64,000 nucleotides of DNA from Curvibacter delicatus NBRC 14919 (GTDB lineage: Bacteria > Pseudomonadota > Gammaproteobacteria > Burkholderiales > Burkholderiaceae_C), in NCBI RefSeq assembly GCF_001592265.1, contig NZ_BCWP01000005.1:1-64000 (forward strand). Direction: 5' to 3'. Positions 1 through 64,000 of the stretch are shown here, piece after piece (position 1 is the first letter of the stretch; the number at the start of each line of letters is the position of its first letter). The notes beneath the pieces were generated by a model. It was given only the letters and a program-made list of their open reading frames with translations, searched no databases and was not told the origin of the DNA. Made by a program: the position numbers and the translations under genes.

Positions 1-100
1 TGCATGCAAGTGTCGCCAGGGAACGGCCGCCAGCCGAACACTAGAGTCCGGTCTTGAACCGAGGAGTCAGGAAGCTATCCAAATAGTCTGATGATTTTTG

Positions 101-973
101 TCACAGCTGTGGATCGCGAGCTTCCATTGGGGGCTCGAAGAGGTTGACCTTACGCCGATAGTCGGTGGGCGTAATGCCCAGATGGGAACGGAAAAAGCGC
201 GCAAAATGACTGGGTGCAGAAAAGCCTAGGTCGTAGGCGATGTCACCCACTGTGTCCGCTCCGTGCGTGAGACGTTGCACCGCAGCCTCGAAGCGCAGCA
301 CATTTGCATAGACTAGCGGAGTGACCTGGGTGTCGCGCTGGAAGAGGCTGAAGAAGTGGGCGCGCGACAAGCCGGCTTGGCTGGCCAGCGCATCGGCATC
401 AAAGTCCTGCCCCACGTCCTGACGCATCTGTGCGATGGCGCGACGGACGCGCGGGTCCATAGCCGCCGGCGGGCGGCTGCGCAGTAGGCTGGCCAAATCG
501 CGCCAGCCCGAGCAGCTCTCGATCACCTCGATAATCAGATCGAACAGCAGTTGTTCCAGGCGCATCGGGGAAACTTCATCGGCCCACCACAGCTCGAGCA
601 CGAACTCTTCAATGTTTTTTCGGGTGCGCGCATTGAGTTGTACCGTGGACTGGGAGAAAAAATGTGGATGTCCGGACTGGGCCAGCGAGCGCTGGATCTC
701 AGCCAGCCAGCCCGGCTCAATGTAGAGCGCCAGGATCATTGTGCGCTCGGGCGCTGTGTGCTCGTAGGCATGGTGTTCCCAGGCGTTGACCAGCACTGCC
801 AGATCGTCGGTCAGCGGTGCGAGCTGTCCTCGCACCCGAAAAGCGCTGTCTGCGCCACCAGCCTTGATCAGGATGTGGCAATGATGATGGGCGTGTCCCA
901 CCAGCGGCGCATTCATGTCGAGCAAGGCGACACGACCGAAGCGGCCCTGGAAAATCTTGACGGCAGAGGACAC
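101..973 (-). CDS. AraC-family transcriptional regulator
   Basis: Predicted cytoplasmic DNA-binding regulator of the AraC/XylS family. The N-terminal half is a cupin-like ligand-sensing domain with a histidine-rich stretch (HAHHHCH) near its beginning. The last ~100 residues hold two helix-turn-helix units, the second in VGDIAYDLGFSAPSHFAR, followed by the family end motif GITPTDYRR. It is the last gene of the minus-strand catabolic array, 121 bp below the aldehyde dehydrogenase, so control of that array is a reasonable inference but not shown. The start is uncertain: no Shine-Dalgarno sequence is evident. I used GTG at 973; a TTG at 1084 gives the longest frame. The family call is firm, the target genes are not. 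Confidence 0.85.
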   Translation of the reverse strand: MSSAVKIFQGRFGRVALLDMNAPLVGHAHHHCHILIKAGGADSAFRVRGQLAPLTDDLAVLVNAWEHHAYEHTAPERTMILALYIEPGWLAEIQRSLAQSGHPHFFSQSTVQLNARTRKNIEEFVLELWWADEVSPMRLEQLLFDLIIEVIESCSGWRDLASLLRSRPPAAMDPRVRRAIAQMRQDVGQDFDADALASQAGLSRAHFFSLFQRDTQVTPLVYANVLRFEAAVQRLTHGADTVGDIAYDLGFSAPSHFARFFRSHLGITPTDYRRKVNLFEPPMEARDPQL

Positions 974-1094
974 GTTAAATGACAACCCGGATAAGCGAAC
1001 CTGGACAGCATAGCGGGCTGCGCCCAAGTTCGGCAAGCCGGATAACCCTAAGGACCGGGCCCCGTCGGTGCGCCCGGGTCCCAATGCCTTGGGT

Positions 1095-2552
1095 TCAGGA
1101 GGCGACCACGCCGGCGTTCTGATAGATGTGCTTGATTTCCAAAAAGTCGATCAGGGCGTCATAACCGTGCAGGCGGCCCAGGCCACTGCGTCGGTAGCCG
1201 CCGGTCTCAGCTTCAGCAAACAGTTTGTTGTGGTCATTGAGCCAGATTGTGCCGTTGCGCAGCGCGCGGGCCACGCGCATCTGGCGCGCTCCATCCCGGG
1301 TCCAGACGCTGGCCGACAGGCCGTACTCGGTGTGGTTGGCGCGCCGCACCGCGTCCTGCTCGTCCTCGAACTGCTCCAGCACGACGAAGGGACCGAAGAT
1401 CTCATCCTGCACGAAGAAGGCGCCGGTGTCGCGATGTGCTACCAGCGTGGGGGTCATGAAATGGCCGCTGGAGGGCAGGCCGGCGGGGCGACCGCCGCGC
1501 AGGATGACCTCGTCGGCCAACTCGGTAGCCCGGGCAATCTCCTGGCTCACCCGCTGATGCGAAGGCGCATCGATCAGCGGACCAACCTGGGCTCCCTCCG
1601 CCTCGCCAGGAGCCACCACCAGCGCCTGCAGCGCCTGGCTGAGCGCAACCTTCATCTCGGCATAGCGTGAGGCATGCACCAGCACCCGGCGCGCCGCTGT
1701 GCACTGCTGGCCGGAGATGATGGTGGCGGCCGCCGCAAGCTGCGGAGCAATGCGCGCCACATCCACATCGTCGAACACCAGGCAGCAGGACTTGCCGCCC
1801 AGTTCCAGAGAAAGCTTCTTCATCGTCGGCGCAGCCGCGGCCATGATGCGCTGGCCGGTGGCGTTCGAGCCGGTGAAGCTGATCACATCCACGTCGGGCG
1901 AGGTGGTCAGCACCTGCGCCACCGCATGGCCGCGCTCGCTCACCAGGTTGAGCACACCGCGTGGCAGCTCGGCCACCGCGTGTAGCTCGGCCAGCACGGC
2001 CGCAGTGATAAGCGCGGTCTGCGGCGCCGGCTTGATGACCGTGGTGCAGCCCACGGCCAGGGCCGGCGTGAGCGAACGGATCAGCAGCACCACCGGCGCA
2101 TTCCACGGCACGATGATGCCGGCCACGCCGGCTGGCTCCTTGAGCAGGGTGGAGTAGACACCGGGCTCTACCTCGAACACGTGGCCGGGGATGTAACGCG
2201 TCAGGCCAGCGTAGTAGCGGATCTCGGAGATGGCCCCTCCTATCTCCCCGCGCGACTGCGCCAGCACTTTGCCGTTCTCCAGTGTCAACAGGCGCGCCAG
2301 CTCATCGCTGCGGGCTTCCAGCCGGTCGGCCCACTTGAGCATCACCATCTGGCGCAACCGGGGTGACTGGGCCCAGTCCGGCCGATCGAAGGCGCGACGG
2401 GCAGCGGCAATCGCCGCTTCGGCGTCCACCAATTCACCGGCAGCGTAGCGGCCGATCACGCTGCCATCGGATGGGTTCACACTGGCCTCGAACTGGCCGC
2501 CATGGGAGGGCTGCCATTGGCCGTCAATAAGGTTAAGCGCTTGCTGGGACAT
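1095..2552 (-). CDS. NAD(P)-dependent aldehyde dehydrogenase
   Basis: Oxidises an aldehyde to the acid with NAD(P)+ in the cytoplasm. At 485 residues it has the normal length of the ALDH superfamily. Visible motifs are PWNAP (oxyanion Asn), FTGSNATGQ (cofactor loop), LELGGKS with the general-base Glu at about residue 250, and GQQCTAARR with the nucleophilic Cys at about 285. The C-terminal EIFGPF motif is also present. It is followed 9 bp upstream by an SDR on the same strand, and the pair suggests alcohol to aldehyde to acid conversion. The substrate cannot be read from the sequence; the neighbouring UbiX/UbiD pair suggests an aromatic or unsaturated compound. Superfamily assignment is certain. 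Confidence 0.93.
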   Translation of the reverse strand: MSQQALNLIDGQWQPSHGGQFEASVNPSDGSVIGRYAAGELVDAEAAIAAARRAFDRPDWAQSPRLRQMVMLKWADRLEARSDELARLLTLENGKVLAQSRGEIGGAISEIRYYAGLTRYIPGHVFEVEPGVYSTLLKEPAGVAGIIVPWNAPVVLLIRSLTPALAVGCTTVIKPAPQTALITAAVLAELHAVAELPRGVLNLVSERGHAVAQVLTTSPDVDVISFTGSNATGQRIMAAAAPTMKKLSLELGGKSCCLVFDDVDVARIAPQLAAAATIISGQQCTAARRVLVHASRYAEMKVALSQALQALVVAPGEAEGAQVGPLIDAPSHQRVSQEIARATELADEVILRGGRPAGLPSSGHFMTPTLVAHRDTGAFFVQDEIFGPFVVLEQFEDEQDAVRRANHTEYGLSASVWTRDGARQMRVARALRNGTIWLNDHNKLFAEAETGGYRRSGLGRLHGYDALIDFLEIKHIYQNAGVVAS

Positions 2553-2561
2553 CTCTTTTCC

Positions 2562-3344
2562 TCAATGCATCACGGAGCCGCCATCGACCACCACGACCTG
2601 ACCGGTCACGAAGTCGCTGGCGGGGCTGGCCAGGTACAGCAGGGTGCCGCACAGGTCCTCGGGTGTCACCTCGCGCTTGATGGCGCGGGTGGCGATGTTG
2701 TTGGCGCTCATCGCACCCTTCCAGGCCGGGTTGGCCATGGTGTTTTCGCTGGCCGTCAGGCCTGGCGCCAGGGTGTTGACCCGGATGCCGGCATCACCCA
2801 GCTCACGCGCCAGGCTGCGGGTCATGGCCACCACCGCGCCCTTGGAGCTGACATAGTGCAGCAGCATGGGCGCGCCCTTGAAGACGGTGCCCGAGGCAAT
2901 GTTAATGATCTTTCCGTAGCCTTGCGCCCGCATGGCCGGCAGCACTGCCTTGCTGCACTCAAAGGGACCGCGCACGTTGACAGCCATCACCTTGTCCCAT
3001 TCGGCGCTCTCTATCTGCTCAAAGGGCTTGAGCGCCAGGTTGGTGAAGATGCCTGCGTTGTTAACCAAGATATCGATACGCCCGTAGGCCCGGATCGCGG
3101 CCTCGGCCATGGCGTGGGTGGATTCGGGCGAAGTCACATCCACGCGCACATCCAGAGCCTTCCCGCCTGCTGCGATGATCGCCTCCACCGTGGCCTGGCT
3201 GTCCACCACGTCAGCGCAGACCACGGCTGCACCTTCGGCCGCTAGCGCCTGCGCATATCGCGCACCTATGCCCTGAGCGGCACCGGTGACGATGGCAACC
3301 CGCCCAACTAGACGGGCGGCATCCTGATTGAATGTCTGGGTCAT
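2562..3344 (-). CDS. SDR-family alcohol dehydrogenase/reductase
   Basis: Classical short-chain dehydrogenase of 260 residues with an NAD(P)-binding TGAAQGIG motif near the N-terminus, the structural VNNAG motif, a catalytic Ser in NIASGTV and the YVSSK active site (Tyr/Lys). The Asp in ADVVD after the second strand favours NAD over NADP by the usual rule. It lies between the aldehyde dehydrogenase (9 bp) and the hydroxylase-like gene (10 bp), so the three are probably co-transcribed. The likely role is oxidation of an alcohol made by the hydroxylase into the aldehyde used by the dehydrogenase, which is inference from order alone. A ketone/beta-hydroxy substrate is equally possible. Confidence 0.92.
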   Translation of the reverse strand: MTQTFNQDAARLVGRVAIVTGAAQGIGARYAQALAAEGAAVVCADVVDSQATVEAIIAAGGKALDVRVDVTSPESTHAMAEAAIRAYGRIDILVNNAGIFTNLALKPFEQIESAEWDKVMAVNVRGPFECSKAVLPAMRAQGYGKIINIASGTVFKGAPMLLHYVSSKGAVVAMTRSLARELGDAGIRVNTLAPGLTASENTMANPAWKGAMSANNIATRAIKREVTPEDLCGTLLYLASPASDFVTGQVVVVDGGSVMH

Positions 3345-3354
3345 CTCGAAATCC

Positions 3355-4128
3355 TCATGAATGGGAGTTGCTGCGTTCCAACTGCTGCACCTCTAACTTG
3401 CGACGATCTTCTTCCTTGCGATGGGCATCCGACATGCCATTGAACAGGGTTCCGAACACGCCACGGTCGAGGTCGCTGGTGCCAAATAGCGCATCGCAGA
3501 CCGGGAAGGTCAGGTTGAAGTTCCGGGTATGCATGAAATCGGGGTTATGGTGCAGAACATGCATGCGCCGAACGGTGTTGACCAGTGGCATGCGATCCAG
3601 CAGTGGATGCTCAATGTGGGACAGCGTGTGCAACCCCTCGTACATCAGGAAATAGCCTGCCATGCTGATCATTGCGATGTAGCCGGCGTTGGCCGTCCAC
3701 AGTGCCGCCAGCACCAGCGCGGGCGGCAAGGCAGCCATAACGAACAGCACGGGGGCAAATGGCGGGAACAGCAGGGCCCGCCAATCGCGCTGACCGTGAT
3801 AGTCCAGCGTCTTGTGCGAGAAAAACTGGTGGTGAGTCCCCACATGCCGCTTGTAGGCTGACTTCAGGACGCTTTTTGGGCTGTGCAGCAAATAACGATG
3901 CGCAGCCCACTCGGCCCAATTACCGAATAGGAACATTGGCAGCATCACAAACACCCATTCCTGCCAGCGGGAGGACGCTAGCTGGCTGGCACAGTACACA
4001 ATAGTTCCCACCGTGAAACACAGCGTGAACGCCAAATGTATCTCTCCTCGGTACCAACCCGGTGTGGTCTCTCTGTATTCCTCTCGGAAGGCATTGGAAC
4101 GGGCGACAATTTCTTGCTCTCGGTTCAT
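3355..4128 (-). CDS. Membrane fatty-acid-hydroxylase/sterol-desaturase superfamily protein
   Basis: Predicted integral-membrane non-haem di-iron oxygenase of about 257 residues. It has the histidine clusters of the superfamily in order: HRYLLH, HVGTHH, HTLSHIEH and HVLHHN, spaced among four or so hydrophobic segments. Members hydroxylate or desaturate hydrophobic substrates (fatty acids, sterols, carotenoids, alkyl side chains). I chose ATG 4128 because AAAGG sits 9 bases before it; ATG 4137 is in frame but too close to that site, and the longer frame would run into livF. It directly follows livF (13 bp). Together with the SDR and ALDH it could start a three-step oxidation of a methyl or methylene carbon. 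Substrate unknown. Confidence 0.8.
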   Translation of the reverse strand: MNREQEIVARSNAFREEYRETTPGWYRGEIHLAFTLCFTVGTIVYCASQLASSRWQEWVFVMLPMFLFGNWAEWAAHRYLLHSPKSVLKSAYKRHVGTHHQFFSHKTLDYHGQRDWRALLFPPFAPVLFVMAALPPALVLAALWTANAGYIAMISMAGYFLMYEGLHTLSHIEHPLLDRMPLVNTVRRMHVLHHNPDFMHTRNFNLTFPVCDALFGTSDLDRGVFGTLFNGMSDAHRKEEDRRKLEVQQLERSNSHS

Positions 4129-4141
4129 GGCAGGCATCCTT

Positions 4142-4849
4142 TCATTCCAGCCCCAAAAATTTCCCGGCAAACGTCGAGTCGCCAAGCAACTGCTCACGAC
4201 CACCCTCCAGCACAGTGCGACCGTTCTCGATCACATAGGCGCGCTCGACAAAGTCAAGCGCTCGGTGGGTGTTTTGCTCGACCAGGATCATGGTCACGCC
4301 CTCGGCGGCGATTTGGTGCAGCGCGGCGAGGATTTCGTCGATCAACTTGGGCGCCACGCCAATGAAGGGCTCGTCCAGCAGAAGCAGGCGAGGGCGAGAC
4401 ATCAGTGCGCGGCCGATGGCCACCATCTGCTGTTGCCCGCCGCTGAGCTCGCCGGCGTTCTGGGCGGCCTTCTCGCGCAGGATCGGGAACAGCGCGTAGA
4501 CACGCGCCAGCGAAGCGTCCATGTCCCTGCGGTTGGCAGCGGCATACACCCCCATCTCCAGGTTCTCGAGCACACTCATCGTGGGGAACAGGCGGCGGCC
4601 CTCGGGCACCAGCGCGATACCGCCAGCGACGGTCTGCGCGGTCGAGACACGCTCCAACAACTGGCCGTCGTAGGTGATAGTGCCGCTGGCCTTGGGATAC
4701 AAGCCAGCAATGGCGCCCATGGTGGTGGATTTGCCCGCGCCATTGGCGCCCAGCAGGCCTACTTTCTCGCCACGCCCGACCTCCAGCGACACATCCCACA
4801 GCGCTCGCAGCGGACCGTGATCCACGCTCAGGTTCTTCAAGCTCAGCAT
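4142..4849 (-). CDS. livF: LivF-type branched-chain/aromatic ABC importer ATPase
   Basis: Second ATPase of a HAAT-family ABC importer (235 residues). It shows Walker A GANGAGKST, the ABC signature LSGGQQQ, Walker B LLLLDEP and the switch His in LVEQN-type context. LivF proteins pair with LivG on the cytoplasmic face of the LivH/LivM channel. Its start overlaps the stop of the upstream LivM-LivG fusion by 7 bp, typical of translational coupling. Within this catabolic array the importer probably carries the substrate of the pathway rather than leucine; HAAT importers in proteobacteria often take up aromatic acids, amides or urea. Confidence 0.92.
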   Translation of the reverse strand: MLSLKNLSVDHGPLRALWDVSLEVGRGEKVGLLGANGAGKSTTMGAIAGLYPKASGTITYDGQLLERVSTAQTVAGGIALVPEGRRLFPTMSVLENLEMGVYAAANRRDMDASLARVYALFPILREKAAQNAGELSGGQQQMVAIGRALMSRPRLLLLDEPFIGVAPKLIDEILAALHQIAAEGVTMILVEQNTHRALDFVERAYVIENGRTVLEGGREQLLGDSTFAGKFLGLE

Positions 4850-6633
4850 CCCTGTCCTCCTGTCTTTGCCGTTGGCGCAGCCGAGCCCAGGTAGGTGCTG
4901 AGCACACGCTCATTGCGCACCACCTCGGCCAGCGGGCCGTCGGCAATAAGGCTGCCTTGTTCCAGAGCAATCACGCGGTCTACCACCTTCTCCAGCGCGG
5001 AGAAGATGTGCTCGACCCAGATCACCGTCATGCCATAGCGATCGCGCACATGGCGGATGTGTTCGACAAAACGCTGCACCTCGGCCGGCGTCAGGCCCGA
5101 GGCCACCTCGTCGACCAGCAACAGACGTGGCTTGCAAGCCAGCGCGCGGGCGAATTCCAACGCTTTCTTCTCCTGCATCGACAGGCTGTCGGCGCGTTCG
5201 CGCAGGCGGTGGCCGAGCTCGGCGTACTCGATGAAAGCGCGGGCCTCGCGCATCGCGTCGCGCGGCGAAAGCGGCTGCTCGTTGAACATCAGCGGAATGG
5301 CGATGTTCTCCTGCACCGTGAGGTCACCGAAAGGACGCGGGATCTGGTAAGTGCGGCCTACGCCCAGGCGGGCGATCTGGTCACGGCTGCAATGCTTGAG
5401 GTCCTGACCAGCAAACAGCACTCGCCCGGCGGTGGGGGTGTAGACCCGCGATATGCAGTTGAACAGGGTGGTCTTGCCAGATCCGTTGGGGCCGATCAGG
5501 CCGACGATCTCGCCCGGCTGGATGCGCAGGCTCACATCATTGACCGCCACGTTGCCGCCAAACTGCATGCGAACCTGCTCCAGCTGGATCAACGGGGCGC
5601 CGCCCAAGTTGCCATGACGAGGCAACGGCAGGTCGTGCGCCGGGGCGGCCGCAGGCGTGCCGGCGTCGGACTCGCCCATGTACTCATGGTGCTCACGGGC
5701 CAGCGCGCGCAGCAGCGGCACATTCTGCACCCAGCGCGCGCGCAGGAAGCCGCCGGGCATGAAGCGCCCAATCAGCAGCACAATAAGTCCGTAAAGCGTG
5801 GCCTGAAAACCCTTGACGCTCACCAGCAGCCACTGCTGCAGCGTTGCCAGCACCAGCACGCCCACCAGCGGGCCCCAGCGCAAACCGGAGCCGGCGAACA
5901 GCACCATGGCCACCGGCACCAGGGCCACGTTCAGACCGAACACGGTGGCCGGGTCAATGTAGCTCATCTGCCAAGCCTGCACCGCACCTGCCGCCGCGCC
6001 AAAGGCGGCGCTGAGCACCAGCACGCTGCGCTTCACCGGTGCGATGCGCACGCCCACGGTCTCGGCCACCTGCTCGTCGTTTCGGATACTCTTGAGGGCG
6101 TAGCCGAAACGTGAGGTATTGATGCGCAGGGTGACCACAAAGGTCAACACGCACACGCCCAGCGCGATCAGGTAGGCCGGCTGCAACACCTGGGCCACCG
6201 GCAGTACGATACCGTCGGCGCCGTTGGTGATGGGTGTGAGGTTGTAGGCCAGCACCTCCACCAGCGGCAACAGGGCCAGCGTGGCGAAGGCAAAGTAGTC
6301 GCCATGCAGGCGAAACAGCGGCACGGAGATCAGCAGCGCGGCGAGCGCGGTGACCACCACCGCAAACCCGATGGCTACCCACAGCGGCCAGTGGCCCACC
6401 AGCAAGATGGCGAAGGCATAGGCCCCGATGCCGTAAAAGCAATAGTGCCCCAGGTTCACGTAGCCCATCTCGCCGGCCACCCAGTCCCAGCTCTGGCCCA
6501 GGATAAAGGCGATTAGCATCGTGAAGCCGATGGTGGTGAGATAGGCATTGCCCAGGAACGGCAGACTGGCCAGCGCTGCCACGCCGGCTGCACCTAGTAG
6601 CCAGCCAGTGCCTGTGTTCAGGCTCTTACTCAT
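4843..6633 (-). CDS. LivM-LivG fusion: ABC importer permease joined to ATPase
   Basis: One 596-residue frame encodes two subunits that are separate in the textbook Liv system. Residues ~1-310 form a LivM-like permease with multiple hydrophobic helices; ~345-590 form a LivG-like ATPase with Walker A GPNGSGKTT and Walker B LLLVDEVASG. A hydrophilic linker rich in Ala/Pro (after the HEYMGES stretch) joins them. The ABC signature reads LSMQEKKAL instead of LSGGQ-like. The start ATG 6633 overlaps the livH stop (ATGA), so the longer upstream reading frame is a shadow of livH. Such fusions are known in betaproteobacteria. The ATPase half would pair with LivF. Confidence 0.9.
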   Translation of the reverse strand: MSKSLNTGTGWLLGAAGVAALASLPFLGNAYLTTIGFTMLIAFILGQSWDWVAGEMGYVNLGHYCFYGIGAYAFAILLVGHWPLWVAIGFAVVVTALAALLISVPLFRLHGDYFAFATLALLPLVEVLAYNLTPITNGADGIVLPVAQVLQPAYLIALGVCVLTFVVTLRINTSRFGYALKSIRNDEQVAETVGVRIAPVKRSVLVLSAAFGAAAGAVQAWQMSYIDPATVFGLNVALVPVAMVLFAGSGLRWGPLVGVLVLATLQQWLLVSVKGFQATLYGLIVLLIGRFMPGGFLRARWVQNVPLLRALAREHHEYMGESDAGTPAAAPAHDLPLPRHGNLGGAPLIQLEQVRMQFGGNVAVNDVSLRIQPGEIVGLIGPNGSGKTTLFNCISRVYTPTAGRVLFAGQDLKHCSRDQIARLGVGRTYQIPRPFGDLTVQENIAIPLMFNEQPLSPRDAMREARAFIEYAELGHRLRERADSLSMQEKKALEFARALACKPRLLLVDEVASGLTPAEVQRFVEHIRHVRDRYGMTVIWVEHIFSALEKVVDRVIALEQGSLIADGPLAEVVRNERVLSTYLGSAAPTAKTGGQGC

Positions 6634-7496
6634 GTCTTTGCTCCCACGCCCTTGGGGTAGGCCACCAGGATCAGCAGCATTAGGATGACGCTGAGCGCGG
6701 GTGCCCATTCGGGTTTCCAGTAAAGGCCGGTAAGGCCCTCGGCGACGCCGAGGAAGATGCCGGCCAAGAGTGCCCCGGGCAGGTTTCCGACGCCACCGAC
6801 CACGATGATGGTGAAGGCCTTGACCGTCAATCCGAAGCCCATGTAAGGGTCCACGGGGAAGGACAGCACGTACAGTACCGCGGCGATGGCCACGGTGGCC
6901 GAGCCGAAGGCGAAAGTCAGTGCCTTCATGCGGGTGCTCTGCACGCCGCAGATCTGCGCGCCTACAGGGTCCTGGGTGACGGCGCGCACCGCGCGGCCGA
7001 ACCAGGTGCGCTTGAGGATCAGGTGCATCACCACGGTGAGTACCGCGATGCCCAGCAAGATCAGCAACTGGGTGGTGGAAACCACGATGTCGCCGAACTC
7101 CAAGGCCTCGAGCCGCAGCGGGATGTTGCGCTGGGTGGCACCAGCGGCCACCGCAGTCAGATCCGACAGGATCATCAGTGTGCCCACCGTGACCAGCACC
7201 GTGCCCACGGTGGCCTCGAAGTGGCTGCGCCGCGCCAGCGGCCGCAGCAGAACGTGGTAGTAGCCGTAGGCACAGACAAACAGTAGCGGCGCGAGCAGTG
7301 CAACGATCAGCAGCGGGTGCATCTGCCAGCCTGAATAGGCCAGGCTGGCCAGCACCCCGCTGACAGCCAAGAGCGTGCCATGCGCGAAGTTGAGAATACG
7401 CACGACCCCGTAGATCAGTGACAGCCCGAACGCAACCAGTGCGTACAGACCACCCAGCAGGGTGCCGCCGATCAGGACCTGGAGCAGGACTTCCAT
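6630..7496 (-). CDS. livH: LivH-type ABC importer permease
   Basis: Inner-membrane permease of 288 residues with about eight hydrophobic helices and the LivH-typical N-terminus GTLLGGLYALVAFGLSLIYG and NFAHG motif. It forms the translocation channel with the LivM part of the fusion gene encoded next. The stop overlaps the start of that gene by 4 bp, and 15 bp separate it from the upstream binding-protein gene, so the four importer genes form one operon. Confidence 0.93.
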   Translation of the reverse strand: MEVLLQVLIGGTLLGGLYALVAFGLSLIYGVVRILNFAHGTLLAVSGVLASLAYSGWQMHPLLIVALLAPLLFVCAYGYYHVLLRPLARRSHFEATVGTVLVTVGTLMILSDLTAVAAGATQRNIPLRLEALEFGDIVVSTTQLLILLGIAVLTVVMHLILKRTWFGRAVRAVTQDPVGAQICGVQSTRMKALTFAFGSATVAIAAVLYVLSFPVDPYMGFGLTVKAFTIIVVGGVGNLPGALLAGIFLGVAEGLTGLYWKPEWAPALSVILMLLILVAYPKGVGAKT

Positions 7497-7511
7497 CGTG
7501 GTACCGCCTGC

Positions 7512-8723
7512 TTACTTCCAGCTCGGCGAGGGCCAGACCAGCTTGGCCGTAGATACCTCGGGCGGCCACACCACGTTGACCTTGCCACCGCTCATCTGCA
7601 CGGTGAAAGCACTGGTGTCAGGGAAGCCGCGCTCATCAAAGGTTACGTCACCAGCGGGCGACTTGATGGTGGCCTTGAACAGTGCTTCCTTGACCTTCTC
7701 GCGGTCGACCACGCCGGCCTTCTCGATACCCTGGATCATGGCCAGGTAAGAGGTGAGACGACCCAGAGTCCAGATGTAGTCGAACATCGAGACGTCGGAA
7801 CGCTTCATCACGGTTTCAACCAGATCGCTGTACGCGCCCTTCACACCGGGGTACCAACTCAGCTCGCCGGTCATGCCATCGATGTCCTTGCCCACTTGGC
7901 GGCTGAGCGCACCGGTCAGCATGGTGTGGTGAACGTCCATCGCGCGCACCTTGAGTTGGCGCATCTGCTGTACGAGCGGAACCGAGGCGTTGTCATAGGA
8001 GCTGATGTAGATCACATCGGCCTTGGCGGCCCGCACCTTGGCAATCAGGGCGGTGAAGTCCTTCAGTTCTGATGAGAAGGTTTCATTGCCCAGCACCTTC
8101 AGGCCCTGCCCCTCGGCCTTCTTACTCCAGGTGGCAGTTATTCCCTTCATCACTGGGTTGTCGTGGGTGATGAAGAAGATGGTTTGCGGCTTGGGACTGA
8201 CCTTGCTCAGCATGTCAAAGTAGCGCGCCGACCAGTTGGGAACCACCGGGAACGGCGTGCCCCAGACGTATTTCAGGCCGCGGTCATAAACCGAGGGCGT
8301 GGCCACGTTCGCCATTACCATCGGAATCTTGTGCTTCTCGGCCACGGGGGGGACCGGGCCACCCAGAGAGGACCAGTCGGGTCCGACGAAGAAGTCCACC
8401 TTGTCCACGGAGGCCATCTTCTCGAATAGGGCTACGGCGGTGGCCGGCACGCTCTGGTCGTCATAGACCACGAATTTCAGAGGAAGCTTTTTGTTGCAGG
8501 CTTTGACCGCAATGCCACCAGCTTTGTTCACCTCCTCGGCGAACACCTCGGTCATCTTGCGCCAGCGGTCAGCCAGCGTGGAAAACGGGCCAGTCTCGGA
8601 GATCGTGGTTCCAAACACGATGGGCTCGCTGCACGAGCCTTGGGCGGCCTGAGCGGGCAACGCGGCCAATCCGGTGGTCAGCGCCGCGGCGCCAGCGGCT
8701 ATTAGATGACTGAGTTTCTTCAT
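7512..8723 (-). CDS. Periplasmic LivK-type substrate-binding protein
   Basis: Type I periplasmic binding protein of 403 residues for the HAAT importer. A Sec signal peptide is visible (MKK, hydrophobic core, cleavage near LPAQA-A), followed by a Leu/Ile/Val-binding-protein fold with GTTISETGPFS near the mature start. An ATG with a GAGGAGAC site just upstream supports the start. It is the first gene of the importer operon. It determines the transported compound, and the sequence resembles receptors for aromatic or small organic acids more than a true amino-acid receptor, but this is only an impression from context. Confidence 0.9.
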   Translation of the reverse strand: MKKLSHLIAAGAAALTTGLAALPAQAAQGSCSEPIVFGTTISETGPFSTLADRWRKMTEVFAEEVNKAGGIAVKACNKKLPLKFVVYDDQSVPATAVALFEKMASVDKVDFFVGPDWSSLGGPVPPVAEKHKIPMVMANVATPSVYDRGLKYVWGTPFPVVPNWSARYFDMLSKVSPKPQTIFFITHDNPVMKGITATWSKKAEGQGLKVLGNETFSSELKDFTALIAKVRAAKADVIYISSYDNASVPLVQQMRQLKVRAMDVHHTMLTGALSRQVGKDIDGMTGELSWYPGVKGAYSDLVETVMKRSDVSMFDYIWTLGRLTSYLAMIQGIEKAGVVDREKVKEALFKATIKSPAGDVTFDERGFPDTSAFTVQMSGGKVNVVWPPEVSTAKLVWPSPSWK

Positions 8724-8802
8724 TGCATGTCTCCTCGTTGTTGAATGGATAGGGGAATCCCGGGAAGCGGAAATCGGTAAGTGCGCCTAAGCCGGCGCAG
8801 TC

Positions 8803-9399
8803 TCAGGGTGTCGGTCCGCTCAGACCCTGCCAGCGCTGCACCAAGTCTCTGTGCTCGATGTCAAAGAGGTCGAGCACCCGTCCCACGGTGTGGTTGACCA
8901 CTTCGTCGAGCGACCCTGGGCGGGTATAGAAGGCCGGTACTGGCGGGAAGACGATGCCGCCCATCTCGGTCACGGCGGTCATGTTGCGCAGATGAGCCAG
9001 GTTCAGCGGGGTCTCGCGTGCCAGCAGTACTAGGCGGCGGCGCTCCTTAAGCACCACGTCGGCGGCGCGGCTGACTAGGTTGTCGGCCATGCCGTGTGCG
9101 ATCCCGGCCAGAGTCTTCATCGAGCAAGGGGCGATCACCATGCCGGCGGTGCGAAACGATCCACTGGAGACCGCCGCGCCGATGTCCTTGACGCTGTGCA
9201 CGACGTCGGCCAGGGCCTCTATATCGGCGCGCTTGAGCCCCAGCTCCTCCGAGGCGGTCAGAACACCAGCATTGGAGAGCACCAAGTGGGTCTCCCACCC
9301 TGGCAGGGCCCGCAGTTGCTCCAGCAGGCGTACGCCGTAGATGACGCCACTGGCGCCGGTAATAGCCACGATCAAGCGCTGGGGCCGAATCGGACTCAT
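8803..9399 (-). CDS. UbiX/Pad1-family flavin prenyltransferase
   Basis: Makes prenylated FMN, the cofactor of UbiD decarboxylases, from FMN and dimethylallyl phosphate. The 198-residue protein has the flavin-binding ITGASGVIYG at the N-terminus, IAPCSMKTLAGIAHG in the middle and RETPLNLAHLRNM near the C-terminus, all features of UbiX. The start overlaps the ubiD-like stop by 4 bp. That tight coupling to a UbiD-like gene, away from ubiquinone genes, suggests a dedicated catabolic copy and not the housekeeping UbiX. Confidence 0.93.
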   Translation of the reverse strand: MSPIRPQRLIVAITGASGVIYGVRLLEQLRALPGWETHLVLSNAGVLTASEELGLKRADIEALADVVHSVKDIGAAVSSGSFRTAGMVIAPCSMKTLAGIAHGMADNLVSRAADVVLKERRRLVLLARETPLNLAHLRNMTAVTEMGGIVFPPVPAFYTRPGSLDEVVNHTVGRVLDLFDIEHRDLVQRWQGLSGPTP

Positions 9400-10928
9400 G
9401 CGCTCACGGCTCCGGTATGCCAGTCGATACGTGCATTGCTTTGCACGACCGTCTCCGGGTCCACTTCCAGCTCACCCGGGACGCGTACGCGTGTGAATAC
9501 GTGCTCGTGATAGACCACCGGTCGCGTCGCATCCAGCCCCATCTTGGCGCTAATGCCCTGCATGTGAGCCGGCGGCACGACGCCGGGGCCGAAGTCCTGT
9601 CCTACGGTGGTCGAAGGGTCGAGCACCGAACCTTGTGCCCCTTGGATGATCACCAAGTCACGGTCGGCCTGGAAGCGGGTAGCCACCGCCCACTCTACCT
9701 GTCTGGGGTCGTGAACCTCGACGTCATCGTCCACCACGACAACTTGCTTAATATCGTAATGTGCACCGAACGCTGCGCAAATCACGTTCTTGGGCTGTCC
9801 CTCGTGAATCTTGCGGATCTTGACAAACAGGTGATAACGCCCGACGCCACCAATTGACAGATGCACATCGATCACATTAGAGAAACTGCGCTGTAGATGC
9901 GCCAATATGGTGGCCTCGCGCGGAATGGAGCCCAGCAACAAATGCTCCATTTCGGCGGGCACGATGGTGTGATAAATCGGACTCTTGCGATGAGTGATTG
10001 CATCGACCTGGATCACTTCGCGATGCTCACGCGCACTGTAGTACCGGGGAAACTCTCCAAATGGTCCTTCCAGCTCGCGCACACTCGGCAGCAGGCGTCC
10101 CTCAATGACAATCTCGCTGGATGCTGGCACACGCACCTCGTTGGTCTGACACTTCACCACGGGCAAAGGCCGACCATGCAAGGCGCCTGCAATTTCCAGT
10201 TCGTCGTGGTCAATCGGGACCACCGCCTGTGAAGCCAGCAGCGTCAAGGGATCCACGCCGATCACCACGGCTACGTCTAGGGCTTGCTGCCTCGATTCGG
10301 CTTCCTTGTAGAAGGCCAGCAGATGGCGGGGCAGCATCAGTATGGCCATACGATTGCCGCTGTGTACCTGAATCCGGTTGATGGACACATTCTGGATTCC
10401 AGTGGTCGGATTACGCGCTATGACCAGCCCTGCCGTGATGTATGGTCCGTTATCGTGCTCGCTATGCGTTGGGATCGGCAATAGTCGCAGAACGTCCGCC
10501 TGCTTCAGAATGACCTCCTGACACGGCGCTTGCGAGGCTTCAACCTCTTGACACTTTAAGGGCTGATCCGCAGCCTCCCTGAATCGCTTCAACAAATCCT
10601 TCTCGCCAACTCCCATCGCCTCGGCAATCCAGGAGCGCTGCGACATGAAACCAGAAACAACGGGTATTTCATGTCCTTCGGGACTCGGAAAATAGGTGGC
10701 TTGGGCTCCATCAAAATGCTTGGAGATAGCGGCGAGTTGATGCTTCAGAGAAATACCCTTGCGCGCGACAACCAAGCGATTAGTACTTTCCAGCCTGGCC
10801 AGCCACTGGCGAAGACTTGCCCCCGGATGTCGGCTTTCTCGCGAAGGTTCATTCATGAGGGCGGCGTATGTCGCCGACTCCTCAATAGCTGGATATTCTT
10901 TACTGGAAGCTTTTTTTGTATCCATCAT
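9396..10928 (-). CDS. UbiD-family prenyl-FMN-dependent decarboxylase
   Basis: Reversible (de)carboxylase of unsaturated or aromatic acids. It has the catalytic pattern EGPFGE, with the two Glu five residues apart that act with prenylated FMN, followed by FPRYYSARE, and the conserved VDDDVEVHDPRQVEWA stretch. Coupled by a 4-bp overlap to its UbiX partner. Start is uncertain: ATG 10928 has GGAACAG just upstream, a GTG at 11018 and an ATG at 10856 are alternatives. Base composition is lower in GC than the transporter genes next to it. Substrate is unknown; hydroxybenzoate, vanillate, furoate and phthalate-type acids are all possible within the family. Confidence 0.9.
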   Translation of the reverse strand: MMDTKKASSKEYPAIEESATYAALMNEPSRESRHPGASLRQWLARLESTNRLVVARKGISLKHQLAAISKHFDGAQATYFPSPEGHEIPVVSGFMSQRSWIAEAMGVGEKDLLKRFREAADQPLKCQEVEASQAPCQEVILKQADVLRLLPIPTHSEHDNGPYITAGLVIARNPTTGIQNVSINRIQVHSGNRMAILMLPRHLLAFYKEAESRQQALDVAVVIGVDPLTLLASQAVVPIDHDELEIAGALHGRPLPVVKCQTNEVRVPASSEIVIEGRLLPSVRELEGPFGEFPRYYSAREHREVIQVDAITHRKSPIYHTIVPAEMEHLLLGSIPREATILAHLQRSFSNVIDVHLSIGGVGRYHLFVKIRKIHEGQPKNVICAAFGAHYDIKQVVVVDDDVEVHDPRQVEWAVATRFQADRDLVIIQGAQGSVLDPSTTVGQDFGPGVVPPAHMQGISAKMGLDATRPVVYHEHVFTRVRVPGELEVDPETVVQSNARIDWHTGAVSA

Positions 10929-11028
10929 CTGTTCCGATAAGTCTTTCGCGCCTGTGCCGCAGCAGAGCGTCCGCTGTAGCTCATGAAAAGTGGAAATCTG
11001 CCGCGTCGTGTCAATCACGATCCGGCCA

Positions 11029-12075
11029 TCAATCAGCGGTAATGTTTTTCTGGGAAATGACCCTCTTCCAGAGCGTCAATTGGCTTTCGACGAACGCTTT
11101 GAATTGGGCAGGCGTTCCTCCGTCTGGAATGACTCCCTGTTGCTCAAAGACTTTTCTTACTTCGGCAGAGGAAAGCGCGTCGTTGATGTCTCGATTGATC
11201 TTCTCGATCACCACGCGAGGCGTCCCTGCGGGAACGACAAAGCCGTGCCAAGATGAAACTTCGTAGCCAGAGACACCGGATTCACCCACGGTTGGCAAAT
11301 GCGGCATCAGAGATGAGCGCCTCGAAGATGCAATCGCCAGCGCCCGAACCTTGCCCGACTGAATGAATGGAAGAACATGTGGCAAGGCGTCGAATGCCAA
11401 GTCGATCTGCCCTCCCGCCAGATCGGTGAGCATTGGCGTGCTTCCGCGATATGGCACCTGATTCAGATCGATCCCGGCAAGTGCCTCGAAGTAGGCCATA
11501 GCCAAGTGGTTCGAAGACCCCGAACCGGATGAACCGTAGTCGAATGCCTTAGGTTTCGACTTTGCCCGGCTTATGACGTCTCCAACGTTTCGCAGATCGG
11601 AGCGCGCATTTGCAACAAGGAGCATCGGCGAACGCCCAGCAAGCACCACCGGCGCAAAAGATTTTTCCGTGTCATAAGGCAGCGACTTGTAAAGCCAAGG
11701 ATTCGCCGCGAACGGAAACTGCACCACCAGAAGCGTGTGTCCATCGGCCAGTGCCGTCGCAACGACTTGGGTGCCAATCACCGTCCCGCCGCCAGGTTTA
11801 TTGTCGACAACCACCGGCTGTTTCCATGTCTTGCTCAGATGGACAGCAATTAGCCGCCCGAGTGTGTCGTTGAATCCACCAGGTGGATAAGGTACAACGA
11901 TGCGCACCGGTCGCGACGGAAAGGCCCCTGCCACGGTGGATGAACTCGAATCATTTTGTGCGTTTGCTGGCAACGCCAGCCAGGCGCATAAAGCCACTGC
12001 GAACAAACAGCCCGAACCAATGACCCGATGAACAACGCCCGGCAATTTCTGCCGCAAGCCTCTAGATGCCACCAT
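11029..12075 (-). CDS. Bug/TctC-family periplasmic solute receptor
   Basis: Extracytoplasmic receptor of the tripartite tricarboxylate transporter type (~348 residues). A signal peptide ending near LPANA-Q is followed by FPSRPVRIVVPYPPGG, the standard Bug mature start; DNKPGGGT and PYDTEKSFAPV are also typical. No TctA/TctB membrane genes lie nearby, which is usual for the expanded Bug families of Burkholderiales. It is first in a transcript with the UbiD/UbiX pair and is divergent from a LysR gene, suggesting that it binds the acid handled by the decarboxylase. ATG 12075 was taken; a GTG one codon earlier is possible. Confidence 0.9.
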   Translation of the reverse strand: MVASRGLRQKLPGVVHRVIGSGCLFAVALCAWLALPANAQNDSSSSTVAGAFPSRPVRIVVPYPPGGFNDTLGRLIAVHLSKTWKQPVVVDNKPGGGTVIGTQVVATALADGHTLLVVQFPFAANPWLYKSLPYDTEKSFAPVVLAGRSPMLLVANARSDLRNVGDVISRAKSKPKAFDYGSSGSGSSNHLAMAYFEALAGIDLNQVPYRGSTPMLTDLAGGQIDLAFDALPHVLPFIQSGKVRALAIASSRRSSLMPHLPTVGESGVSGYEVSSWHGFVVPAGTPRVVIEKINRDINDALSSAEVRKVFEQQGVIPDGGTPAQFKAFVESQLTLWKRVISQKNITAD

Positions 12076-12165
12076 CACGCTGAAATCTCCTCAATATTGC
12101 TCGCCTCTTTTGTCGGCGAACTTGTTTGACGGCAAGTCTAGGAATATCAATAAATCACGTCAACT

Positions 12166-12207
12166 AATAAATAATGATTGCCATAATCACAATTCATGAT
12201 ATTTATT
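12166..12207. promoter_or_regulatory. Inverted repeats between the Bug gene and lysR
   Basis: The 148-bp AT-rich gap between two divergent starts contains two nested inverted repeats: AATAAATA (12166) against TATTTATT (ending 12207), and the tighter TGATT-GCCAT-AATCA at 12175-12189. LysR-type regulators usually bind interrupted palindromes in exactly this divergent arrangement, so this is the likely operator controlling both directions. Binding is not demonstrated. Confidence 0.5.
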
Positions 12208-12223
12208 GCATGAGGACTCTCGC

Positions 12224-13138
12224 ATGGACTTCCGGCAGTTGCAGTACTTTTTGACCCTCTACGAAGAAGGCTCTATGACCAAGGCGGCCAGTCGCCTGAA
12301 CGTGGTTCAGCCAGCGATCAGCATGCAAGTCGCGAAGCTAGAGGATGAAGTCGACCAAAAGCTATTCACAAGGTCAACACGCGGCATGACACCAACACCC
12401 GCCGGAAGGCAGATGTACCAACTCTTCCGACCGATCATGGCTGACTTTTCAAGGGCTCGGGCGTTGATCCACCAGACCGATGGAGAGCTTTCTGGACATC
12501 TGGCAATAGGGGTCATCGCAAGCGTTGCGCAGGGCGTCATGGCAAATGTCATTGCCGATTACTCAACCCATCATCCACGCGTCACGCTATCGGTGAGTGA
12601 TGGCTATACACCAGCGCTATGCCAAGCAGTCACCGAAGGCGAATTGGATGCGGCGATCATCAATCAGCCACGCCGTCGCTTGTCTCTAGATATCCATCCC
12701 GTGTTAAGCGAAGACTTTGTCCTTGCGACAGGTCCACTGCATAAGAGGATTGGCGAATCGATCAGCCTACGCCAGGTCGCAAAACTGAAGCTGGTTCTTC
12801 CCACTCGCTATCATGGACAGAGAGACATTCTTGACAGCTTTGCGCTTGCCGAAGGGCTCGAGCTTAATCCTGCAATCGAGATTGACTCCATAAATGCAAT
12901 TCTTCAGCTTGTAGAGACGACAGCCATTGCAACAATACTGCCGCGGATCGTCGCCCGAGGCCCTGCGGCGACAGGGAGGCTAAAGGTGCACAAGATCGTT
13001 GATCCGTCATTGACGCGACAAGTCGTATGTGTAACCCATCCCCGTCGTCCCCCCTCCCCAGCCGCATCCGCGCTAATAGCTTTTCTGGTGAAGCACACCA
13101 TGAATAATCGACATCCGGCAGAACGGGCTACCACCTAG
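12224..13138 (+). CDS. LysR-family transcriptional regulator
   Basis: LTTR of about 304 residues with an N-terminal winged HTH (MDFRQLQYFLTLYEEGSMTK, then AASRLNVVQPAISMQ) and a C-terminal periplasmic-binding-like effector domain. ATG 12224 fits the conserved LTTR N-terminus and is preceded by GAGGA. A TTG 18 bases earlier is in frame but not supported. Divergent from the Bug/UbiD/UbiX transcript across a gap with inverted repeats, so it probably activates that transcript in response to the substrate. AT-richer than the core genes. Confidence 0.92.
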   Translation: MDFRQLQYFLTLYEEGSMTKAASRLNVVQPAISMQVAKLEDEVDQKLFTRSTRGMTPTPAGRQMYQLFRPIMADFSRARALIHQTDGELSGHLAIGVIASVAQGVMANVIADYSTHHPRVTLSVSDGYTPALCQAVTEGELDAAIINQPRRRLSLDIHPVLSEDFVLATGPLHKRIGESISLRQVAKLKLVLPTRYHGQRDILDSFALAEGLELNPAIEIDSINAILQLVETTAIATILPRIVARGPAATGRLKVHKIVDPSLTRQVVCVTHPRRPPSPAASALIAFLVKHTMNNRHPAERATT

Positions 13139-13159
13139 CGACGTCACTCCAATACGTGC

Positions 13160-13711
13160 ATGGCATCTTTTATGCAGCAAGACCAATTTCTAGATTCCCC
13201 GCTGTGGCACTTTTCGCTCAAGTTCTATTCGCGCCCCCGAGTACCCCCCGCCTGTTTGACACTGCAAGATATTGCAGGCGTTGACGTTTGCGTTTTACTT
13301 TTTTCTCTGTATTGCGCACACACAAAACGATTCATCTCACAACAGAAATTGCATCAATGCGATGAGAGACTAAGGGACTGGAGGAGCACTGTCATCCTGC
13401 CTCTGCGCCGAATTCGACGAGAAATGAAGACGAAACTTGCAACCACTCGCCTCGAAAGCATGAAGAAGGTGCGCCAACAGATTCAAAGTCTTGAGATCAA
13501 TGCCGAACAAATCAGTCTCGCTATTCTTTACGAAGAATTTCAATCGCTGTCGCAAGACAATGCTGAAAATTCTGATGCGGCAACTCTTCTCAACGCAGTT
13601 GTTGAAATTTACGTTGCCGCAGAGAGAGTCGATCGCTCCACCCCAGACGGCGAATCCGTGCATTCTGCTATCGCGACGCTCTCTGATGAGTTGCGCCAAA
13701 TAGCCATGTGA
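13160..13711 (+). CDS. TIGR02444-type (DUF2390-like) protein
   Basis: Protein of 183 residues. The region LWHFSLKFYSRPRVPPAC, then LTLQDIAGVDVCVLLFSLY, resembles the small uncharacterised family TIGR02444, whose members share the pattern LW-F-L--Y--PGV---CL-LQD--G-DVN-LLF. RDWRSTVILPLRRIRR also fits that family. Function is unknown. The gene is clearly AT-richer than its neighbours and its stop lies 3 bp from the convergent glmS stop, over the site where Tn7-like elements usually insert. ATG 13172 is an alternative start. The family call rests on recalled motif similarity, not a search. Confidence 0.65.
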   Translation: MASFMQQDQFLDSPLWHFSLKFYSRPRVPPACLTLQDIAGVDVCVLLFSLYCAHTKRFISQQKLHQCDERLRDWRSTVILPLRRIRREMKTKLATTRLESMKKVRQQIQSLEINAEQISLAILYEEFQSLSQDNAENSDAATLLNAVVEIYVAAERVDRSTPDGESVHSAIATLSDELRQIAM

Positions 13712-13714
13712 TCT

Positions 13715-15568
13715 TTATTCCACCGTCACGCTTTTGGCCAGGTTCCTAGGTTTGTCCACATCCGTGCCTCGCGCGCATGCCGTGTGATACGCCAGCAACT
13801 GCAGCGGCACCACGTGCAGCAATGGTGACAAGGCGCCGTAGTGCTCGGGCATGCGGATGACGTGCAGGCCCTCGCTGCTTTCAATGTGGGTGTCGCTGTC
13901 GGCCAGCACATAGAGCACGCCGCCGCGGGCGCGCACCTCATGCAGGTTGCTCTTGAGCTTTTCCAGCAACGCATCATTGGGCGCCACCGTCACCACCGGC
14001 ATTTCGCTGGTCACCAGCGCCAGCGGGCCGTGTTTGAGCTCGCCGGCCGGGTAGGCTTCAGCGTGGATGTAGCTGATTTCCTTCAGCTTGAGTGCCCCTT
14101 CCAGCGCAATCGGGTAATGCAGACCACGGCCAAGGAAGAGTGCGTTTTCCATGCGGGCAAAGTCCTCGGCCCAGCTGATGATCTGCGGCTCCAGCGCCAG
14201 CACAGCCTGCAAGGCCACCGGCAGGTGGCGCATGGCCTTCAGGTGTTGCGCTTCCTCTTCCTCGCTCAAGTGGCCACGCACCTGGGCCAGCGCCAGCGTG
14301 AGCAGGAAAAGGCCGGCCAGCTGGGTGGTAAAGGCCTTGGTGGAGGCCACGCCGATCTCCACACCGGCACGCGTGATGTAGGCCAGCTTGCACTCGCGCA
14401 CCATGGCGCTGGTGGCCACATTGCAGATGGTCAGCGTCTGCTGCATGCCCAAGCTCTGCGCGTGACGCAGCGCCGCCAGTGTGTCGGCCGTCTCACCCGA
14501 CTGGCTGATGGTGACCACCAGCGTGCGCGGGTTGGGCACGGAGTCGCGGTAACGGTATTCGCTCGCCACCTCCACCTGGGTCGGGATCTTGGCCATGCTT
14601 TCCAGCCAGTACTTGGCAGCGCAACCACTGTAGTAGCTGGTGCCGCAGGCCAGGATGAGGACGTTGTCGATCTCCTTGAACACGCGGTAGGCGCCATCAC
14701 CGAACAGCTCGGGCACGATGCCTTCCACACCTTCCAGGGTGTCGGCGATGGCTCGCGGCTGCTCGAAGATCTCTTTCTGCATGTAGTGGCGATAGGGGCC
14801 GAGCTCGGCCGCGCCGCTGTGCGCCTGCACGGTCTTGACCTCGCGCTGCACGGGCTTGTGATGGCGATCCACCACCCAGTACTTGCCAAGCTGCACATCG
14901 ACCACGTCGCCCTCTTCCAGGTAGACGATCTGGTCGGTGACGCCCGCCAGGGCCATGGCATCGCTTGCCAGGTAGTTGCTCACCCCGTCCTGGCCCACAC
15001 CCAGGATCAGCGGTGAGCCGGCACGCGCGCCGATCACGCGCTGCGGTTCATCCTTATGGAAAACCGCAATGGCATAGGCGCCGTGCAACTGTTTGACAAC
15101 GGCTTTCACCGTCTCAAACAGATCGCCGTCATAGAGCGAGTCCACCAGGTGGGCGATCACCTCGGTGTCGGTCTGGCTGTCGAACACGTAGCCGCGCTTC
15201 TGGAGTGCCGCGCGCAGTTCGTCGTGGTTCTCGATGATGCCGTTGTGCACCAGCGCCACACGACCCGGACGCTGCGCCGCATCGGCCCCAGGGCCATGGC
15301 TGAAGTGCGGGTGCGCGTTGTGCACCGCCGGTGCGCCGTGCGTGGCCCAGCGCGTGTGCGCAATGCCGATGAAGCCTTCCAGCGGCGCCTTGGCCACCTG
15401 CTCGGCCAATTCGGCCACACGCGAGGTGCTGCGCGCACGCTTCAGGCCACCGTCGGCATGCACAGCCACGCCGCAGGAGTCATAACCGCGGTATTCCAGC
15501 CGCTGCAGGCCTTGCACCAGAACAGGAACGATGTTGCGATTGGAAACGGCGCCGACGATGCCACACAT
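13715..15568 (-). CDS. glmS: Glutamine-fructose-6-phosphate aminotransferase
   Basis: Makes glucosamine-6-phosphate from fructose-6-phosphate and glutamine, the first step to UDP-GlcNAc. At 617 residues it is full length. The mature N-terminal Cys nucleophile follows Met (MCGIVGAV), with RWATHG and HNGIIEN in the glutaminase domain; two SIS sugar-isomerase domains follow ([17 protein letters not shown]) and the C-terminus ends in LAKSVTVE. glmU, two steps later in the same pathway, lies 1.4 kb upstream. The gene is divergent from an Lrp-type regulator across an AT-rich gap. Confidence 0.98.
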
Positions 15569-15702
15569 GCTGGATATCTCCTCAAATGGATGGCCGATGG
15601 TAGAGCGCCCAATGAAAAATATCTGATTGATTTTTGTCGATTTTTGAACTTAAATTTCAAACATTATGTTGATTGAAATAATATTTCTCATATTATCAAT
15701 AA
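15569..15702. promoter_or_regulatory. AT-rich divergent promoter region of glmS and the Lrp-type gene
   Basis: A 134-bp gap that is much AT-richer than its surroundings, with runs of A and T and a near-palindromic stretch at about 15672-15698 (TTGAT...ATCAA around ATAATATTTCTCATATTAT). It must hold both promoters. Lrp/AsnC regulators prefer such AT-rich bendable sites and often regulate the divergent gene, so autoregulation is plausible. No single hexamer pair stands out enough to call. Confidence 0.4.
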
Positions 15703-16197
15703 ATGGAACAAATATTCTTAGATAACACCGACCTGCTCTTGCTGGACATCCTGCAGCGTGACACCAGCCAGAGCAATCAGTACCTGGCGGCGCAGGCCCA
15801 CATTTCACCGCCCACCTGCCTGCGCCGCGTCAAGCGCCTGACTGATGCCGGGTTGATTGAAAAACAGGTGGCAGTGCTGAGCGGCGACCGGTTGGCCCCC
15901 TTGATTGGCCACGGCTTGCAAGCCATTGTGGAGATCACACTGGACCGCCAAGGGGCGGAAGCGCTCGATGCCTTCGAGCAGCGCGTGGCCGCCGACGATG
16001 CCGTGCAGCAGTGCTATCGCGTCTCGCCCGGGCCGGACTTTGTGCTGGTGGTGCATGCACGCGACATGCCGGACTACCTGGCCCTGGCGCATCGCCTGTT
16101 CACCGGCGATGCCAATGTACGCAATGTCAAAGCCTTCTTCAGCGTGAAACGCAGCAAATTCGGCACGCAGGTGCCACTGCCCAAGCGCATGCCCTGA
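15703..16197 (+). CDS. Lrp/AsnC-family transcriptional regulator
   Basis: Leucine-responsive-type regulator of 164 residues: N-terminal winged HTH (DLLLLDILQRDTSQSNQYLA, SPPTCLRRVKRL) and a C-terminal RAM ligand-binding domain with GPDFVLVVHARD. Divergent from glmS. The ligand is probably an amino acid, as in the family, but not identifiable. It starts at the first ATG, within the AT-rich gap, and ends 9 bp before the convergent histidine kinase gene. Confidence 0.92.
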   Translation: MEQIFLDNTDLLLLDILQRDTSQSNQYLAAQAHISPPTCLRRVKRLTDAGLIEKQVAVLSGDRLAPLIGHGLQAIVEITLDRQGAEALDAFEQRVAADDAVQQCYRVSPGPDFVLVVHARDMPDYLALAHRLFTGDANVRNVKAFFSVKRSKFGTQVPLPKRMP

Positions 16198-16206
16198 GCG
16201 GGCCGC

Positions 16207-16998
16207 TCACACTGCCAGCGGCAGCGTGAAGCGGATGCAGCAACCGGCGTCCGGCGCGCCCTCGGCGCGGATGCTGCCGCCATGGCGCTCGACAATCTTG
16301 CGTGCCAGCGCCAGGCCCAGGCCCTGACCTTCGAACTCGTTGGCACTGTGCAACCGCTGAAAGACATGAAACAGCTTGTCCTGCTGCTGAGGGTTGAAGC
16401 CCACGCCGTTGTCTCGCACGTACAGCAGGCATAAGCCGTCTTCGGCCGCGGCTTGCCAGCCGATGTTGATCACCGCCGGTGTGCGCGGCCGCGTGAACTT
16501 GAGCGCGTTGGACAGCAGGTGGCCCAACAGCTGCCGCACCAGCGCCGCATCACCACGCAGCGGCGGCACATCAGTCGCCACCTGCCAGTCAATCTGCCGC
16601 CCGGCGGCCTCACGTGCCAACTGCTGGCGCACCTCCTCGATCAGCACGCACAGGTTCAGCGTTGTCGCGTCCAGTGCCACCCGGTCCAGCTGCGCCCAGG
16701 CCATCAGCCCGTCAATCTGCTGGCCCATGAGCTTGGCCGCATTCGTCACCGTGGCAAGATAGGTCACGGCATCGTTCGTCGGCGTGCCCTCCAATTCCTC
16801 GCGCACCAGGGCCGCATAGGCATTGATGTGGCGCAGGTTGGCACGCAGGTCGTGCGACACCGTGTAGGCGAAGTCCCCCAGCGCTGCCTGCGCTGCCGCC
16901 AGTTGCCGTGCCAGTTGCTGCTGTGTCTGCCGGGCCAGCTGCAGTTCGGCTTGCAAGCGGATCAACTCTTGCTCTTGCGGGGAAACAGGCGCACTCAT
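16207..16998 (-). CDS. Orphan cytoplasmic sensor histidine kinase
   Basis: Histidine kinase of 263 residues with no membrane segment. An N-terminal coiled coil (EQELIRLQAELQLARQTQQ) leads into a HisKA domain with the phospho-acceptor His in YTVSHDLRANLRHI and an HATPase domain with LLSNALKFTR (N box), DNGVGF (G1) and GQGLGLALARKIV (G2). The layout resembles the kinase module of bacteriophytochromes without a sensor domain. No response regulator lies nearby, so its partner is encoded elsewhere. Only 10 bp separate it from the glmU stop. Confidence 0.88.
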   Translation of the reverse strand: MSAPVSPQEQELIRLQAELQLARQTQQQLARQLAAAQAALGDFAYTVSHDLRANLRHINAYAALVREELEGTPTNDAVTYLATVTNAAKLMGQQIDGLMAWAQLDRVALDATTLNLCVLIEEVRQQLAREAAGRQIDWQVATDVPPLRGDAALVRQLLGHLLSNALKFTRPRTPAVINIGWQAAAEDGLCLLYVRDNGVGFNPQQQDKLFHVFQRLHSANEFEGQGLGLALARKIVERHGGSIRAEGAPDAGCCIRFTLPLAV

Positions 16999-17008
16999 GG
17001 GCTCGGCC

Positions 17009-18433
17009 TTATTTCTTCTGTTTCACCGGCCGCGTCCAGTTGGCCACGCTCACCTGCGTGGCGCGTGCCACCGTCAGCGCGCCGGGCGCGGTGTCCTTGG
17101 TGATGGTGGAGCCGCCGCCGACCGTGCCGCCGGCGCCGATGGTGACCGGAGCCACCAGCACGCAGTTGCTGCCGATGTGCACATCGGCCTCGATCACGGT
17201 CTGGTGCTTGTTGGCACCGTCATAGTTGGCCGTGATGCTGCCCGCCCCGTAGTTGACACGCTCACCCAGGCTGGCATCACCCACATAGGCGAGGTGATTG
17301 GCTTTGGCACCGGCGGCCATGGTGGCATTCTTGACCTCGACGAAGTTGCCGATGTGCACCTCCTGGCCCAGCTTGGCACCGGGGCGCAGGCGGGCAAAGG
17401 GGCCCACCAGCGCACCGGGGCCGACCTCAACCATCTCCTTGTCACCGTGACCACCCTCGATATGGGTGTAGGGGTGGATCACGGCACCGGCGCCGATACG
17501 GGCATTCGAAATCACGCAGTTGGCACCGATGCGCACGCCTTCCCCCAACTGGACACTGCCCGAGAAGATGCAGTTGACGTCGATCTCCACGTCCTGCGCG
17601 CACTGCAGTTGCCCACGCACATCGAAACGCGCCGGGTCAGCCAGCCGCACGCCTTGCTCCATGAAGGCTTGGGCCTGCCGCAGTTGATGGGCACGCTCCA
17701 GCTCGGCCAGCTGCACCGGGCTGTTGATGCCCGCCACCTGCAGCGCGTCACTGATCTTGTGCGCCACTACCGGCACGCCCTCCGCCACGGCGAACTTCAC
17801 CACATCGGTCAGGTAGTACTCGCCTTGCGCATTCTTGTTGTCCAGCCTAGCCAGCCAGGGCTTAAGCAGCCTGGCCGGCACGGCCATGATGCCGCTGTAG
17901 ATTTCCTTGATCTGGCGCTGCGCATCACTGGCGTCCTTGTGCTCGACGATGGCCTGCACTGCCCCCGAACCGGTGCGCTCGATGCGGCCATAACCCGTGG
18001 GGTCGGCAAACTCGATCGTCAGCAGCGCCAGCTTGTTCCCGCCGCACGCACTGATGAGCGCCTGCAGCGTGTCAACTTGCGTCAAAGGAACATCGCCCGA
18101 CAGCACCACCACCACACCGTCATCCGGCAGAACAGGCACCGCCTGCTGCACCGCATGGCCGGTGCCGAGCTGCGGCTCCTGCCGCACGAATTCCATGCCA
18201 AATCCGGCCCTAGCCCTTGCTGGCTGTGCGAGTCCTGCTTCAACTTCCATAGCACCGTGCCCGGTGATCACGACCACGCGGCGCGCATCCAGGCCTGCCG
18301 CGGTGTCCACCACATGCTGCAGCAGTGCACGCCCGGCCAATCGGTGCAACACTTTGGGCAGTTTGCTTTTCATGCGGGTGCCCTTGCCGGCGGCCATGAT
18401 GACCACATCCACTGCCTGTTGGGACTGAACCAT
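17009..18433 (-). CDS. glmU: Bifunctional UDP-GlcNAc pyrophosphorylase / GlcN-1-P acetyltransferase
   Basis: Catalyses the last two steps to UDP-N-acetylglucosamine. The N-terminal uridylyltransferase domain begins VVIMAAGKGTRMKS; the C-terminal part is a left-handed beta-helix of hexapeptide repeats (for example IGANCVISNARIGAGAVIHP) with the acetyltransferase motif YVGDASLG. The 474-residue length matches the family. ATG 18433 gives the standard N-terminus; ATG 18457 is in frame but would overlap the divergent lipoprotein gene's start. Only 22 bp separate the two divergent starts. Confidence 0.97.
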   Translation of the reverse strand: MVQSQQAVDVVIMAAGKGTRMKSKLPKVLHRLAGRALLQHVVDTAAGLDARRVVVITGHGAMEVEAGLAQPARARAGFGMEFVRQEPQLGTGHAVQQAVPVLPDDGVVVVLSGDVPLTQVDTLQALISACGGNKLALLTIEFADPTGYGRIERTGSGAVQAIVEHKDASDAQRQIKEIYSGIMAVPARLLKPWLARLDNKNAQGEYYLTDVVKFAVAEGVPVVAHKISDALQVAGINSPVQLAELERAHQLRQAQAFMEQGVRLADPARFDVRGQLQCAQDVEIDVNCIFSGSVQLGEGVRIGANCVISNARIGAGAVIHPYTHIEGGHGDKEMVEVGPGALVGPFARLRPGAKLGQEVHIGNFVEVKNATMAAGAKANHLAYVGDASLGERVNYGAGSITANYDGANKHQTVIEADVHIGSNCVLVAPVTIGAGGTVGGGSTITKDTAPGALTVARATQVSVANWTRPVKQKK

Positions 18434-18455
18434 GCTTTTCTCGTTTGCTTCTGTC

Positions 18456-19337
18456 ATGTTGAATTTCAGACGCCTGCCGGCGCTCCTGCCCCACATTATC
18501 GGCGCCGGGCTGCTGCTGGTTTTTCTGGGCGGCTGCAGCGCCGTCCGAATTGGCTACAACAACGCCCCGGCCCTGGCCTACTGGTGGCTGGACAGCTACA
18601 TCGACTTCAACGATGCCCAGGCGGCGCAGGTGCGCGACAGCCTGAACACGCTGCAGGCCTGGCACCGCAAGACCGAGCTGCCGGCCTACGCCGAACTGCT
18701 ACGCCAGATGCAGGGCGCGGCCAGCGGGCCGGTCACGCCGCAGCAGGTGTGCGAGTTCAGCGACCGGATCCGCCTGCACGTGCAGCGCCTGGGCGAACAG
18801 GCGGCCGAGGGCATGAGCCGCGTGGTGCCCACGCTCCAGCCGGAGCAGCTGCGCCACCTGGCGCTGCAGTTTGACAAGCACAACAAGACATGGCGCGAAG
18901 AATGGCTGGACGGCACCCCGGCCGAGCTGTCGGCACGCCGGCTGAAAAAGGCTGTCGAGAGGGCAGAGAACTTTTATGGCCGGCTGGAAGAACCTCAACT
19001 GAGTGCCCTGCGCCAGAGCTTGAGCCGATCAAGCTTCGACCCCCGGTTGAGCTGGCAATGGCGGCTGAGTCGCCAGCAGGATGTGCTGAGGGTCTTCAAG
19101 GAGCATGGCAACGGCGACCGAACCGCGCACGTCAAGGCCGAGATGCTGGCACTGCTGCAGCGCAACCTGAACTCGCCCGAGGCAGCCTATCGCGACCAGT
19201 TTGAACAGATGCTGTCTGAAAGCTGCCGCACGCTGGCCGCCCTGCACAACAGCACCAATGCGGCGCAACGGCGCCAGCTGCTGGAGAAGCTGCAGGCCTA
19301 CGAGGCCGATGCACGCGCCCTGGCGGCAGACAAATAA
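18456..19337 (+). CDS. DUF6279-type lipoprotein
   Basis: Lipoprotein of about 293 residues. A hydrophobic N-terminus ends in the lipobox LGGC, so the mature protein should be anchored by its Cys. The following SAVRIGYNNAPALAYWWLDS and YIDFNDAQAAQVRDSL match the DUF6279 pattern as I know it from beta- and gammaproteobacteria; the rest is helical and rich in charged residues. Function is unknown. It is divergent from glmU. ATG 18456 is used; ATG 18432 is in frame and would overlap glmU's start codon region. Confidence 0.8.
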   Translation: MLNFRRLPALLPHIIGAGLLLVFLGGCSAVRIGYNNAPALAYWWLDSYIDFNDAQAAQVRDSLNTLQAWHRKTELPAYAELLRQMQGAASGPVTPQQVCEFSDRIRLHVQRLGEQAAEGMSRVVPTLQPEQLRHLALQFDKHNKTWREEWLDGTPAELSARRLKKAVERAENFYGRLEEPQLSALRQSLSRSSFDPRLSWQWRLSRQQDVLRVFKEHGNGDRTAHVKAEMLALLQRNLNSPEAAYRDQFEQMLSESCRTLAALHNSTNAAQRRQLLEKLQAYEADARALAADK

Positions 19338-19339
19338 AA

Positions 19340-19359
19340 GGGCCTGCTTTCGCAGGCCC
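19340..19359 (-). terminator. Rho-independent terminator of the MBL-fold gene
   Basis: Perfect 8-bp stem GGGCCTGC / GCAGGCCC with a 4-base loop, lying between two convergent genes. Read on the minus strand the stem is followed by TTTTATTTG, so it terminates the MBL-fold gene at 19382-20371. Read on the plus strand there is no T-tract, so it would serve the lipoprotein gene poorly. Confidence 0.8.
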
Positions 19360-19381
19360 CGCACAGGTCAGCCGGCAGCGT

Positions 19382-20371
19382 TCAGCCCTGCAGCGCCGCC
19401 CACATTTCCTTGTCACGCTCAGCTGTCCAGATGCGCGGGTTCTTGATGCCGCTGGCCTCGTCGTAGGCACGGGTCACGTCGAACGGCAGGCAGTGCTCGT
19501 AGATGAAGACCTTGCCAAACACCGGGTCCATGCTCTTGCGCGTGTGCGCCATGGCGGCCTTCAGGTCCATCTTCTGCGCCACGGCTTCCTTGCCCGCCGT
19601 GTACAGCGTCTCGACCCAGCGCTTGGTGTAGTCCAGCGCCTTGTTGACTTCTGTCTGCCCTTTCATCGCCTCGCCGCGGCCCGGCACGATGGCTTCGGCT
19701 TTGAGGGCGCGCAGCGCTTCCAGCGTGGCCGGCCACTCTTCGAGCTGCGCATCACCAGTGTAGACGCCGGCCTCGTACTCCACCAGGTCACCCGAATACA
19801 GCACCTTCTCGTCTTCCACCCAGGCGATGGTGTCGCCACGCGTGTGGCCCGGGCCCGGGCTCCAGATCTGCACCACCACGCCGCCCAGGTTGATCGACAG
19901 CTTGCCTGGCACCTCGCCCTTCATCGGGTTGCCACCGCCGATCACCATGCTCGGCCAAGTCAGCCCCGGCACCGTTTCAGCATTGCGGAACAGGCGTGGG
20001 AAACGCTCCATCTCGCTTTTCATGTCCTGTGCGCCGCGCTCGCGGATCAGCTCCAGCGTGCCCTGGCTGGCAATGATCTCTGTGGCGCCCTCGGCCACAA
20101 AGGCGCTGGCGCCCAGCACGCGCACCGCGTGGTAGTGCGTCAGCAGCACGTACTTGATCGGCTTGTCGCTGATGGTCCGGATCTTCTTGATGAGGTCCTG
20201 CGCCATGGCCGGTGTGGCGGTGGCGTCGCTCACCAGGATGCAGTTGTCGCCGATGATGACGCCCGAATTCGGGTCGCCTTCGGTGGTGTAGGCCCAGCAG
20301 TGCTTGCTGAGTTGCTCAAAGGTGATTTTCTTGTCGGTCAGGTCGGCTTGCGAGGCAAAGGCTTTGCTCAT
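19382..20371 (-). CDS. Metallo-beta-lactamase-fold protein with eroded metal site
   Basis: About 329 residues, SoxH/glyoxalase-II-like MBL fold without a signal peptide. ATG 20371 has GGAGACACC upstream; the longer frame to 20404 does not. The metal-binding HxHxDH motif reads H79-Y-H81-A-V83-R84, so the Asp and last His are lost; GHT (His176) and the bridging Asp in YSGD (195) remain; the usual PGHG is PGRG (Arg232). Three of seven canonical ligands are therefore missing, so it may bind one metal, or none, or act on a different chemistry. The TetR gene upstream on the same strand may regulate it. Compare the intact SoxH-like protein at 61261-62226. Confidence 0.85.
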   Translation of the reverse strand: MSKAFASQADLTDKKITFEQLSKHCWAYTTEGDPNSGVIIGDNCILVSDATATPAMAQDLIKKIRTISDKPIKYVLLTHYHAVRVLGASAFVAEGATEIIASQGTLELIRERGAQDMKSEMERFPRLFRNAETVPGLTWPSMVIGGGNPMKGEVPGKLSINLGGVVVQIWSPGPGHTRGDTIAWVEDEKVLYSGDLVEYEAGVYTGDAQLEEWPATLEALRALKAEAIVPGRGEAMKGQTEVNKALDYTKRWVETLYTAGKEAVAQKMDLKAAMAHTRKSMDPVFGKVFIYEHCLPFDVTRAYDEASGIKNPRIWTAERDKEMWAALQG

Positions 20372-20431
20372 GGTGTCTCCGGTAGGGTCTGGATCAGGGG
20401 GCATCGGGGTACGGCCCCGATTTTATTTAAG

Positions 20432-20445
20432 CGTAACGCATTACG
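20432..20445. promoter_or_regulatory. Candidate TetR operator
   Basis: Inverted repeat CGTAA-CGCA-TTACG in the gap between the TetR gene and the MBL-fold gene, 60 bp upstream of the latter's start. TetR-family repressors bind short palindromes in such positions. No second copy was found near the TetR gene's own start, so the assignment is tentative. Confidence 0.35.
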
Positions 20446-20483
20446 GATGGTGAAACCTAAAACCCGAGCCGCCGGGTCCACCG

Positions 20484-21083
20484 TCACTTGGCCAGACCGC
20501 GCTCCAGCATGGCAATCACCTCATCGGCAAAGGCCGTGTAGCTCAGGGTGCCGCCCGGACGCAGCCAGGTGAAGGTCCAGTTGATCATGCCGAACAGCAT
20601 CATGGTGATGGCGGTCTGGTTGCGTGCATTCAGCCGCCCCGGATAGGCACGTTTGAGCATGTGCGTGACAGCGGCCACCACGTCGCGCTGACGGTTGAAG
20701 ATCTGCTCGCGCTGCACCTCGCCCAGAAACTTGGTGTCATGCAACAGCGCCACATGGCGGGTGGCCGAGGTCTCGTACTCCTGCAGGAAACAGCGCACCA
20801 GCTCATGCAGTGTGGCACGGTCGTCCAGGTTGCGCCGCTGCGCCGTGGCCTGCACTTGGCCGACAAGGGCCAGCAGTTGCTGGGTATAGCGGTCCAGCAA
20901 GTCAAAGAGGATGGACTCCTTGCTGCCGTAGTAGTGGTACAGCCGCGCCTTGGACGTGCCGCAGGCGGTGGCAATGTCGTTCATGCTGGCCGCGGGATAG
21001 CTCTTGTCGGCAAAGCACTGCGCCGCGATGTCGAGGATCTCGTCGCGCTTGAGCTCGTGGGACGCGGATTTGGGGCGAGCCAT
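20484..21083 (-). CDS. TetR-family transcriptional regulator
   Basis: Repressor of 199 residues. The N-terminal HTH (ILDIAAQCFADKSYPAASMN, then DIATACGTSKARLYHYYGSK) is textbook TetR; the C-terminal ligand-binding part resembles the regulators of fatty-acid or aromatic catabolism (a TetR_C-type domain). It precedes the MBL-fold gene on the same strand by 112 bp, which suggests that gene as a target. It follows the cyclo-ligase gene by 16 bp. Confidence 0.93.
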   Translation of the reverse strand: MARPKSASHELKRDEILDIAAQCFADKSYPAASMNDIATACGTSKARLYHYYGSKESILFDLLDRYTQQLLALVGQVQATAQRRNLDDRATLHELVRCFLQEYETSATRHVALLHDTKFLGEVQREQIFNRQRDVVAAVTHMLKRAYPGRLNARNQTAITMMLFGMINWTFTWLRPGGTLSYTAFADEVIAMLERGLAK

Positions 21084-21099
21084 GGCGGGATGCGTGCAG

Positions 21100-21699
21100 C
21101 TAGACCGGCCAGACCACGCCGTTGTCGTTCAGGATGGCGTCGAGCGGCACATCGTGCGGCTCGGGCTCGAAGTCGGACAGGAAACCCTGGGTGAAACCCA
21201 GTCCCACGGTGAACGGCTTGGGCTGGAGCGCGGCCAGCGTACGGTCGTAGAAACCGCCGCCGTAACCCAGGCGGTAGCCGCCGGGGCCGTAGCCAACGCA
21301 GGGCACGAACAGCAGCGTGGGCACGATCAGCTTGGTGTCCTTCGGCTTCGGGATGCCATAGGCGTCCTCCTCCATGGGGCAACCGGGGTACCAGGCGTGG
21401 AAGGTGAGCGTCTTGTGCACCTTGTCGATCACCGGCAGGCCGATACGGCGCGGCTGCGGCTGGTCGATCAACTCGCCGTCCTCCTTCCAGCGGTGCAGCG
21501 CCGGCAGCGGGTCGAATTCGCCTTTGATCGGCCAGTAGGCACCGATCACGGCATCCGTGCGACCCACCAGCCAGATGCGCATGACCTGCTGCAACAAGGT
21601 TGCGCGTTGTCGGCGATCGGGCAGGTTCAGGCGTTGGGTAATGAGTTGCTGACGCAGAGCCTTCTTTTCCAGCGCCCTTTTTTCCTCAGATGTGTCCAT
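21100..21699 (-). CDS. 5-formyltetrahydrofolate cyclo-ligase
   Basis: ATP-dependent conversion of 5-formyl-THF to 5,10-methenyl-THF in folate recycling (YgfA/MTHFS family, 199 residues). Visible are KKALRQQLI near the N-terminus, IGAYWPIKGEFD (substrate pocket) and the ATP-site YGPGGYRLGYGGGFYDR. The ATG at 21699 gives the standard N-terminus. A much longer frame continues upstream opposite slt, but that part is a codon-bias shadow. Its start is only 9 bp from the divergent slt start. Confidence 0.93.
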   Translation of the reverse strand: MDTSEEKRALEKKALRQQLITQRLNLPDRRQRATLLQQVMRIWLVGRTDAVIGAYWPIKGEFDPLPALHRWKEDGELIDQPQPRRIGLPVIDKVHKTLTFHAWYPGCPMEEDAYGIPKPKDTKLIVPTLLFVPCVGYGPGGYRLGYGGGFYDRTLAALQPKPFTVGLGFTQGFLSDFEPEPHDVPLDAILNDNGVVWPV

Positions 21700-21708
21700 A
21701 ATTCCCAC

Positions 21709-23718
21709 ATGCAGTTTCAAGCCATTCTGACATCGATCGCCTTGGTGGCAGGTCTGATGTTGCCACACGCCAGCGCCGTTGCCGCTCCCAAGGCCAAACC
21801 CCGTCCGCAAACCGTCGACGATGCCGTCATCCTGGACATGAACCAGGCCTTCAAGAAAGGCGACCGCAAGCGCCTCTCCGCGCTGCTGCCGCAAGTGCAG
21901 GGCCATGTGCTGGAGCCCTGGGGCGCCTACTGGGAACTGGCCGCTCGGCTGGATGAGGCCGGCCCGACAGAAATACGGGCCTTCCTGAGCCGCTATGCCG
22001 GAACCTACCAGGAAGACCGCCTGCGCAACGACTGGCTGCTCCTGCTGGGCAAACGGCGCGACTGGGCCACCTTCGCCGCCGAGTACCCCAAGTTCCGCAT
22101 GAACGACGACCGTGCCGTGCGCTGTTATGCGCTGCTGAATGAGGCCCAGACCAGCGGTGCCGACGTGGCCGCCCAGGTGCAGGACTTGTGGCTGGCACAG
22201 AAGGACACCGACGAAGGCTGCGCCGCGGCCGCCGCTCAGCAACTGGAAGCCGGCAAGCTCAAGCCCCATGCGGCTTGGCTGCGCGCCCGCCTGGGCTTCG
22301 AGAACGAACGCCCCCGTGTCGCCGCGCAGGCAGTGGGCCTGCTCAATGATGACTGGGTGACCAGCGTCAACGCCATTTATGCAAACCCGGTGCGTTTCCT
22401 CGACGACAAGATCACCGCCCTGCGCCCGCGCACCAAGGAACTGGTGACACTGGCGCTGATCCGGCTGGCCAGCACCGACACCACGGCCGCCATGGACGAG
22501 ATGAACAAGGTGCGCTGGCGCACCCAGCTCACGCAGGAAGAACGCAGCTGGGTCTGGGGCGTGATCGGCAAACGCGCCGCGCGCCGTCTGCAAGACGGTG
22601 CCATCAACCAGTTCGCCCATGCACAAGACCAGTACCTCAACGGCGACCACCTGACCTGGAAGGTACGTGCCGCCTTGCGCGCCGGTGCCTGGCAGGAGGT
22701 ACTGAATGCCACGGCCGCCATGCCGGACGCACAACGCCAGGACCCCGCCTGGATCTACTGGCGCGGGCGCGCCCTGCTGGCGCTGGCCGGCAAACCGGAC
22801 GCACCGGCCCAGGCCCGAGCCCTGTTCGAGTCGATCGCCTCGCCGCGCGGCTTCTACGAACAGCTGGCGCAGGAGGAACTGGGCCGACCGATCACCGTGC
22901 CGCCCAAGCCCGAACCGCTGACAGCCGCCGAGAAAGAGGCCGCACAGGCCAACCCTGGCCTGCGCCGCGCGCTGTATGCCATTCAGGCCGGGCTGCGTGC
23001 CGAGGGCGTGCGCGAGTGGAACTACACCGTCGGTGCGCACCAGCGCGGCGGCCTGTCCGACCGTGAACTGCTGGCTGCCGCCCAGCTGGCCTGCGACCAA
23101 CAGGTCTGGGATCGCTGCATCAACACCAGCGAACGCACCAGGACCGTCATCGACTTCGAGCAGCGTTTCCCGATGCCGTTCAAGAGTGCCGTGGTGCAGC
23201 GCGCCGGCCAGATCGAGCTTGACCCGGCCTACGTCTATGGCCTGATCCGGCAGGAAAGCCGCTTCATCATGGATGCGCAATCCAGCGTTGGCGCTTCCGG
23301 TCTGATGCAGGTCATGCCAGCCACAGCACGCTGGACGGCCAAACGCATCGGCCTCGCCGACTTCAAGCCGCACCAGATCACCGACCGCGACACCAATATC
23401 GCCATCGGCACCGGCTACCTCAAGCTGGTACTGGACAGCTTTGACGGCTCCATGCCGCTGGCCGCCGCTGCCTACAACGCCGGCCCGAGCCGCTCACGCG
23501 CCTGGCGCGGCCAGGACGGCGACCCGATGCTGGAAGCCGCCATCTGGGCCGAGAACGTGCCCTTCAACGAGACGCGCGATTACGTGAAAAAAGTGCTGTC
23601 CAACACCACCAACTACGCCGCGCTCATCACCGGTCGGCCGCAGTCGCTCAAGGCCCGGCTGGGCCAGGTCGGCCCGCAACGCCCGGGCAAGAGCGACGCC
23701 TACGAAGACCTGCCATGA
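21709..23718 (+). CDS. slt: Soluble lytic murein transglycosylase
   Basis: Periplasmic enzyme that cleaves peptidoglycan glycan strands to 1,6-anhydro products. A signal peptide (cleaved near SAVAA-P) is followed by a long alpha-superhelical region and a C-terminal SLT domain: IRQESRF with the catalytic Glu, GASGLMQVMPATA and AAAYNAGPSR. The 669 residues match the Slt70 type. It starts 9 bp from the divergent cyclo-ligase start and overlaps the next gene by 4 bp (ATGA). Confidence 0.93.
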   Translation: MQFQAILTSIALVAGLMLPHASAVAAPKAKPRPQTVDDAVILDMNQAFKKGDRKRLSALLPQVQGHVLEPWGAYWELAARLDEAGPTEIRAFLSRYAGTYQEDRLRNDWLLLLGKRRDWATFAAEYPKFRMNDDRAVRCYALLNEAQTSGADVAAQVQDLWLAQKDTDEGCAAAAAQQLEAGKLKPHAAWLRARLGFENERPRVAAQAVGLLNDDWVTSVNAIYANPVRFLDDKITALRPRTKELVTLALIRLASTDTTAAMDEMNKVRWRTQLTQEERSWVWGVIGKRAARRLQDGAINQFAHAQDQYLNGDHLTWKVRAALRAGAWQEVLNATAAMPDAQRQDPAWIYWRGRALLALAGKPDAPAQARALFESIASPRGFYEQLAQEELGRPITVPPKPEPLTAAEKEAAQANPGLRRALYAIQAGLRAEGVREWNYTVGAHQRGGLSDRELLAAAQLACDQQVWDRCINTSERTRTVIDFEQRFPMPFKSAVVQRAGQIELDPAYVYGLIRQESRFIMDAQSSVGASGLMQVMPATARWTAKRIGLADFKPHQITDRDTNIAIGTGYLKLVLDSFDGSMPLAAAAYNAGPSRSRAWRGQDGDPMLEAAIWAENVPFNETRDYVKKVLSNTTNYAALITGRPQSLKARLGQVGPQRPGKSDAYEDLP

Positions 23719-24677
23719 CAAAGGTGCTGCTGCTCGGCGGTACCGGTTTCGTCGGCCGCCACGTCTGCGAGAAGCTGGCACGGCTGGGCTGGCGCATCAC
23801 CGTGCCGACGCGGCGCACCAGCCAGGCACAACACCTGCAGCATCTGCCGCTGCTGGAGGTGGTCGCGGCCGATGTGCATGACGAAGCGACGCTGAGGCAA
23901 CTGGTCAGCGGCCACGATGCCGTTGTCAACCTGGTGGCCATCCTGCACGGCACCGCAGCGACGTTCGAGCGCACGCATGTCGAGCTGCCGGCCAAGCTGG
24001 CACGTGCCTGCCTGACGAACGGCGTGCCACGGCTGGTGCATGTCAGCGCCCTGGGGGCCGAACCCGCCGCGGCCGACACGGCCCCCTCGTTTTACCTGCG
24101 CAGCAAGAGTCGGGGCGAAGCCGTTCTGCAAGCCGCCGCCCATGACGGCCTGCAGCTCACGGTGCTGCGCCCCAGCGTCATCTTCGGTGCCGACGACCAG
24201 TTCCTCAACCTGTTCGCCCGCCTGCAGCGCGTGTTCCCTGTCATGCCCTTGGCCGGCGCACAGGCGCGCTTCCAGCCGGTCTGGGTGGAAGACGTCGCAC
24301 AGGCGATCGCGTGCTGTCTGCAAGACCCGGCCACCATCGGCCAGACCTTCGAGGCTTGCGGCCCGGACATCGTCACACTCAAGCAACTGGTCCAGCTGGC
24401 GGGCCGCTGCAGCGGCTTGCGTCACGCCCGACCGGTCATCCCTCTGCCCATGGCACTGGGGCGGCTACAGGCCGGCTTGATGGAACTGCTGCCAGGCCAG
24501 CCGCTGATGAGCCGGGACAACGTCGATTCGATGCGCACCGATAACGTCGCCAGCGGCCGGCTGCCCGGCCTGGCCGCGCTGGGCATCACGCCGTCGGCCC
24601 TGGGCGCCATCGCGCCCAGCTACCTGGGCCAGAACGACCGTTACGTGACACTGCGCGGCCAGTACCGGCGTTCTTGA
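23715..24677 (+). CDS. Complex I NDUFA9-like NAD(P)-binding protein
   Basis: Atypical SDR of 320 residues with the Rossmann motif LLLGGTGFVGRHV at the N-terminus and the extended NmrA/NDUFA9-like features HVSALGA, YLRSKSRGE (Tyr/Lys) and RPSVIFG. Bacterial homologues are annotated as complex I NDUFA9 subunit family proteins; their role in bacteria is not settled, with quinone or NAD(P)H sensing among the suggestions. It is translationally coupled to slt by a 4-bp overlap. Confidence 0.9.
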   Translation: MTKVLLLGGTGFVGRHVCEKLARLGWRITVPTRRTSQAQHLQHLPLLEVVAADVHDEATLRQLVSGHDAVVNLVAILHGTAATFERTHVELPAKLARACLTNGVPRLVHVSALGAEPAAADTAPSFYLRSKSRGEAVLQAAAHDGLQLTVLRPSVIFGADDQFLNLFARLQRVFPVMPLAGAQARFQPVWVEDVAQAIACCLQDPATIGQTFEACGPDIVTLKQLVQLAGRCSGLRHARPVIPLPMALGRLQAGLMELLPGQPLMSRDNVDSMRTDNVASGRLPGLAALGITPSALGAIAPSYLGQNDRYVTLRGQYRRS

Positions 24678-24733
24678 GCTGCTGCGCGCAACGCTGCCGC
24701 GCGCTACCATGAGGCCGTCTGACGGAGGTCCCC

Positions 24734-25417
24734 ATGCTCAAGCTCTTCATCGGCAACAAAAACTACTCGTCCTGGTCCATGCGGCCCTGGGTTCTGATGC
24801 GCCAGACCGGTATCCCGTTCGAAGAGGTGCCGGTGCGCTTCGACTCGTTTGATGCCGGTTCGCAGTTCAAGCAAACGCTGGCCGGCCTCAGCCCCACCGG
24901 CAAGGTACCGGTGCTGCAGGATGGCGAACTGATCATCTGGGACACGCTGGCGATTGCCGAGTACCTGGCCGAGGCATTTCCCGAGAAAACTCTCTGGCCA
25001 CAGGGCGTGGCCGCGCGGGCGCGGGCCCGCAGCATCTGCGCCGAGATGCACGCCGGTTTCACCGCGCTGCGCAGCCACTGCCCGCAGAACATCGAGGCCT
25101 CACTGCCTGACGTCGGCGCCCTGATCTGGCGCGACCAGCCCGCCGTGCGCGCCGATGTGGCCCGGCTGATGGCCATGTGGGAAGAGCTGCTGGCACAGCA
25201 GGGCGGGCCACTGCTGTTCGGCGATTTCACGATTGCCGACGCTTACTTCGCCCCGGTCTGCATGCGCCTGAAAACCTATGCCCTGCCGGTACCGCCGGCC
25301 GTGGCTGACTACATCGAGCGCGTGGCGGCATTGCCCGGCGTGGCCGCCTGGCTTGCGCAAGCGCGCGCCGAACAGGACTTCCGCGCCTTCGAGGAACCCT
25401 ACCGCCTGCAGCGCTGA
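24734..25417 (+). CDS. Glutathione S-transferase family protein
   Basis: 227-residue GST with an N-terminal thioredoxin-like domain (NKNYSSWSMRPWVLMRQTGI, GSH-binding Ser near residue 12) and an all-helical C-terminal domain. The sequence resembles the bacterial GstA group starting NYSSWSLRPWL. A GGAGGTCCCC site lies in front of the ATG. Probably detoxification of electrophiles; no substrate evidence. Confidence 0.93.
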   Translation: MLKLFIGNKNYSSWSMRPWVLMRQTGIPFEEVPVRFDSFDAGSQFKQTLAGLSPTGKVPVLQDGELIIWDTLAIAEYLAEAFPEKTLWPQGVAARARARSICAEMHAGFTALRSHCPQNIEASLPDVGALIWRDQPAVRADVARLMAMWEELLAQQGGPLLFGDFTIADAYFAPVCMRLKTYALPVPPAVADYIERVAALPGVAAWLAQARAEQDFRAFEEPYRLQR

Positions 25418-25485
25418 GGTCTGGCTGCACACGCTCGGCCTCCCCGCTTTTCTCCATAATGGAGGCTCATGTTGCTCCTCCATTG

Positions 25486-26886
25486 ATGAAAAAGAAAAAC
25501 AAGCACTTGCTGGCCCAGGCCGCCTTGGTCATGGCATTGGCCCATGCGGCTGCTTCGCAGGCCCAGCCCTTGAGCTTCGAATCGGCGTGGCAGCGCCTGC
25601 TCAGTAACTCGGACAAACTGGCCGCCGCGCAATCGGCTGTCGACAGCAAGCGCCTGCAAGGCGAAGGGCTCAAGGGCCTGGGCGGTCCGGTGGTCAGCGT
25701 CACCGGCGCCAGTTACGTCTACAACGCCAACCTTAACATCAACCTCGACCCTGTGAACCAGGGCATTGCGCAGGCTACGCAGTCATTGCCGGCACCGTTG
25801 AAGAACGTGCCCATCACCGTCTCGCCGCTGCCATCGCAATACATCTACAACCGGCATGAATCAGCCACCAACGCCTCGGTCTCCGCCGTCTGGCCGATCT
25901 ATACGGGCGGGGCGGCCGACAGCATGCGCGGCTTCGTCAAGGCCCAAGGCGACGAAGCCCAAGCCGACGCGGCACGCACCAACCAAGAGCTCGCGACGCT
26001 GCTCGCGCAGCGTTACTTCGGCGCCCAGCTCGCCTCCCGTGCGGCCCGCCTGCGCGCGGCGGCCCGCGACAACGTGGCGCGACACGACAGCACTGCCGAA
26101 CGCCTGCTGGCAGCGGGCCTGATCTCGCGCATCGAGCGGCTGCAGGCCCAGAGTGCCTACGAAGAGGCCAAACGCAATGCCTTGAAGGCGCAGGATGATG
26201 CCGACATGGCCATGCTCGCGCTGGCACGCACCATCAAGGTGAGCGGTCCGGTCGAGGCGCTGTCGCCGTTGTTCGTCATCTCGCAGCCGCTGGAGCCGCT
26301 GCCGCATTTCACCGAGGCCGCACTGCGGCGCCACCCCGGCCTCGACAAGGTGGCGGCCAAGAAGGCACAGGCTGAGCAATTGCACGAAGGCGAGGAAGCC
26401 ATGCGACGCCCGCAAGTCTTTGCCTTCGGCCAGCACCAGATCAAAAACGACAACCCGGACTGGGTCGCCGGCATCGGTGTGCGCTGGACCTTGTGGGATG
26501 CGGTGAACCGCGACACCCTGGCCGCCGCCTCGCTCAAGCAGATCGAACAGGCCGAGCGTACCGACGCCCAGGCACGCAATGACATCGCGTTGCTGGTCGA
26601 GAAGAACTGGCGTGCCCTGGAAAACGCGCGGCGCCAGTTCCTGGGACAGCAGACCTCGGCCGAGCTGGCTGCCGAGGTGCTGCGCCTGCGCACCGCTGCC
26701 TTGCGTGAAGGCACAGGCACGGCGCTTGAGCTGATCGATGCCGAAACCAACAGGGCCAAGGTGCAGACCGAGCGCGCCCAGGCCGCTTACGAGTACGTCA
26801 TGGCCTTGGCCAACCTGCTGGAAAGCTGCGGCCTGTCCGAAGAATTCAGCGCCTACATGGCACGCGCCGACGTGCGCGTGGAGTGA
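25486..26886 (+). CDS. TolC-family outer-membrane efflux protein
   Basis: Outer-membrane channel protein of about 466 residues with a signal peptide (MKKKNKH, cleavage near ASQA-Q) and two OEP repeats of long coiled-coil helices (e.g. ALRRHPGLDKVAAKKAQAEQ). It is first in an operon with an HlyD-type adaptor and two ABC-2 permeases and should form the exit duct of that exporter. A 13-base palindrome CTCCAT-A-ATGGAG at 25452-25464 lies 22 bp before the start and could be an operator; no regulator gene is adjacent. Confidence 0.9.
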   Translation: MKKKNKHLLAQAALVMALAHAAASQAQPLSFESAWQRLLSNSDKLAAAQSAVDSKRLQGEGLKGLGGPVVSVTGASYVYNANLNINLDPVNQGIAQATQSLPAPLKNVPITVSPLPSQYIYNRHESATNASVSAVWPIYTGGAADSMRGFVKAQGDEAQADAARTNQELATLLAQRYFGAQLASRAARLRAAARDNVARHDSTAERLLAAGLISRIERLQAQSAYEEAKRNALKAQDDADMAMLALARTIKVSGPVEALSPLFVISQPLEPLPHFTEAALRRHPGLDKVAAKKAQAEQLHEGEEAMRRPQVFAFGQHQIKNDNPDWVAGIGVRWTLWDAVNRDTLAAASLKQIEQAERTDAQARNDIALLVEKNWRALENARRQFLGQQTSAELAAEVLRLRTAALREGTGTALELIDAETNRAKVQTERAQAAYEYVMALANLLESCGLSEEFSAYMARADVRVE

Positions 26887-26888
26887 AC

Positions 26889-27872
26889 ATGAACAAGAAA
26901 AACATCACCCTGATCGCCGCCGGCAGCGCCGTGCTGGTCTTGTTGGGCCTGGGCGTCTGGCGCGCCGCGCAACCGGCGCCCGACGTCTTCCAGGGCCAGA
27001 TGGAAGCGCGTGAAACCGACATCGCGCCCAAGGTGCCGGGCCGTATTGCGCAGGTGCTGGTGAAAGAGGGGGATACAGTGCAGCCCGGCACCCCGCTCAT
27101 CCGCATGGACAGCCCCGAAGTCAATGCCAAGCTGGCGCAGGCCAGTGCCGCGCAGGAAGCGGCCAAGGCCGTTGCCGCCAAGGCGGAACGCGGCGCCCGC
27201 CCGCAGGAAATCGAGATGGCGCGCCTGCAATGGCAGCGCGCCGAGGCCGCGGCCGAACTGGCCGCCACCTCGTTCAAGCGCGTGGACGGACTGGCACGCG
27301 ACGGCCTGATCGCCGCCCAGAAGCGTGACGAGGCCGAAGCCAACAACAAGGCCTCGCGCGATGCCGCCGCTGCCGCCAAGGCGCAGTACGACATGGCACG
27401 CATCGGTGCCCGCCCCGAGGACAAGGCCGCCGCCAACGCACAGGCGCGCCAGGTGGCCGGCGTGGTGGCCGAGGTGGAAGCCGCCAAGGCCGAGACCGAA
27501 CTCAAGAGCCCGGTGGCCGGCGAAGTGGCCAAGGTGCTGGCCAAGGCCGGCGAACTCTCGCCGCAAGGCGTGGCCGTGGTCAGCGTGGTGGACCTGAAGG
27601 ACCAGTGGGTGGTGCTCAATGTGCGCGAGGACCGCTTGCAACGCTTTGCCATCGGTACCGAGTTCGATGCCGTGCTGCCGGCCCTGTCAACACCGGGCAC
27701 CAGCAAGGTCGTGCGCTTCAAGGTGTTCCATAGCGCGGCGCTGCCCGACTTTGCTACCTGGCGCGCCACGCGCAGCGGCCAGGGCTTCGACGCCCGGACC
27801 TTTGAAGTGCGGGCCCGGCCGCTGACGCCGATCGAAGGCGCACGTCCCGGCATGAGCGTGCTGGTGCAATAA
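26889..27872 (+). CDS. HlyD-family periplasmic adaptor
   Basis: Membrane-fusion protein of about 327 residues: one N-terminal membrane anchor (NITLIAAGSAVLVLLGLGVW), a biotinyl-lipoyl half-motif at GRIAQVLVKEGDTVQPGTPL, a long Ala-rich coiled coil and the second half-motif at SPVAGEVAKVLAKAGE. It should link the inner-membrane permeases to the TolC-like protein. ATG 26889 follows the tolC stop by 2 bp; a GTG at 26883 overlaps that stop. Confidence 0.92.
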   Translation: MNKKNITLIAAGSAVLVLLGLGVWRAAQPAPDVFQGQMEARETDIAPKVPGRIAQVLVKEGDTVQPGTPLIRMDSPEVNAKLAQASAAQEAAKAVAAKAERGARPQEIEMARLQWQRAEAAAELAATSFKRVDGLARDGLIAAQKRDEAEANNKASRDAAAAAKAQYDMARIGARPEDKAAANAQARQVAGVVAEVEAAKAETELKSPVAGEVAKVLAKAGELSPQGVAVVSVVDLKDQWVVLNVREDRLQRFAIGTEFDAVLPALSTPGTSKVVRFKVFHSAALPDFATWRATRSGQGFDARTFEVRARPLTPIEGARPGMSVLVQ

Positions 27873-27902
27873 ACACATCGCCCATCACTGGCCGCCCAAC
27901 GA

Positions 27903-29087
27903 GTGCATGCTGTGGGTTCGATAGCATCCAGCATCCGACGCGAAGCCGCCCTGCTGCGCCAGCGCCCATGGGACCTGGCCATGATCAGCTGGGTGCCGCT
28001 GCTAGCCGCCGCGTTGCTGTGGTGGATCTTCTCGGCCGGCCTGCCCACGCGTCTGCCCATCGGCGTGCTCGATGACGACCATTCCTCCCTCTCGCGCCAG
28101 CTGGTCCGCTTTCTCGACGCCACGCCCGGCCTGGTCGTGGCCCGGCGTTATGACAACCCGGCCGAAGCCGAGCACGCGCTGCGCCGCATTGATGTCTACG
28201 CCGTGGTCAGCATTCCTCGCGATTTCTCACGCGACGTGAAGCAGGGCCGCAGCGCGCAGGTCACGCTGCTGCACAACGCGCAACTGGGCACGCACTCCGG
28301 GCTGATCCAGCGCGACGTGCGCACCGCCAACGGCACGCTGTCTGCCGGCGTGGAAATGACGGCACGCAACAAGCGCGGCGAAGCGGCCCAAGGCGTGCGC
28401 ACCAGCATGGAGCCGGTGCGCGCCGGCATGGTGACACTGTTCAACACCTCGCTCGACTACGAGCAGTTCCTGGCTGCGGCACTGATCCCCGCGCTGCTGC
28501 ACATCCTGGCCATGACAGCCGGCGCCTGGACCGTGGGGCGCGAGCTGCGCGACCGCACCCTCGGCGACTGGCTCGGCCCGACGCCGGCCCTGGGCCAGAC
28601 GGCCGGTGCACTGCTCGGCAAGCTGCTGTGGCCCTGGCTCGGTCTGGGCGGGGTGGCCACGCTCGCCCTGCTCTGGATCACCTGGGGCCGCGGCTGGTAC
28701 CCACCGGGCTCGGTGCTGTGGACACTGGTGGCGCTGTGGGTGTTTCTGGCGCTGTCCATTGCCTTGGGGGCGCTGGCGTCTGCCGCCACGCGCTCCCTTC
28801 GCACCGCCTTGTCCGCCACCGGCTTCATCACGGCACCGGCATTTGCCTTCAGCGGTGTCGGTTTCCCGCTGCTGGCCATGCCCTGGGCGGCCCGGCTCTG
28901 GGCCCTGGCGCTGCCCTACACGCATTACATCCGGCTGCAGATGGAGCAGTTGCAGATGGGCGCGCCGCTCAGCGTTTCCGTCGCCACCCCGCTGTGGATG
29001 ACGCTGGCCACTGCCGTGCTGCTGGCCGCCTGCGTGCCCTTGCTGCGTGCCGCAGCGGCACAACCGGCCAGCTGGGGGAAACGCTAG
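27903..29087 (+). CDS. ABC-2-type permease (first of pair)
   Basis: Inner-membrane protein of 394 residues with the YhhJ/YbhS layout: one N-terminal helix, a large periplasmic domain and about five C-terminal helices. DDDHSSLSRQ in the periplasmic domain is shared with the next gene, so the two are paralogues that probably form a heterodimer. The start is a GTG at 27903. It ends directly before the next start. No ATPase gene is in the operon. Confidence 0.88.
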   Translation: MHAVGSIASSIRREAALLRQRPWDLAMISWVPLLAAALLWWIFSAGLPTRLPIGVLDDDHSSLSRQLVRFLDATPGLVVARRYDNPAEAEHALRRIDVYAVVSIPRDFSRDVKQGRSAQVTLLHNAQLGTHSGLIQRDVRTANGTLSAGVEMTARNKRGEAAQGVRTSMEPVRAGMVTLFNTSLDYEQFLAAALIPALLHILAMTAGAWTVGRELRDRTLGDWLGPTPALGQTAGALLGKLLWPWLGLGGVATLALLWITWGRGWYPPGSVLWTLVALWVFLALSIALGALASAATRSLRTALSATGFITAPAFAFSGVGFPLLAMPWAARLWALALPYTHYIRLQMEQLQMGAPLSVSVATPLWMTLATAVLLAACVPLLRAAAAQPASWGKR

Positions 29088-30230
29088 ATGCTGCGCACCA
29101 TCCTCCAGGCCTGGCAGGCCACGCTGGCAGCGGTGCTGCGCGACACCGGCGTGCTCTTGCTGCTGGTCGGTGCGCCGGTGCTCTACGGCTTCTTCTACCC
29201 CTGGCCCTACTCGCAGCAGGCCGTCACGCGCGTGCCGGTGGCGGTGGTGGACCTGGACCACAGCAGCCTGTCGCGCCAGATCACCCGCTTTGCCTCGGCC
29301 AACCCGCGCATCGATGTGCGCTGGGTCACCGGCGACCTGCAGCAGGCACAGCAGGCGCTGTGGCGCGGCGAGATCGAAGGCTTTGCCATCCTGCCGGCCG
29401 ACCTGAAACGCCAGGTGGTGCGCGGCAGTCCGGCCACCGTGACGGTCGAAGGCGACGGCGCCTACGCCCTGCTGAACAAGGCGGTGCTGTACGGTTTTGC
29501 TGAAGCGGTGGGCACGGTGTCCGCCGGGGTCGAGATCAAGAAGTTGCAGGCCGCCGGCCAGGGCGCGCGCCAGGCCATGGCCAGCCGCAGCCCCATCAAC
29601 ACCCAGATGGTGCCGCTCTTCAACCCGACCGAAGGCTACGGCAGCTACGTGGTGCCGGCCGTGGCCCTGCTCATCATCCAGCAGACGCTGCTCATGGGCG
29701 CGGCCCTGCTGGCCGGCACCTGGGCCGAGACCGGCGCCCACCGCGCCGATGCACGCACCTGGCTGGGCCGCCTCCTCGGCCTCTCGACGCTGGGCATGCT
29801 GTCGGGCCTGTTTTATGTCGGCTGGGTGTTCGAGTGGCAGGACTTTCCGCGCGGCGGCAACCCGTGGGGTGCGGTGGCGCTGCTGGCGCTTTATGCGCCG
29901 GCCATCAGCGCATTGGGCCTGCTGCTGGGCGTCTGGTTCCGCGACCGCGAGCGCGCCATGCAGGTGCTGCTGCTCACCGCCCTGCCGATGGCATTTCTCT
30001 CCGGTTTCTCATGGCCGGCCGAGACACTGCCAGCGCCCCTGCAGGCACTGCGCTGGCTGATCCCCAGCACCTCCGGCATCCAGGCTTCGCTGCGCCTGAA
30101 CCAGATGGGCGCCTCGCTGGCCGACGTGCTGCCGCAGTTGCTGACGCTGGGCGTGTTGGCGCTGCTGGCGGGCGGGTGCTTGATGTGGGTGGCGCGGTCT
30201 CGCGCCGATCTGGCGACTGCCAGCGAGTAA
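29088..30230 (+). CDS. ABC-2-type permease (second of pair)
   Basis: 380-residue permease with the same layout as the preceding one: N-terminal helix, periplasmic domain with DLDHSSLSRQITRFA, then five to six hydrophobic helices (e.g. WVARSRADL after the last). Last gene of the TolC/HlyD/permease operon. Together with its partner it would form the channel of a DrrB/YbhRS-type exporter; the ATP-hydrolysing subunit must come from elsewhere, or be dispensable. Confidence 0.88.
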   Translation: MLRTILQAWQATLAAVLRDTGVLLLLVGAPVLYGFFYPWPYSQQAVTRVPVAVVDLDHSSLSRQITRFASANPRIDVRWVTGDLQQAQQALWRGEIEGFAILPADLKRQVVRGSPATVTVEGDGAYALLNKAVLYGFAEAVGTVSAGVEIKKLQAAGQGARQAMASRSPINTQMVPLFNPTEGYGSYVVPAVALLIIQQTLLMGAALLAGTWAETGAHRADARTWLGRLLGLSTLGMLSGLFYVGWVFEWQDFPRGGNPWGAVALLALYAPAISALGLLLGVWFRDRERAMQVLLLTALPMAFLSGFSWPAETLPAPLQALRWLIPSTSGIQASLRLNQMGASLADVLPQLLTLGVLALLAGGCLMWVARSRADLATASE

Positions 30231-30353
30231 GCGCCTTCGGCGAACATGACCATCCTTCTTGAAAAGCTGACGGGTGGCCCGTTTCAGAAGATAGCCAGAC
30301 AACGTTGCGGCAAGAAAATGGCCCGGTCGTGATCAAGCTGCCAAAATGTCAGC

Positions 30354-31178
30354 ATGAGTGCCCCGAATACGCCAAGAACCAATCCCTCTTTCCCCATCGA
30401 TTTTGTGCCGCTGGCCGGCACACCCCGTGACTGCGAGGATTGCGGCAAAGCCGAGCGGGTGGGGTTCCAGTTTGATTATGCCTACCAGCCCATTGTGGAT
30501 GTCGATCGCAGAACGGTGTTTGCGCACGAGGCTTTGGTTCGCGGACCCAACGGCGAAGGTGCGATGTCCGTGCTGTCGCAAGTCAACGAACAGAACCGCT
30601 ACCGCTTCGACCAGGCCTGCCGGGTCAAGGCCATCAAAGGCGCCAGCCTGCTGCAGATCCAGGAGCACATCTCCATCAATTTCCTGCCGAACGCGATCTA
30701 CAAACCGGAGATGTGCATCCGCACCACGCTGGAGGCGGCGAGGACCCATGCTTTTCCGCTGGAGCGCATCATCTTCGAGGTGACCGAAGGGGAGCGGATT
30801 GAGGACGGTCCCTGGTTTGCCGAGATTCTGCGGGAGTACAAGCGTTGCGGTTTCAAAACCGCCATCGACGACTTTGGGGCCGGTTATGCCGGAATGAAGC
30901 TGCTGGCGGACTTTCAGCCCGACATCATCAAGATCGACATGGATCTGATCCGGAACGTGGACACCAATCCGGCACGTCAGGCCATTGTGCGGAACCTGGT
31001 CCGCCTGTGCGAAGAGATGAAGATCCAGGTGGTTGCCGAGGGCATTGAAACCCTGGCGGAGCGGGACTTCCTCTACGACGCCGGCATCCATCTGATGCAA
31101 GGCTACCTGTTAGCCAAACCGGCATTTCGTGCCACGGCAGCCGTCGATCCTTCGGTCTTTCCCGTTTCATCACGCTGA
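30354..31178 (+). CDS. EAL-domain cyclic-di-GMP phosphodiesterase
   Basis: Stand-alone EAL protein of 274 residues that probably hydrolyses c-di-GMP. The catalytic set looks complete: EALVRG (EAL), ISINFLP (Asn), IFEVTE (Glu), IDDFGAGYAG (Asp-Asp), IIKIDMDLI (Lys) and VAEGIET (Glu). A short N-terminal leader carries CEDCGK, a Cys pair seen before some EAL domains. There is no GGDEF domain. The chemoreceptor gene follows, so a role in motility control is plausible. Confidence 0.92.
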   Translation: MSAPNTPRTNPSFPIDFVPLAGTPRDCEDCGKAERVGFQFDYAYQPIVDVDRRTVFAHEALVRGPNGEGAMSVLSQVNEQNRYRFDQACRVKAIKGASLLQIQEHISINFLPNAIYKPEMCIRTTLEAARTHAFPLERIIFEVTEGERIEDGPWFAEILREYKRCGFKTAIDDFGAGYAGMKLLADFQPDIIKIDMDLIRNVDTNPARQAIVRNLVRLCEEMKIQVVAEGIETLAERDFLYDAGIHLMQGYLLAKPAFRATAAVDPSVFPVSSR

Positions 31179-31301
31179 CCCTTGCTGGCGCAGGGTCAGT
31201 TGGAAAGATGGCGGGCGGCCCTCAACCGCGCAACAGGCCTCAGAAGACAGCGCTCATGCACCGCATAAGTGCAGACGCATATACCCACACGTCCCGCAGG
31301 T

Positions 31302-31338
31302 TCATTTTTCAGTTTGTCCTAGACAAAACTGAAAATGA
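31302..31338. terminator. Long AT-rich hairpin between the EAL and chemoreceptor genes
   Basis: Imperfect inverted repeat: left arm TCATTTTTCAGTTTGTC, right arm GACAAAACTGAAAATGA, with a 3-base loop CTA. It lies 124 bp after the EAL stop and 79 bp before the chemoreceptor start. It could be a bidirectional terminator or an operator; the T-runs lie inside the arms, not after the stem, so intrinsic termination is not certain. Confidence 0.5.
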
Positions 31339-31416
31339 GTACGATCCGTGCACTGAATGATGCAGTTCCTTTGCTGCACCACCAAGCCGTTCCGGAAACC
31401 GTTACCAGGACCATCC

Positions 31417-33030
31417 ATGAAGAATCTGACTGTTCGTGCCAAGCTGTCTCTGGCATTTGGGGGCCTCATCTTGATGGTCCTGTCGATTGCCGGTTTTGCC
31501 GTCACCGGCCTTGCGGATGCCAATGCGCGTTTTGAAAATTACGTCAACGGCATCAATGCGCAAGCAAGTGCTGCTGCACGGGTTCGCGCCGCGATTGATC
31601 TGCGCGCGATTGCGGCACGCAATCTGGTGCTCGTCACCAAAGCCGAAGACCTGGCGCTTGAAAAACAGATTGTGCAGAAGGCCCATGCGGATGCCACCCA
31701 GAACCTGACCCAGCTGAAACAGCTCGCTGACACCGGCGAGGCCCCTGCCGATGCCCGAAAGATGATCGATGAGATTTCTCGAGTCGAGCAGGCTTATGCA
31801 CCGGTGGCGCTCAACATTGTGGACCTTGCACTGAACCGCAAGCACGAGGCCGCGATCGAGAAGATGAACAACGAATGTCGCCCACTGCTGGCAGCACTCA
31901 TCAAAGCGACCGACAACTATGCCGAATTCACGGAAGCCCGGGCAGGAGACCAGATCAAGAAGGCCATGGAGGAATACGCGTCCCAGCGCAATCGCCTGGT
32001 GGCGGTCTGCTTGCTGGCCGTGGTCTTGGCCGTTGTCGCGGGCATGCTGATCACACGGAATCTGTCGCGTGATCTGGGGGCCGAACCCACTGAGTTGCGC
32101 CGTGTCGTCAATCAGGTGGCCGATGGCGATCTGACGACGGCGGTTCAGGTTCGTGCGGGTGACGAAGGGAGCGTGCTGGCCGCCGTCGGCCGCATGCAGG
32201 CATCGCTCACGCAGATTGTGTCCTCGGTCCGCCAAGGCGCAGAAGAAGTCTCCAGCGCATCGGAACAGATTTCCAGCGGCAACGCCGAGTTGTCGGCGCG
32301 CACCGAAAGCCAGGCCAGTTCCCTGGAACAGACCGCGGCGTCGATGGAGCAATTCAGCTCTACCGTCAAGCAAAACGCCGACAACGCACGTCAGGCGAAT
32401 GAACTGGCACAAAGTGCCAGCGCCGTTGCCGAACATGGCGGAGAGGTTGTGGGCAAGGTCGTGGACACGATGCGGGGCATCAATGACAGCTCACGCAAGA
32501 TTGCCGACATCATCAGCGTGATCGACGGCATCGCCTTTCAGACCAACATCCTCGCCCTGAATGCAGCGGTGGAAGCCGCGCGCGCCGGGGAACAAGGCCG
32601 GGGTTTCGCGGTGGTCGCCAGCGAAGTGCGCAGTCTGGCGGGCCGCAGCTCCGAGGCGGCGCGGGAGATCAAGGCGCTGATCACGGATAGCGTGACGCGC
32701 GTGGAGCAGGGGGCGGTGCTGGTCGACGATGCGGGCAGAACCATGGCCGATATCGTTTCGGGTATCCGGAACGTCGCGGAAATCATCGGCGAAATCTCGG
32801 TCGCCAGCCGTGAGCAAAGCCAGGGTGTCACCCAGGTTGGCGAGGCGGTCAGCCACATGGACCAGTCCACCCAGCAGAATGCCGCCATGGTGGAAGAGAT
32901 GGCGGCTTCTGCCGCCAACATGTACGCCAAGGCACACGAGCTGGTGAAATCCGTGGCGATTTTCAGGCTGGCAGACAGCCGAGGTTCTCACTCGCTCGGA
33001 TACGCCGCACCCGCGCTGCTGACCCGTTGA
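31417..33030 (+). CDS. Methyl-accepting chemotaxis protein
   Basis: Transmembrane chemoreceptor of about 537 residues. N-terminal helix ([20 protein letters not shown]), a periplasmic four-helix-bundle domain of ~150 residues, a second helix ([14 protein letters not shown]), HAMP ([20 protein letters not shown]) and the cytoplasmic signalling hairpin with its invariant tip [20 protein letters not shown]. No C-terminal NWETF-type CheR tether. ATG 31417 gives a normal receptor N-terminus with an AGGA upstream; the longer frame is not supported. Ligand unknown. Confidence 0.93.
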
Positions 33031-33146
33031 CCGCGGCCAGCGAGCCCCGGCGCCAACAAGGCCCTGGGGCATGAACCAGCCCCCTCACGCCATCCCGGGG
33101 CAACGGCCGCACACCCTCGCTGCCGCGCAAAGCTAAACTGCCATCC

Positions 33147-34412
33147 ATGGAAATTTACATGGTGGGTGGAGCGGTCCGTGATGCCTTGCTTGGCTTGCCC
33201 GTGAAGGATCACGACTGGGTTGTGGTGGGGGCCACGCCCGAGGAGATGACGGCGCGCGGTTTTGTGCCGGTGGGTAAGGACTTCCCGGTGTTCCTGCACC
33301 CCGAGACCAAGCAGGAATACGCGCTGGCGCGCACCGAGCGCAAGACGGCGCGTGGTTACAAGGGTTTCGCCATCCACACCTCGCCCGAGGTGACGCTGGA
33401 GGAAGATCTGGCACGGCGCGATCTCACTATCAATTCGATAGCTGTCCGCGCAGACAATACAAGGCCAGATGGCACTTTCGACCTTGAACACCTGACCGAC
33501 CCCTTCAACGGTCGGCAGGACGTGGCCGACAAGGTGTTCCGCCACGTGACACCGGCCTTCCGCGAGGACCCGGTGCGCATCCTGCGCGTGGCCCGCCTGT
33601 CAGCGCGTTTCACCGACTTCACCGTGGCGCCCGAAACCCTGACGCTGATGCGCCACATGGTGGAGGACGGCGAGGCCGACCACCTGGTGGCCGAGCGCGT
33701 CTGGCAGGAGCTCAGCCGCGGCCTGATGGAAGCCAAGCCCTCGCGCATGTTCGAGGTGCTGCGTGCCTGCGGCGCCCTCAAACGCCTGCTGCCGGAGGTG
33801 GACCGCCTGTGGGGCGTGCCGCAACCGGAGCAGCATCACCCCGAGATCGACACCGGCGTGCACCTGATGATGGTGCTGGACTCGGCCGCGCATCTGGGCG
33901 CGTCGCTGGCCGTGCGCTTCGCCTGCCTGGGGCATGACCTCGGCAAGGGCACCACCGACCCCGAGGCGCTGCCACGCCACATCGGCCACGAGGGGCGCAG
34001 TGCACGTTTGCTCAAAGACCTGTGCGAACGCCTGCGCGTGCCGGTGGACTGCCGCGAGCTGGCCGACGTGGTGGCGCGCGAGCACGGCAACATCCACCGT
34101 AGCGGCGACCTGGGGGCAGCGGCGCTGGTGCGCCTGCTGGAACGCTGCGACGCCATCCGCAAGCCGCAGCGCTTTGCCGAGATCCTGCAGGCCTGCGCCT
34201 GCGACGCACGCGGCCGCCTGGGACGCGCGGACGAGGACTACCCGCAGGCCCGTCGGCTGCAGGGCGTGCTCGACGTGGTGCTGGGCGTGGCCACCCACAC
34301 CGTCGCCGAACACGCCATGGCGCAAGGACACAAGGGCAAGAAAGTCGGCGAACTGATCCACGCCGCGCGCACCGACGCCGTGGCCCGCCATCTAGCCACG
34401 CTCGAACCGTGA
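33147..34412 (+). CDS. cca: CCA-adding tRNA nucleotidyltransferase
   Basis: Adds or repairs the 3' CCA of tRNAs (bacterial multifunctional type, 421 residues). The head domain shows VGGAVRDALLG, DHDWVVVGATPEEM and EEDLARRDLTINSIA; an HD domain with GHDLGKG lies in the C-terminal half. The stretch at residues ~96-115, directly after TINSIA, is longer than in the homologues I know and coincides with a dispersed repeat (33427-33474) read in frame, so the repeat seems to have lengthened a surface loop. Confidence 0.95.
   Translation: MEIYMVGGAVRDALLGLPVKDHDWVVVGATPEEMTARGFVPVGKDFPVFLHPETKQEYALARTERKTARGYKGFAIHTSPEVTLEEDLARRDLTINSIAVRADNTRPDGTFDLEHLTDPFNGRQDVADKVFRHVTPAFREDPVRILRVARLSARFTDFTVAPETLTLMRHMVEDGEADHLVAERVWQELSRGLMEAKPSRMFEVLRACGALKRLLPEVDRLWGVPQPEQHHPEIDTGVHLMMVLDSAAHLGASLAVRFACLGHDLGKGTTDPEALPRHIGHEGRSARLLKDLCERLRVPVDCRELADVVAREHGNIHRSGDLGAAALVRLLERCDAIRKPQRFAEILQACACDARGRLGRADEDYPQARRLQGVLDVVLGVATHTVAEHAMAQGHKGKKVGELIHAARTDAVARHLATLEP
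33427..33474 (+). repeat. Dispersed TATYA-TAGCT repeat, copy inside cca
   Basis: Starts CTATCAATTCGATAGCTG and continues with GCGCAGA and GGCCAGATGGC. It shares the TAT(C/T)A-n-TAGCT core, then GCG and a purine-rich end, with the copies at 40233, 44036 and 52218. From memory this resembles a repeat abundant in Comamonadaceae. Here it is translated in frame without disturbing cca. Confidence 0.6.
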
Positions 34413-34427
34413 ACTCACCTATCTGCC

Positions 34428-36488
34428 ATGCCTGACACCGCCACCTCATCCACTCTGGTTCGGGGCGCCTGCCCGCACGACTGCCCCGACACCTGCGCCC
34501 TGCTGACGCAGGTGGAGAACGGTGTGGCCGTCAAGGTCAGCGGCAACCCGGCGCACCGCCACACCGACGGCGTGCTGTGCGCCAAGGTGTCGAAGTACAC
34601 CGAACGCACCTACCACCCCGAACGCCTGCTGCACCCGCTGCGCCGCGTGGGCCCCAAGGGCAGCGGGCAGTTCGAGCGCATCAGCTGGGACGAGGCGCTG
34701 CGCGAGATCGCGGCGCGGCTGGGCTCCATCGCGCAGCGCAACCCCGAGGCCATCCTGCCCTACAGCTACGCCGGCACCATGGGCCTGGTGCAGGGCGAAG
34801 CGATGGCGGGGCGCTTCTTCCACCGGCTCGGTGCCTCGCTGCTGGAGCGCACCATCTGCGCGGCCGCCGGTGGCGCGGGCCTGACGCACACGCTGGGCGG
34901 CAAACTCGGCATGCGGGTGGAGTTCTTCGCCGAAGCGAAACTGATCCTGATCTGGGGCAGCAACTCGATCGGCAGCAACCTGCACTTCTGGCGCTTGGCG
35001 CAGGAAGCCAAACGACGTGGCGCCAAGCTGGTCTGCATCGACCCGCGCCGCAGCGAAACGGCCGAAAAGTGCCATGTGCACCTGGCCTTGCGTCCGGGCA
35101 CCGATGCGGCGCTGGCGCTGGCACTCATGCATGAGCTGATCCGGCACGATTGGCTGGACCATGACTACATTGAGCACCACACCGTAGGCTGGGCCGCATT
35201 GCGCGAACGCGCGCTGCAATGGCCACCCGAACGCGCCGCCGAGGTCTGCGGCCTGGCCGTGCAACAGATTCGCGACCTGGCGCACGACTACGGCCAGTGC
35301 TTGGTACGCGGCGAGCCGGCCGCCATCCGGCTTAACTACGGCATGCAGCGCGTGCACGGCGGCGGCAACGCGGCCCGCGCCGTGGCCTGCCTGCCTGCGC
35401 TCATTGGCGCCTGGCGCCACCGCGCCGGCGGCGTGCTGCTGAGCAGCTCCGGTGCGTTTCCCACGCGCCACGCCGCCCTGCAGCGCCCCGACCTGCTGGG
35501 ACCGCGGCGCCCGCGCCTGCTCAACATGAGCACCATCGGCGACATCCTGCAGCACCCGGGTGATACAGCCTGGGGGCCGAAGGTGGAAGCACTGCTGGTC
35601 TACAACAGCAACCCGGTGGCGGTGGCGCCCGAATCGGGGGCCGTGGTGCGCGGCTTTGCGCGCGACGACCTGTTCACCGTGGTGCTGGAGCATTTCATGA
35701 CCGACACCGCCGATTACGCCGACATCGTGCTGCCGGCCACCACGCAGCTGGAGCACTGGGACATCCACACGTCCTACGGTCACACCGATGTGCTGCTGAA
35801 CCGCCCCGCCATTGCCCCCCTGGGCGAGGCGCGCAGCAACACGCAGATCTTCCGCGACCTGGCGCAGGCCATGGGTTTCGATGACCCCTGTTTTGCCGAC
35901 AGCGACGAAACGTTGTGCCGCACCGCCTTCGACGGCGTACTCGACTTCGAGGTGTTGCTGCGCGACGGCTTTGCCAGCCTGCCGCTGCCGGAAGCACCCT
36001 TTGCACAAGGCCATTTCCCTACGCCCTCGGGCCGCTGCGAGTTCTACAGCGTAGCGCTGCAGCGCAGCCAGGGTGACGGCCTGCCGGACCATGTGCCCAA
36101 CCACGAAACAGCCGGCAGTGACGCCCGCTACCCGCTGGCGATGATCTCGCCGCCGGCGCGCAACTTCCTCAACTCGACCTTCGTCAACGTACGGAGCCTG
36201 CGCAACATCGAAGGCGAGCCGGTGCTGGAGATGCACGCCAGCGATGCCACCGCACGCGGCCTGCGCGACGGCCAGACGGTGCGCGTCTTCAATGACCGCG
36301 GCAGCTACCACTGCGTGCTGCGCATCAACGGCCGCGCGCGCGAGGGCGTGGTCAACAGCCTGGGCATCTGGTGGCGCAAGCTGGGCCTGAACGGCACCAA
36401 CGTCAACGAACTGACCAGCCAGAAACTGACCGACCTCGGCCATGGCCCCGTGTTCTATGACTGCCTGGTGGAAGTAAGCGCCGCCTGA
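34428..36488 (+). CDS. Molybdopterin oxidoreductase with one [4Fe-4S] cluster
   Basis: Large subunit of the DMSO-reductase/formate-dehydrogenase superfamily, 686 residues, cytoplasmic (no Tat signal). N-terminal cluster motif CPHDCPDTCAL with the fourth Cys in DGVLCAKV; then the molybdopterin-binding core with IWGSNSIGSN and VYNSNPVAVAP, and a C-terminal dinucleotide-binding domain (FLNSTFVNV, VRVFNDRG). The Mo ligand may be the Cys in RTICAAAGG, judged from position only. No partner subunit is encoded nearby, so it probably uses a soluble donor or acceptor. Substrate unknown. Confidence 0.88.
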   Translation: MPDTATSSTLVRGACPHDCPDTCALLTQVENGVAVKVSGNPAHRHTDGVLCAKVSKYTERTYHPERLLHPLRRVGPKGSGQFERISWDEALREIAARLGSIAQRNPEAILPYSYAGTMGLVQGEAMAGRFFHRLGASLLERTICAAAGGAGLTHTLGGKLGMRVEFFAEAKLILIWGSNSIGSNLHFWRLAQEAKRRGAKLVCIDPRRSETAEKCHVHLALRPGTDAALALALMHELIRHDWLDHDYIEHHTVGWAALRERALQWPPERAAEVCGLAVQQIRDLAHDYGQCLVRGEPAAIRLNYGMQRVHGGGNAARAVACLPALIGAWRHRAGGVLLSSSGAFPTRHAALQRPDLLGPRRPRLLNMSTIGDILQHPGDTAWGPKVEALLVYNSNPVAVAPESGAVVRGFARDDLFTVVLEHFMTDTADYADIVLPATTQLEHWDIHTSYGHTDVLLNRPAIAPLGEARSNTQIFRDLAQAMGFDDPCFADSDETLCRTAFDGVLDFEVLLRDGFASLPLPEAPFAQGHFPTPSGRCEFYSVALQRSQGDGLPDHVPNHETAGSDARYPLAMISPPARNFLNSTFVNVRSLRNIEGEPVLEMHASDATARGLRDGQTVRVFNDRGSYHCVLRINGRAREGVVNSLGIWWRKLGLNGTNVNELTSQKLTDLGHGPVFYDCLVEVSAA

Positions 36489-36647
36489 CTTCCATTGCCA
36501 ACCACCTTCGGGCCATGCCGTGGCAGCTTGATGCATGGCAGCTCGGGATGGGGTGTAGTCCTACTTTCCTTGATGCACATCAGGTTTCCAACAAGCGTCC
36601 TTCGGCAGAATTCCCCCTACTCGAAGTAGTCGTATTGGGAGGGCCGT

Positions 36648-38261
36648 GTGCGGTCAAGTTCGAAATTGAAAATTTGGACCCAGTTGCTGGCCACCATCGG
36701 CGTGGCACTGCTGGTCGTCTGGTCGGGGGTGATCGTCTGGCAAAGTTATGTGTCGCGCCAGGCTGCCCTGGCCCAGGCGCAGGACTTCTCCCTCAGCATG
36801 CACGACGCCACCATGGCCGGCCTGACCGGCATGATGGTCACCGGCACGGTGGCGCAGCGCAACATCCTGCTCGACCAGATCAAGCAGCTGGGCACCATCC
36901 GCGATGTGCGCGTGCTGCGCGCCGAGGCGGTGAGCAAGATCTTCGGCCCCGGCAGCGGCAAGGACGATGCCCAGCCCGATGCGCGCGAAAACCAGGTACT
37001 GCAAAGCGGCAAGGAACAGATCTGGACCGAGAGCGACGACAAGGGCGAGTACATGCGCGCCATCCGCCCGGCCATCGCCAGCAAGAACTACCTTGGCAAG
37101 GACTGCACGGTGTGCCACCAGGTGCCTGAAGGCACGGTACTGGGCGCCGTGAGCATGAAGGTCTCGCTTGACCATGTGAACCAGGGCCTGGTGGAGCAGC
37201 GCTACAAGTCCATCCTGGCGGCCTTCCTCACCAGCATTCCGGTGCTGCTGCTGATCTACCCCTTCATCCGCCGCGTCGTCACGGCCCCGCTGGCCGGCGG
37301 CGTGACGGCGGCGCGCGCCATCGCCACCGGCGACCTGACGCAGAAGATCGAAGTCACCTCCAGCAACGAGGTGGGCGACCTGCAGCAGTCGCTGCGCGAC
37401 ATGAACGACAGCCTGATCCGCATCGTCGGCCAGGTACGCTCGGTCACCGACGAGATCTACGCCGCCTCGAACGAAATCTCGCAGCGCAATGCCGACCTGG
37501 CCGGCCGCACCGAAGAGCAGGTAGGCACGCTGGAACGCACCGCCCAGTCCATGCACCAGTTCACCACCATGGTCACCCGCAATGCCGAGGACGCGCAGCG
37601 CGCCAACCGGCTGGTGCTCGACGCCTCCGAGGTGGCCACCCGCGGCGGCGGTGTGGTGACACAGGTGGTGAAGACCATGGAGTCGATCGACAGTTCCTCC
37701 AAGCGCATCGTGGACATCATCGGTGTCATCGACGGCATCGCCTTCCAGACCAATATCCTGGCCCTGAACGCCGCGGTGGAAGCCGCGCGGGCCGGTGAGC
37801 AGGGACGCGGTTTTGCCGTCGTGGCGGCCGAGGTACGCAGCCTGGCCCAGCGCTCGGCCGAAGCGGCCAAGGAAATCAAGACGCTGATCGACGATTCAGC
37901 CGCGCGCGTGCAGACCGGCAGTGCCCTGGTGCACCAGGCCGGCGCCACGATGAAGGAAATCGTCGAGAGCATCCAGCACGTAACGCAGATCATGAGCGGC
38001 ATTGCCACCGCCAGTGCCGAGCAGATCTCGGGCATCGCGCGCGTCAACCAGGACATCGACGGCATGAACAGCGCCACACAGCAGAACGCCGCCATGGTGG
38101 AGCAAGCGGCCTTCAATGCACGTTCGCTGCAGGAGCAGGCCGGCCACCTGGAACAGGTGGTGCGCACCTTCAAGCTGGAGGTGGCAGCCGTGACTGCGGT
38201 CGCCGGCGAGGCCCTGCCGGCCGGCAGCGCGCCGCAGCTGCCCTACGACACCAGCCGCTGA
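36648..38261 (+). CDS. Chemoreceptor with periplasmic CxxCH haem motif
   Basis: Methyl-accepting chemotaxis protein of 537 residues. Membrane helix at ~12-34, periplasmic domain, second helix ~195-215, HAMP, and the signalling tip [20 protein letters not shown]. The periplasmic domain contains C153-T-V-C156-H157, the covalent haem c attachment motif, in the stretch KDCTVCHQVPEGTVLGAVS. That fits a Tll0287/DUF3365-like haem sensor of redox state or a gas. GTG start at 36648 with GGGAGGG just before it. The molybdopterin enzyme upstream could make the redox signal relevant, but the genes need not be linked. Confidence 0.9.
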   Translation: MRSSSKLKIWTQLLATIGVALLVVWSGVIVWQSYVSRQAALAQAQDFSLSMHDATMAGLTGMMVTGTVAQRNILLDQIKQLGTIRDVRVLRAEAVSKIFGPGSGKDDAQPDARENQVLQSGKEQIWTESDDKGEYMRAIRPAIASKNYLGKDCTVCHQVPEGTVLGAVSMKVSLDHVNQGLVEQRYKSILAAFLTSIPVLLLIYPFIRRVVTAPLAGGVTAARAIATGDLTQKIEVTSSNEVGDLQQSLRDMNDSLIRIVGQVRSVTDEIYAASNEISQRNADLAGRTEEQVGTLERTAQSMHQFTTMVTRNAEDAQRANRLVLDASEVATRGGGVVTQVVKTMESIDSSSKRIVDIIGVIDGIAFQTNILALNAAVEAARAGEQGRGFAVVAAEVRSLAQRSAEAAKEIKTLIDDSAARVQTGSALVHQAGATMKEIVESIQHVTQIMSGIATASAEQISGIARVNQDIDGMNSATQQNAAMVEQAAFNARSLQEQAGHLEQVVRTFKLEVAAVTAVAGEALPAGSAPQLPYDTSR

Positions 38262-38271
38262 GCAGCCCGGC

Positions 38272-38712
38272 TCAGCGCAGCTGGCTGCGCACCCAGGCGG
38301 CAATCTGCGCCGGCGAGGTCATGGCGCCCGGCTGGCGCGCCACCTCACGCCCGCCGACAAACAGCGCCAACGTCGGGATGCTGCGGATGTTGAAGCGTGC
38401 CGCCAGACTCTGTGCCGCTTCGGTATTCACCTTGGCCACGCGCACTTGCGGCTCAAGCTGGCCGGCTGCCTGTTCGTAGGCCGGCGCCATCATGCGGCAC
38501 GGCCCGCACCAGGGGGCCCAGAAGTCCACCAGCACCGGGATCTCGTTGCGGCCGATGTGGCGCTCGAACGAGGCGTCATCCAGCTCCAGCGGATGCCCGG
38601 TGAACAGCGGCTGGTGGCACTTGCCGCAATCGGGCGCATGCCCCAGGTCGGCCACCTGGACCCGGTTGGTGGTGTGGCAGTGCGGACAGACGATGTGGCG
38701 CGTATCGCTCAT
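38272..38712 (-). CDS. trxC: Thioredoxin 2
   Basis: Zinc-finger thioredoxin of 146 residues. Two N-terminal Cys pairs, CPHC (~residue 9) and CGKC (~31), bind zinc; the thioredoxin domain has the WCGPC active site (~residue 69) and the cis-Pro in IRSIPTLALF. In E. coli TrxC belongs to the peroxide response. Convergent with the chemoreceptor gene, 10 bp apart. Confidence 0.95.
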   Translation of the reverse strand: MSDTRHIVCPHCHTTNRVQVADLGHAPDCGKCHQPLFTGHPLELDDASFERHIGRNEIPVLVDFWAPWCGPCRMMAPAYEQAAGQLEPQVRVAKVNTEAAQSLAARFNIRSIPTLALFVGGREVARQPGAMTSPAQIAAWVRSQLR

Positions 38713-38773
38713 GGTGAACCCTTTCTTCTACCTCCCAGAATGGGGGCAGGGGTATGTCAGTTCAAGAGGGCAC

Positions 38774-38968
38774 TCAGAGCACCTTGGCCACACCGGCCGC
38801 CACCAGGCTCAGGATGATGGTGGTGGTGACCGGCAGGTTGAACTCGCGCCCGAAGAGGGTGAAGTTCAGGTCACCCGGCAGGCGGCCGAAGCCGATCTTC
38901 TTGAACCAGGGTGTGAAGGCGTTGATGATCAGCAGCGCGATGAAGATGACAATGAGCCAGCGGAACAT
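38774..38968 (-). CDS. DUF2905 small membrane protein
   Basis: 64-residue protein with two hydrophobic helices and the DUF2905 pattern FGRLPGDLNF between them. Function unknown; widespread in bacteria. Sits 14 bp below the MidA-like methyltransferase gene on the same strand. Confidence 0.88.
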   Translation of the reverse strand: MFRWLIVIFIALLIINAFTPWFKKIGFGRLPGDLNFTLFGREFNLPVTTTIILSLVAAGVAKVL

Positions 38969-38982
38969 GGATCGGGCCTTGT

Positions 38983-40080
38983 TTACAGGGTATGGGTGCG
39001 GTCACCCGCGGTGAAACCCAGCGCCGCCCAAGGCTCGCCGATGGTGAAGCCGATGACCTTGAACAGTTCGCCCATTTCATGTTCCATGATGAGCTTGCTG
39101 GCCTGGGCGCGTGCGGCCAGGTCGGTCTGCTCCATCAGCTGGGCCAGGCCGCAGTTCAGCAGGAAGCGCGCCTGCGAGCCATAGCCCAGCACCGCCAGCC
39201 CGGCTTCCTGTGCCGCCAGCGCCACACCGGTGAAGTTGACGTGGGCCGTGATGTCCTTCAGCCCCACATCGCACAAGGGGTCGGGGTCGGCCTGGTGGGC
39301 GCGGTGGCACATCACGGTGCCCATGTGGCGCTGCGGGTGGTAGTACTCGCGCTCGGGAAAGCCGTAGTCGAGAAAGAAGGCGGCGCCGACCTTGAGACGG
39401 TCGGCCAGCGTGCGCATAAAGGCCTCGGCCTGCGGGTGGATTTCGGTCAGGTAGTCGTGTGCCCCGTCCACCTCGAGCGGCGGGCGCAGGTCGGTGGCGC
39501 GGTCCTGCCAGGCGAAAGCCTGCGTCGCGGCATCAACGGCCACGCCGCGCTCATGCCAGACGCCGCCCAGCCGCGCCAGCAGCTTGACCGGCATGGCGTC
39601 CAGCACCTCGTTGCCCACCACCACACCCTGCATCTCTGTCGGCAGCTCGCTGGCCCAGTGCACCTTGTCACCGAATTTCTGCAAGGTCTGTTGTTGGCGC
39701 GCGCGCAGGGCGCCCGAGAGGTCGACAATGGTGTAACGCGTCACCTGCTCGCCCAGGGTGTCAAGCAGCTGCTGCGCCAGCGCGCCGGAGCCGGCGCCGA
39801 ACTCCCACAGCTCGTGTGTCTGCGTCTGCTGCAGCGCCTGACCGACCTGCGCCGCCAGCGCGCGGCCGAACAGCGGCGACAGCTCGGGTGCGGTCACGAA
39901 GTCGCTGCCGGAGCCGGGCATGAGGCCGAGTTTGCGCAAGTCGTTGGCGTAATAGCCCAGGCCCGGGGTGTACAGGGCCTGGGCCATGAAGTCGTCAAAA
40001 CCGAGCCAGCCGCCGGCCGCCTGGATGGCTTGCACAATGCGGGATGTCAGGGCGGTCGTTAAACTGTCGGGTGTTGTCAT
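38983..40080 (-). CDS. MidA/NDUFAF7-like class I SAM methyltransferase
   Basis: 365-residue protein (DUF185). Visible are the N-terminal DFMAQALYTPGLGYY, the SAM-binding WEFGAGSGALAQQLL and GNEVLDAMPVKLL. The mitochondrial relative NDUFAF7 methylates an arginine of a complex I subunit; the bacterial substrate is not known. It starts 20 bp from the divergent SDR gene, so both promoters must reach into coding sequence. Confidence 0.92.
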   Translation of the reverse strand: MTTPDSLTTALTSRIVQAIQAAGGWLGFDDFMAQALYTPGLGYYANDLRKLGLMPGSGSDFVTAPELSPLFGRALAAQVGQALQQTQTHELWEFGAGSGALAQQLLDTLGEQVTRYTIVDLSGALRARQQQTLQKFGDKVHWASELPTEMQGVVVGNEVLDAMPVKLLARLGGVWHERGVAVDAATQAFAWQDRATDLRPPLEVDGAHDYLTEIHPQAEAFMRTLADRLKVGAAFFLDYGFPEREYYHPQRHMGTVMCHRAHQADPDPLCDVGLKDITAHVNFTGVALAAQEAGLAVLGYGSQARFLLNCGLAQLMEQTDLAARAQASKLIMEHEMGELFKVIGFTIGEPWAALGFTAGDRTHTL

Positions 40081-40100
40081 CGCCCCCGGATTGTCCCCGA

Positions 40101-40868
40101 ATGTCGCCCTCCCATCCTGAACGCACGGTTCTCGTCACCGGCTCGGCCAAACGGCTGGGCCGCGAGATCGCGCTCACCCTGGCCCGCGCCGGCTGGCAGG
40201 TGGCCATCCATTACCGCGACTCGGATGAAGACGCTATCAAAACAGTAGCTGATTGCGAACAATTCACGGGGGCTGCAGCCGCTTTTGATGCCGACTTGGC
40301 GGACGAGGCGGCAGTGCGCGCCCTGCTGCCGCGGGTGATCGCCCACTTCGGCCAGGTGGATGCCGTGGTCAACTGTGCAGCCATTTTCGAGCACGACAGC
40401 GCGCAGAGTTTCAGCTTTGCAGCCATGGAGCGGCACCTGCGCTGCAACACCGGTGCCGCCATCCTCCTGGCCCAGGCACTGCATGCCCATGTGCATGAAC
40501 GTGCCGGTGACGGCGTGGTGGTCAACCTGCTGGACCAGAAGCTGTGGAACCAGAACCCGGACTTCATCAGCTACACCCTGTCCAAGGCGGCGCTGGAGGC
40601 CGCCAACACCATGCTGGCCCAGGCACTGGCCCCCGATGTGCGGGTGGTGGGCGTGGCCCCCGGCCTGACCCTGACCAGTGAATTCCTGACGCCGGAAAAG
40701 TTCGAGGCGCTGCACAAGCTGTCGCCGCTGGGCCGCTCGTCCACACCGGACGACGTGGCCGCGGCGGTGAAGTTTGCGCTGGAGAATTCCTCCATCACCG
40801 GCACCACGTTGCTGGTGGACGGCGGCCAGCACCTGATGCGCTTCGAGCGTGATTTTTCGATGATGTGA
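40101..40868 (+). CDS. SDR, pteridine-reductase/FolM-like
   Basis: Short-chain dehydrogenase of 255 residues. The cofactor motif TGSAKRLGREIA has the Arg-x-Gly of pteridine reductases (TGx3RxG) rather than the usual GxxxGxG, and NLLDQKLWNQNPDFISYTLSK contains the active-site Tyr and Lys. With folB 275 bp downstream, reduction of dihydropterin/monapterin or dihydrofolate is the best guess. A dispersed repeat (40233-40280) is read in frame within the region DAIKTVADCEQFTGAAAAF. ATG 40101 is chosen by homology. Confidence 0.85.
   Translation: MSPSHPERTVLVTGSAKRLGREIALTLARAGWQVAIHYRDSDEDAIKTVADCEQFTGAAAAFDADLADEAAVRALLPRVIAHFGQVDAVVNCAAIFEHDSAQSFSFAAMERHLRCNTGAAILLAQALHAHVHERAGDGVVVNLLDQKLWNQNPDFISYTLSKAALEAANTMLAQALAPDVRVVGVAPGLTLTSEFLTPEKFEALHKLSPLGRSSTPDDVAAAVKFALENSSITGTTLLVDGGQHLMRFERDFSMM
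40233..40280 (+). repeat. Dispersed TATYA-TAGCT repeat, copy inside the SDR gene
   Basis: Starts GCTATCAAAACAGTAGCTG; the 3' half (TTGCGAAC...GGCTGCAGCC) has drifted most. Position and frame keep the SDR gene open. Same family as the copies in cca, the YhhN gene and at the end of ybeZ. Confidence 0.6.
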
Positions 40869-40933
40869 GGCCAGGGCCTGACAACACCGATTTCACAAAA
40901 TGCGTTGCGGATCAGAAAAGTCATGCGGTAGGC

Positions 40934-40972
40934 GCGTCGTCGCAGCCGGAGTAATCTCCGGCAAGACGACGC
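40934..40972. repeat. Strong stem-loop upstream of folB
   Basis: Outer arms GCGTCGTC / GACGACGC and inner arms CCGGAG / CTCCGG around a TAAT loop, separated by small asymmetric bulges (GCAG, CAA). Both stems are perfect. It follows the SDR stop by 65 bp. It may be a terminator without a T-tract, part of a structured leader of folB, or an operator. Confidence 0.6.
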
Positions 40973-41009
40973 AACACCCCGCATGGTTTTTCTGGCCGCA
41001 ACCCGGAGG

Positions 41010-41110
41010 GAACATGGATAAAACCGAGCCACTCGTTGTTGCACTCCTAGCCCAGGCAGTCAGCCTGGGCGTCGTCGCGCGCCTAGATTGGCGCGGTTTT
41101 ATCCATGTTC
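41010..41110. repeat. 101-bp element with 17-bp perfect inverted ends upstream of folB
   Basis: GAACATGGATAAAACCG at 41010-41026 is the exact reverse complement of 41094-41110. Pairing continues inward with two mismatches to about 25 bp, and an inner hairpin CCCAGGC / GCCTGGG (41051-41069) sits in the loop. The arrangement fits either a small non-autonomous mobile element or a folded leader RNA of folB. The left arm contains a start codon with a strong ribosome site. Confidence 0.75.
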
Positions 41111-41142
41111 GCACTTGCGAAATCGGTATTGGCAGGCCCTAG
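41014..41142 (+). CDS. Possible 42-codon reading frame upstream of folB
   Basis: ATG 41014 is preceded by GGAGGG at ideal distance and the frame runs to TAG immediately before the folB ATG (TAGATG). The product begins MDKTEPLVVALLAQAVSLG and ends EIGIGRP. Its start codon lies in the left arm of the inverted repeat and would be hidden when the hairpin forms. It could be a leader peptide coupling translation to folB, or chance. I do not recognise the product. Confidence 0.4.
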   Translation: MDKTEPLVVALLAQAVSLGVVARLDWRGFIHVRTCEIGIGRP

Positions 41143-41514
41143 ATGTCCAACAACACAAGTACCCAGATCCTCACGCTCACCGGCTTGCGCTTCGATGCCA
41201 ACCTGGGCATCCTCGACCATGAGAAAACCGCGCCGCAGCCGATCCAGGTGGATGCCGAGCTCAACCTCGGCCCGCAGGCGCTGCTGCCGCACGACGATGA
41301 CATCAACCATGTGCTGGACTACCGCAAGGTGCGCCAGATCATCATCAACGAATGCACGGCCGAGCACGTGAACCTGCTAGAAAGCATGATCGGCAAACTG
41401 GCCAACCGTCTGCTGCTGCTGCCCGGCGTGGTGGGTGTGCGCGTGAAGATCGTCAAGCTGGAAATCTTTGACGACTGCGAAGTCGCCATCCGCGCCGAAA
41501 CCGGCCAGTGGTAA
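41143..41514 (+). CDS. folB: Dihydroneopterin aldolase
   Basis: Converts 7,8-dihydroneopterin to 6-hydroxymethyl-dihydropterin in folate synthesis. 123 residues, normal length; TLTGLRFDANLGILDHEK and DYRKVRQIIINECTAEHVNLLES carry the conserved active-site Glu/Lys regions. No clear Shine-Dalgarno precedes ATG 41143, which abuts the stop of the 42-codon frame, so coupled translation is possible. ttcA follows by 110 bp. Confidence 0.95.
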   Translation: MSNNTSTQILTLTGLRFDANLGILDHEKTAPQPIQVDAELNLGPQALLPHDDDINHVLDYRKVRQIIINECTAEHVNLLESMIGKLANRLLLLPGVVGVRVKIVKLEIFDDCEVAIRAETGQW

Positions 41515-41624
41515 TGAACAATTGAAGAGTGCCATCCCCACAGGACGGCTCATTGGCCGGGGCGGGAACCCCGCCGTGAAACGGGGCTCTGATCCTCACT
41601 GATTGAAATGAATTGAGAAGCAAC

Positions 41625-42548
41625 ATGAGTGCAGTCTGGATTGACAACGAACCTGCGGTCAGCGACGCCAAGTCGCTGAAGATCGAGCGCGAAACGCACA
41701 AGCTCGAAAAGCGCCTGTGCCGCCAGGTCGGCCAGGCCATCGTCGACTACAACATGATCGAAGAAGGCGACCGCGTCATGGTCTGCCTGTCGGGCGGCAA
41801 GGACAGCTACGGCATGCTCGACATCCTGATGAAGCTGAAGGCCCGCGCGCCGATTGACTTCACGCTGGTGGCCGTCAACCTCGACCAGAAGCAGCCCGGT
41901 TTCCCCGACCACATCCTGCCTGAGTACCTGAAGAACCTGGGCATCGAGTTCCACATCGAGACGCAGGACACCTACTCCATCGTCAAGGAGAAGGTCCCCG
42001 AAGGCAAGACCATGTGCAGCCTGTGCAGCCGGCTGCGCCGCGGCATCCTGTACAAGGTGGCACGCGAACTCAAGTGCAACAAGCTGGCGCTGGGCCACCA
42101 CCGCGACGACATGCTGCAGACCTTCTTCCTCAACATGTTCTTTGGCGGCAAGCTGAAGGGCATGCCGCCCAAGCTCACCAGCGACAACGGCGAATTCATC
42201 GTCATCCGCCCGCTGGCCAATGTGGCCGAGAAGGACCTGATCCGCTGGGCCGAGCACAAGCAGTTCCCCATCATCCCCTGCACCCTGTGCGGCAGCCAGG
42301 AGAACCTGCAGCGCAAGCAGATCGGCAACCTGCTGCGCGAGTGGGACAAAAAATTCCCCGGCCGGCTGGAGACCATGTTCACCGCGCTGCAGAACGTCGT
42401 GCCCTCGCACCTGATGGACGCCAAACTGCACGACTTCAAGAACCTCAAGGCCAACGGCGTGCCGGACGAAAACGGCGACATCGTGTTCGACGAAGAGGAA
42501 TTCCCCACCACGCCGGCCCTGCCGGGCGTGCAGGTGGTATCGCTGTAG
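41625..42548 (+). CDS. ttcA: tRNA 2-thiocytidine(32) synthetase
   Basis: ATP-dependent, [4Fe-4S]-containing enzyme that thiolates C32 of some tRNAs. About 307 residues with the PP-loop [23 protein letters not shown] (first Cys pair) and [15 protein letters not shown], as expected for TtcA. ATG 41625 with GAGAAG upstream; the 4-codon longer TTG frame is not needed. Sulfur transfer to tRNA may share persulfide sources with the sulfur region at 57.5-64 kb, but that is speculation. Confidence 0.96.
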
Positions 42549-42559
42549 GCCACACGCCC

Positions 42560-43156
42560 ATGAAACGCCTGCTTGCCCTGTTCACCCTGACCCTGCTGCT
42601 GTCCGGCTGCGGCGGCATGCGGCTGGTGGACGCGCAGGTGCAGGCCACCGCCACCAACGCCACGATCGACAAAGGCGGGCGTTACCGCTTCGAACGCCTG
42701 CCTTCGCAGGCCGACCAGCCCCTGACCGCGCAGGTCGAGGCCATCACCCAGGTGGCCCTGGCCCAGGTGGGCCTGGTGCGCAACGACAGCGCCGCACGCT
42801 ACAGCGTGCTGCCGGGCGCACGCGTTCAGCCCTACACGGCCGACTACTGGGGCGACCCATGGGGCCGCTCTCCCGGGGGCGGACCTTACGGCCAGGTCGT
42901 GATCGGTACCGGCAGCGCCGGCAGCATGGTCGGCTGGGGCATGCGCTTCCCACCGCCCACCTACTACCGCTACGAGATCAGCCTGCTGCTGCGCGACCTG
43001 CAAAGCGGCCAGGTGGTCTATGAAACACGCGCCACGCACAACGGCCCCTGGGCCGACAACGCCAACATCCTGCCTGCCCTGTTCGAAGCAGCGCTGAAGG
43101 ACTTCCCCCACCCCCCGGCCGGCACACGCCAGGTCAATATCGAAATTCCGCGCTGA
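42560..43156 (+). CDS. DUF4136-like lipoprotein
   Basis: 198-residue lipoprotein with a signal peptide ending in the lipobox LSGC and a mature part with RYRFERLPSQ, then a Gly/Trp-rich middle (YWGDPWGRSPGGG) and YRYEISLLLRDLQSGQVVYETRA. These are features of the DUF4136 type. Function unknown. It lies 11 bp after ttcA. Confidence 0.8.
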   Translation: MKRLLALFTLTLLLSGCGGMRLVDAQVQATATNATIDKGGRYRFERLPSQADQPLTAQVEAITQVALAQVGLVRNDSAARYSVLPGARVQPYTADYWGDPWGRSPGGGPYGQVVIGTGSAGSMVGWGMRFPPPTYYRYEISLLLRDLQSGQVVYETRATHNGPWADNANILPALFEAALKDFPHPPAGTRQVNIEIPR

Positions 43157-43173
43157 GTCGCGCACAAACATTG

Positions 43174-43818
43174 ATGGACGCCACCCGCATTCTGGCCATC
43201 CGGCACGGTGAAACCGCCTGGAACGTCGACACCCGCATCCAAGGCCACCTCGACATTCCACTCAACGAACGCGGCCGCTGGCAAGCCCAACGGCTGGCCC
43301 GCGCGCTGGCAACACGCGACAGCCTGCAGGCCATCTACAGCAGCGACCTGTCGCGCGCCCATGAAACCGCACGCGCCATTGCCGAGGCCACCGGGGCACC
43401 GCTGACCACACACACCGGCCTGCGCGAACGCGGCTTCGGCCTCTTCGAAGGCAAGACCTACGTCGAGATCGAGCAGACCTGGCCGGAAGAGTCCGAGCGC
43501 TGGCGCAAACGCGACCCGCACTGGACACCGCTGGGCGGCGGCGAATCGCTGCTGCAGGTACGCGAGCGCATCACACGCACGCTGCACGAACTGGCCTCGC
43601 GCCATCCCGGCGAACAGATCGTGCTGGTGGCCCACGGCGGCGTGATGGACCAGCTCTACCGCGCCGCCACAGGGCAGGACCTGCAGGCCCCGCGCACCTG
43701 GCAGCTGACCAACACCGCCGTCAACCGCCTGCTGTGGACGCCGCAAGGCCTGTCCCTCGTCGGCTGGGCCGACACCACCCACCTCGACGACGAATCGCTC
43801 GACGAAATCACCAGCTGA
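43174..43818 (+). CDS. Histidine phosphatase (phosphoglycerate mutase-like)
   Basis: 214-residue cytoplasmic protein of the GpmB/CobC branch. The phosphorylated His is in AIRHGETAWN near the N-terminus; LRERGFGLFEGKTY and VAHGGVMD supply the other active-site residues. It is probably a broad phosphatase; no glycolytic or cobalamin context is present. ATG 43174, one codon after a TTG. Confidence 0.92.
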   Translation: MDATRILAIRHGETAWNVDTRIQGHLDIPLNERGRWQAQRLARALATRDSLQAIYSSDLSRAHETARAIAEATGAPLTTHTGLRERGFGLFEGKTYVEIEQTWPEESERWRKRDPHWTPLGGGESLLQVRERITRTLHELASRHPGEQIVLVAHGGVMDQLYRAATGQDLQAPRTWQLTNTAVNRLLWTPQGLSLVGWADTTHLDDESLDEITS

Positions 43819-43897
43819 GCGGCGCCACGCCACTGCGCGCGCGGCATGCGGGTTAATGCGAGGAGCGCACCGGCCCGCCCGTGGCGACAATGCGTGC

Positions 43898-44581
43898 ATG
43901 ACATCCCACTCGACCAGCGCGCCTTCCGGCCCGCTTTTTCTGCTGCTGATCGCGGCCGCTGCCGCATCCACCGGCACGGCCGCAGCCGGACTGGTCGAAT
44001 TGCACCGCCTTGCCAAACCGTTGGCCATGGTTTTTGCTATTATTTTCATAGCTTCTCGCGTAGATCAATCAAACCTCAGAGGCCGATTTGAATCACGATT
44101 CAAGACTTGGCTGCTGATTGCCCTGGCCTGCTCGCTGGCCGGTGACGTGGCCCTGATGTTTCCGGGTTATTTCATCCCCGGCCTGGTGGCCTTCCTGCTG
44201 GCCCACCTGAGTTACATCGCCCTGCTGAAGCAGGGCCAGGCTTGGTTTGCGAGCCGGCGTGCCCTCCTTGCCACGCTGGGCTTTGGCGCTGTCATGTATG
44301 CCGTGCTCTGGGTTGGCGGCTTGCCGCCCGCGCTGCGCGCGCCGGTGGCCGCTTATGTGCTGGTGATCACGCTGATGGCCGCACAGGCCATCGGCCGTGC
44401 CACGGTGCTGCGTGACAAAGCGGCCTGGGGCGTGGCCATCGGTGCCGTCTTCTTCATGCTCAGCGACACGCTGCTGGCGCTCAACAGGTTCGTCGCCCCG
44501 CTGCCGCTGGCGCCGCTGTGGGTGCTGTCCACCTACTACGCGGCACAGCTCCTGATCGTGCGCCACGCGCGCCCGACCTGA
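43898..44581 (+). CDS. YhhN-family membrane protein (lysoplasmalogenase-like)
   Basis: Integral-membrane protein of 227 residues with about seven helices, e.g. LLIALACSLAGDVALMF and FFMLSDTLLALNRF, the conserved GD and SD positions of the TMEM86/YhhN family. Some members hydrolyse lysoplasmalogens. A dispersed repeat (44036-44094) is translated within the loop VDQSNLRGRFESRFK. ATG 43898 chosen; the 14-codon longer frame is not membrane-like. Confidence 0.88.
   Translation: MTSHSTSAPSGPLFLLLIAAAAASTGTAAAGLVELHRLAKPLAMVFAIIFIASRVDQSNLRGRFESRFKTWLLIALACSLAGDVALMFPGYFIPGLVAFLLAHLSYIALLKQGQAWFASRRALLATLGFGAVMYAVLWVGGLPPALRAPVAAYVLVITLMAAQAIGRATVLRDKAAWGVAIGAVFFMLSDTLLALNRFVAPLPLAPLWVLSTYYAAQLLIVRHARPT
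44036..44094 (+). repeat. Dispersed TATYA-TAGCT repeat, copy inside the YhhN gene
   Basis: Starts GCTATTATTTTCATAGCTTC, continues TCGCGTAGATCAATCAAAC and ends CTCAGAGGCC. Strikingly AT-rich against its gene. It encodes the end of a hydrophobic helix (VFAIIFIASRV) and the loop after it. Best-preserved in-frame copy of the family. Confidence 0.7.
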
Positions 44582-44588
44582 CGAGACA

Positions 44589-45304
<716 letters not shown>

Positions 45305-45308
<4 letters not shown>

Positions 45309-46540
45309 ATCCGTATTGCCTGTGCTGGGTCCATGGCGGCAGCGCGGCGCGCGGGGGCGATGGCCGCCAGCACACCGCAGACCGTGGCGATGCCGGCCAC
45401 TTTCAAGGCGGTTGCCAGCGGCAGGGTGATGGCAAACAGGGGCAAACCGTCGGAGCCTTTGACGAAGTGCGTGAAGGCCCAGATCAGCGCCACCGCCAGC
45501 ACGATGCCCAGCGCCGACCCGAGTGCGCCAACCACCGCGCCCTGCACCAGGAATACGCGCAGCACCTGGCCGCGCGTGGCGCCCATGGCGCGCAGGATGC
45601 CGATCTCGCGTCGCTTCTGCACCACCGACACCACCAGCACGCTGGCGATACCCAGCACCACCACGATCATCACCACGCCGCGGATCAGCGCGGTGCTGAC
45701 CGACTGGGCATTGAGGGCCGACACCAGTTGCGCATTGTTCTCCTGCCAGCTCTCTACCTTGTAGGGGTAGCGCTGCCGCAGCGCCTGCGCCAGTTCGTTG
45801 GCGGTCCACACATCCTTGAGTGTCATGTCCAGCACGGTGGCACCACCGGGCAGGCCGAGCAGGCTTTGCGCCGCGCGCAGGGGCACGATGACGGTGCGGC
45901 GGTTCAGGTCGCGCACGCCCAGGTCCACCAGCGCGGTCACACGCACGGCGTCACTCACGCTGCGGCTGCCTACCGTGGTCTGCAGCGTGACGCGGTCGCC
46001 CACGCGTACGCCGAGGTCGGCCGCAAGGTCGCGGCCCAGGATGGCTTCGCCCGGATCCAGCCGCGCCACGCCACTCACCACCTTGCTGCGCAGACCGACG
46101 ATGCGGTCGTAGCGGTCCAGCTCCACGCCCATGAGCGCAATGGCCTGTGTCGCCTCGCCGCGCAGCGCCAGGCCCGAGCCCGAGACCATGGGCGACACGG
46201 CCGCAATCGGCCCCATCTGCTCCAGCAGCGGCAGCAAGGCCTGCCAGTTGGCGACCGAACGCAGGCGCTGCACGCGTGGCTGGGTTTCGGTCAGCGCCAG
46301 CGCCTCGTCGACAGCGCGCGCCGGCGTCACGGCATCGTCGAGCGCGCGCAGGCTGATGTGGGCCTGGGCACCCAGGGTCTTGGTCAGGGTGCTGCCCTGC
46401 AGGCCGGAAATCAACGCGGAGATATAGGCCACCACCGCCACCCCGGCCGCCACACCGACGATGATGAGCAGGGTCTGCATGCGGCCTTCGCGCAGGAAGC
46501 GCAGCGCCACGCGAAGTTCGAAGCCGAGCCAGCCTCGCAT
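45305..46540 (-). CDS. MacB/FtsX-type ABC permease
   Basis: 411-residue permease: one N-terminal helix (TLLIIVGVAAGVAVVAYISA), a large periplasmic MacB_PCD domain and three C-terminal helices with the FtsX signature REIGILRAMGATRGQVL. It is a mechanotransmission type of permease that works with the adjacent ATPase and adaptor. Substrate unknown; no outer-membrane gene lies in this operon. Confidence 0.93.
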
Positions 46541-46551
46541 GGCGACTCCGC

Positions 46552-47718
46552 TCAGCGCCCCATGGCGTTGCTCAGCGCCGAGCCGGCACTGCCCGCGCCA
46601 TCGGCGCGCTGCGCCGATGGCGCTGTGGCAGCGCCCGGCTGCCAGGCCACGGGCGTGGCGCTGACACGCTGGCCGGCCTTCAGCGTGCTGCCGGTCAGCA
46701 CGGCATCACCTGCGCGCAGTCCGTCGAGCACTTCCACCGCCGCCAGGGTGCGCAGGCCCAGCCGCAGCTTGCGTTCCTGTGCGAGGCCGTCCACGGCGAC
46801 CAGCACCTGGGCCGTGTCACCCTGGGCCTGCCGCAGCGCGCTCAGGGGCAAGGCCAGCGCCTGTTCGCGGCGGCCGGTTTCAACTTCAACCGACAGCGTC
46901 ATGTCTTCACGCAGAAACGCGGGCGGCTCCTGCAGCAGGGTGAACTTGATCTCGATGGCACCGCGCTGGGCGTCTACCACCGGCGCAATGGACAGGATCT
47001 TCGCTGCGAAGCGCTGGCCGGCAAAGGCATCGGCCACCACTGCGGCCTGCTGGCCCGTCTGCAACTGGTCCAAAAAGCGCTCGTCCACCTGCGCCACCAG
47101 CAGCAAAGGACCGCTCAAGGCCAGGCTCAACAGGGCCTTGCCCGGCTGCACGATCTGACCCGGCTCGACCTGGCGTGACAGCACGCGCGCATCGGCCGGC
47201 GCCACCAGCACCGCCTGCGTCAGCCGGGCCCGGGCTGCGGCCACGGCGGCACGGGCCGAGCCGCGCTGCGCCACCGCCACGTCGACCGCACGCTGCGCCT
47301 CGTCAAGTTGCGCCGCACTGTAAAAACCCTGCGCCACCAGTTGCCGCCCGCGCTGCAGCGTGGCCTGGGCCGCCTGCAGGGTGGCGTCGGCTTGGCGCTC
47401 GGCGGCCACTGCCTGCGCCAGTGCAGCATTCAATTCATCGGTTTCGAGCCGGATCAGCACCTCGTCGGCACGCACCTGCGCCCCTTCGCGCACCAGCACC
47501 TGTGCCACGCGGCCGGTCAAAGTGCTGCCGACATCAACGCGCGACAGCGTGGCCACGCGGGCGGAAAACTGCAGGGTGCGCACCAGCGGCCCGGACTGCA
47601 CCAGCAGCGCCTCGGCGCGCGGTGCGCGCAAGGCAAAAGCCGCCAGGCCGGCCAGTGCCAGCGCGAGCAACACGGCGATAACGATCCAACGGGTTTTGCC
47701 GGCAGAAAGTTTGATCAT
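46552..47718 (-). CDS. MacA/RND-type periplasmic adaptor
   Basis: 388-residue membrane-fusion protein with an N-terminal anchor (WIVIAVLLALALAGLAAFAL), lipoyl halves at LTGRVAQVLVREGAQVRADE and VAPADARVLSRQVEPGQ, a coiled coil between, and a C-terminal beta-barrel (e.g. LPLSALRQAQ). First gene of the exporter operon; 11 bp before the permease. Confidence 0.93.
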   Translation of the reverse strand: MIKLSAGKTRWIVIAVLLALALAGLAAFALRAPRAEALLVQSGPLVRTLQFSARVATLSRVDVGSTLTGRVAQVLVREGAQVRADEVLIRLETDELNAALAQAVAAERQADATLQAAQATLQRGRQLVAQGFYSAAQLDEAQRAVDVAVAQRGSARAAVAAARARLTQAVLVAPADARVLSRQVEPGQIVQPGKALLSLALSGPLLLVAQVDERFLDQLQTGQQAAVVADAFAGQRFAAKILSIAPVVDAQRGAIEIKFTLLQEPPAFLREDMTLSVEVETGRREQALALPLSALRQAQGDTAQVLVAVDGLAQERKLRLGLRTLAAVEVLDGLRAGDAVLTGSTLKAGQRVSATPVAWQPGAATAPSAQRADGAGSAGSALSNAMGR

Positions 47719-47762
47719 CTCGGTTGCTCCACCAGCGACACATGGAACGAGTTAAACGGGGA

Positions 47763-47855
47763 ACGCCGTGGAACCGGCTTTGCCGGGCCACTGGCGTTGC
47801 CCCCTGCAAGGGGGGTGGCGGGGCGACACGAAGTGCGCGAAGCCTGGGGGTGTTT
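47763..47855. repeat. Dispersed intergenic repeat of Comamonadaceae type
   Basis: Between the adaptor start and the ruvB stop lies GAACCGGCTTTGCCGGGCCA (hairpin CCGGC/GCCGG), then GCCCCCTGCAAGGGGG (hairpin CCCCC/GGGGG) and CCTGGGGGTGTTTCAT. From memory, very similar blocks occur in hundreds of copies in Comamonadaceae genomes. No function assigned; only one copy is seen here. Confidence 0.55.
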
Positions 47856-47859
47856 CATG

Positions 47860-48918
47860 TCATCCCTCGAACAGGCCGCCCTCGGTCTTGGGCGGCGTCA
47901 CGCCCAAGTGGCGGTAGGCCGCCAGCGTGGCGATGCGTCCGCGCGGCGTGCGCTGCAAAAAGCCCTGCTGGATGAGGTACGGCTCGATCACGTCCTCGAT
48001 GGTGTCGCGTTCTTCGCCAATGCTGGCGGCGATGTTGTCCAGTCCCACCGGGCCGCCATCGAAGCGGTGAATCACCGCTTCCAGCAGCTTGCGGTCCATC
48101 AGGTCGAAGCCCTGCGGGTCGACGTCCAGCATGGCCAGCGCCTTTTGCGCAATGTCTTTTGTGATGCGGCCAGTACCCTTGACCTCGGCATAGTCGCGCA
48201 CGCGGCGCAGCAGGCGGTTGGCAATGCGCGGTGTGCCGCGCGAGCGGCGCGCGATCTCGAAACCGCCCTCCTCGTCCATCGGCGCATTGAGCAGTCCGGC
48301 ACTGCGCGTGACGATGCGGCCCAGTTCTTCGGCCGAATAGAACTCCAGCCGCGCCACGATGCCGAAACGGTCGCGCAGCGGGTTGGTCAGCATGCCGGCG
48401 CGGGTGGTGGCGCCCACCAGTGTGAAGGGCTGCAGGTCGAGCTTGATGCTGCGCGCCGCCGGCCCTTCGCCGATCATGATATCGATCTGGTAGTCCTCCA
48501 GCGCCGGGTAGAGGATTTCCTCCACCACCGGCGACAGGCGATGGATCTCGTCGATGAAGAGCACGTCGTTCTTCTCGAGGTTGGTCAGCAGCGCCGCCAG
48601 GTCTTTCGGCTTTTCCAGCACCGGGCCGCTGGTCTGGCGCAGGTTGACGCCCAGCTCGGCCGCGATGATGTGCGACAGCGTGGTCTTGCCCAGACCAGGC
48701 GGGCCGAACAGCAGCACGTGGTCGAGCGCCTCCTCGCGCTTGCGCGCCGCGCCAATGAAGATCTCCAGCTGCTCGCGCACCTTGGCCTGGCCGACGTACT
48801 CGTCCAGCAGCTTGGGCCGCAACGCGCGCTCGATCGCCTCCTCGCCGGGCGAAGTTGGCGCGGCGGAAACCACACGGGTGGCAGGAGAGGGGGCGAAATC
48901 GTCGGTCTGGATGCTCAC
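47860..48918 (-). CDS. ruvB: Holliday junction DNA helicase RuvB
   Basis: AAA+ motor that drives branch migration with RuvA. 352 residues from GTG 48918, which fits the usual MSIQTD N-terminus; the longer frame to 49020 is spurious. Walker [11 protein letters not shown], Walker [10 protein letters not shown], sensor motif GATTRAGML and a C-terminal winged helix with [10 protein letters not shown]. It is separated from ruvA by two unrelated genes. Confidence 0.97.
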
Positions 48919-49062
48919 GGCAAAAATCGGGGGAGATGTCACACAAAACGCTGGCGTTTTACGCCATGATGCACGACTATACCCCCTGGGCTTCCTCGCG
49001 GGCCCGGCCTCTTTCTTCATCTTCTCAAGCCAGGCACCACCCGTGCCGATACCTTAGAAACC

Positions 49063-50208
49063 ATGTCTGATCGCCTGCTGCTCACCCCCTGGATGTCCCG
49101 CTCCCGCCTTGTCGCCATGACAGGGCTTGGCTTGGCCTGCCTGCTGTCTGTTCCGCCCTTGCGCGCGGCCGAGCCCGCTGCCAAACCGACACCCGACACC
49201 GCCGTCGGCAAGGACATTGCCGAGCAGCTGCGCCAGGCAGCCAAGGGCAACCTGTCGCAAAAACAGCTCACCGTGATCGTCAACGGCACCGAGGCCAAAA
49301 GCACCGGCATCACGACCATCCCCAAACCGGCCAAGCCGGTGGCGCCCACCAAACCGGCCGGGGCCAGCAAGGCCACCGCCGAAGCCGAGCCCGCAGAACC
49401 AGCCGCCCCCGCGGTGCAGGCCCACAAGCCGGCCCCCGTCTCGCAGTACCAGCGCGCCCGCACCGCAGCCCTGACCGGCCACACCGCCCCGACCGCAACC
49501 CCGAAAAAAGACGGCCATGGCCATGACGTGCACTGGGCCTACGAAGGCGAAGGCGGCCCTGAAGCCTGGGGCCAGCTGAAATCGGAATTCAAGACCTGCG
49601 CCGTGGGCAAACGCCAGTCGCCGATTCACATCCAGGAATCGAACACGCTGCAAGGCCCGGCCGAGGCGATCCAGTTCAGCTACCAGCCCAGCCAGGGCAC
49701 GGTGGTGAACAACGGCCACACCATCCAGGTGGATGTGATTGGCAACAACAGCATCACGGTGCGCGGCTCCAGCTACCGGTTGCTGCAGTTCCACTTCCAC
49801 CATCCGTCGGAAGAGCGCATCAACCACAAGGTGTATTCCATGGTGGCGCACTTGGTGCACCGCAATGCCGAAGGCCAGCTCGCCGTGGTAGCCGTGCTGC
49901 TCGACCCGGGTGCCGCCAACAGCCTGATCAACAAGGTCTGGACCTACATGCCGCTCGACAGTGGTGACAGCGTGCGCATGCCCGACGGCCTGCTGGACCT
50001 GAACGAACTGCTGCCGAAAGACCAGCGTTATTACCAGTTCCTCGGCTCGCTCACCACACCACCCTGCACCGAAGGTGTGCTGTGGCTGGTGCTCAAACAG
50101 CCCAGCACGGTCAGTGCGGAGCAGCTCAAGCTCTTCAGCCAGCTCTACCCCAACAATGCACGCCCGGTGCAGCCGGTCAACAACCGCCCGATCCGCGACG
50201 CACAGTAA
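49063..50208 (+). CDS. Periplasmic alpha-carbonic anhydrase with long N-terminal linker
   Basis: 381 residues. The catalytic domain (about 145-381) starts VHWAYEGEGGPEAWG and has the zinc ligands in LLQFHFHHPSEE (two His) and MVAHLVHRN (third His), plus SPIHI and LTTPPCTEGV. A signal peptide ending near LRAA-E is followed by ~110 residues rich in Ala/Pro/Lys that look like a flexible linker; alpha-CAs are normally ~230 residues in total. The enzyme should hydrate CO2 in the periplasm. Confidence 0.93.
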   Translation: MSDRLLLTPWMSRSRLVAMTGLGLACLLSVPPLRAAEPAAKPTPDTAVGKDIAEQLRQAAKGNLSQKQLTVIVNGTEAKSTGITTIPKPAKPVAPTKPAGASKATAEAEPAEPAAPAVQAHKPAPVSQYQRARTAALTGHTAPTATPKKDGHGHDVHWAYEGEGGPEAWGQLKSEFKTCAVGKRQSPIHIQESNTLQGPAEAIQFSYQPSQGTVVNNGHTIQVDVIGNNSITVRGSSYRLLQFHFHHPSEERINHKVYSMVAHLVHRNAEGQLAVVAVLLDPGAANSLINKVWTYMPLDSGDSVRMPDGLLDLNELLPKDQRYYQFLGSLTTPPCTEGVLWLVLKQPSTVSAEQLKLFSQLYPNNARPVQPVNNRPIRDAQ

Positions 50209-50228
50209 AAACCGGCCAGGGCACTGGT

Positions 50229-50621
50229 CTAGCCAGCCACAAGGCGCCAGCCCCAGGCCACGCCCAAGGCGGCGATGGCCAGCCAGATCAGTACGATGAC
50301 GACCGCCGCCGTGCGGCTGGTCGGTTTGCTGCCCTGCCGGGCGGCTCGCACCTTGGCATGGCACTCGTCCAGCACCGCCTGCGGCACCAGCTTGATGGCC
50401 AGCGCAATGCCCAGCGGGATCAGCACCAGGTCGTCCAGGTAACCCAGCACCGGCACGAAGTCAGGAATGAGGTCGATCGGGCTGAAAGCATAAGCCACGA
50501 TGACGGCCACCAGCAGCTTGGCATACCAGGGCGTGCCCGGGTGGCGCGCCGCCAGGTACAGCACATAGGTCTCGCCCTTGAGCGCCTTGGCGCGCTGCTT
50601 GAGCCGAGCCAGCCAGGCCAC
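50229..50621 (-). CDS. DUF1232 (YkvA-like) membrane protein
   Basis: 130-residue protein with the DUF1232 core VAYAFSPIDLIPDFVPVLGY followed by DDLVLIPLGIALAIKLVP and a C-terminal hydrophobic helix. Function unknown. Its start lies 10 bp after the ruvA stop, so they may share a transcript. Confidence 0.92.
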   Translation of the reverse strand: MAWLARLKQRAKALKGETYVLYLAARHPGTPWYAKLLVAVIVAYAFSPIDLIPDFVPVLGYLDDLVLIPLGIALAIKLVPQAVLDECHAKVRAARQGSKPTSRTAAVVIVLIWLAIAALGVAWGWRLVAG

Positions 50622-50631
50622 GGGGCCGCCC

Positions 50632-51204
50632 TTACCTGGCCAACGCCTTGAGCGCGAGCTTGATGCCCTCGCTCACGCCGACGTCGGCCGGCAGTGCCTT
50701 CAGCGCGGCGGCAGCTTCCTTGTCGCTGTAGCCTAGGGCCAGCAGCGCCTGCAGGATGTCGCCCTGCGCGTCGTTGACCGGGCCACCCACGGCACCGATG
50801 TCGGCGCCCAGCTTGCCCTTGAGTTCCAGCAGCAGGCGCTCGGCAGTCTTCTTGCCGATGCCCGGCACCTTGACCAGGCGGCCGGCCTCCTGCAGGCTCA
50901 CCGCCTGCGCCAGTTCGGCCACGCTCATGCCCGACAGCACGGCCAGCGCGGTGCGCGGGCCGACGCCTGAAATCTTGATGAGCTGGCGAAACGCTTCACG
51001 TTCAGTGGGCGTGCCGAAGCCATAGAGCAGCTGCGCGTCCTCGCGCACGATGAAGTGCGTCAGCAGGCTGACCTTCTCGCCCAGGTTGGGCAGGTTGTAG
51101 AAGGTGCTCATGGACACCTGGACTTCGTAGCCCACGCCATGGCAGTCCACCAGCACCTCGGGTGGATTTTTTTCGAGAAGAGTGCCGGTGAGCCTGCCGA
51201 TCAT
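50632..51204 (-). CDS. ruvA: Holliday junction binding protein RuvA
   Basis: 190 residues in the usual three domains: [15 protein letters not shown] at the start (OB fold), tandem HhH motifs around [15 protein letters not shown] and [12 protein letters not shown], and the small C-terminal domain that contacts RuvB ([12 protein letters not shown]). Partner of ruvB, 1.7 kb away on the same strand. Confidence 0.97.
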
Positions 51205-51285
51205 GGGGTATCCGTTTTGTTGTCAGTGACTATGATTGCGGTTTGGGCCCGCCGTCATGGCGGCCCGCTTACAGGAATTATCAGC

Positions 51286-52233
51286 TTGATTCTCCGCCAC
51301 CTCTTCTCTCCGCCCAACAACACCCGCCTGGCCCATCTGTGCGGCCCCATGGACGAGCACCTGCGCACCATCGAGACCGCGCTGCAGGTCAAGATCGCCC
51401 ACCGTCACGAGCAGTTCAAGGTCGACGGCCCCAAGGTCAAGGCCAAGCGCGGCATGGAAGTGCTGCAGGCGCTGTACGAAATGGCGGCGCGCCCGATCGA
51501 CGCCGCCACCGTGCAACTGATGCTGGCCGGCGACTCGGCCATGGCGACCGAAGACGCCGAGACCCTGCAGACCCGGCGCAGCAACCTGCGCGCACGCACC
51601 CCCAACCAGGCCCTCTACCTGGACAGCATTGCCAGCCACGACATCACCATCGGCATCGGCCCGGCCGGCACCGGCAAGACCTACCTGGCCGTGGCCGCCG
51701 CGGTGGACGCGCTGGAGCGCAGCGTGGTGCAACGCATCGTGCTCACGCGCCCGGCGGTGGAAGCCGGCGAGCGCCTGGGTTTCCTGCCCGGCGACCTGAC
51801 GCAGAAGGTCGACCCCTACCTGCGCCCGCTGTACGACGCGCTGTACGACCTGATGGGCTTCGAGAAGGTGCAGAAGGCCTTCGAACGCAATGCGCTGGAG
51901 ATCGCGCCGCTGGCCTTCATGCGCGGGCGCACGCTGAACAACGCCTTTGTCATCCTGGACGAAGCGCAGAACACCACACCCGAACAGATGAAGATGTTCC
52001 TCACCCGCATCGGCTTCGGCTCGCGCGCCGTGGTGACCGGCGACGTGAGCCAGATCGACCTGCCCAAGACGCAGCTGAGCGGCCTGATCGACGCCGAGCG
52101 CGTGCTCAAGCGCGTGAAAGGCATTGCCATCTGCCGCTTCACCAGCGCCGACGTGGTGCGCCACCCGCTGGTGGCCCGCATTGTCGACGCCTACGACAAG
52201 CCGCGCACCAGCCGGACGCTATCAAAAGAATAG
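51286..52233 (+). CDS. ybeZ: PhoH-like ATPase (YbeZ)
   Basis: ATPase of the PhoH family, 315 residues from TTG 51286 (AGGAATT upstream), which gives the family N-terminus [23 protein letters not shown] 51231 is in frame as an alternative. Walker [12 protein letters not shown], Walker [10 protein letters not shown]. It pairs with the rRNA endonuclease YbeY, encoded 36 bp downstream. Its last codons and stop (LSKE-stop) come from a dispersed repeat. Confidence 0.95.
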
Positions 52234-52268
52234 CTGTTGGCGCATATTTGACAAGGTCCAGAGACCAA
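52218..52268 (+). repeat. Dispersed TATYA-TAGCT repeat at the end of ybeZ
   Basis: Starts GCTATCAAAAGAATAGCTG, then TTGGCGCATATTTGACAAGG and CAGAGACCAAA. It supplies the last five codons and TAG stop of ybeZ and ends one base before the ybeY start. Same family as the copies at 33427, 40233 and 44036. Confidence 0.7.
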
Positions 52269-52269
52269 A

Positions 52270-52725
52270 ATGACCACTAATTCACTCTCACTCTCGCTGC
52301 AGTTCGGCAGCCCCTCCGGCATGGCGCGCCACCGTGCCGTGCTGACGCGCGCCAAGGTAGCGCGCTGGATCCGCCACGCCCTGCTGCGCGACGCCGAACT
52401 CACGGTGCGCATCGTCGACGCCGAAGAAGGCCAGGCCCTGAACCGCAGCTACCGCCACAAGGACTACGCCACCAACGTGCTGACCTTCGACTACGCGCAG
52501 GAACCCGTGGTGCTGGCCGACCTGGTGCTGTGCGCCCCGGTGGTGGAACGCGAAGCGAAAGAACAGGGCAAGACGCTGGAAGAGCACTACGCCCACCTGC
52601 TGGTGCACGGCACCCTGCACGCGCAGGGCTACGAGCATGAGACGAACGAGCGCGATGCGCTGGAGATGGAGTCGCTGGAAGTGCTGTTGATGGAGTCGCT
52701 GGGGTACGGGAATCCGTACGAATAG
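52270..52725 (+). CDS. ybeY: Endoribonuclease YbeY
   Basis: Metal-dependent RNase needed for 16S rRNA 3' processing and ribosome quality control. 151 residues with the zinc motif [12 protein letters not shown] (three His) and [16 protein letters not shown]. The standard ybeZ-ybeY pair. Sequence after the stop changes abruptly in composition. Confidence 0.96.
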
Positions 52726-52873
52726 AAGCACCGAAGAGCACCCCAAAGACATCGGCAAGATCGCCTGTCGAGTACGTCAAGTCGACGACATCCTGTACGA
52801 CGCCAAAAACGATGTAGCCCTTCGACAACATCATCGCCAAGTCATTGATTGCATTGGAATATTCGTCTTCCAT
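52726..52873 (-). pseudogene. Truncated 5' end of an unknown gene
   Basis: A reading frame starting ATG 52873 encodes MEDEYSNAINDLAMMLSKGY and continues with FGVVQDVVDLTYSTGDLADV before running into the antisense of ybeY. The ~49 residues look protein-like and the DNA is AT-richer than ybeY, but there is no room for a full gene. It may be the 5' remnant of a gene cut by rearrangement. I do not recognise the family. Confidence 0.35.
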
Positions 52874-52976
52874 TGAGCGGGTTATCCACAAATGTATGGC
52901 TGGTCTGCTGCCCCCGTACCCTTGACGCGTTGACGCTCACCTAGGATTGGGATACCAAATTTACGGCTAGGCAGCT

Positions 52977-53150
52977 ATGGCGACGAAACTCCCACCCTCG
53001 GACCCGTACTCAGTTTTCAAAGACGACGGTCATCGTCTCAAGGCTCTGATTTCCAGAGACCTACGTTATGTAGCAATCGCCGCACTCCTTCTGCTGGCAA
53101 ACGACCAAGTGCCATGGCGGATTCTGCTGCGCTGGCTAAGCATGCCCTGA
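52977..53150 (+). CDS. Small unknown ORF with one hydrophobic helix
   Basis: 57 codons starting MATKLPPSDPYSVFKDDGHR, with a hydrophobic segment VAIAALLLLANDQVPWRILL and a stop at 53150. It is divergent from the truncated frame at 52873 across ~100 bp. It may be a real small membrane protein or debris of the same rearranged segment. No homologue recognised. Confidence 0.3.
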   Translation: MATKLPPSDPYSVFKDDGHRLKALISRDLRYVAIAALLLLANDQVPWRILLRWLSMP

Positions 53151-53187
53151 CTAACCGACACCAGCGTCTATTTATAGCTCTCGGTCA

Positions 53188-53256
53188 TCACTCCGAGGTA
53201 GTCCGCATCGGCGGCGTCACCGGTCCGTCATTGACCAGATGCACCTGCATGTCAAC
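53188..53256 (-). pseudogene. 3' fragment of dtd
   Basis: Read on the minus strand this encodes [13 protein letters not shown] followed by PPMRTTSE-stop. The first 13 residues are identical to the end of the intact Dtd protein at 57026-57466 ([13 protein letters not shown], then IPLTVR). At DNA level 34 of 38 bases match between 53216-53253 and 57048-57085. Similarity starts within 7 bp of the LysR stop, so the fragment marks one edge of the LysR-AtuA-Bug cassette. Confidence 0.8.
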
Positions 53257-53259
53257 ACA

Positions 53260-54165
53260 TCAGGTACTCTGTTTCAACCGCTTGACAATCAACTGCCTTA
53301 GCGCCTGCGTCGCCACCGACAGGCTCTCTCCCTCGCGTTGCACCACGTAAATCCTACGCTTCAGCCCCGCCAGCTTGAGCGCACGCGTCACCAGCGCCGG
53401 ACGCTGGAAATGAAACAGCGTGAGCGCCGGCACCACGCTGATGCCCAGCCCGGCTTCCACCATGCCGGCCACGGTAGCCAGGTGCTCCACCTCCAACACC
53501 GTGTTCAGTTGCATCGGGTGCAGCGCGGCGTCGAGCCGCTGGCGCACGCTGCTGTTGCGCGCCAGGTGCACGAAGGGGTAGGGCGTCAGGTCTTTCAGCT
53601 TGAGTTCCGCCGCCTTGCGTTTGGCCAGCGGGTGGTCCTTGCGGCACACCAGGTGAAAACCATCCGAGCACAGCACCTCGGTCAACAGGCCGACACTTTG
53701 GGCCCCGGTGGAGGCCAGCGCGAACTCGACCACACCACCGCGCAGCAGGTCGAGACAGTCGTCCGACAGGCTGTCATGCAGGCTTAGCTCCACCCCCGGC
53801 CACTGCGCCTTGTACTCGGCCAGGATCGCTGGCAGCCAGCCGGCGGCGAGCGAGGGCAGTGCGGCCAAGCTCACACGGCCGGTACGCAACTGCAGGTGAT
53901 CGCGCAGGTGGCCGACGGCGGCACCGAAGTCTCCCAGCAGCTGGCGCGCTGAGGTCTCGAACAGCCGGCCCTCGGCGGTGAGTTCCACGCTGCGCGTGCT
54001 GCGGTCGAACAGGCGCGCGTCCAGTGCCGCCTCCAGCGCACGAATGAGCGCGCTGAAGGCCGGCTGCGACAGATGCACCTGCTGCGCCGCGCGCGTGAAG
54101 CTGCGCTGCTCGGCCAGCGCCAGGAAGGCGCGCAGCTGGCGGGTGGAAAGGTCGGGTTGGCTCAT
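53260..54165 (-). CDS. LysR-family transcriptional regulator of the AtuA cassette
   Basis: LTTR of 301 residues; HTH in LSTRQLRAFLALAEQRSFTR and QQVHLSQPAFSALIRALE. ATG 54165 gives the standard N-terminus. Divergent from the AtuA-like gene across a 109-bp gap that contains a GAT-N11-ATC palindrome, so it should control that operon. Its stop is almost fused to the dtd fragment. Confidence 0.92.
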   Translation of the reverse strand: MSQPDLSTRQLRAFLALAEQRSFTRAAQQVHLSQPAFSALIRALEAALDARLFDRSTRSVELTAEGRLFETSARQLLGDFGAAVGHLRDHLQLRTGRVSLAALPSLAAGWLPAILAEYKAQWPGVELSLHDSLSDDCLDLLRGGVVEFALASTGAQSVGLLTEVLCSDGFHLVCRKDHPLAKRKAAELKLKDLTPYPFVHLARNSSVRQRLDAALHPMQLNTVLEVEHLATVAGMVEAGLGISVVPALTLFHFQRPALVTRALKLAGLKRRIYVVQREGESLSVATQALRQLIVKRLKQST

Positions 54166-54181
54166 GGGAATGAATTCGGGC

Positions 54182-54206
54182 AATTGATTTGTTTTACAGA
54201 TCAATT
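54182..54206. promoter_or_regulatory. LysR-type operator between lysR and the AtuA-like gene
   Basis: Perfect inverted repeat AATTGAT-N11-ATCAATT. This contains the LTTR consensus T-N11-A inside a longer dyad, 17 bp from the lysR start and 69 bp from the AtuA-like start, the usual place of a recognition binding site. Confidence 0.65.
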
Positions 54207-54274
54207 GATTCTAATTTTCAATTTCACAAATCAAAAGCCCTGACCTACAGTGCAAGCCAGAACCACCCGAACGC

Positions 54275-55648
54275 ATGACAACGCCCACCCCTGCCCCGCT
54301 CTTCATCGGCTGTGCCGCCGGCTTCTCTGGCGACCGCGTGGACGCCGCCGGCCCGGTGGTGGACACGCTCATCGCCCGCCTGGCCGAGTGTGGCGGCAGT
54401 GCCTGCCTGATCTTCGAGACGCTGGCGGAGCGCACGCTGGCGCTGGCCCAGCTGCGCCGCCGCGCCGACCCGCAGGCCGGCTACGAGCCGCTGCTGGACT
54501 TGATGCTGCGCTCGGTGCTGGCGCGTTGCCTGCAGCACGGCATCCGCATCGTGAGCAACTTCGGCGCCGCCAACCCGGCCGCCGCCGCCCGGCACATCCA
54601 GCGCATGGCGCAGGAGCTCGGGTTACCGACGCCCCGGATCGCCGTGGTCCACGGCGACGACCTGTCGGCCCCGGCCCAGCGCGCCCTGCTGCGCACGCAC
54701 CTGGGCGAAGCGGTTGATGCCCTCCAGGTGGTAAGCGCCAACGCCTACATCGGCGCCGAGCCGATTGCCGCCGCGCTGCGTGCCGGCGCACAGATCGTGG
54801 TGGCCGGGCGCGTGGCCGACCCATCGCTGGCCCTGGGGCCGGCACTGGCGCACTACGGCTGGCGCGCTGACGACTGGGATGCCATCGCCGGCGCCACCAT
54901 GGCCGGCCACCTGCTGGAGTGCGGCGCCCAGGTCTGCGGCGGCTACTTTGCCGACCCCGGCTACAAGGACGTGCCGGAGCTGGCCCAGGTGGGCTTTCCG
55001 GTGGCGGAGATTGATGCCCGCGGCGGCTGCATCATCGGCAAGGCCGAGGGCACCGGCGGCCTGGTGAACCTGGCCAGCGTGAAGGAGCAACTGCTGTACG
55101 AGGTGCACGACCCGGCGGCTTACCTGACACCCGACGTGGTGGCCGACATCAGCGCTGCCGAACTCGAGCCACTCGGCCCCAACCGTGTCGCCTTGCGCGG
55201 TGTGCGCGGCCACGCGCGCACCGACACGCTCAAGGTCAATGTCTGCCATGAAGGCGGCTGGCTGGCCGAGGGCGAGATTTCCTACGCCGGCCCGCGCGCC
55301 GAAGCACGCGCCCGGCTGGCCGCCGAGGTGCTGCGCCAGCGCCTGCCCGCCCACACCTTGCGCGTGGACCTGATCGGCGCACTCAGCGTGATGGGCGACG
55401 ACAGCGGCGCCCTGCTGCTGGCGACACCTGCCGGCACGGCACGCGACGTGCGCCTGCGCGTAGCCGCGGCCTGCGCCGAACGCGCGCAGGCCGAGCAGCT
55501 GACGCGCGAGGTGACGGCGCTCTACACCTGCGGCCCGGCCGGCGGCGGTGGCGTGCGCACGACACTGACACCGCGCCTGAACACGCTGTCTGGCCTGGTA
55601 CCGCGCGAGGTGGTTCCCGTGGGCTTCGAACTGCTGGAGGCTGCATGA
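54275..55648 (+). CDS. AtuA-family (DUF1446) protein
   Basis: 457-residue protein starting FIGCAAGFSGDRVDAAGPVV, the DUF1446/AtuA pattern, with GRVADPSLALGP and GGLVNLASVKEQLLYEV further on. AtuA is named for acyclic terpene (citronellol) use in Pseudomonas, but its reaction is not established and the other atu genes are absent here. It overlaps the following AtuA-like gene by 4 bp. Confidence 0.88.
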   Translation: MTTPTPAPLFIGCAAGFSGDRVDAAGPVVDTLIARLAECGGSACLIFETLAERTLALAQLRRRADPQAGYEPLLDLMLRSVLARCLQHGIRIVSNFGAANPAAAARHIQRMAQELGLPTPRIAVVHGDDLSAPAQRALLRTHLGEAVDALQVVSANAYIGAEPIAAALRAGAQIVVAGRVADPSLALGPALAHYGWRADDWDAIAGATMAGHLLECGAQVCGGYFADPGYKDVPELAQVGFPVAEIDARGGCIIGKAEGTGGLVNLASVKEQLLYEVHDPAAYLTPDVVADISAAELEPLGPNRVALRGVRGHARTDTLKVNVCHEGGWLAEGEISYAGPRAEARARLAAEVLRQRLPAHTLRVDLIGALSVMGDDSGALLLATPAGTARDVRLRVAAACAERAQAEQLTREVTALYTCGPAGGGGVRTTLTPRLNTLSGLVPREVVPVGFELLEAA

Positions 55649-56028
55649 CCAGCGATTTCATTACCGTCCCGCTGTACCGTGCCGCCCACGGCCGCACCGG
55701 CGACAAGGGCAACCGATCCAACATCAGCGTGATCGCCTGGCATCCCGACTTGTATGCGGTGCTGGTGGCACAACTGACCGAAGAGGCGGTGTCGCGCCAC
55801 TTTGCACACCGCCGCTCCAGCGCCGTGCGGCGTTACCTGCTGCCCAAGCTGGGCGCGATGAACTTTGTGCTGGACGAGGTGCTCGATGGCGGCGTCAACG
55901 ATGCGCTGAACCTGGACACCCATGGCAAGGCCCTGTCGTACTGGCTGCTGGACCTGCCGGTGCGCATTCCTGCGGCCCTGCAAACCTTGCTGGCCGGCGA
56001 TGATCACGATGTATTGATAAACACCTGA
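55645..56028 (+). CDS. AtuA-like small partner protein
   Basis: 127 residues with VPLYRAAHGRTGDKGNRSN near the start and LPKLGAMNFVLDEVLDGG in the middle, the pattern of the ferredoxin-fold domain that follows DUF1446 in many AtuA proteins. Here it is a separate gene coupled by a 4-bp overlap. Presumably a subunit of the same enzyme. Confidence 0.85.
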   Translation: MTSDFITVPLYRAAHGRTGDKGNRSNISVIAWHPDLYAVLVAQLTEEAVSRHFAHRRSSAVRRYLLPKLGAMNFVLDEVLDGGVNDALNLDTHGKALSYWLLDLPVRIPAALQTLLAGDDHDVLINT

Positions 56029-56038
56029 GGAGACACCC

Positions 56039-57022
56039 ATGAACCGCCTGACTTCCCCCCGCATCCGTCCGCTCGCCTTGGCGCTGCTGAGCGCCGCACT
56101 GCTGGCGCCCACGCTGGGCAGCACCCAGGGCTTTCCGGAGAAACCGATCACCTTCATCGTGCCCTTTGCCGCCGGCAGTGCCACCGACCAGCTGGCGCGC
56201 GCCATTGCCCAGGGCGTGACGTTGGAAAGCAAGCAGTCGGTGGTGATCGACAACAAGCCGGGCGCCAACGCCTTCATCGGCGCGCAGGCCGCCAAGGCGG
56301 CCAAGGCCGATGGCTACACGGTGTTCATCACCACCAACACCACACACGCCGCCAACGAACACCTGTTCAAGCGGCTGCCCTACGACCCGGTGAAGGATTT
56401 CGAGCCGGTGACGGCACTCGGGCGCGGCGGCCAGATCATGGTGGTCAACCCCAGCCTGCCGGTGAACAGCGTGACCGACTTCATCAAGCTGGCCAAGGCG
56501 CAGCCGGGCAAGCTGTCGTTCGGCAGTGGCAGTTCGTCCAGCCGCACGGCGGGCGAGTTGTTCAAGCAGATGACGGGCACCTACATCGTCAACATCCCCT
56601 ACCGCAGCAACCCGCCGGCGGTGACCGACCTGATCGGCGGCCAGATCGACATGATGATCACCGACATGGCCACCGGCCTGCCGCAGGTGAAGGCCGGCAA
56701 GCTCAAGGCACTCGGTGTGTCGACGAAAAAGCGCAGCCCGCTGGCGCCCGAGGTGCCGACCATCGACGAGGCCGGCGTCAAAGGCTACGAGATGACCTAC
56801 TGGTTTGCCGCCTACGTGCCAGCCGGTACGCCGGCGCCGGTGATTGCGCGCCTGAACAAGCTGCTGGTCAATGCTGCGCACAGCAGCACGGCGGCCAACT
56901 TCTACCAGTCCACCGGCACCGAGATCTTCACCAGCACGGCAGAAGAGCTGCGCAAGTTCCAGGCTGCCGAATCGCTCAAGTGGGGCCGCATCATCAAGTC
57001 GGCCGGCATCGAGCCGGAATAA
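56039..57022 (+). CDS. Bug/TctC-family periplasmic solute receptor
   Basis: 327-residue extracytoplasmic receptor: signal peptide, then GFPEKPITFIVPFAAGSATD, DNKPGANAFIGAQA and PYDPVKDFEPVT, all Bug motifs. Third gene of the cassette, 10 bp after the AtuA-like partner, so it probably binds the compound metabolised by it. Its stop is 3 bp from the convergent dtd stop. Confidence 0.92.
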   Translation: MNRLTSPRIRPLALALLSAALLAPTLGSTQGFPEKPITFIVPFAAGSATDQLARAIAQGVTLESKQSVVIDNKPGANAFIGAQAAKAAKADGYTVFITTNTTHAANEHLFKRLPYDPVKDFEPVTALGRGGQIMVVNPSLPVNSVTDFIKLAKAQPGKLSFGSGSSSSRTAGELFKQMTGTYIVNIPYRSNPPAVTDLIGGQIDMMITDMATGLPQVKAGKLKALGVSTKKRSPLAPEVPTIDEAGVKGYEMTYWFAAYVPAGTPAPVIARLNKLLVNAAHSSTAANFYQSTGTEIFTSTAEELRKFQAAESLKWGRIIKSAGIEPE

Positions 57023-57025
57023 GTT

Positions 57026-57466
57026 TCAGCGCACGGTCAGCGGAATGGTGACCGGGCCGTCGTTGACCAGGTGCACCTGCATGTCGGCGCCGAACTGACC
57101 GGTCTGCACCACCGGGTGCGCAACACGCGCCCGGGCCACGAAATCGTCGTAGAGCCGACGCCCCTCATCCGGTGGCGCTGCATTGCCAAAGCTCGGGCGG
57201 TTGCCGCCCGAGGTGTCGGCCGCCAGCGTGAACTGGCTGACGATGAGCAGGCCGCCGTTGACGTCCTGCACACTCCTGTTCATCTTGCCCGCGTCATCGC
57301 TGAAGATGCGCAGCTTGAGGAGCTTGGCGAGCAGTTTGTCGGCCACGGCCGGGGTGTCGCCGCGTTCGGCACACACCAGAATGAGCAAACCCGCGTCGAT
57401 CTGACCGACGGTGTTTCCATCGATCTCGACGCGGGCTTCCTTGACGCGTTGAAGTAGAGCCAGCAT
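57026..57466 (-). CDS. dtd: D-aminoacyl-tRNA deacylase
   Basis: Removes D-amino acids (and Gly mischarged on tRNA-Ala) from tRNA. 146 residues with [16 protein letters not shown] at the start, [17 protein letters not shown] (catalytic loop) and the cross-subunit GP motif in [10 protein letters not shown]. Full length. A 3' copy of ~38 bp lies on the other side of the AtuA cassette. Confidence 0.96.
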
Positions 57467-57508
57467 GCGGCGTTTATACCGCGACCTGCCGGCACTTCGG
57501 CCGACGGT

Positions 57509-58492
57509 TTACTTGCCGCGGGCCACCGACTCCATGGCGCGCTTTTCCAGGGTCCACTGGTGCATGGAACCGTCGTACAGCTTGGCCTGCTTGTTGCCCA
57601 GCAGTTCGTGCAGCACGAACCAGGTGCCCGAAGCCTGATGGCCGGTGTTGCAGTAGGCGATGGTGGCGGCTTGCGGGTCGACCCCGCTCATCTTGAAGAT
57701 GTCGCGGTAGGTGTCGACCCCCATCAGGCGGGCGGCCTCACCGCCCTGGCTGGACATCAGCGTGGTCGGCACGTTCTTGGCACCCGGCACATGGCCGAAG
57801 GTGCTGACCGAGCCCGGTTTGCTCAAGCCCAGGAAGGTAGCGGTGTCGCGTGCATCCACCAGCTGCGATTTGGCAGCCATGGCCTTCTCGACATCTTCCG
57901 AGCTGGCCGTCAATTCGGCCGAGCGGTCTGCCTGGGCGACCCAGTTGCCTTCCGCGGGCTTGACCGGCGCGTTGGTGACATCGCGGCCTTCGGCAATCCA
58001 GCCGGCGGTGCCGCCGCTGAGCACGGCAATGTTGTCTTCACCGTAGACCTTGAACTGCCAGTACAGACGCGCGGCTTCGTTGAAGTCGATCGGCTCCATG
58101 CCGGCCGAGACCAGCACGATCGGGCGGCCGGCCTGCACGCCCCAGCCACGGGCCAGCTTTTCAAAGTCGGCACGCTCGGGAATCATGCCGCTGAGCTTGA
58201 GGCCGTTGATGACACGCTCGACGCGCACCTTCTTGTTGTCCACCAGCACGGCCTCGGCGATGTGGCCGCCAAGCTCGACCAGGAATTTCTTGCCGGTCTT
58301 CTTGTCGGTTTCGAACTCGGGCATCGCCGTGAACGACTTCTGGTTCGGACGCACATCGAGCACGGTGACATCGGCCCGGTTCTTGGCCAGCCATTCGCCG
58401 TCGACCACCGGGCCGGGCACATTCAGGGCCAGCGCCCACTGGGCCAGGCCCAGCAGGGCCGCGCCGGCAACGAAACGGAAGTGAGTTTTCAT
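57509..58492 (-). CDS. Secreted tandem-rhodanese sulfurtransferase
   Basis: 327-residue protein with a signal peptide (MKTHFRFVAGAALLGLAQWA) and two rhodanese domains; the C-terminal one has the active-site Cys in IAYCNTGHQASG, the N-terminal one lacks it, as in SseA-type enzymes. It should transfer sulfane sulfur (thiosulfate or persulfide) in the periplasm. Last gene of the operon with the DUF6969-like, NPCAG-peptide and YeeE/YedE genes. Confidence 0.92.
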   Translation of the reverse strand: MKTHFRFVAGAALLGLAQWALALNVPGPVVDGEWLAKNRADVTVLDVRPNQKSFTAMPEFETDKKTGKKFLVELGGHIAEAVLVDNKKVRVERVINGLKLSGMIPERADFEKLARGWGVQAGRPIVLVSAGMEPIDFNEAARLYWQFKVYGEDNIAVLSGGTAGWIAEGRDVTNAPVKPAEGNWVAQADRSAELTASSEDVEKAMAAKSQLVDARDTATFLGLSKPGSVSTFGHVPGAKNVPTTLMSSQGGEAARLMGVDTYRDIFKMSGVDPQAATIAYCNTGHQASGTWFVLHELLGNKQAKLYDGSMHQWTLEKRAMESVARGK

Positions 58493-58504
58493 GAAGGTCT
58501 CCTT

Positions 58505-59167
58505 TTATGAACGGGAACGGGATGGCTGGCCCGCAACATGCAAGGCATCTTGCGGCCAGTGAACGGGAATGGAACGCCAGACCGCAATACGACGGTCGGC
58601 CCAGGCCTGCTGCACATCAACGCGGTGTCGTGCGCAGTGGCGTGCCAATGCGTCGTCTCGCTGCATCAGCATCTGGCGCAGCGGCGCGGCATAAAAACGC
58701 ACCATGTCGGCCAGCCAGAGGGCGGCACCGGCCAACGGGCCGCGCAGACGCAGCTCGATGCCGGGCAGGCCACGCACCAAGGACTCGGCTGCCATCCAAC
58801 GCTCGCCTGTCACCCACTGGTTGGTGGCGAACCAGGTCAGCGGCAGGCCGCGTGCGTCGAGTGAGAGACCGGCCAGGTGCGACAGGCGCCCTTGCGGGCT
58901 GCGGCGAAACAGGTGGATATGGCCATGCTCGTACGGATGGCGCGCACTGTCTTTTTCAGTTCGGTCATGGGCATGGAAATAGAACTGCCAGCGGCCGGTG
59001 TTGTCCACGACGTCGTGGCGAGGATAGTGCTGCCAGACCTCGAAACGCTGGCTGCGGCCGATGAAGGGGTAGAGCATGGAGCGGCCCTGCTCGGCCAGCC
59101 GCAGTTGCCGGGTCAGCGCAGCACGCGCGGCGTCGGCAACCTTGTGGTGAACCCCTGCGGCGGCCAC
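58505..59167 (-). CDS. DUF6969-like protein
   Basis: 220 residues from GTG 59167 (GGAG six bases upstream). Conserved-looking stretches are FEVWQHYPRHDVVD, YFHAHD, HPYEHGHIHLFRR and TWFATNQWVTGERW, rich in His, Trp and Tyr. These recall the DUF6969 family, which I cannot confirm without a search. No signal peptide. Function unknown. Eleven bp after the NPCAG-peptide gene, which suggests a functional link such as modification or handling of that peptide. Confidence 0.7.
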   Translation of the reverse strand: MAAAGVHHKVADAARAALTRQLRLAEQGRSMLYPFIGRSQRFEVWQHYPRHDVVDNTGRWQFYFHAHDRTEKDSARHPYEHGHIHLFRRSPQGRLSHLAGLSLDARGLPLTWFATNQWVTGERWMAAESLVRGLPGIELRLRGPLAGAALWLADMVRFYAAPLRQMLMQRDDALARHCARHRVDVQQAWADRRIAVWRSIPVHWPQDALHVAGQPSRSRS

Positions 59168-59178
59168 CTCAGCTCCGT

Positions 59179-59484
59179 TTAACGGCTCTTGCCTGCACAG
59201 GGGTTGTCACCACCGCTGCGGCGGCGGGACTTGCCCGCGCAAGGATTGCCGGCACACGGGTTCTCGGCACTGCGCCGGCTTTTGCCGGCACAGGGGTTGC
59301 CAGCGCACGGGTTGTCGGCTCGGCTGCGACGGCGGCTGCCGGCACACGGGTTGCCGCCAGCGCATGGCGCAGCGGCCTTGGCCGGTGCATCGGCGGCCTG
59401 GGCCACGTTGGCGGCCGGCACGGTCAGCAAGGTCATGGCCAGCGCCGAGACCAGTGGGGCCAGGTTGTTGCGGGTACGTTTCAT
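59179..59484 (-). CDS. Secreted cysteine-repeat peptide (NPCAG)n
   Basis: 101 residues. Signal peptide (cleavage near NVAQA-A), then a low-complexity mature part with six NPCAG motifs at residues 45, 58, 63, 75, 80 and 94, plus CAGG at 41: seven Cys at 41, 47, 60, 65, 77, 82 and 96. Spacers are Arg/Ser/Lys-rich (KSRRRSGGD). Small, cationic and periplasmic, it has the look of a metal- or persulfide-binding peptide or a precursor peptide. ATG 59484 was chosen since it begins the signal peptide. Family not known to me; distantly recalls the bufferin and EGKCG repeat groups. Confidence 0.8.
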   Translation of the reverse strand: MKRTRNNLAPLVSALAMTLLTVPAANVAQAADAPAKAAAPCAGGNPCAGSRRRSRADNPCAGNPCAGKSRRSAENPCAGNPCAGKSRRRSGGDNPCAGKSR

Positions 59485-59515
59485 GAAAAAGCTCCTGCCA
59501 AAAAATCGAACAACG

Positions 59516-60094
59516 TCAGACCTGACCGGCGGCACGCGCGCGACGCTCAAACCAGCCGCCGAGGAAGAACACGCCGATGGCAGCCGCCACCAGCACGACC
59601 AGCACCAGCCATTCCGGCACGCCCAGCAGCTCAGGCAGGCGGTCGCCCCGGGTCAACTCGCCCGCGGTGGTGAGCGCATCGAGCTGCGGGAAGAAACCGG
59701 CGAAGAGGTAGGTGCCAATCAGCAGGCCGGCAAAAAACACCAGCGCGTCGATGCGCCCGGTCATCAGGCCCACCGCCGAGGTGCCCGGGCAATAGCCCCC
59801 TACGGCAAAGCCGGCACCGATCAGCGCACCACCAACCGCAATGGCCCAGAGGTAGGGAATGGGCACGTAGACCGATTCGGCATGGACCACACCCGCCTGC
59901 CCCAGCGCGTACAGACCGACCGCCGTGAACACGATGGCGCTGAACATGACCTTGAACACCGACCAGTCGGTCAGGCGGAACTGCGCCGTGAGCTTGCAGC
60001 CGCTGCCAAAGCCGGCACGTTCCAGCACGAAGCCAAAACCGAAACCCAGCAGCACGGCCACCAGCGGACCACCTGCAGCGAACAAACCGTTCAT
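59516..60094 (-). CDS. Half-size YeeE/YedE sulfur transporter subunit (second)
   Basis: 192-residue membrane protein with about five helices and the YeeE/YedE motifs GFGFVLERAGFGSGCKL and GAGFAVGGYCPGTS, each with a conserved Cys. Members import thiosulfate or move sulfur atoms through Cys residues. It overlaps the first half-size gene by 4 bp (ATGA); the two together equal one full-length transporter, as in PmpAB-type pairs. Confidence 0.88.
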   Translation of the reverse strand: MNGLFAAGGPLVAVLLGFGFGFVLERAGFGSGCKLTAQFRLTDWSVFKVMFSAIVFTAVGLYALGQAGVVHAESVYVPIPYLWAIAVGGALIGAGFAVGGYCPGTSAVGLMTGRIDALVFFAGLLIGTYLFAGFFPQLDALTTAGELTRGDRLPELLGVPEWLVLVVLVAAAIGVFFLGGWFERRARAAGQV

Positions 60095-60624
60095 TTGACA
60101 CCTCCACCGCTCAGGCGCGCGGCCACCAGGCCGGCGGCGAAGAAGGCACCGAGGAAAACGAACCCCGCCACACTGAGGACTGCCGCACCCGACAGGCCAA
60201 CGCCACTGGTGCACCCGGCAGCAATGCGCGCGCCAAAGCCCGCCAGGATGCCGCCGGCCAAGGCCTTGATCAGGCGGCCGATGCGGCCGGCACTCGCCTC
60301 ACCTTCAATACGCCATGCCATGCGGCCGGCGAAATAAGCCGACACCAGCGCACCGAGAAAAACGCCCAGCACCTGCCAGGTGATCCAGGACGACAGCACC
60401 GAACCGTCTTCGACCATCGGGCCCAGGTAGTCGTTCGCCAGCGTCCATTGCGGTGCGGCCAGATCGCCCAGCCACGCGCTCAGGCGGGTGGTGAACCCGG
60501 TGGCACCGAGACCATGGCCGGTCAAGATGAACGTCAGCAACAGCACCACGCCCAAGGCCAGGCCAGCGCGCCACGCCGGCCAATAGGGCCGCTGCGGCAG
60601 CCCACATGCATTTGAGTTTTTCAC
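60091..60624 (-). CDS. Half-size YeeE/YedE sulfur transporter subunit (first)
   Basis: 177 residues from GTG 60624 with GGAGACGAA upstream. Hydrophobic, with GGILAGFGARIAAGCTSGVG, the Cys-containing YeeE/YedE signature. First gene of the five-gene operon that contains the NPCAG peptide. The promoter and a GC-rich palindrome lie 30-80 bp upstream. Confidence 0.88.
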   Translation of the reverse strand: MKNSNACGLPQRPYWPAWRAGLALGVVLLLTFILTGHGLGATGFTTRLSAWLGDLAAPQWTLANDYLGPMVEDGSVLSSWITWQVLGVFLGALVSAYFAGRMAWRIEGEASAGRIGRLIKALAGGILAGFGARIAAGCTSGVGLSGAAVLSVAGFVFLGAFFAAGLVAARLSGGGVK

Positions 60625-60655
60625 TTCGTCTCCTGTGACAGGGATGTCCCCGGTA

Positions 60656-60677
60656 ATATACCCCCAGGGGCTTATAT
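60656..60677. promoter_or_regulatory. CsoR/CstR-type operator candidate
   Basis: ATATA-CCCCC-AGGGG-CTTATAT: an AT-flanked C-run/G-run dyad like the operators of CsoR-family repressors that sense Cu(I), Ni(II) or persulfide. It overlaps the -10 region of the promoter for the YeeE/YedE-NPCAG operon, a position suited to repression. No CsoR-family gene is in the window. Confidence 0.55.
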
Positions 60678-60701
60678 CAACGAGCCGAAGTATAGGGTCA
60701 A
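60673..60701 (-). promoter_or_regulatory. Sigma-70-type promoter of the YeeE/YedE operon
   Basis: On the minus strand TTGACC (60701-60696) and GATATA (60678-60673) are 17 bp apart, a good match to a housekeeping promoter, with the start codon about 50 bp downstream of the -10 box. Confidence 0.6.
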
Positions 60702-60760
60702 ATCAGGCACATGGCAGCCCCGACGGATACAACCGGTGGCACCGGATGCCAACAAAGGTA

Positions 60761-61264
60761 TCAACGCAGTGCGGCGCGGGCCTGCTGAATCCGGTCGTCG
60801 AGGTAGGCGCCATAGAAATCGGGGATGTAACCTCCGACCAGCCGCTCGGCCACCTCCTCGCCATCGCGCCCCAGGAACAGGACCGTGGGGGCGATGCGGA
60901 TGCGCCACTGGCGGATCATGTCGTCGTGGGTGGTGCTGTCGCCGCGGAAGTTCTTCAGCGCACGTTTGCTGCGCATATCGACCTGCACCACCGGCAAACC
61001 CTGTTGCCGGCGCAAGGGGCCGAGGTAGTTCTCGCGCGCCACCTTGCAGAAAGGGCAGCCTTCCAAGCTGACCATCACCACCAACGGTTGTCCCTTTTTC
61101 AGGGCCTGCGCCAGTTCATCCTGCAGCGATTCAGCCAGGGGCAAGATGGCCGGCGAAGCCCACGCCGCGCCCGTGGCACACACAGCAGCACCGGCCAGCA
61201 GCCAGTCTCGGCGCGACAAACCGTGGCCCGCCAAAGGGGCAGAGGTGAGTGTCGGGTTCATCAT
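60761..61264 (-). CDS. Periplasmic thioredoxin-like protein (SoxW-like)
   Basis: 167 residues. Twin-Arg-like signal SRRDWLLAGAAV, cleavage near AWA-S, then a thioredoxin fold with the redox motif EGCPFCKVAR and IAPTVLFLGRDG (cis-Pro). Such proteins keep SoxYZ or other sulfur-binding Cys reduced. Coupled by a 4-bp overlap to the SoxH-like gene. Confidence 0.88.
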   Translation of the reverse strand: MMNPTLTSAPLAGHGLSRRDWLLAGAAVCATGAAWASPAILPLAESLQDELAQALKKGQPLVVMVSLEGCPFCKVARENYLGPLRRQQGLPVVQVDMRSKRALKNFRGDSTTHDDMIRQWRIRIAPTVLFLGRDGEEVAERLVGGYIPDFYGAYLDDRIQQARAALR

Positions 61265-62226
61265 CGCGCTTCCTGTTCAAGCAGCAGATAGGTGTTGTAG
61301 GCATTCATGCGGTTGGCAACACGGAACAGCGGCAGGTGTTCGAACTGGCTCCAGTCGGTGTTCTTGTAGGCGTCCTCGAAGGGCTCCAGATTCTGCGCTG
61401 CCCGGCCCATGCTCTCGCGCAGGTAGACCAGGTAATCGCGCGTGAGCTGCATGTCCTTGCGCGCCTCATGCGACAGTGGGCCATGTCCGGGCACGATGAC
61501 GACGGCGTCAAACGCCAGCAGCTTGTCCAGCGCCGCGATCCAGTGCCGGCTGTCAGCCTGCCCCACATAGGGGATGCGGCTGCGAAACACCAGATCGCCG
61601 GCAAACAGCACCTTCTCGCTTGGCAGATAAACCGCCAGGTCTTCCGGTGTGTGTGAAGGGCCGACCGGCTTGATCTGGAACTGCACGCCACCGACCGTCA
61701 GGTTCTTCTCGCCATCGATCCACTCGTCCGCCTCGACCAGGTGCGTGTCGTCATTGACCCACGGCGCCAGCTCCTGGCGCGACACTTCCAGCCGCAGGCG
61801 GGCTGTGTCGGAGTTCAGGTACACCTTGGCCGCCTGGTGCGCAATGATGCGCGCGCCTAGCGCCTTGAAGGCCTGCAGGCCATAGATGTGGTCGGCGTGG
61901 TAATGGGTGACGATCACATGGGTGATGGGCTGAGAGGTGTGCTTGCGAATTTCCGCCACCAGCCGCGTGGCCAGCGCCGGCGAGCCCAAGGCGTCGATGA
62001 CGACCACACCAGCCGGCGTCACGACGAAAGCCGCATTGGAAATGAAATTCTGGTTGGCCGGCGAGCCGAGTGCTGACACGCCTTCAACATACCAGGCCGA
62101 GGGGGAGACCTGCTGCGCCACCATGGGCGGAGCCTCGTCGGCGCAGGCCAGCACCACGCTCAGTGCCAGCCCCAGGCCTGCCAGCGCCCGGGCCAAGAAA
62201 GTCGTTTTTGTCTTTGTCATACCCAT
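61261..62226 (-). CDS. SoxH-like metallo-beta-lactamase-fold hydrolase
   Basis: About 321 residues with a signal peptide (cleavage near VLACA-D). The metal site is complete: THYHADHIYG, GPSHTPEDL, FAGDLVF and VPGHG. This matches the SoxH/quinoprotein-relay-like subgroup that accompanies sulfur or methanol oxidation genes; the substrate is unsettled, possibly thiol esters or persulfides. ATG 62226 or 62220. Confidence 0.88.
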   Translation of the reverse strand: MGMTKTKTTFLARALAGLGLALSVVLACADEAPPMVAQQVSPSAWYVEGVSALGSPANQNFISNAAFVVTPAGVVVIDALGSPALATRLVAEIRKHTSQPITHVIVTHYHADHIYGLQAFKALGARIIAHQAAKVYLNSDTARLRLEVSRQELAPWVNDDTHLVEADEWIDGEKNLTVGGVQFQIKPVGPSHTPEDLAVYLPSEKVLFAGDLVFRSRIPYVGQADSRHWIAALDKLLAFDAVVIVPGHGPLSHEARKDMQLTRDYLVYLRESMGRAAQNLEPFEDAYKNTDWSQFEHLPLFRVANRMNAYNTYLLLEQEAR

Positions 62227-62347
62227 TCGATCTTCTACCCCGCCATTCTTGTATTGCATGCCACCAGTGCTTGAGGAAGATCAAGTTTGACAGGGACAAT
62301 TAAATTACCATCCAATATAAGCAAATACTAAATTATGGGATGGCCCC

Positions 62348-63454
62348 ATGGATCTGGCAACCCTACTTGAACAATATGGCGAGAGCATTCTCCTGGCGAC
62401 GGGAGGACTTTGCATCGGTGCCCTGTTCGGCTTTTTTGCCCAGCGCTCCAAGTTCTGCCTGCGTGCAGCCGTCATCGAGTTCTGGCATCACAAATTTGGC
62501 GAAAAGCTCTCGGTCTGGCTGCTGGCCTTTTCCACCGCCGTGGTGGTGGTGCAGGCACTCATCCTCTTGCATTCGCTGGATGTCAGCACGTCCCGGCAGA
62601 TCGCCTCGCGCGGCAGCCTCTCGGGGGCGTTGATCGGCGGCCTGCTGTTCGGTGCCGGCATGATCATGACGCGGGGTTGCGCCAGCCGTCTGCTCGTCCT
62701 TTCCGCGAACGGCAATCTGCGCGCCCTGCTCTCGGGCCTGATCTTTGCCGTGACGGCACAGGCGGCGCTGTCGGGCTCGCTCGCGCCCTTGCGCAACACC
62801 ATCAGCGCCTGGTGGACCGTGGAGGGTGGCCCCACGCGCGACCTGCTCGCCATCACAGGTGCCGGCCACTGGGGTGGCCTGCTCTTCGGTGTGGTGTGGC
62901 TGGTGGCCGCGCTTTACTTTTCGGTGCGCAGCGGCTGGGGCTTCTGGAAATGGGTTGGCGGCATTGGCACCGGGTTGATGGTGGCAGCGGGCTGGTACTA
63001 CACCTACCTGATCTCGTCCAATTCCTTCAATGTGGTGCAGGTGCAGGGCCTGACCTTCAGTGGCCCGTCAGCCGAATGGCTGATGCGGGTGTTGTCGTCT
63101 CCCGGGCCGGCCATCGGCTTCGACTTCGGCCTTTTGCCTGGCGTGTTCGCCGGCTCGTTCATCGGCGCCTGGATCGGGAAAGACTTCCAGCTGGAGGGCT
63201 TCAAGGACGGCTACAGCATGCGCCGCTACATTGTCGGCGCCATGTTCATGGGCTTCGGCTCGATGCTGGCCGGCGGCTGCGCCGTGGGGGCTGGCATGAC
63301 CGGGGGTTCGATCTTCGCACTGACCGCCTGGGTGGCACTCATCGGCATGTGGGCCGGTGCCGGCATCACCGACCGCCTGCTGGACAACAAAACCGCCGCG
63401 CCCCAGCCGAGCGACCGCGTGACCAACACCCAGGCCCAGATGCAGGCGCCTTGA
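62348..63454 (+). CDS. Full-length YeeE/YedE sulfur transporter
   Basis: 368-residue membrane protein with about ten helices and repeated Cys signatures: AQRSKFCLRAAV, MTRGCASRLL and LAGGCAVGAGMTGGS. This is the TsuA/YeeE layout, probably importing thiosulfate or exchanging sulfane sulfur. Divergent from the SoxH-like gene; the 121-bp gap is AT-rich and contains TTGACA at 62287. A cytochrome gene follows. Confidence 0.92.
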   Translation: MDLATLLEQYGESILLATGGLCIGALFGFFAQRSKFCLRAAVIEFWHHKFGEKLSVWLLAFSTAVVVVQALILLHSLDVSTSRQIASRGSLSGALIGGLLFGAGMIMTRGCASRLLVLSANGNLRALLSGLIFAVTAQAALSGSLAPLRNTISAWWTVEGGPTRDLLAITGAGHWGGLLFGVVWLVAALYFSVRSGWGFWKWVGGIGTGLMVAAGWYYTYLISSNSFNVVQVQGLTFSGPSAEWLMRVLSSPGPAIGFDFGLLPGVFAGSFIGAWIGKDFQLEGFKDGYSMRRYIVGAMFMGFGSMLAGGCAVGAGMTGGSIFALTAWVALIGMWAGAGITDRLLDNKTAAPQPSDRVTNTQAQMQAP

Positions 63455-63572
63455 AAGCTGCTCGCAAGAAGTACCCGTTAATATTTTGAGGGTAAACACC
63501 CGGGACAATCGGCCGCCGGCTGATTACATTAGCCCCGAGTGATATTTCGTGAACCCCAAGAAGGAGACCCTC

Positions 63573-63899
63573 ATGCGCCTCAAGAGCCCATTCGTGGCGG
63601 TGCTGTTGTCAGGCATCGCTGCCACTGCTGTCAACGCGGCGACACCCAAGGACACCGTCAACCTGCACCAGCGCGCGCTCGCCGCCATGTGCGCCAACTG
63701 CCACGGCACCGAAGGCCGTACCACCGATGGCTCAGCTATCCCCTCGCTGGCAGGCATGCCGCGCGAGTACATGGTGGCGCAGATGAAGGCCTTCCGTGAA
63801 GGGACCCGCCCGGCGACCGTGATGCACCAGTTGACCAAGGGCCTGACGGAAGAACAGGTCCAGTCGGTCTCCACCTATTTCTCGACCCTCAAACGCTGA
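63573..63899 (+). CDS. Monohaem c-type cytochrome
   Basis: 108 residues; signal peptide (cleavage near AVNA-A), haem motif CANCH with GTEGR after it, and an axial Met probable in AGMPREYM. ATG 63573 has AAGGAGACC upstream. Small single-haem cytochromes like this are the FccA/SoxE subunit of flavocytochrome c sulfide dehydrogenase, which fits the following gene. Confidence 0.9.
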   Translation: MRLKSPFVAVLLSGIAATAVNAATPKDTVNLHQRALAAMCANCHGTEGRTTDGSAIPSLAGMPREYMVAQMKAFREGTRPATVMHQLTKGLTEEQVQSVSTYFSTLKR

Positions 63900-63916
63900 A
63901 CAGGAGACAAGCCAAC

Positions 63917-64000
63917 ATGAAACGACGCAGCTTTGTACAGGCATCTCTGGCCCTCGGCACCCTGGGCGGTACGCTTTCCATGGTGGGCTGTGCCAGCACC
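63917..64000 (+). CDS. Partial: possible sulfide dehydrogenase flavoprotein (FccB-like)
   Basis: Only the first 28 residues lie in the window: MKRRSFVQASLALGTLGGTL and SMVGCAST. The twin-Arg signal is clear and a lipobox-like VGC is present. After a FccA-like cytochrome, an FccB flavoprotein is the natural expectation, but 28 residues of signal sequence cannot prove it. GGAGACAAG lies in front of the ATG. Confidence 0.5.
   Translation, partial: MKRRSFVQASLALGTLGGTLSMVGCAST

Follow-up and report, generated by a model that had tools for sequence, protein, structure and literature searches.

Among periplasmic sulfur carriers, the SoxY arm holds its Cys within a small flexible motif. Exported Cys-rich peptides are also tied to copper protection, as two reports describe for the MNIO-modified bufferins and captophorins (PMC12452194, PMC13097082). 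According to these reports, sigma-factor genes occur in bufferin clusters and Buf1 can be fused to cytochrome c (PMC12452194), and captophorins have Lys-Cys precursors (PMC13097082). Here we describe a locus of Curvibacter delicatus NBRC 14919 at which an exported Cys-repeat peptide is encoded beside a DUF6969 protein and among sulfur genes. The arrangement hints at a hitherto undescribed route to carriers of sulfur or metal that are based on cysteine.

Within the window (the whole stretch of DNA analyzed, 64,000 nt), the genes run on the minus strand from 62259 to 57509 in the order metallo-beta-lactamase-fold protein, thioredoxin-like protein, two half-size YeeE proteins, NPCAG peptide, DUF6969 and secreted rhodanese (Table 1). 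A sequence-only reading had described an exported peptide of 101 residues that contains seven Cys and six NPCAG motifs, encoded between two half-size YeeE genes and those for a DUF6969-like protein and a secreted rhodanese; the peptide stands as described, and Pfam bears out its neighbors. The two PF04143 halves lie side by side (53.3 and 73.1 bits against a cut-off of 27, covering profile positions 2-149 and 176-308) and, judged by these matches, correspond to a half-size YeeE pair as defined for PmpAB. The peptide stop and the GTG of DUF6969 are 11 bases apart, a Shine-Dalgarno-like stretch was seen ahead of all five starts examined, and the thioredoxin-like gene may belong to the same transcript as the YeeE and peptide genes. 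Beyond the window end, the c-type cytochrome gene is followed by genes for the flavoprotein of flavocytochrome c sulfide dehydrogenase (FccB), an exported-looking DsrE-like protein and an ArsR regulator, the run as a whole occupying contig positions 63549 to 66169 (L217). Two SoxY matches are found elsewhere in the genome, and the locus looks like a sulfur-oxidation island.

Table 1. Positions of the C. delicatus genes (window numbering) and of features at comparison loci (numbering of the named locus).
Feature	Position	Strand	Remarks
Secreted rhodanese	57509..58492	minus	two stretches matched; single Cys281 in CNTGHQ loop, C-terminal domain
DUF6969 (PF22308)	58505..59167	minus	GTG start; candidate cytosolic metalloenzyme
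NPCAG-repeat exported peptide	59179..59484	minus	from ATG at 59484 to stop at 59179; 101 aa with 7 Cys; Cys motifs separated by basic linkers
Half-size YeeE/YedE, PmpB-like	59516..60094	minus	N-terminal half of PF04143; naming after PMC11582611
Half-size YeeE/YedE, PmpA-like	60091..60624	minus	C-terminal half of PF04143; GTG start
Thioredoxin-like protein with CPFC	60761..61264	minus	upstream of half-size YeeE pair, gap 136 bases
Metallo-beta-lactamase-fold protein	61261..62259	minus	relative of SoxH-type quinoprotein relay hydrolases that scores under the curated cut-offs for them
Full-length YeeE/YedE transporter	62348..63454	plus	divergent
c-type cytochrome	63549..63899	plus	followed by sulfide-dehydrogenase flavoprotein past window end
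SoxA/TsdA-type cytochrome c domain with NPC repeats	L022 7189-7974; L071 5928-6668; L132 7636-8277; others		
Rhodanese, full-length YeeE and NPC-repeat peptide	L144 9096-11839; L145 6443-9299	one strand	DUF6969 elsewhere in genome
Consecutive genes for MNIO, DUF2063, DoxX, a KCGAK-repeat peptide and DUF6969	L192 4647-8162	one strand	one genome

The peptide combines a Sec-type signal with repeated Cys motifs, as found by reading and by a crude rule, and its 71-residue mature part (cleavage placed by eye; the signal peptides of peptide and rhodanese were called by eye rather than with a predictor) contains 7 Cys, 10 Arg, 4 Lys, 3 Asp and 1 Glu. The NPCAG motifs are partly paired and basic linkers separate them. 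The Pfam search returned no family and no SoxY domain for the peptide up to E 1. It is the sole frame in the window with at least two NPC, and two NPCAG motifs were never reached in 200,000 shuffles of the mature peptide. Since five different codon sets occur among the six NPCAG copies, the repeat is not a DNA microsatellite read by chance. Furthermore, nonsynonymous distances between five orthologs from one genus of another family (0.006-0.073 over ten pairs) are far below the synonymous ones (0.33-1.70 in eight of the ten pairs, beyond correction in two), indicating strong purifying selection on the peptide gene.

DUF6969 was found in 20 of 398 genomes drawn across the phylum and in 25 of 399 drawn from the order; with five genomes common to both draws, this gave 40 genomes and 42 DUF6969 loci, around each of which up to about 18 kb was fetched where the contig allowed, C. 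delicatus being represented by the window itself. An exported Cys-repeat ORF was defined by a hydrophobic start after K/R, a remainder with at least four Cys and at least 5% Cys, and one Cys tripeptide present at least three times. The DUF6969 core was placed automatically in 38 loci, and 30 of these have such an ORF no more than 2.5 kb from it (L182-L184 and L215 fall outside, the core expression being unmatched). Reading added eight loci, namely L176, L189 and L211 (NPC), L151 (a weak Cys repeat), L182-L184 (KC) and L215 (NPC, with a truncated DUF6969 match), so that 38 of the 42 loci encode an exported Cys-repeat peptide at a distance of up to about 2.5 kb from DUF6969. No such peptide was seen near DUF6969 at L146, L150, L186 and L208. 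At L208, DUF6969 lies at a contig end and NPC repeats occur on another contig of the same genome; at L146 and L150 a peptide may have been overlooked because our script's home-made codon-score gene caller performs poorly in high-GC loci such as these. Rule-positive ORFs number 35 in 183 kb near DUF6969 as against 2 in 400 kb further out, an enrichment of about 38-fold.

For most of the peptides, the gene lies immediately upstream of DUF6969; for some, it is 1-2 kb distant or on the opposite strand (L147-L149), and at L175 the adjoining peptide (8376-8717) has a different repeat, PCVKTKAGGLA. In a second set, the nearest 80 of at least 567 relatives of one central DUF6969, which partly overlaps the 42 loci, an ORF with at least two NPC lies within 8 kb in 58 loci. 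Many of these genomes are related, hence the locus counts overstate the number of independent events. The exported Cys-repeat peptide and DUF6969 constitute a recurrent module of the phylum and not a local oddity. The conserved co-occurrence on which the sequence-only reading had been staked thus holds: Cys-repeat peptides accompany DUF6969 across the phylum, and YeeE and rhodanese join them in the DUF6969 clade of C. delicatus and in two Thalassospira-like genomes. Other neighbors are less constant. An exported-looking sulfatase-modifying-factor (FGE) protein is encoded near DUF6969 at L094 (6978-7841) and in 20 of the 80 loci, versus four of the 42. The signal regions revealed no shared leader, the NPC proteins (mean identity 0.237 and 0.264, some windows having been wrongly taken from the cytochrome domain) being no more alike than other exported neighbors (controls 0.211 to 0.379; cross-family background 0.236).

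Phylogenetic analysis revealed that the class of peptide follows the DUF6969 tree. For 40 DUF6969 proteins, 35 of them labelled as NPC (24), KC (8) or other (3), the peptide class requires two changes, the minimum possible, whereas labels shuffled 500 times needed 10.2 changes on average and at least six; the classes were set by eye and many of the genomes are related. An earlier tree of 39 proteins also required two changes. G484 and G406 were left out of both trees and G333 out of the first, and G396 entered as 'none', a Cys peptide having been read there later. All eight KC rows fall together (SH-aLRT 90). Some placements are unsure because of long branches, that of the C. delicatus protein included. 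This congruence shows that the pair travels together, for which co-inheritance in an operon alone would suffice.

The C. delicatus DUF6969 protein matches PF22308 at 155.9 bits (Pfam cut-off 27). Using its numbering, H65, H67, H83, H85, H97, N116 and R170 are invariant over 40 rows, a partly circular set in that, like the rows of the 40-protein tree, it was collected with a regular expression asking for part of the His and N-x-W-V pattern, and one from which the truncated match of G406 was left out; H47 is kept in 39 of these rows, E80 is lost in four and H81 in five. The five His, the Asn and the Arg are also invariant in a 21-row alignment from the phylum draw, which was assembled by HMM match alone with no regular expression and in which 13 columns never vary (P, H, H, E, G, H, H, H, F, N, V, R, D). 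No Cys is conserved across the 40 rows, and Cys178, the single Cys of the C. delicatus protein, falls in no conserved column. In 73-row alignments made up largely of the main DUF6969 clade, however, one Cys hardly varies, so that the protein may have a thiol role there.

AlphaFold models of the C. delicatus protein and of the central member reached pLDDT values of 89.5 and 95.5. Compared with the PDB, neither model gave a significant match: their best Foldseek E-values were 0.039 and 0.87 and their best VIA Z-scores 4.2 and 3.4, and no fold family stood out among the best 50 of 392 and the best 50 of 287 weak Foldseek matches (E up to 10) or among 994 and 996 realigned chains. A sequence search of the PDB gave two matches (E 0.27 and 1.6). 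Such weak matches do not amount to proof of a new fold. In the central model, DSSP assigns H56 and H58 to one strand and H65, H67 and H69 to the next with a two-residue turn between, and cross-strand pairing should place all five His on one face of the predicted beta-hairpin. Four of the five belong to the never-varying set, and H65 is the counterpart of H81 in C. delicatus. On these models, the conserved His cluster looks like a putative metal site. No signal peptide was seen in DUF6969 whereas the precursor is exported, and DUF6969 would therefore act before export.

The genomic setting of the C. delicatus clade includes sulfur genes. The arrangement of PmpA-like, PmpB-like, peptide, DUF6969 and rhodanese genes is also present at L173, L176, L177 and L201-L204, and the cassette recurs in other families of the order; at L179 the stretch ends within DUF6969 of an otherwise similar cassette, and L211, from another class, carries the same cassette but with a full-length YeeE. 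PmpA-like, PmpB-like and rhodanese genes each occur in eight of the 41 further loci; of the 80 loci that represent the main DUF6969 clade, one has the PmpA-like gene and none has the PmpB-like or the rhodanese gene. In the two Thalassospira-like genomes (genus code g171), rhodanese, YeeE and NPC peptide genes adjoin one another on one strand at a site apart from DUF6969, and another NPC peptide gene lies 1.5-2 kb from DUF6969. The FGE gene of a third genome with that genus code shares 99% identity with its counterpart in Thalassospira profundimaris (L094). Of the stretches fetched around DUF6969, 14 of 42 and 13 of 80 contain a YeeE gene of any type; of 100 whole genomes of the phylum, 40 have one. 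Taken together, the cassette, the Thalassospira-like neighbors, the YeeE frequency and the fusions of NPC repeats to SoxA/TsdA cytochromes favor, without proving, sulfane sulfur as the cargo of the peptide in the C. delicatus clade.

In these fusions, NPC repeats flank a cytochrome c domain that Pfam assigns to SoxA/TsdA (36.5 and 54.2 bits for two proteins, cut-off 27); the repeats are N-terminal of the domain and, mostly in the aligned proteins from DUF6969 loci, C-terminal as well. A 23-member alignment of the domain has one invariant Cys besides CxxCH. In a HMMER comparison this residue aligns with a Cys of 1h31 chain A, a diheme cytochrome which we take to be SoxA, but the match is weak (E 0.00034 for the chain, 0.031 for the stretch) and other c-type cytochromes score as well. 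At L037 (6807-7814) an NPC-repeat protein is fused to a cytochrome P460 domain, with similar proteins seen by eye at L050, L054 and L087.

NPC repeats can exist without DUF6969, since 17 of the 24 genomes (among 398) matched by an NPCAAK peptide query lack it, three of the 17 showing only two NPC. The figure of 24 is a lower bound because the query misses NPCAG and NPCGP peptides, C. delicatus itself being unmatched. Matches were obtained in seven of 20 genomes with DUF6969 versus 17 of 378 others. In one family (code f39), NPC peptides and NPC-SoxA/TsdA cytochromes adjoin genes for radical SAM/DUF3641, a methyltransferase and a multiheme cytochrome (by reading, and by Pfam for one locus). The NPC peptide genes beside radical SAM/DUF3641 and methyltransferase genes at L132, L133, L134, L139 and L140 are from genomes of this family that lack DUF6969. 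A radical SAM/DUF3641 gene lies near five of 14 NPC loci without a local DUF6969, and near one of 42 and six of 80 DUF6969 loci. Either this family relies on another enzyme, for which the radical SAM/DUF3641 and methyltransferase genes are candidates, or NPC repeats need no DUF6969.

It is tempting to speculate on how the pair works. The reading that we prefer, while granting it slightly less than an even chance, is that DUF6969 is a cytosolic metalloenzyme maturing Cys-repeat precursors before export, the product at this locus carrying periplasmic sulfane sulfur. The C. delicatus locus would then be one member of a widespread two-gene module of exported Cys-repeat precursor and DUF6969. DUF6969, most likely a His-ligated metalloenzyme of the cytosol, would bind the precursor and change its repeated Cys motifs, here N-P-C-A-G, ahead of Sec export, and the matured peptide would serve as a periplasmic multi-cysteine carrier. 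In the C. delicatus clade its cargo would most likely be sulfane sulfur, passed between the secreted rhodanese (together with the nearby sulfide dehydrogenase) and the half-YeeE pair acting as importer. The cargo may differ between DUF6969 clades, because their YeeE, FGE, sigma-factor and cytochrome neighbors differ. Best supported are the sulfur context of the C. delicatus locus and, for DUF6969 in general, the relation of a precursor to its partner.

The peptide might instead, like the bufferins, buffer copper or some other thiophilic metal in the periplasm and be matured by DUF6969, the sulfur genes then reflecting a use of sulfide or polysulfide against the metal. We regard this as unlikely, though a serious contender. 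The KC-type peptides found with DUF6969 resemble captophorin Lys-Cys precursors as described in PMC13097082; at L192, DUF6969 stands in one row with MNIO, DUF2063, DoxX and a KCGAK peptide; and 12 of 42 and 15 of 80 DUF6969 loci have a sigma-70-type factor gene in the stretch taken, sigma-factor genes being found in bufferin clusters too (PMC12452194). The L192 row and the sigma-factor neighbors do indicate that DUF6969 can sit in a bufferin-like cluster. Against a metal buffer in C. delicatus stand the sulfur genes of its clade, the lack of any metal transporter among the window and flank genes scanned, and a genome, rated 100% complete, with no match to MNIO (DUF692, PF05114). The absence of MNIO means that this is not a bufferin system; together with the failure of the BufA2 model to match the peptide (15.4 bits, cut-off 60), it rules out membership of that family. 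Hence the sequence-only reading's analogy to bufferins applies to the layout of the locus and fails as to family. MNIO is likewise absent from 23 of the 40 DUF6969 genomes (C. delicatus included), 17 having at least one; it was found in none of the 17 NPC genomes without DUF6969 and in none of three KC genomes (G521, G605 and G763).

Other explanations leave the peptide unmodified or deny it a function. DUF6969 could escort the peptide, load a metal or cofactor, or keep the thiols reduced and unfolded until export, the peptide then working as it is made; NPC proteins that occur without DUF6969 and signal regions in which no leader motif was detected speak for such a role, but a never-varying set of several His, an Asn and an Arg would be expected of a catalytic or metal site rather than a chaperone surface, and we consider such a role rather improbable. 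A very improbable variant has DUF6969 acting on a small sulfur compound or on a cytochrome, the unmodified peptide being its acceptor or redox partner: the cytochrome, thioredoxin, YeeE and rhodanese genes that recur nearby would fit, yet the peptide is the most constant neighbor across clades in which the others differ. That the repeat originated as chance low-complexity sequence beside a conserved gene is scarcely credible, for although the repeats are short and of low complexity, purifying selection, local enrichment near DUF6969 and shuffles devoid of repeated NPCAG all oppose it. Together with the codon sets, these observations rule out a chance repeat or DNA microsatellite.

Maturation by DUF6969 can be extended to a broader proposal, one that we hold with more doubt than belief. 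DUF6969 would represent a new, non-MNIO class of precursor-maturing metalloenzyme, of a fold absent from the PDB, that rewrites the Cys of x-P-C and K-C repeats, in exported peptides and in cytochromes too, yielding polythiol-derived periplasmic carriers for sulfane sulfur and metals in alpha-, beta- and gammaproteobacteria. If true, this would be a second, non-MNIO route to Cys-derived metallophores or sulfur carriers, a candidate for the unexplained step that presents periplasmic sulfane sulfur to YeeE-type importers, and the first function for PF22308. If DUF6969 does not modify the peptide, the novelty reduces to a new family of exported Cys peptides. The gene pair is easily found, and cultured species have it; a peptide and its DUF6969 are also encoded in Denitromonas halophila (L073) and Thalassospira profundimaris (L094). 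Within the open literature that we searched, we found no description of a module of exported Cys-repeat peptide and DUF6969 and no mention of DUF6969 or NPCAAK, and NPCAG appeared only in unrelated contexts; the system would be new in kind, since neither peptide nor partner belongs to any described system that we found.

By analogy, the peptide and DUF6969 may work like a precursor and its dedicated cytosolic partner outside the bufferin family. With bufferins and captophorins the C. delicatus system shares Sec-exported precursors bearing Cys motifs and a dedicated cytosolic protein encoded nearby, and the sigma-factor neighbors of some loci and the cytochrome c fusions are likewise common to these peptides and to the DUF6969/NPC systems. 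Bufferins, however, have a DUF692/DUF2063 partner and EGKCG or DUF2282, whereas C. delicatus has a DUF6969 partner, NPC motifs and a sulfur context. Sulfur import by PmpAB or YeeE-SoxT shares with the locus the half-size YeeE pair, rhodanese, ArsR regulator and sulfur-oxidation genes; unlike the C. delicatus locus, those modules include no Cys-repeat peptide or DUF6969 named in the accessible part of PMC11582611. The SoxA/TsdA cytochromes are linked to the system by the larger NPC-repeat proteins that carry their domain, and differ in that the C. delicatus peptide has no heme domain. Finally, SoxYZ and other periplasmic sulfur carriers resemble the peptide in placing Cys in a small flexible motif, in the periplasm and with sulfur enzymes near; but SoxYZ offers one Cys arm, whereas the NPCAG peptide, itself without a Pfam match, presents seven Cys in repeats.
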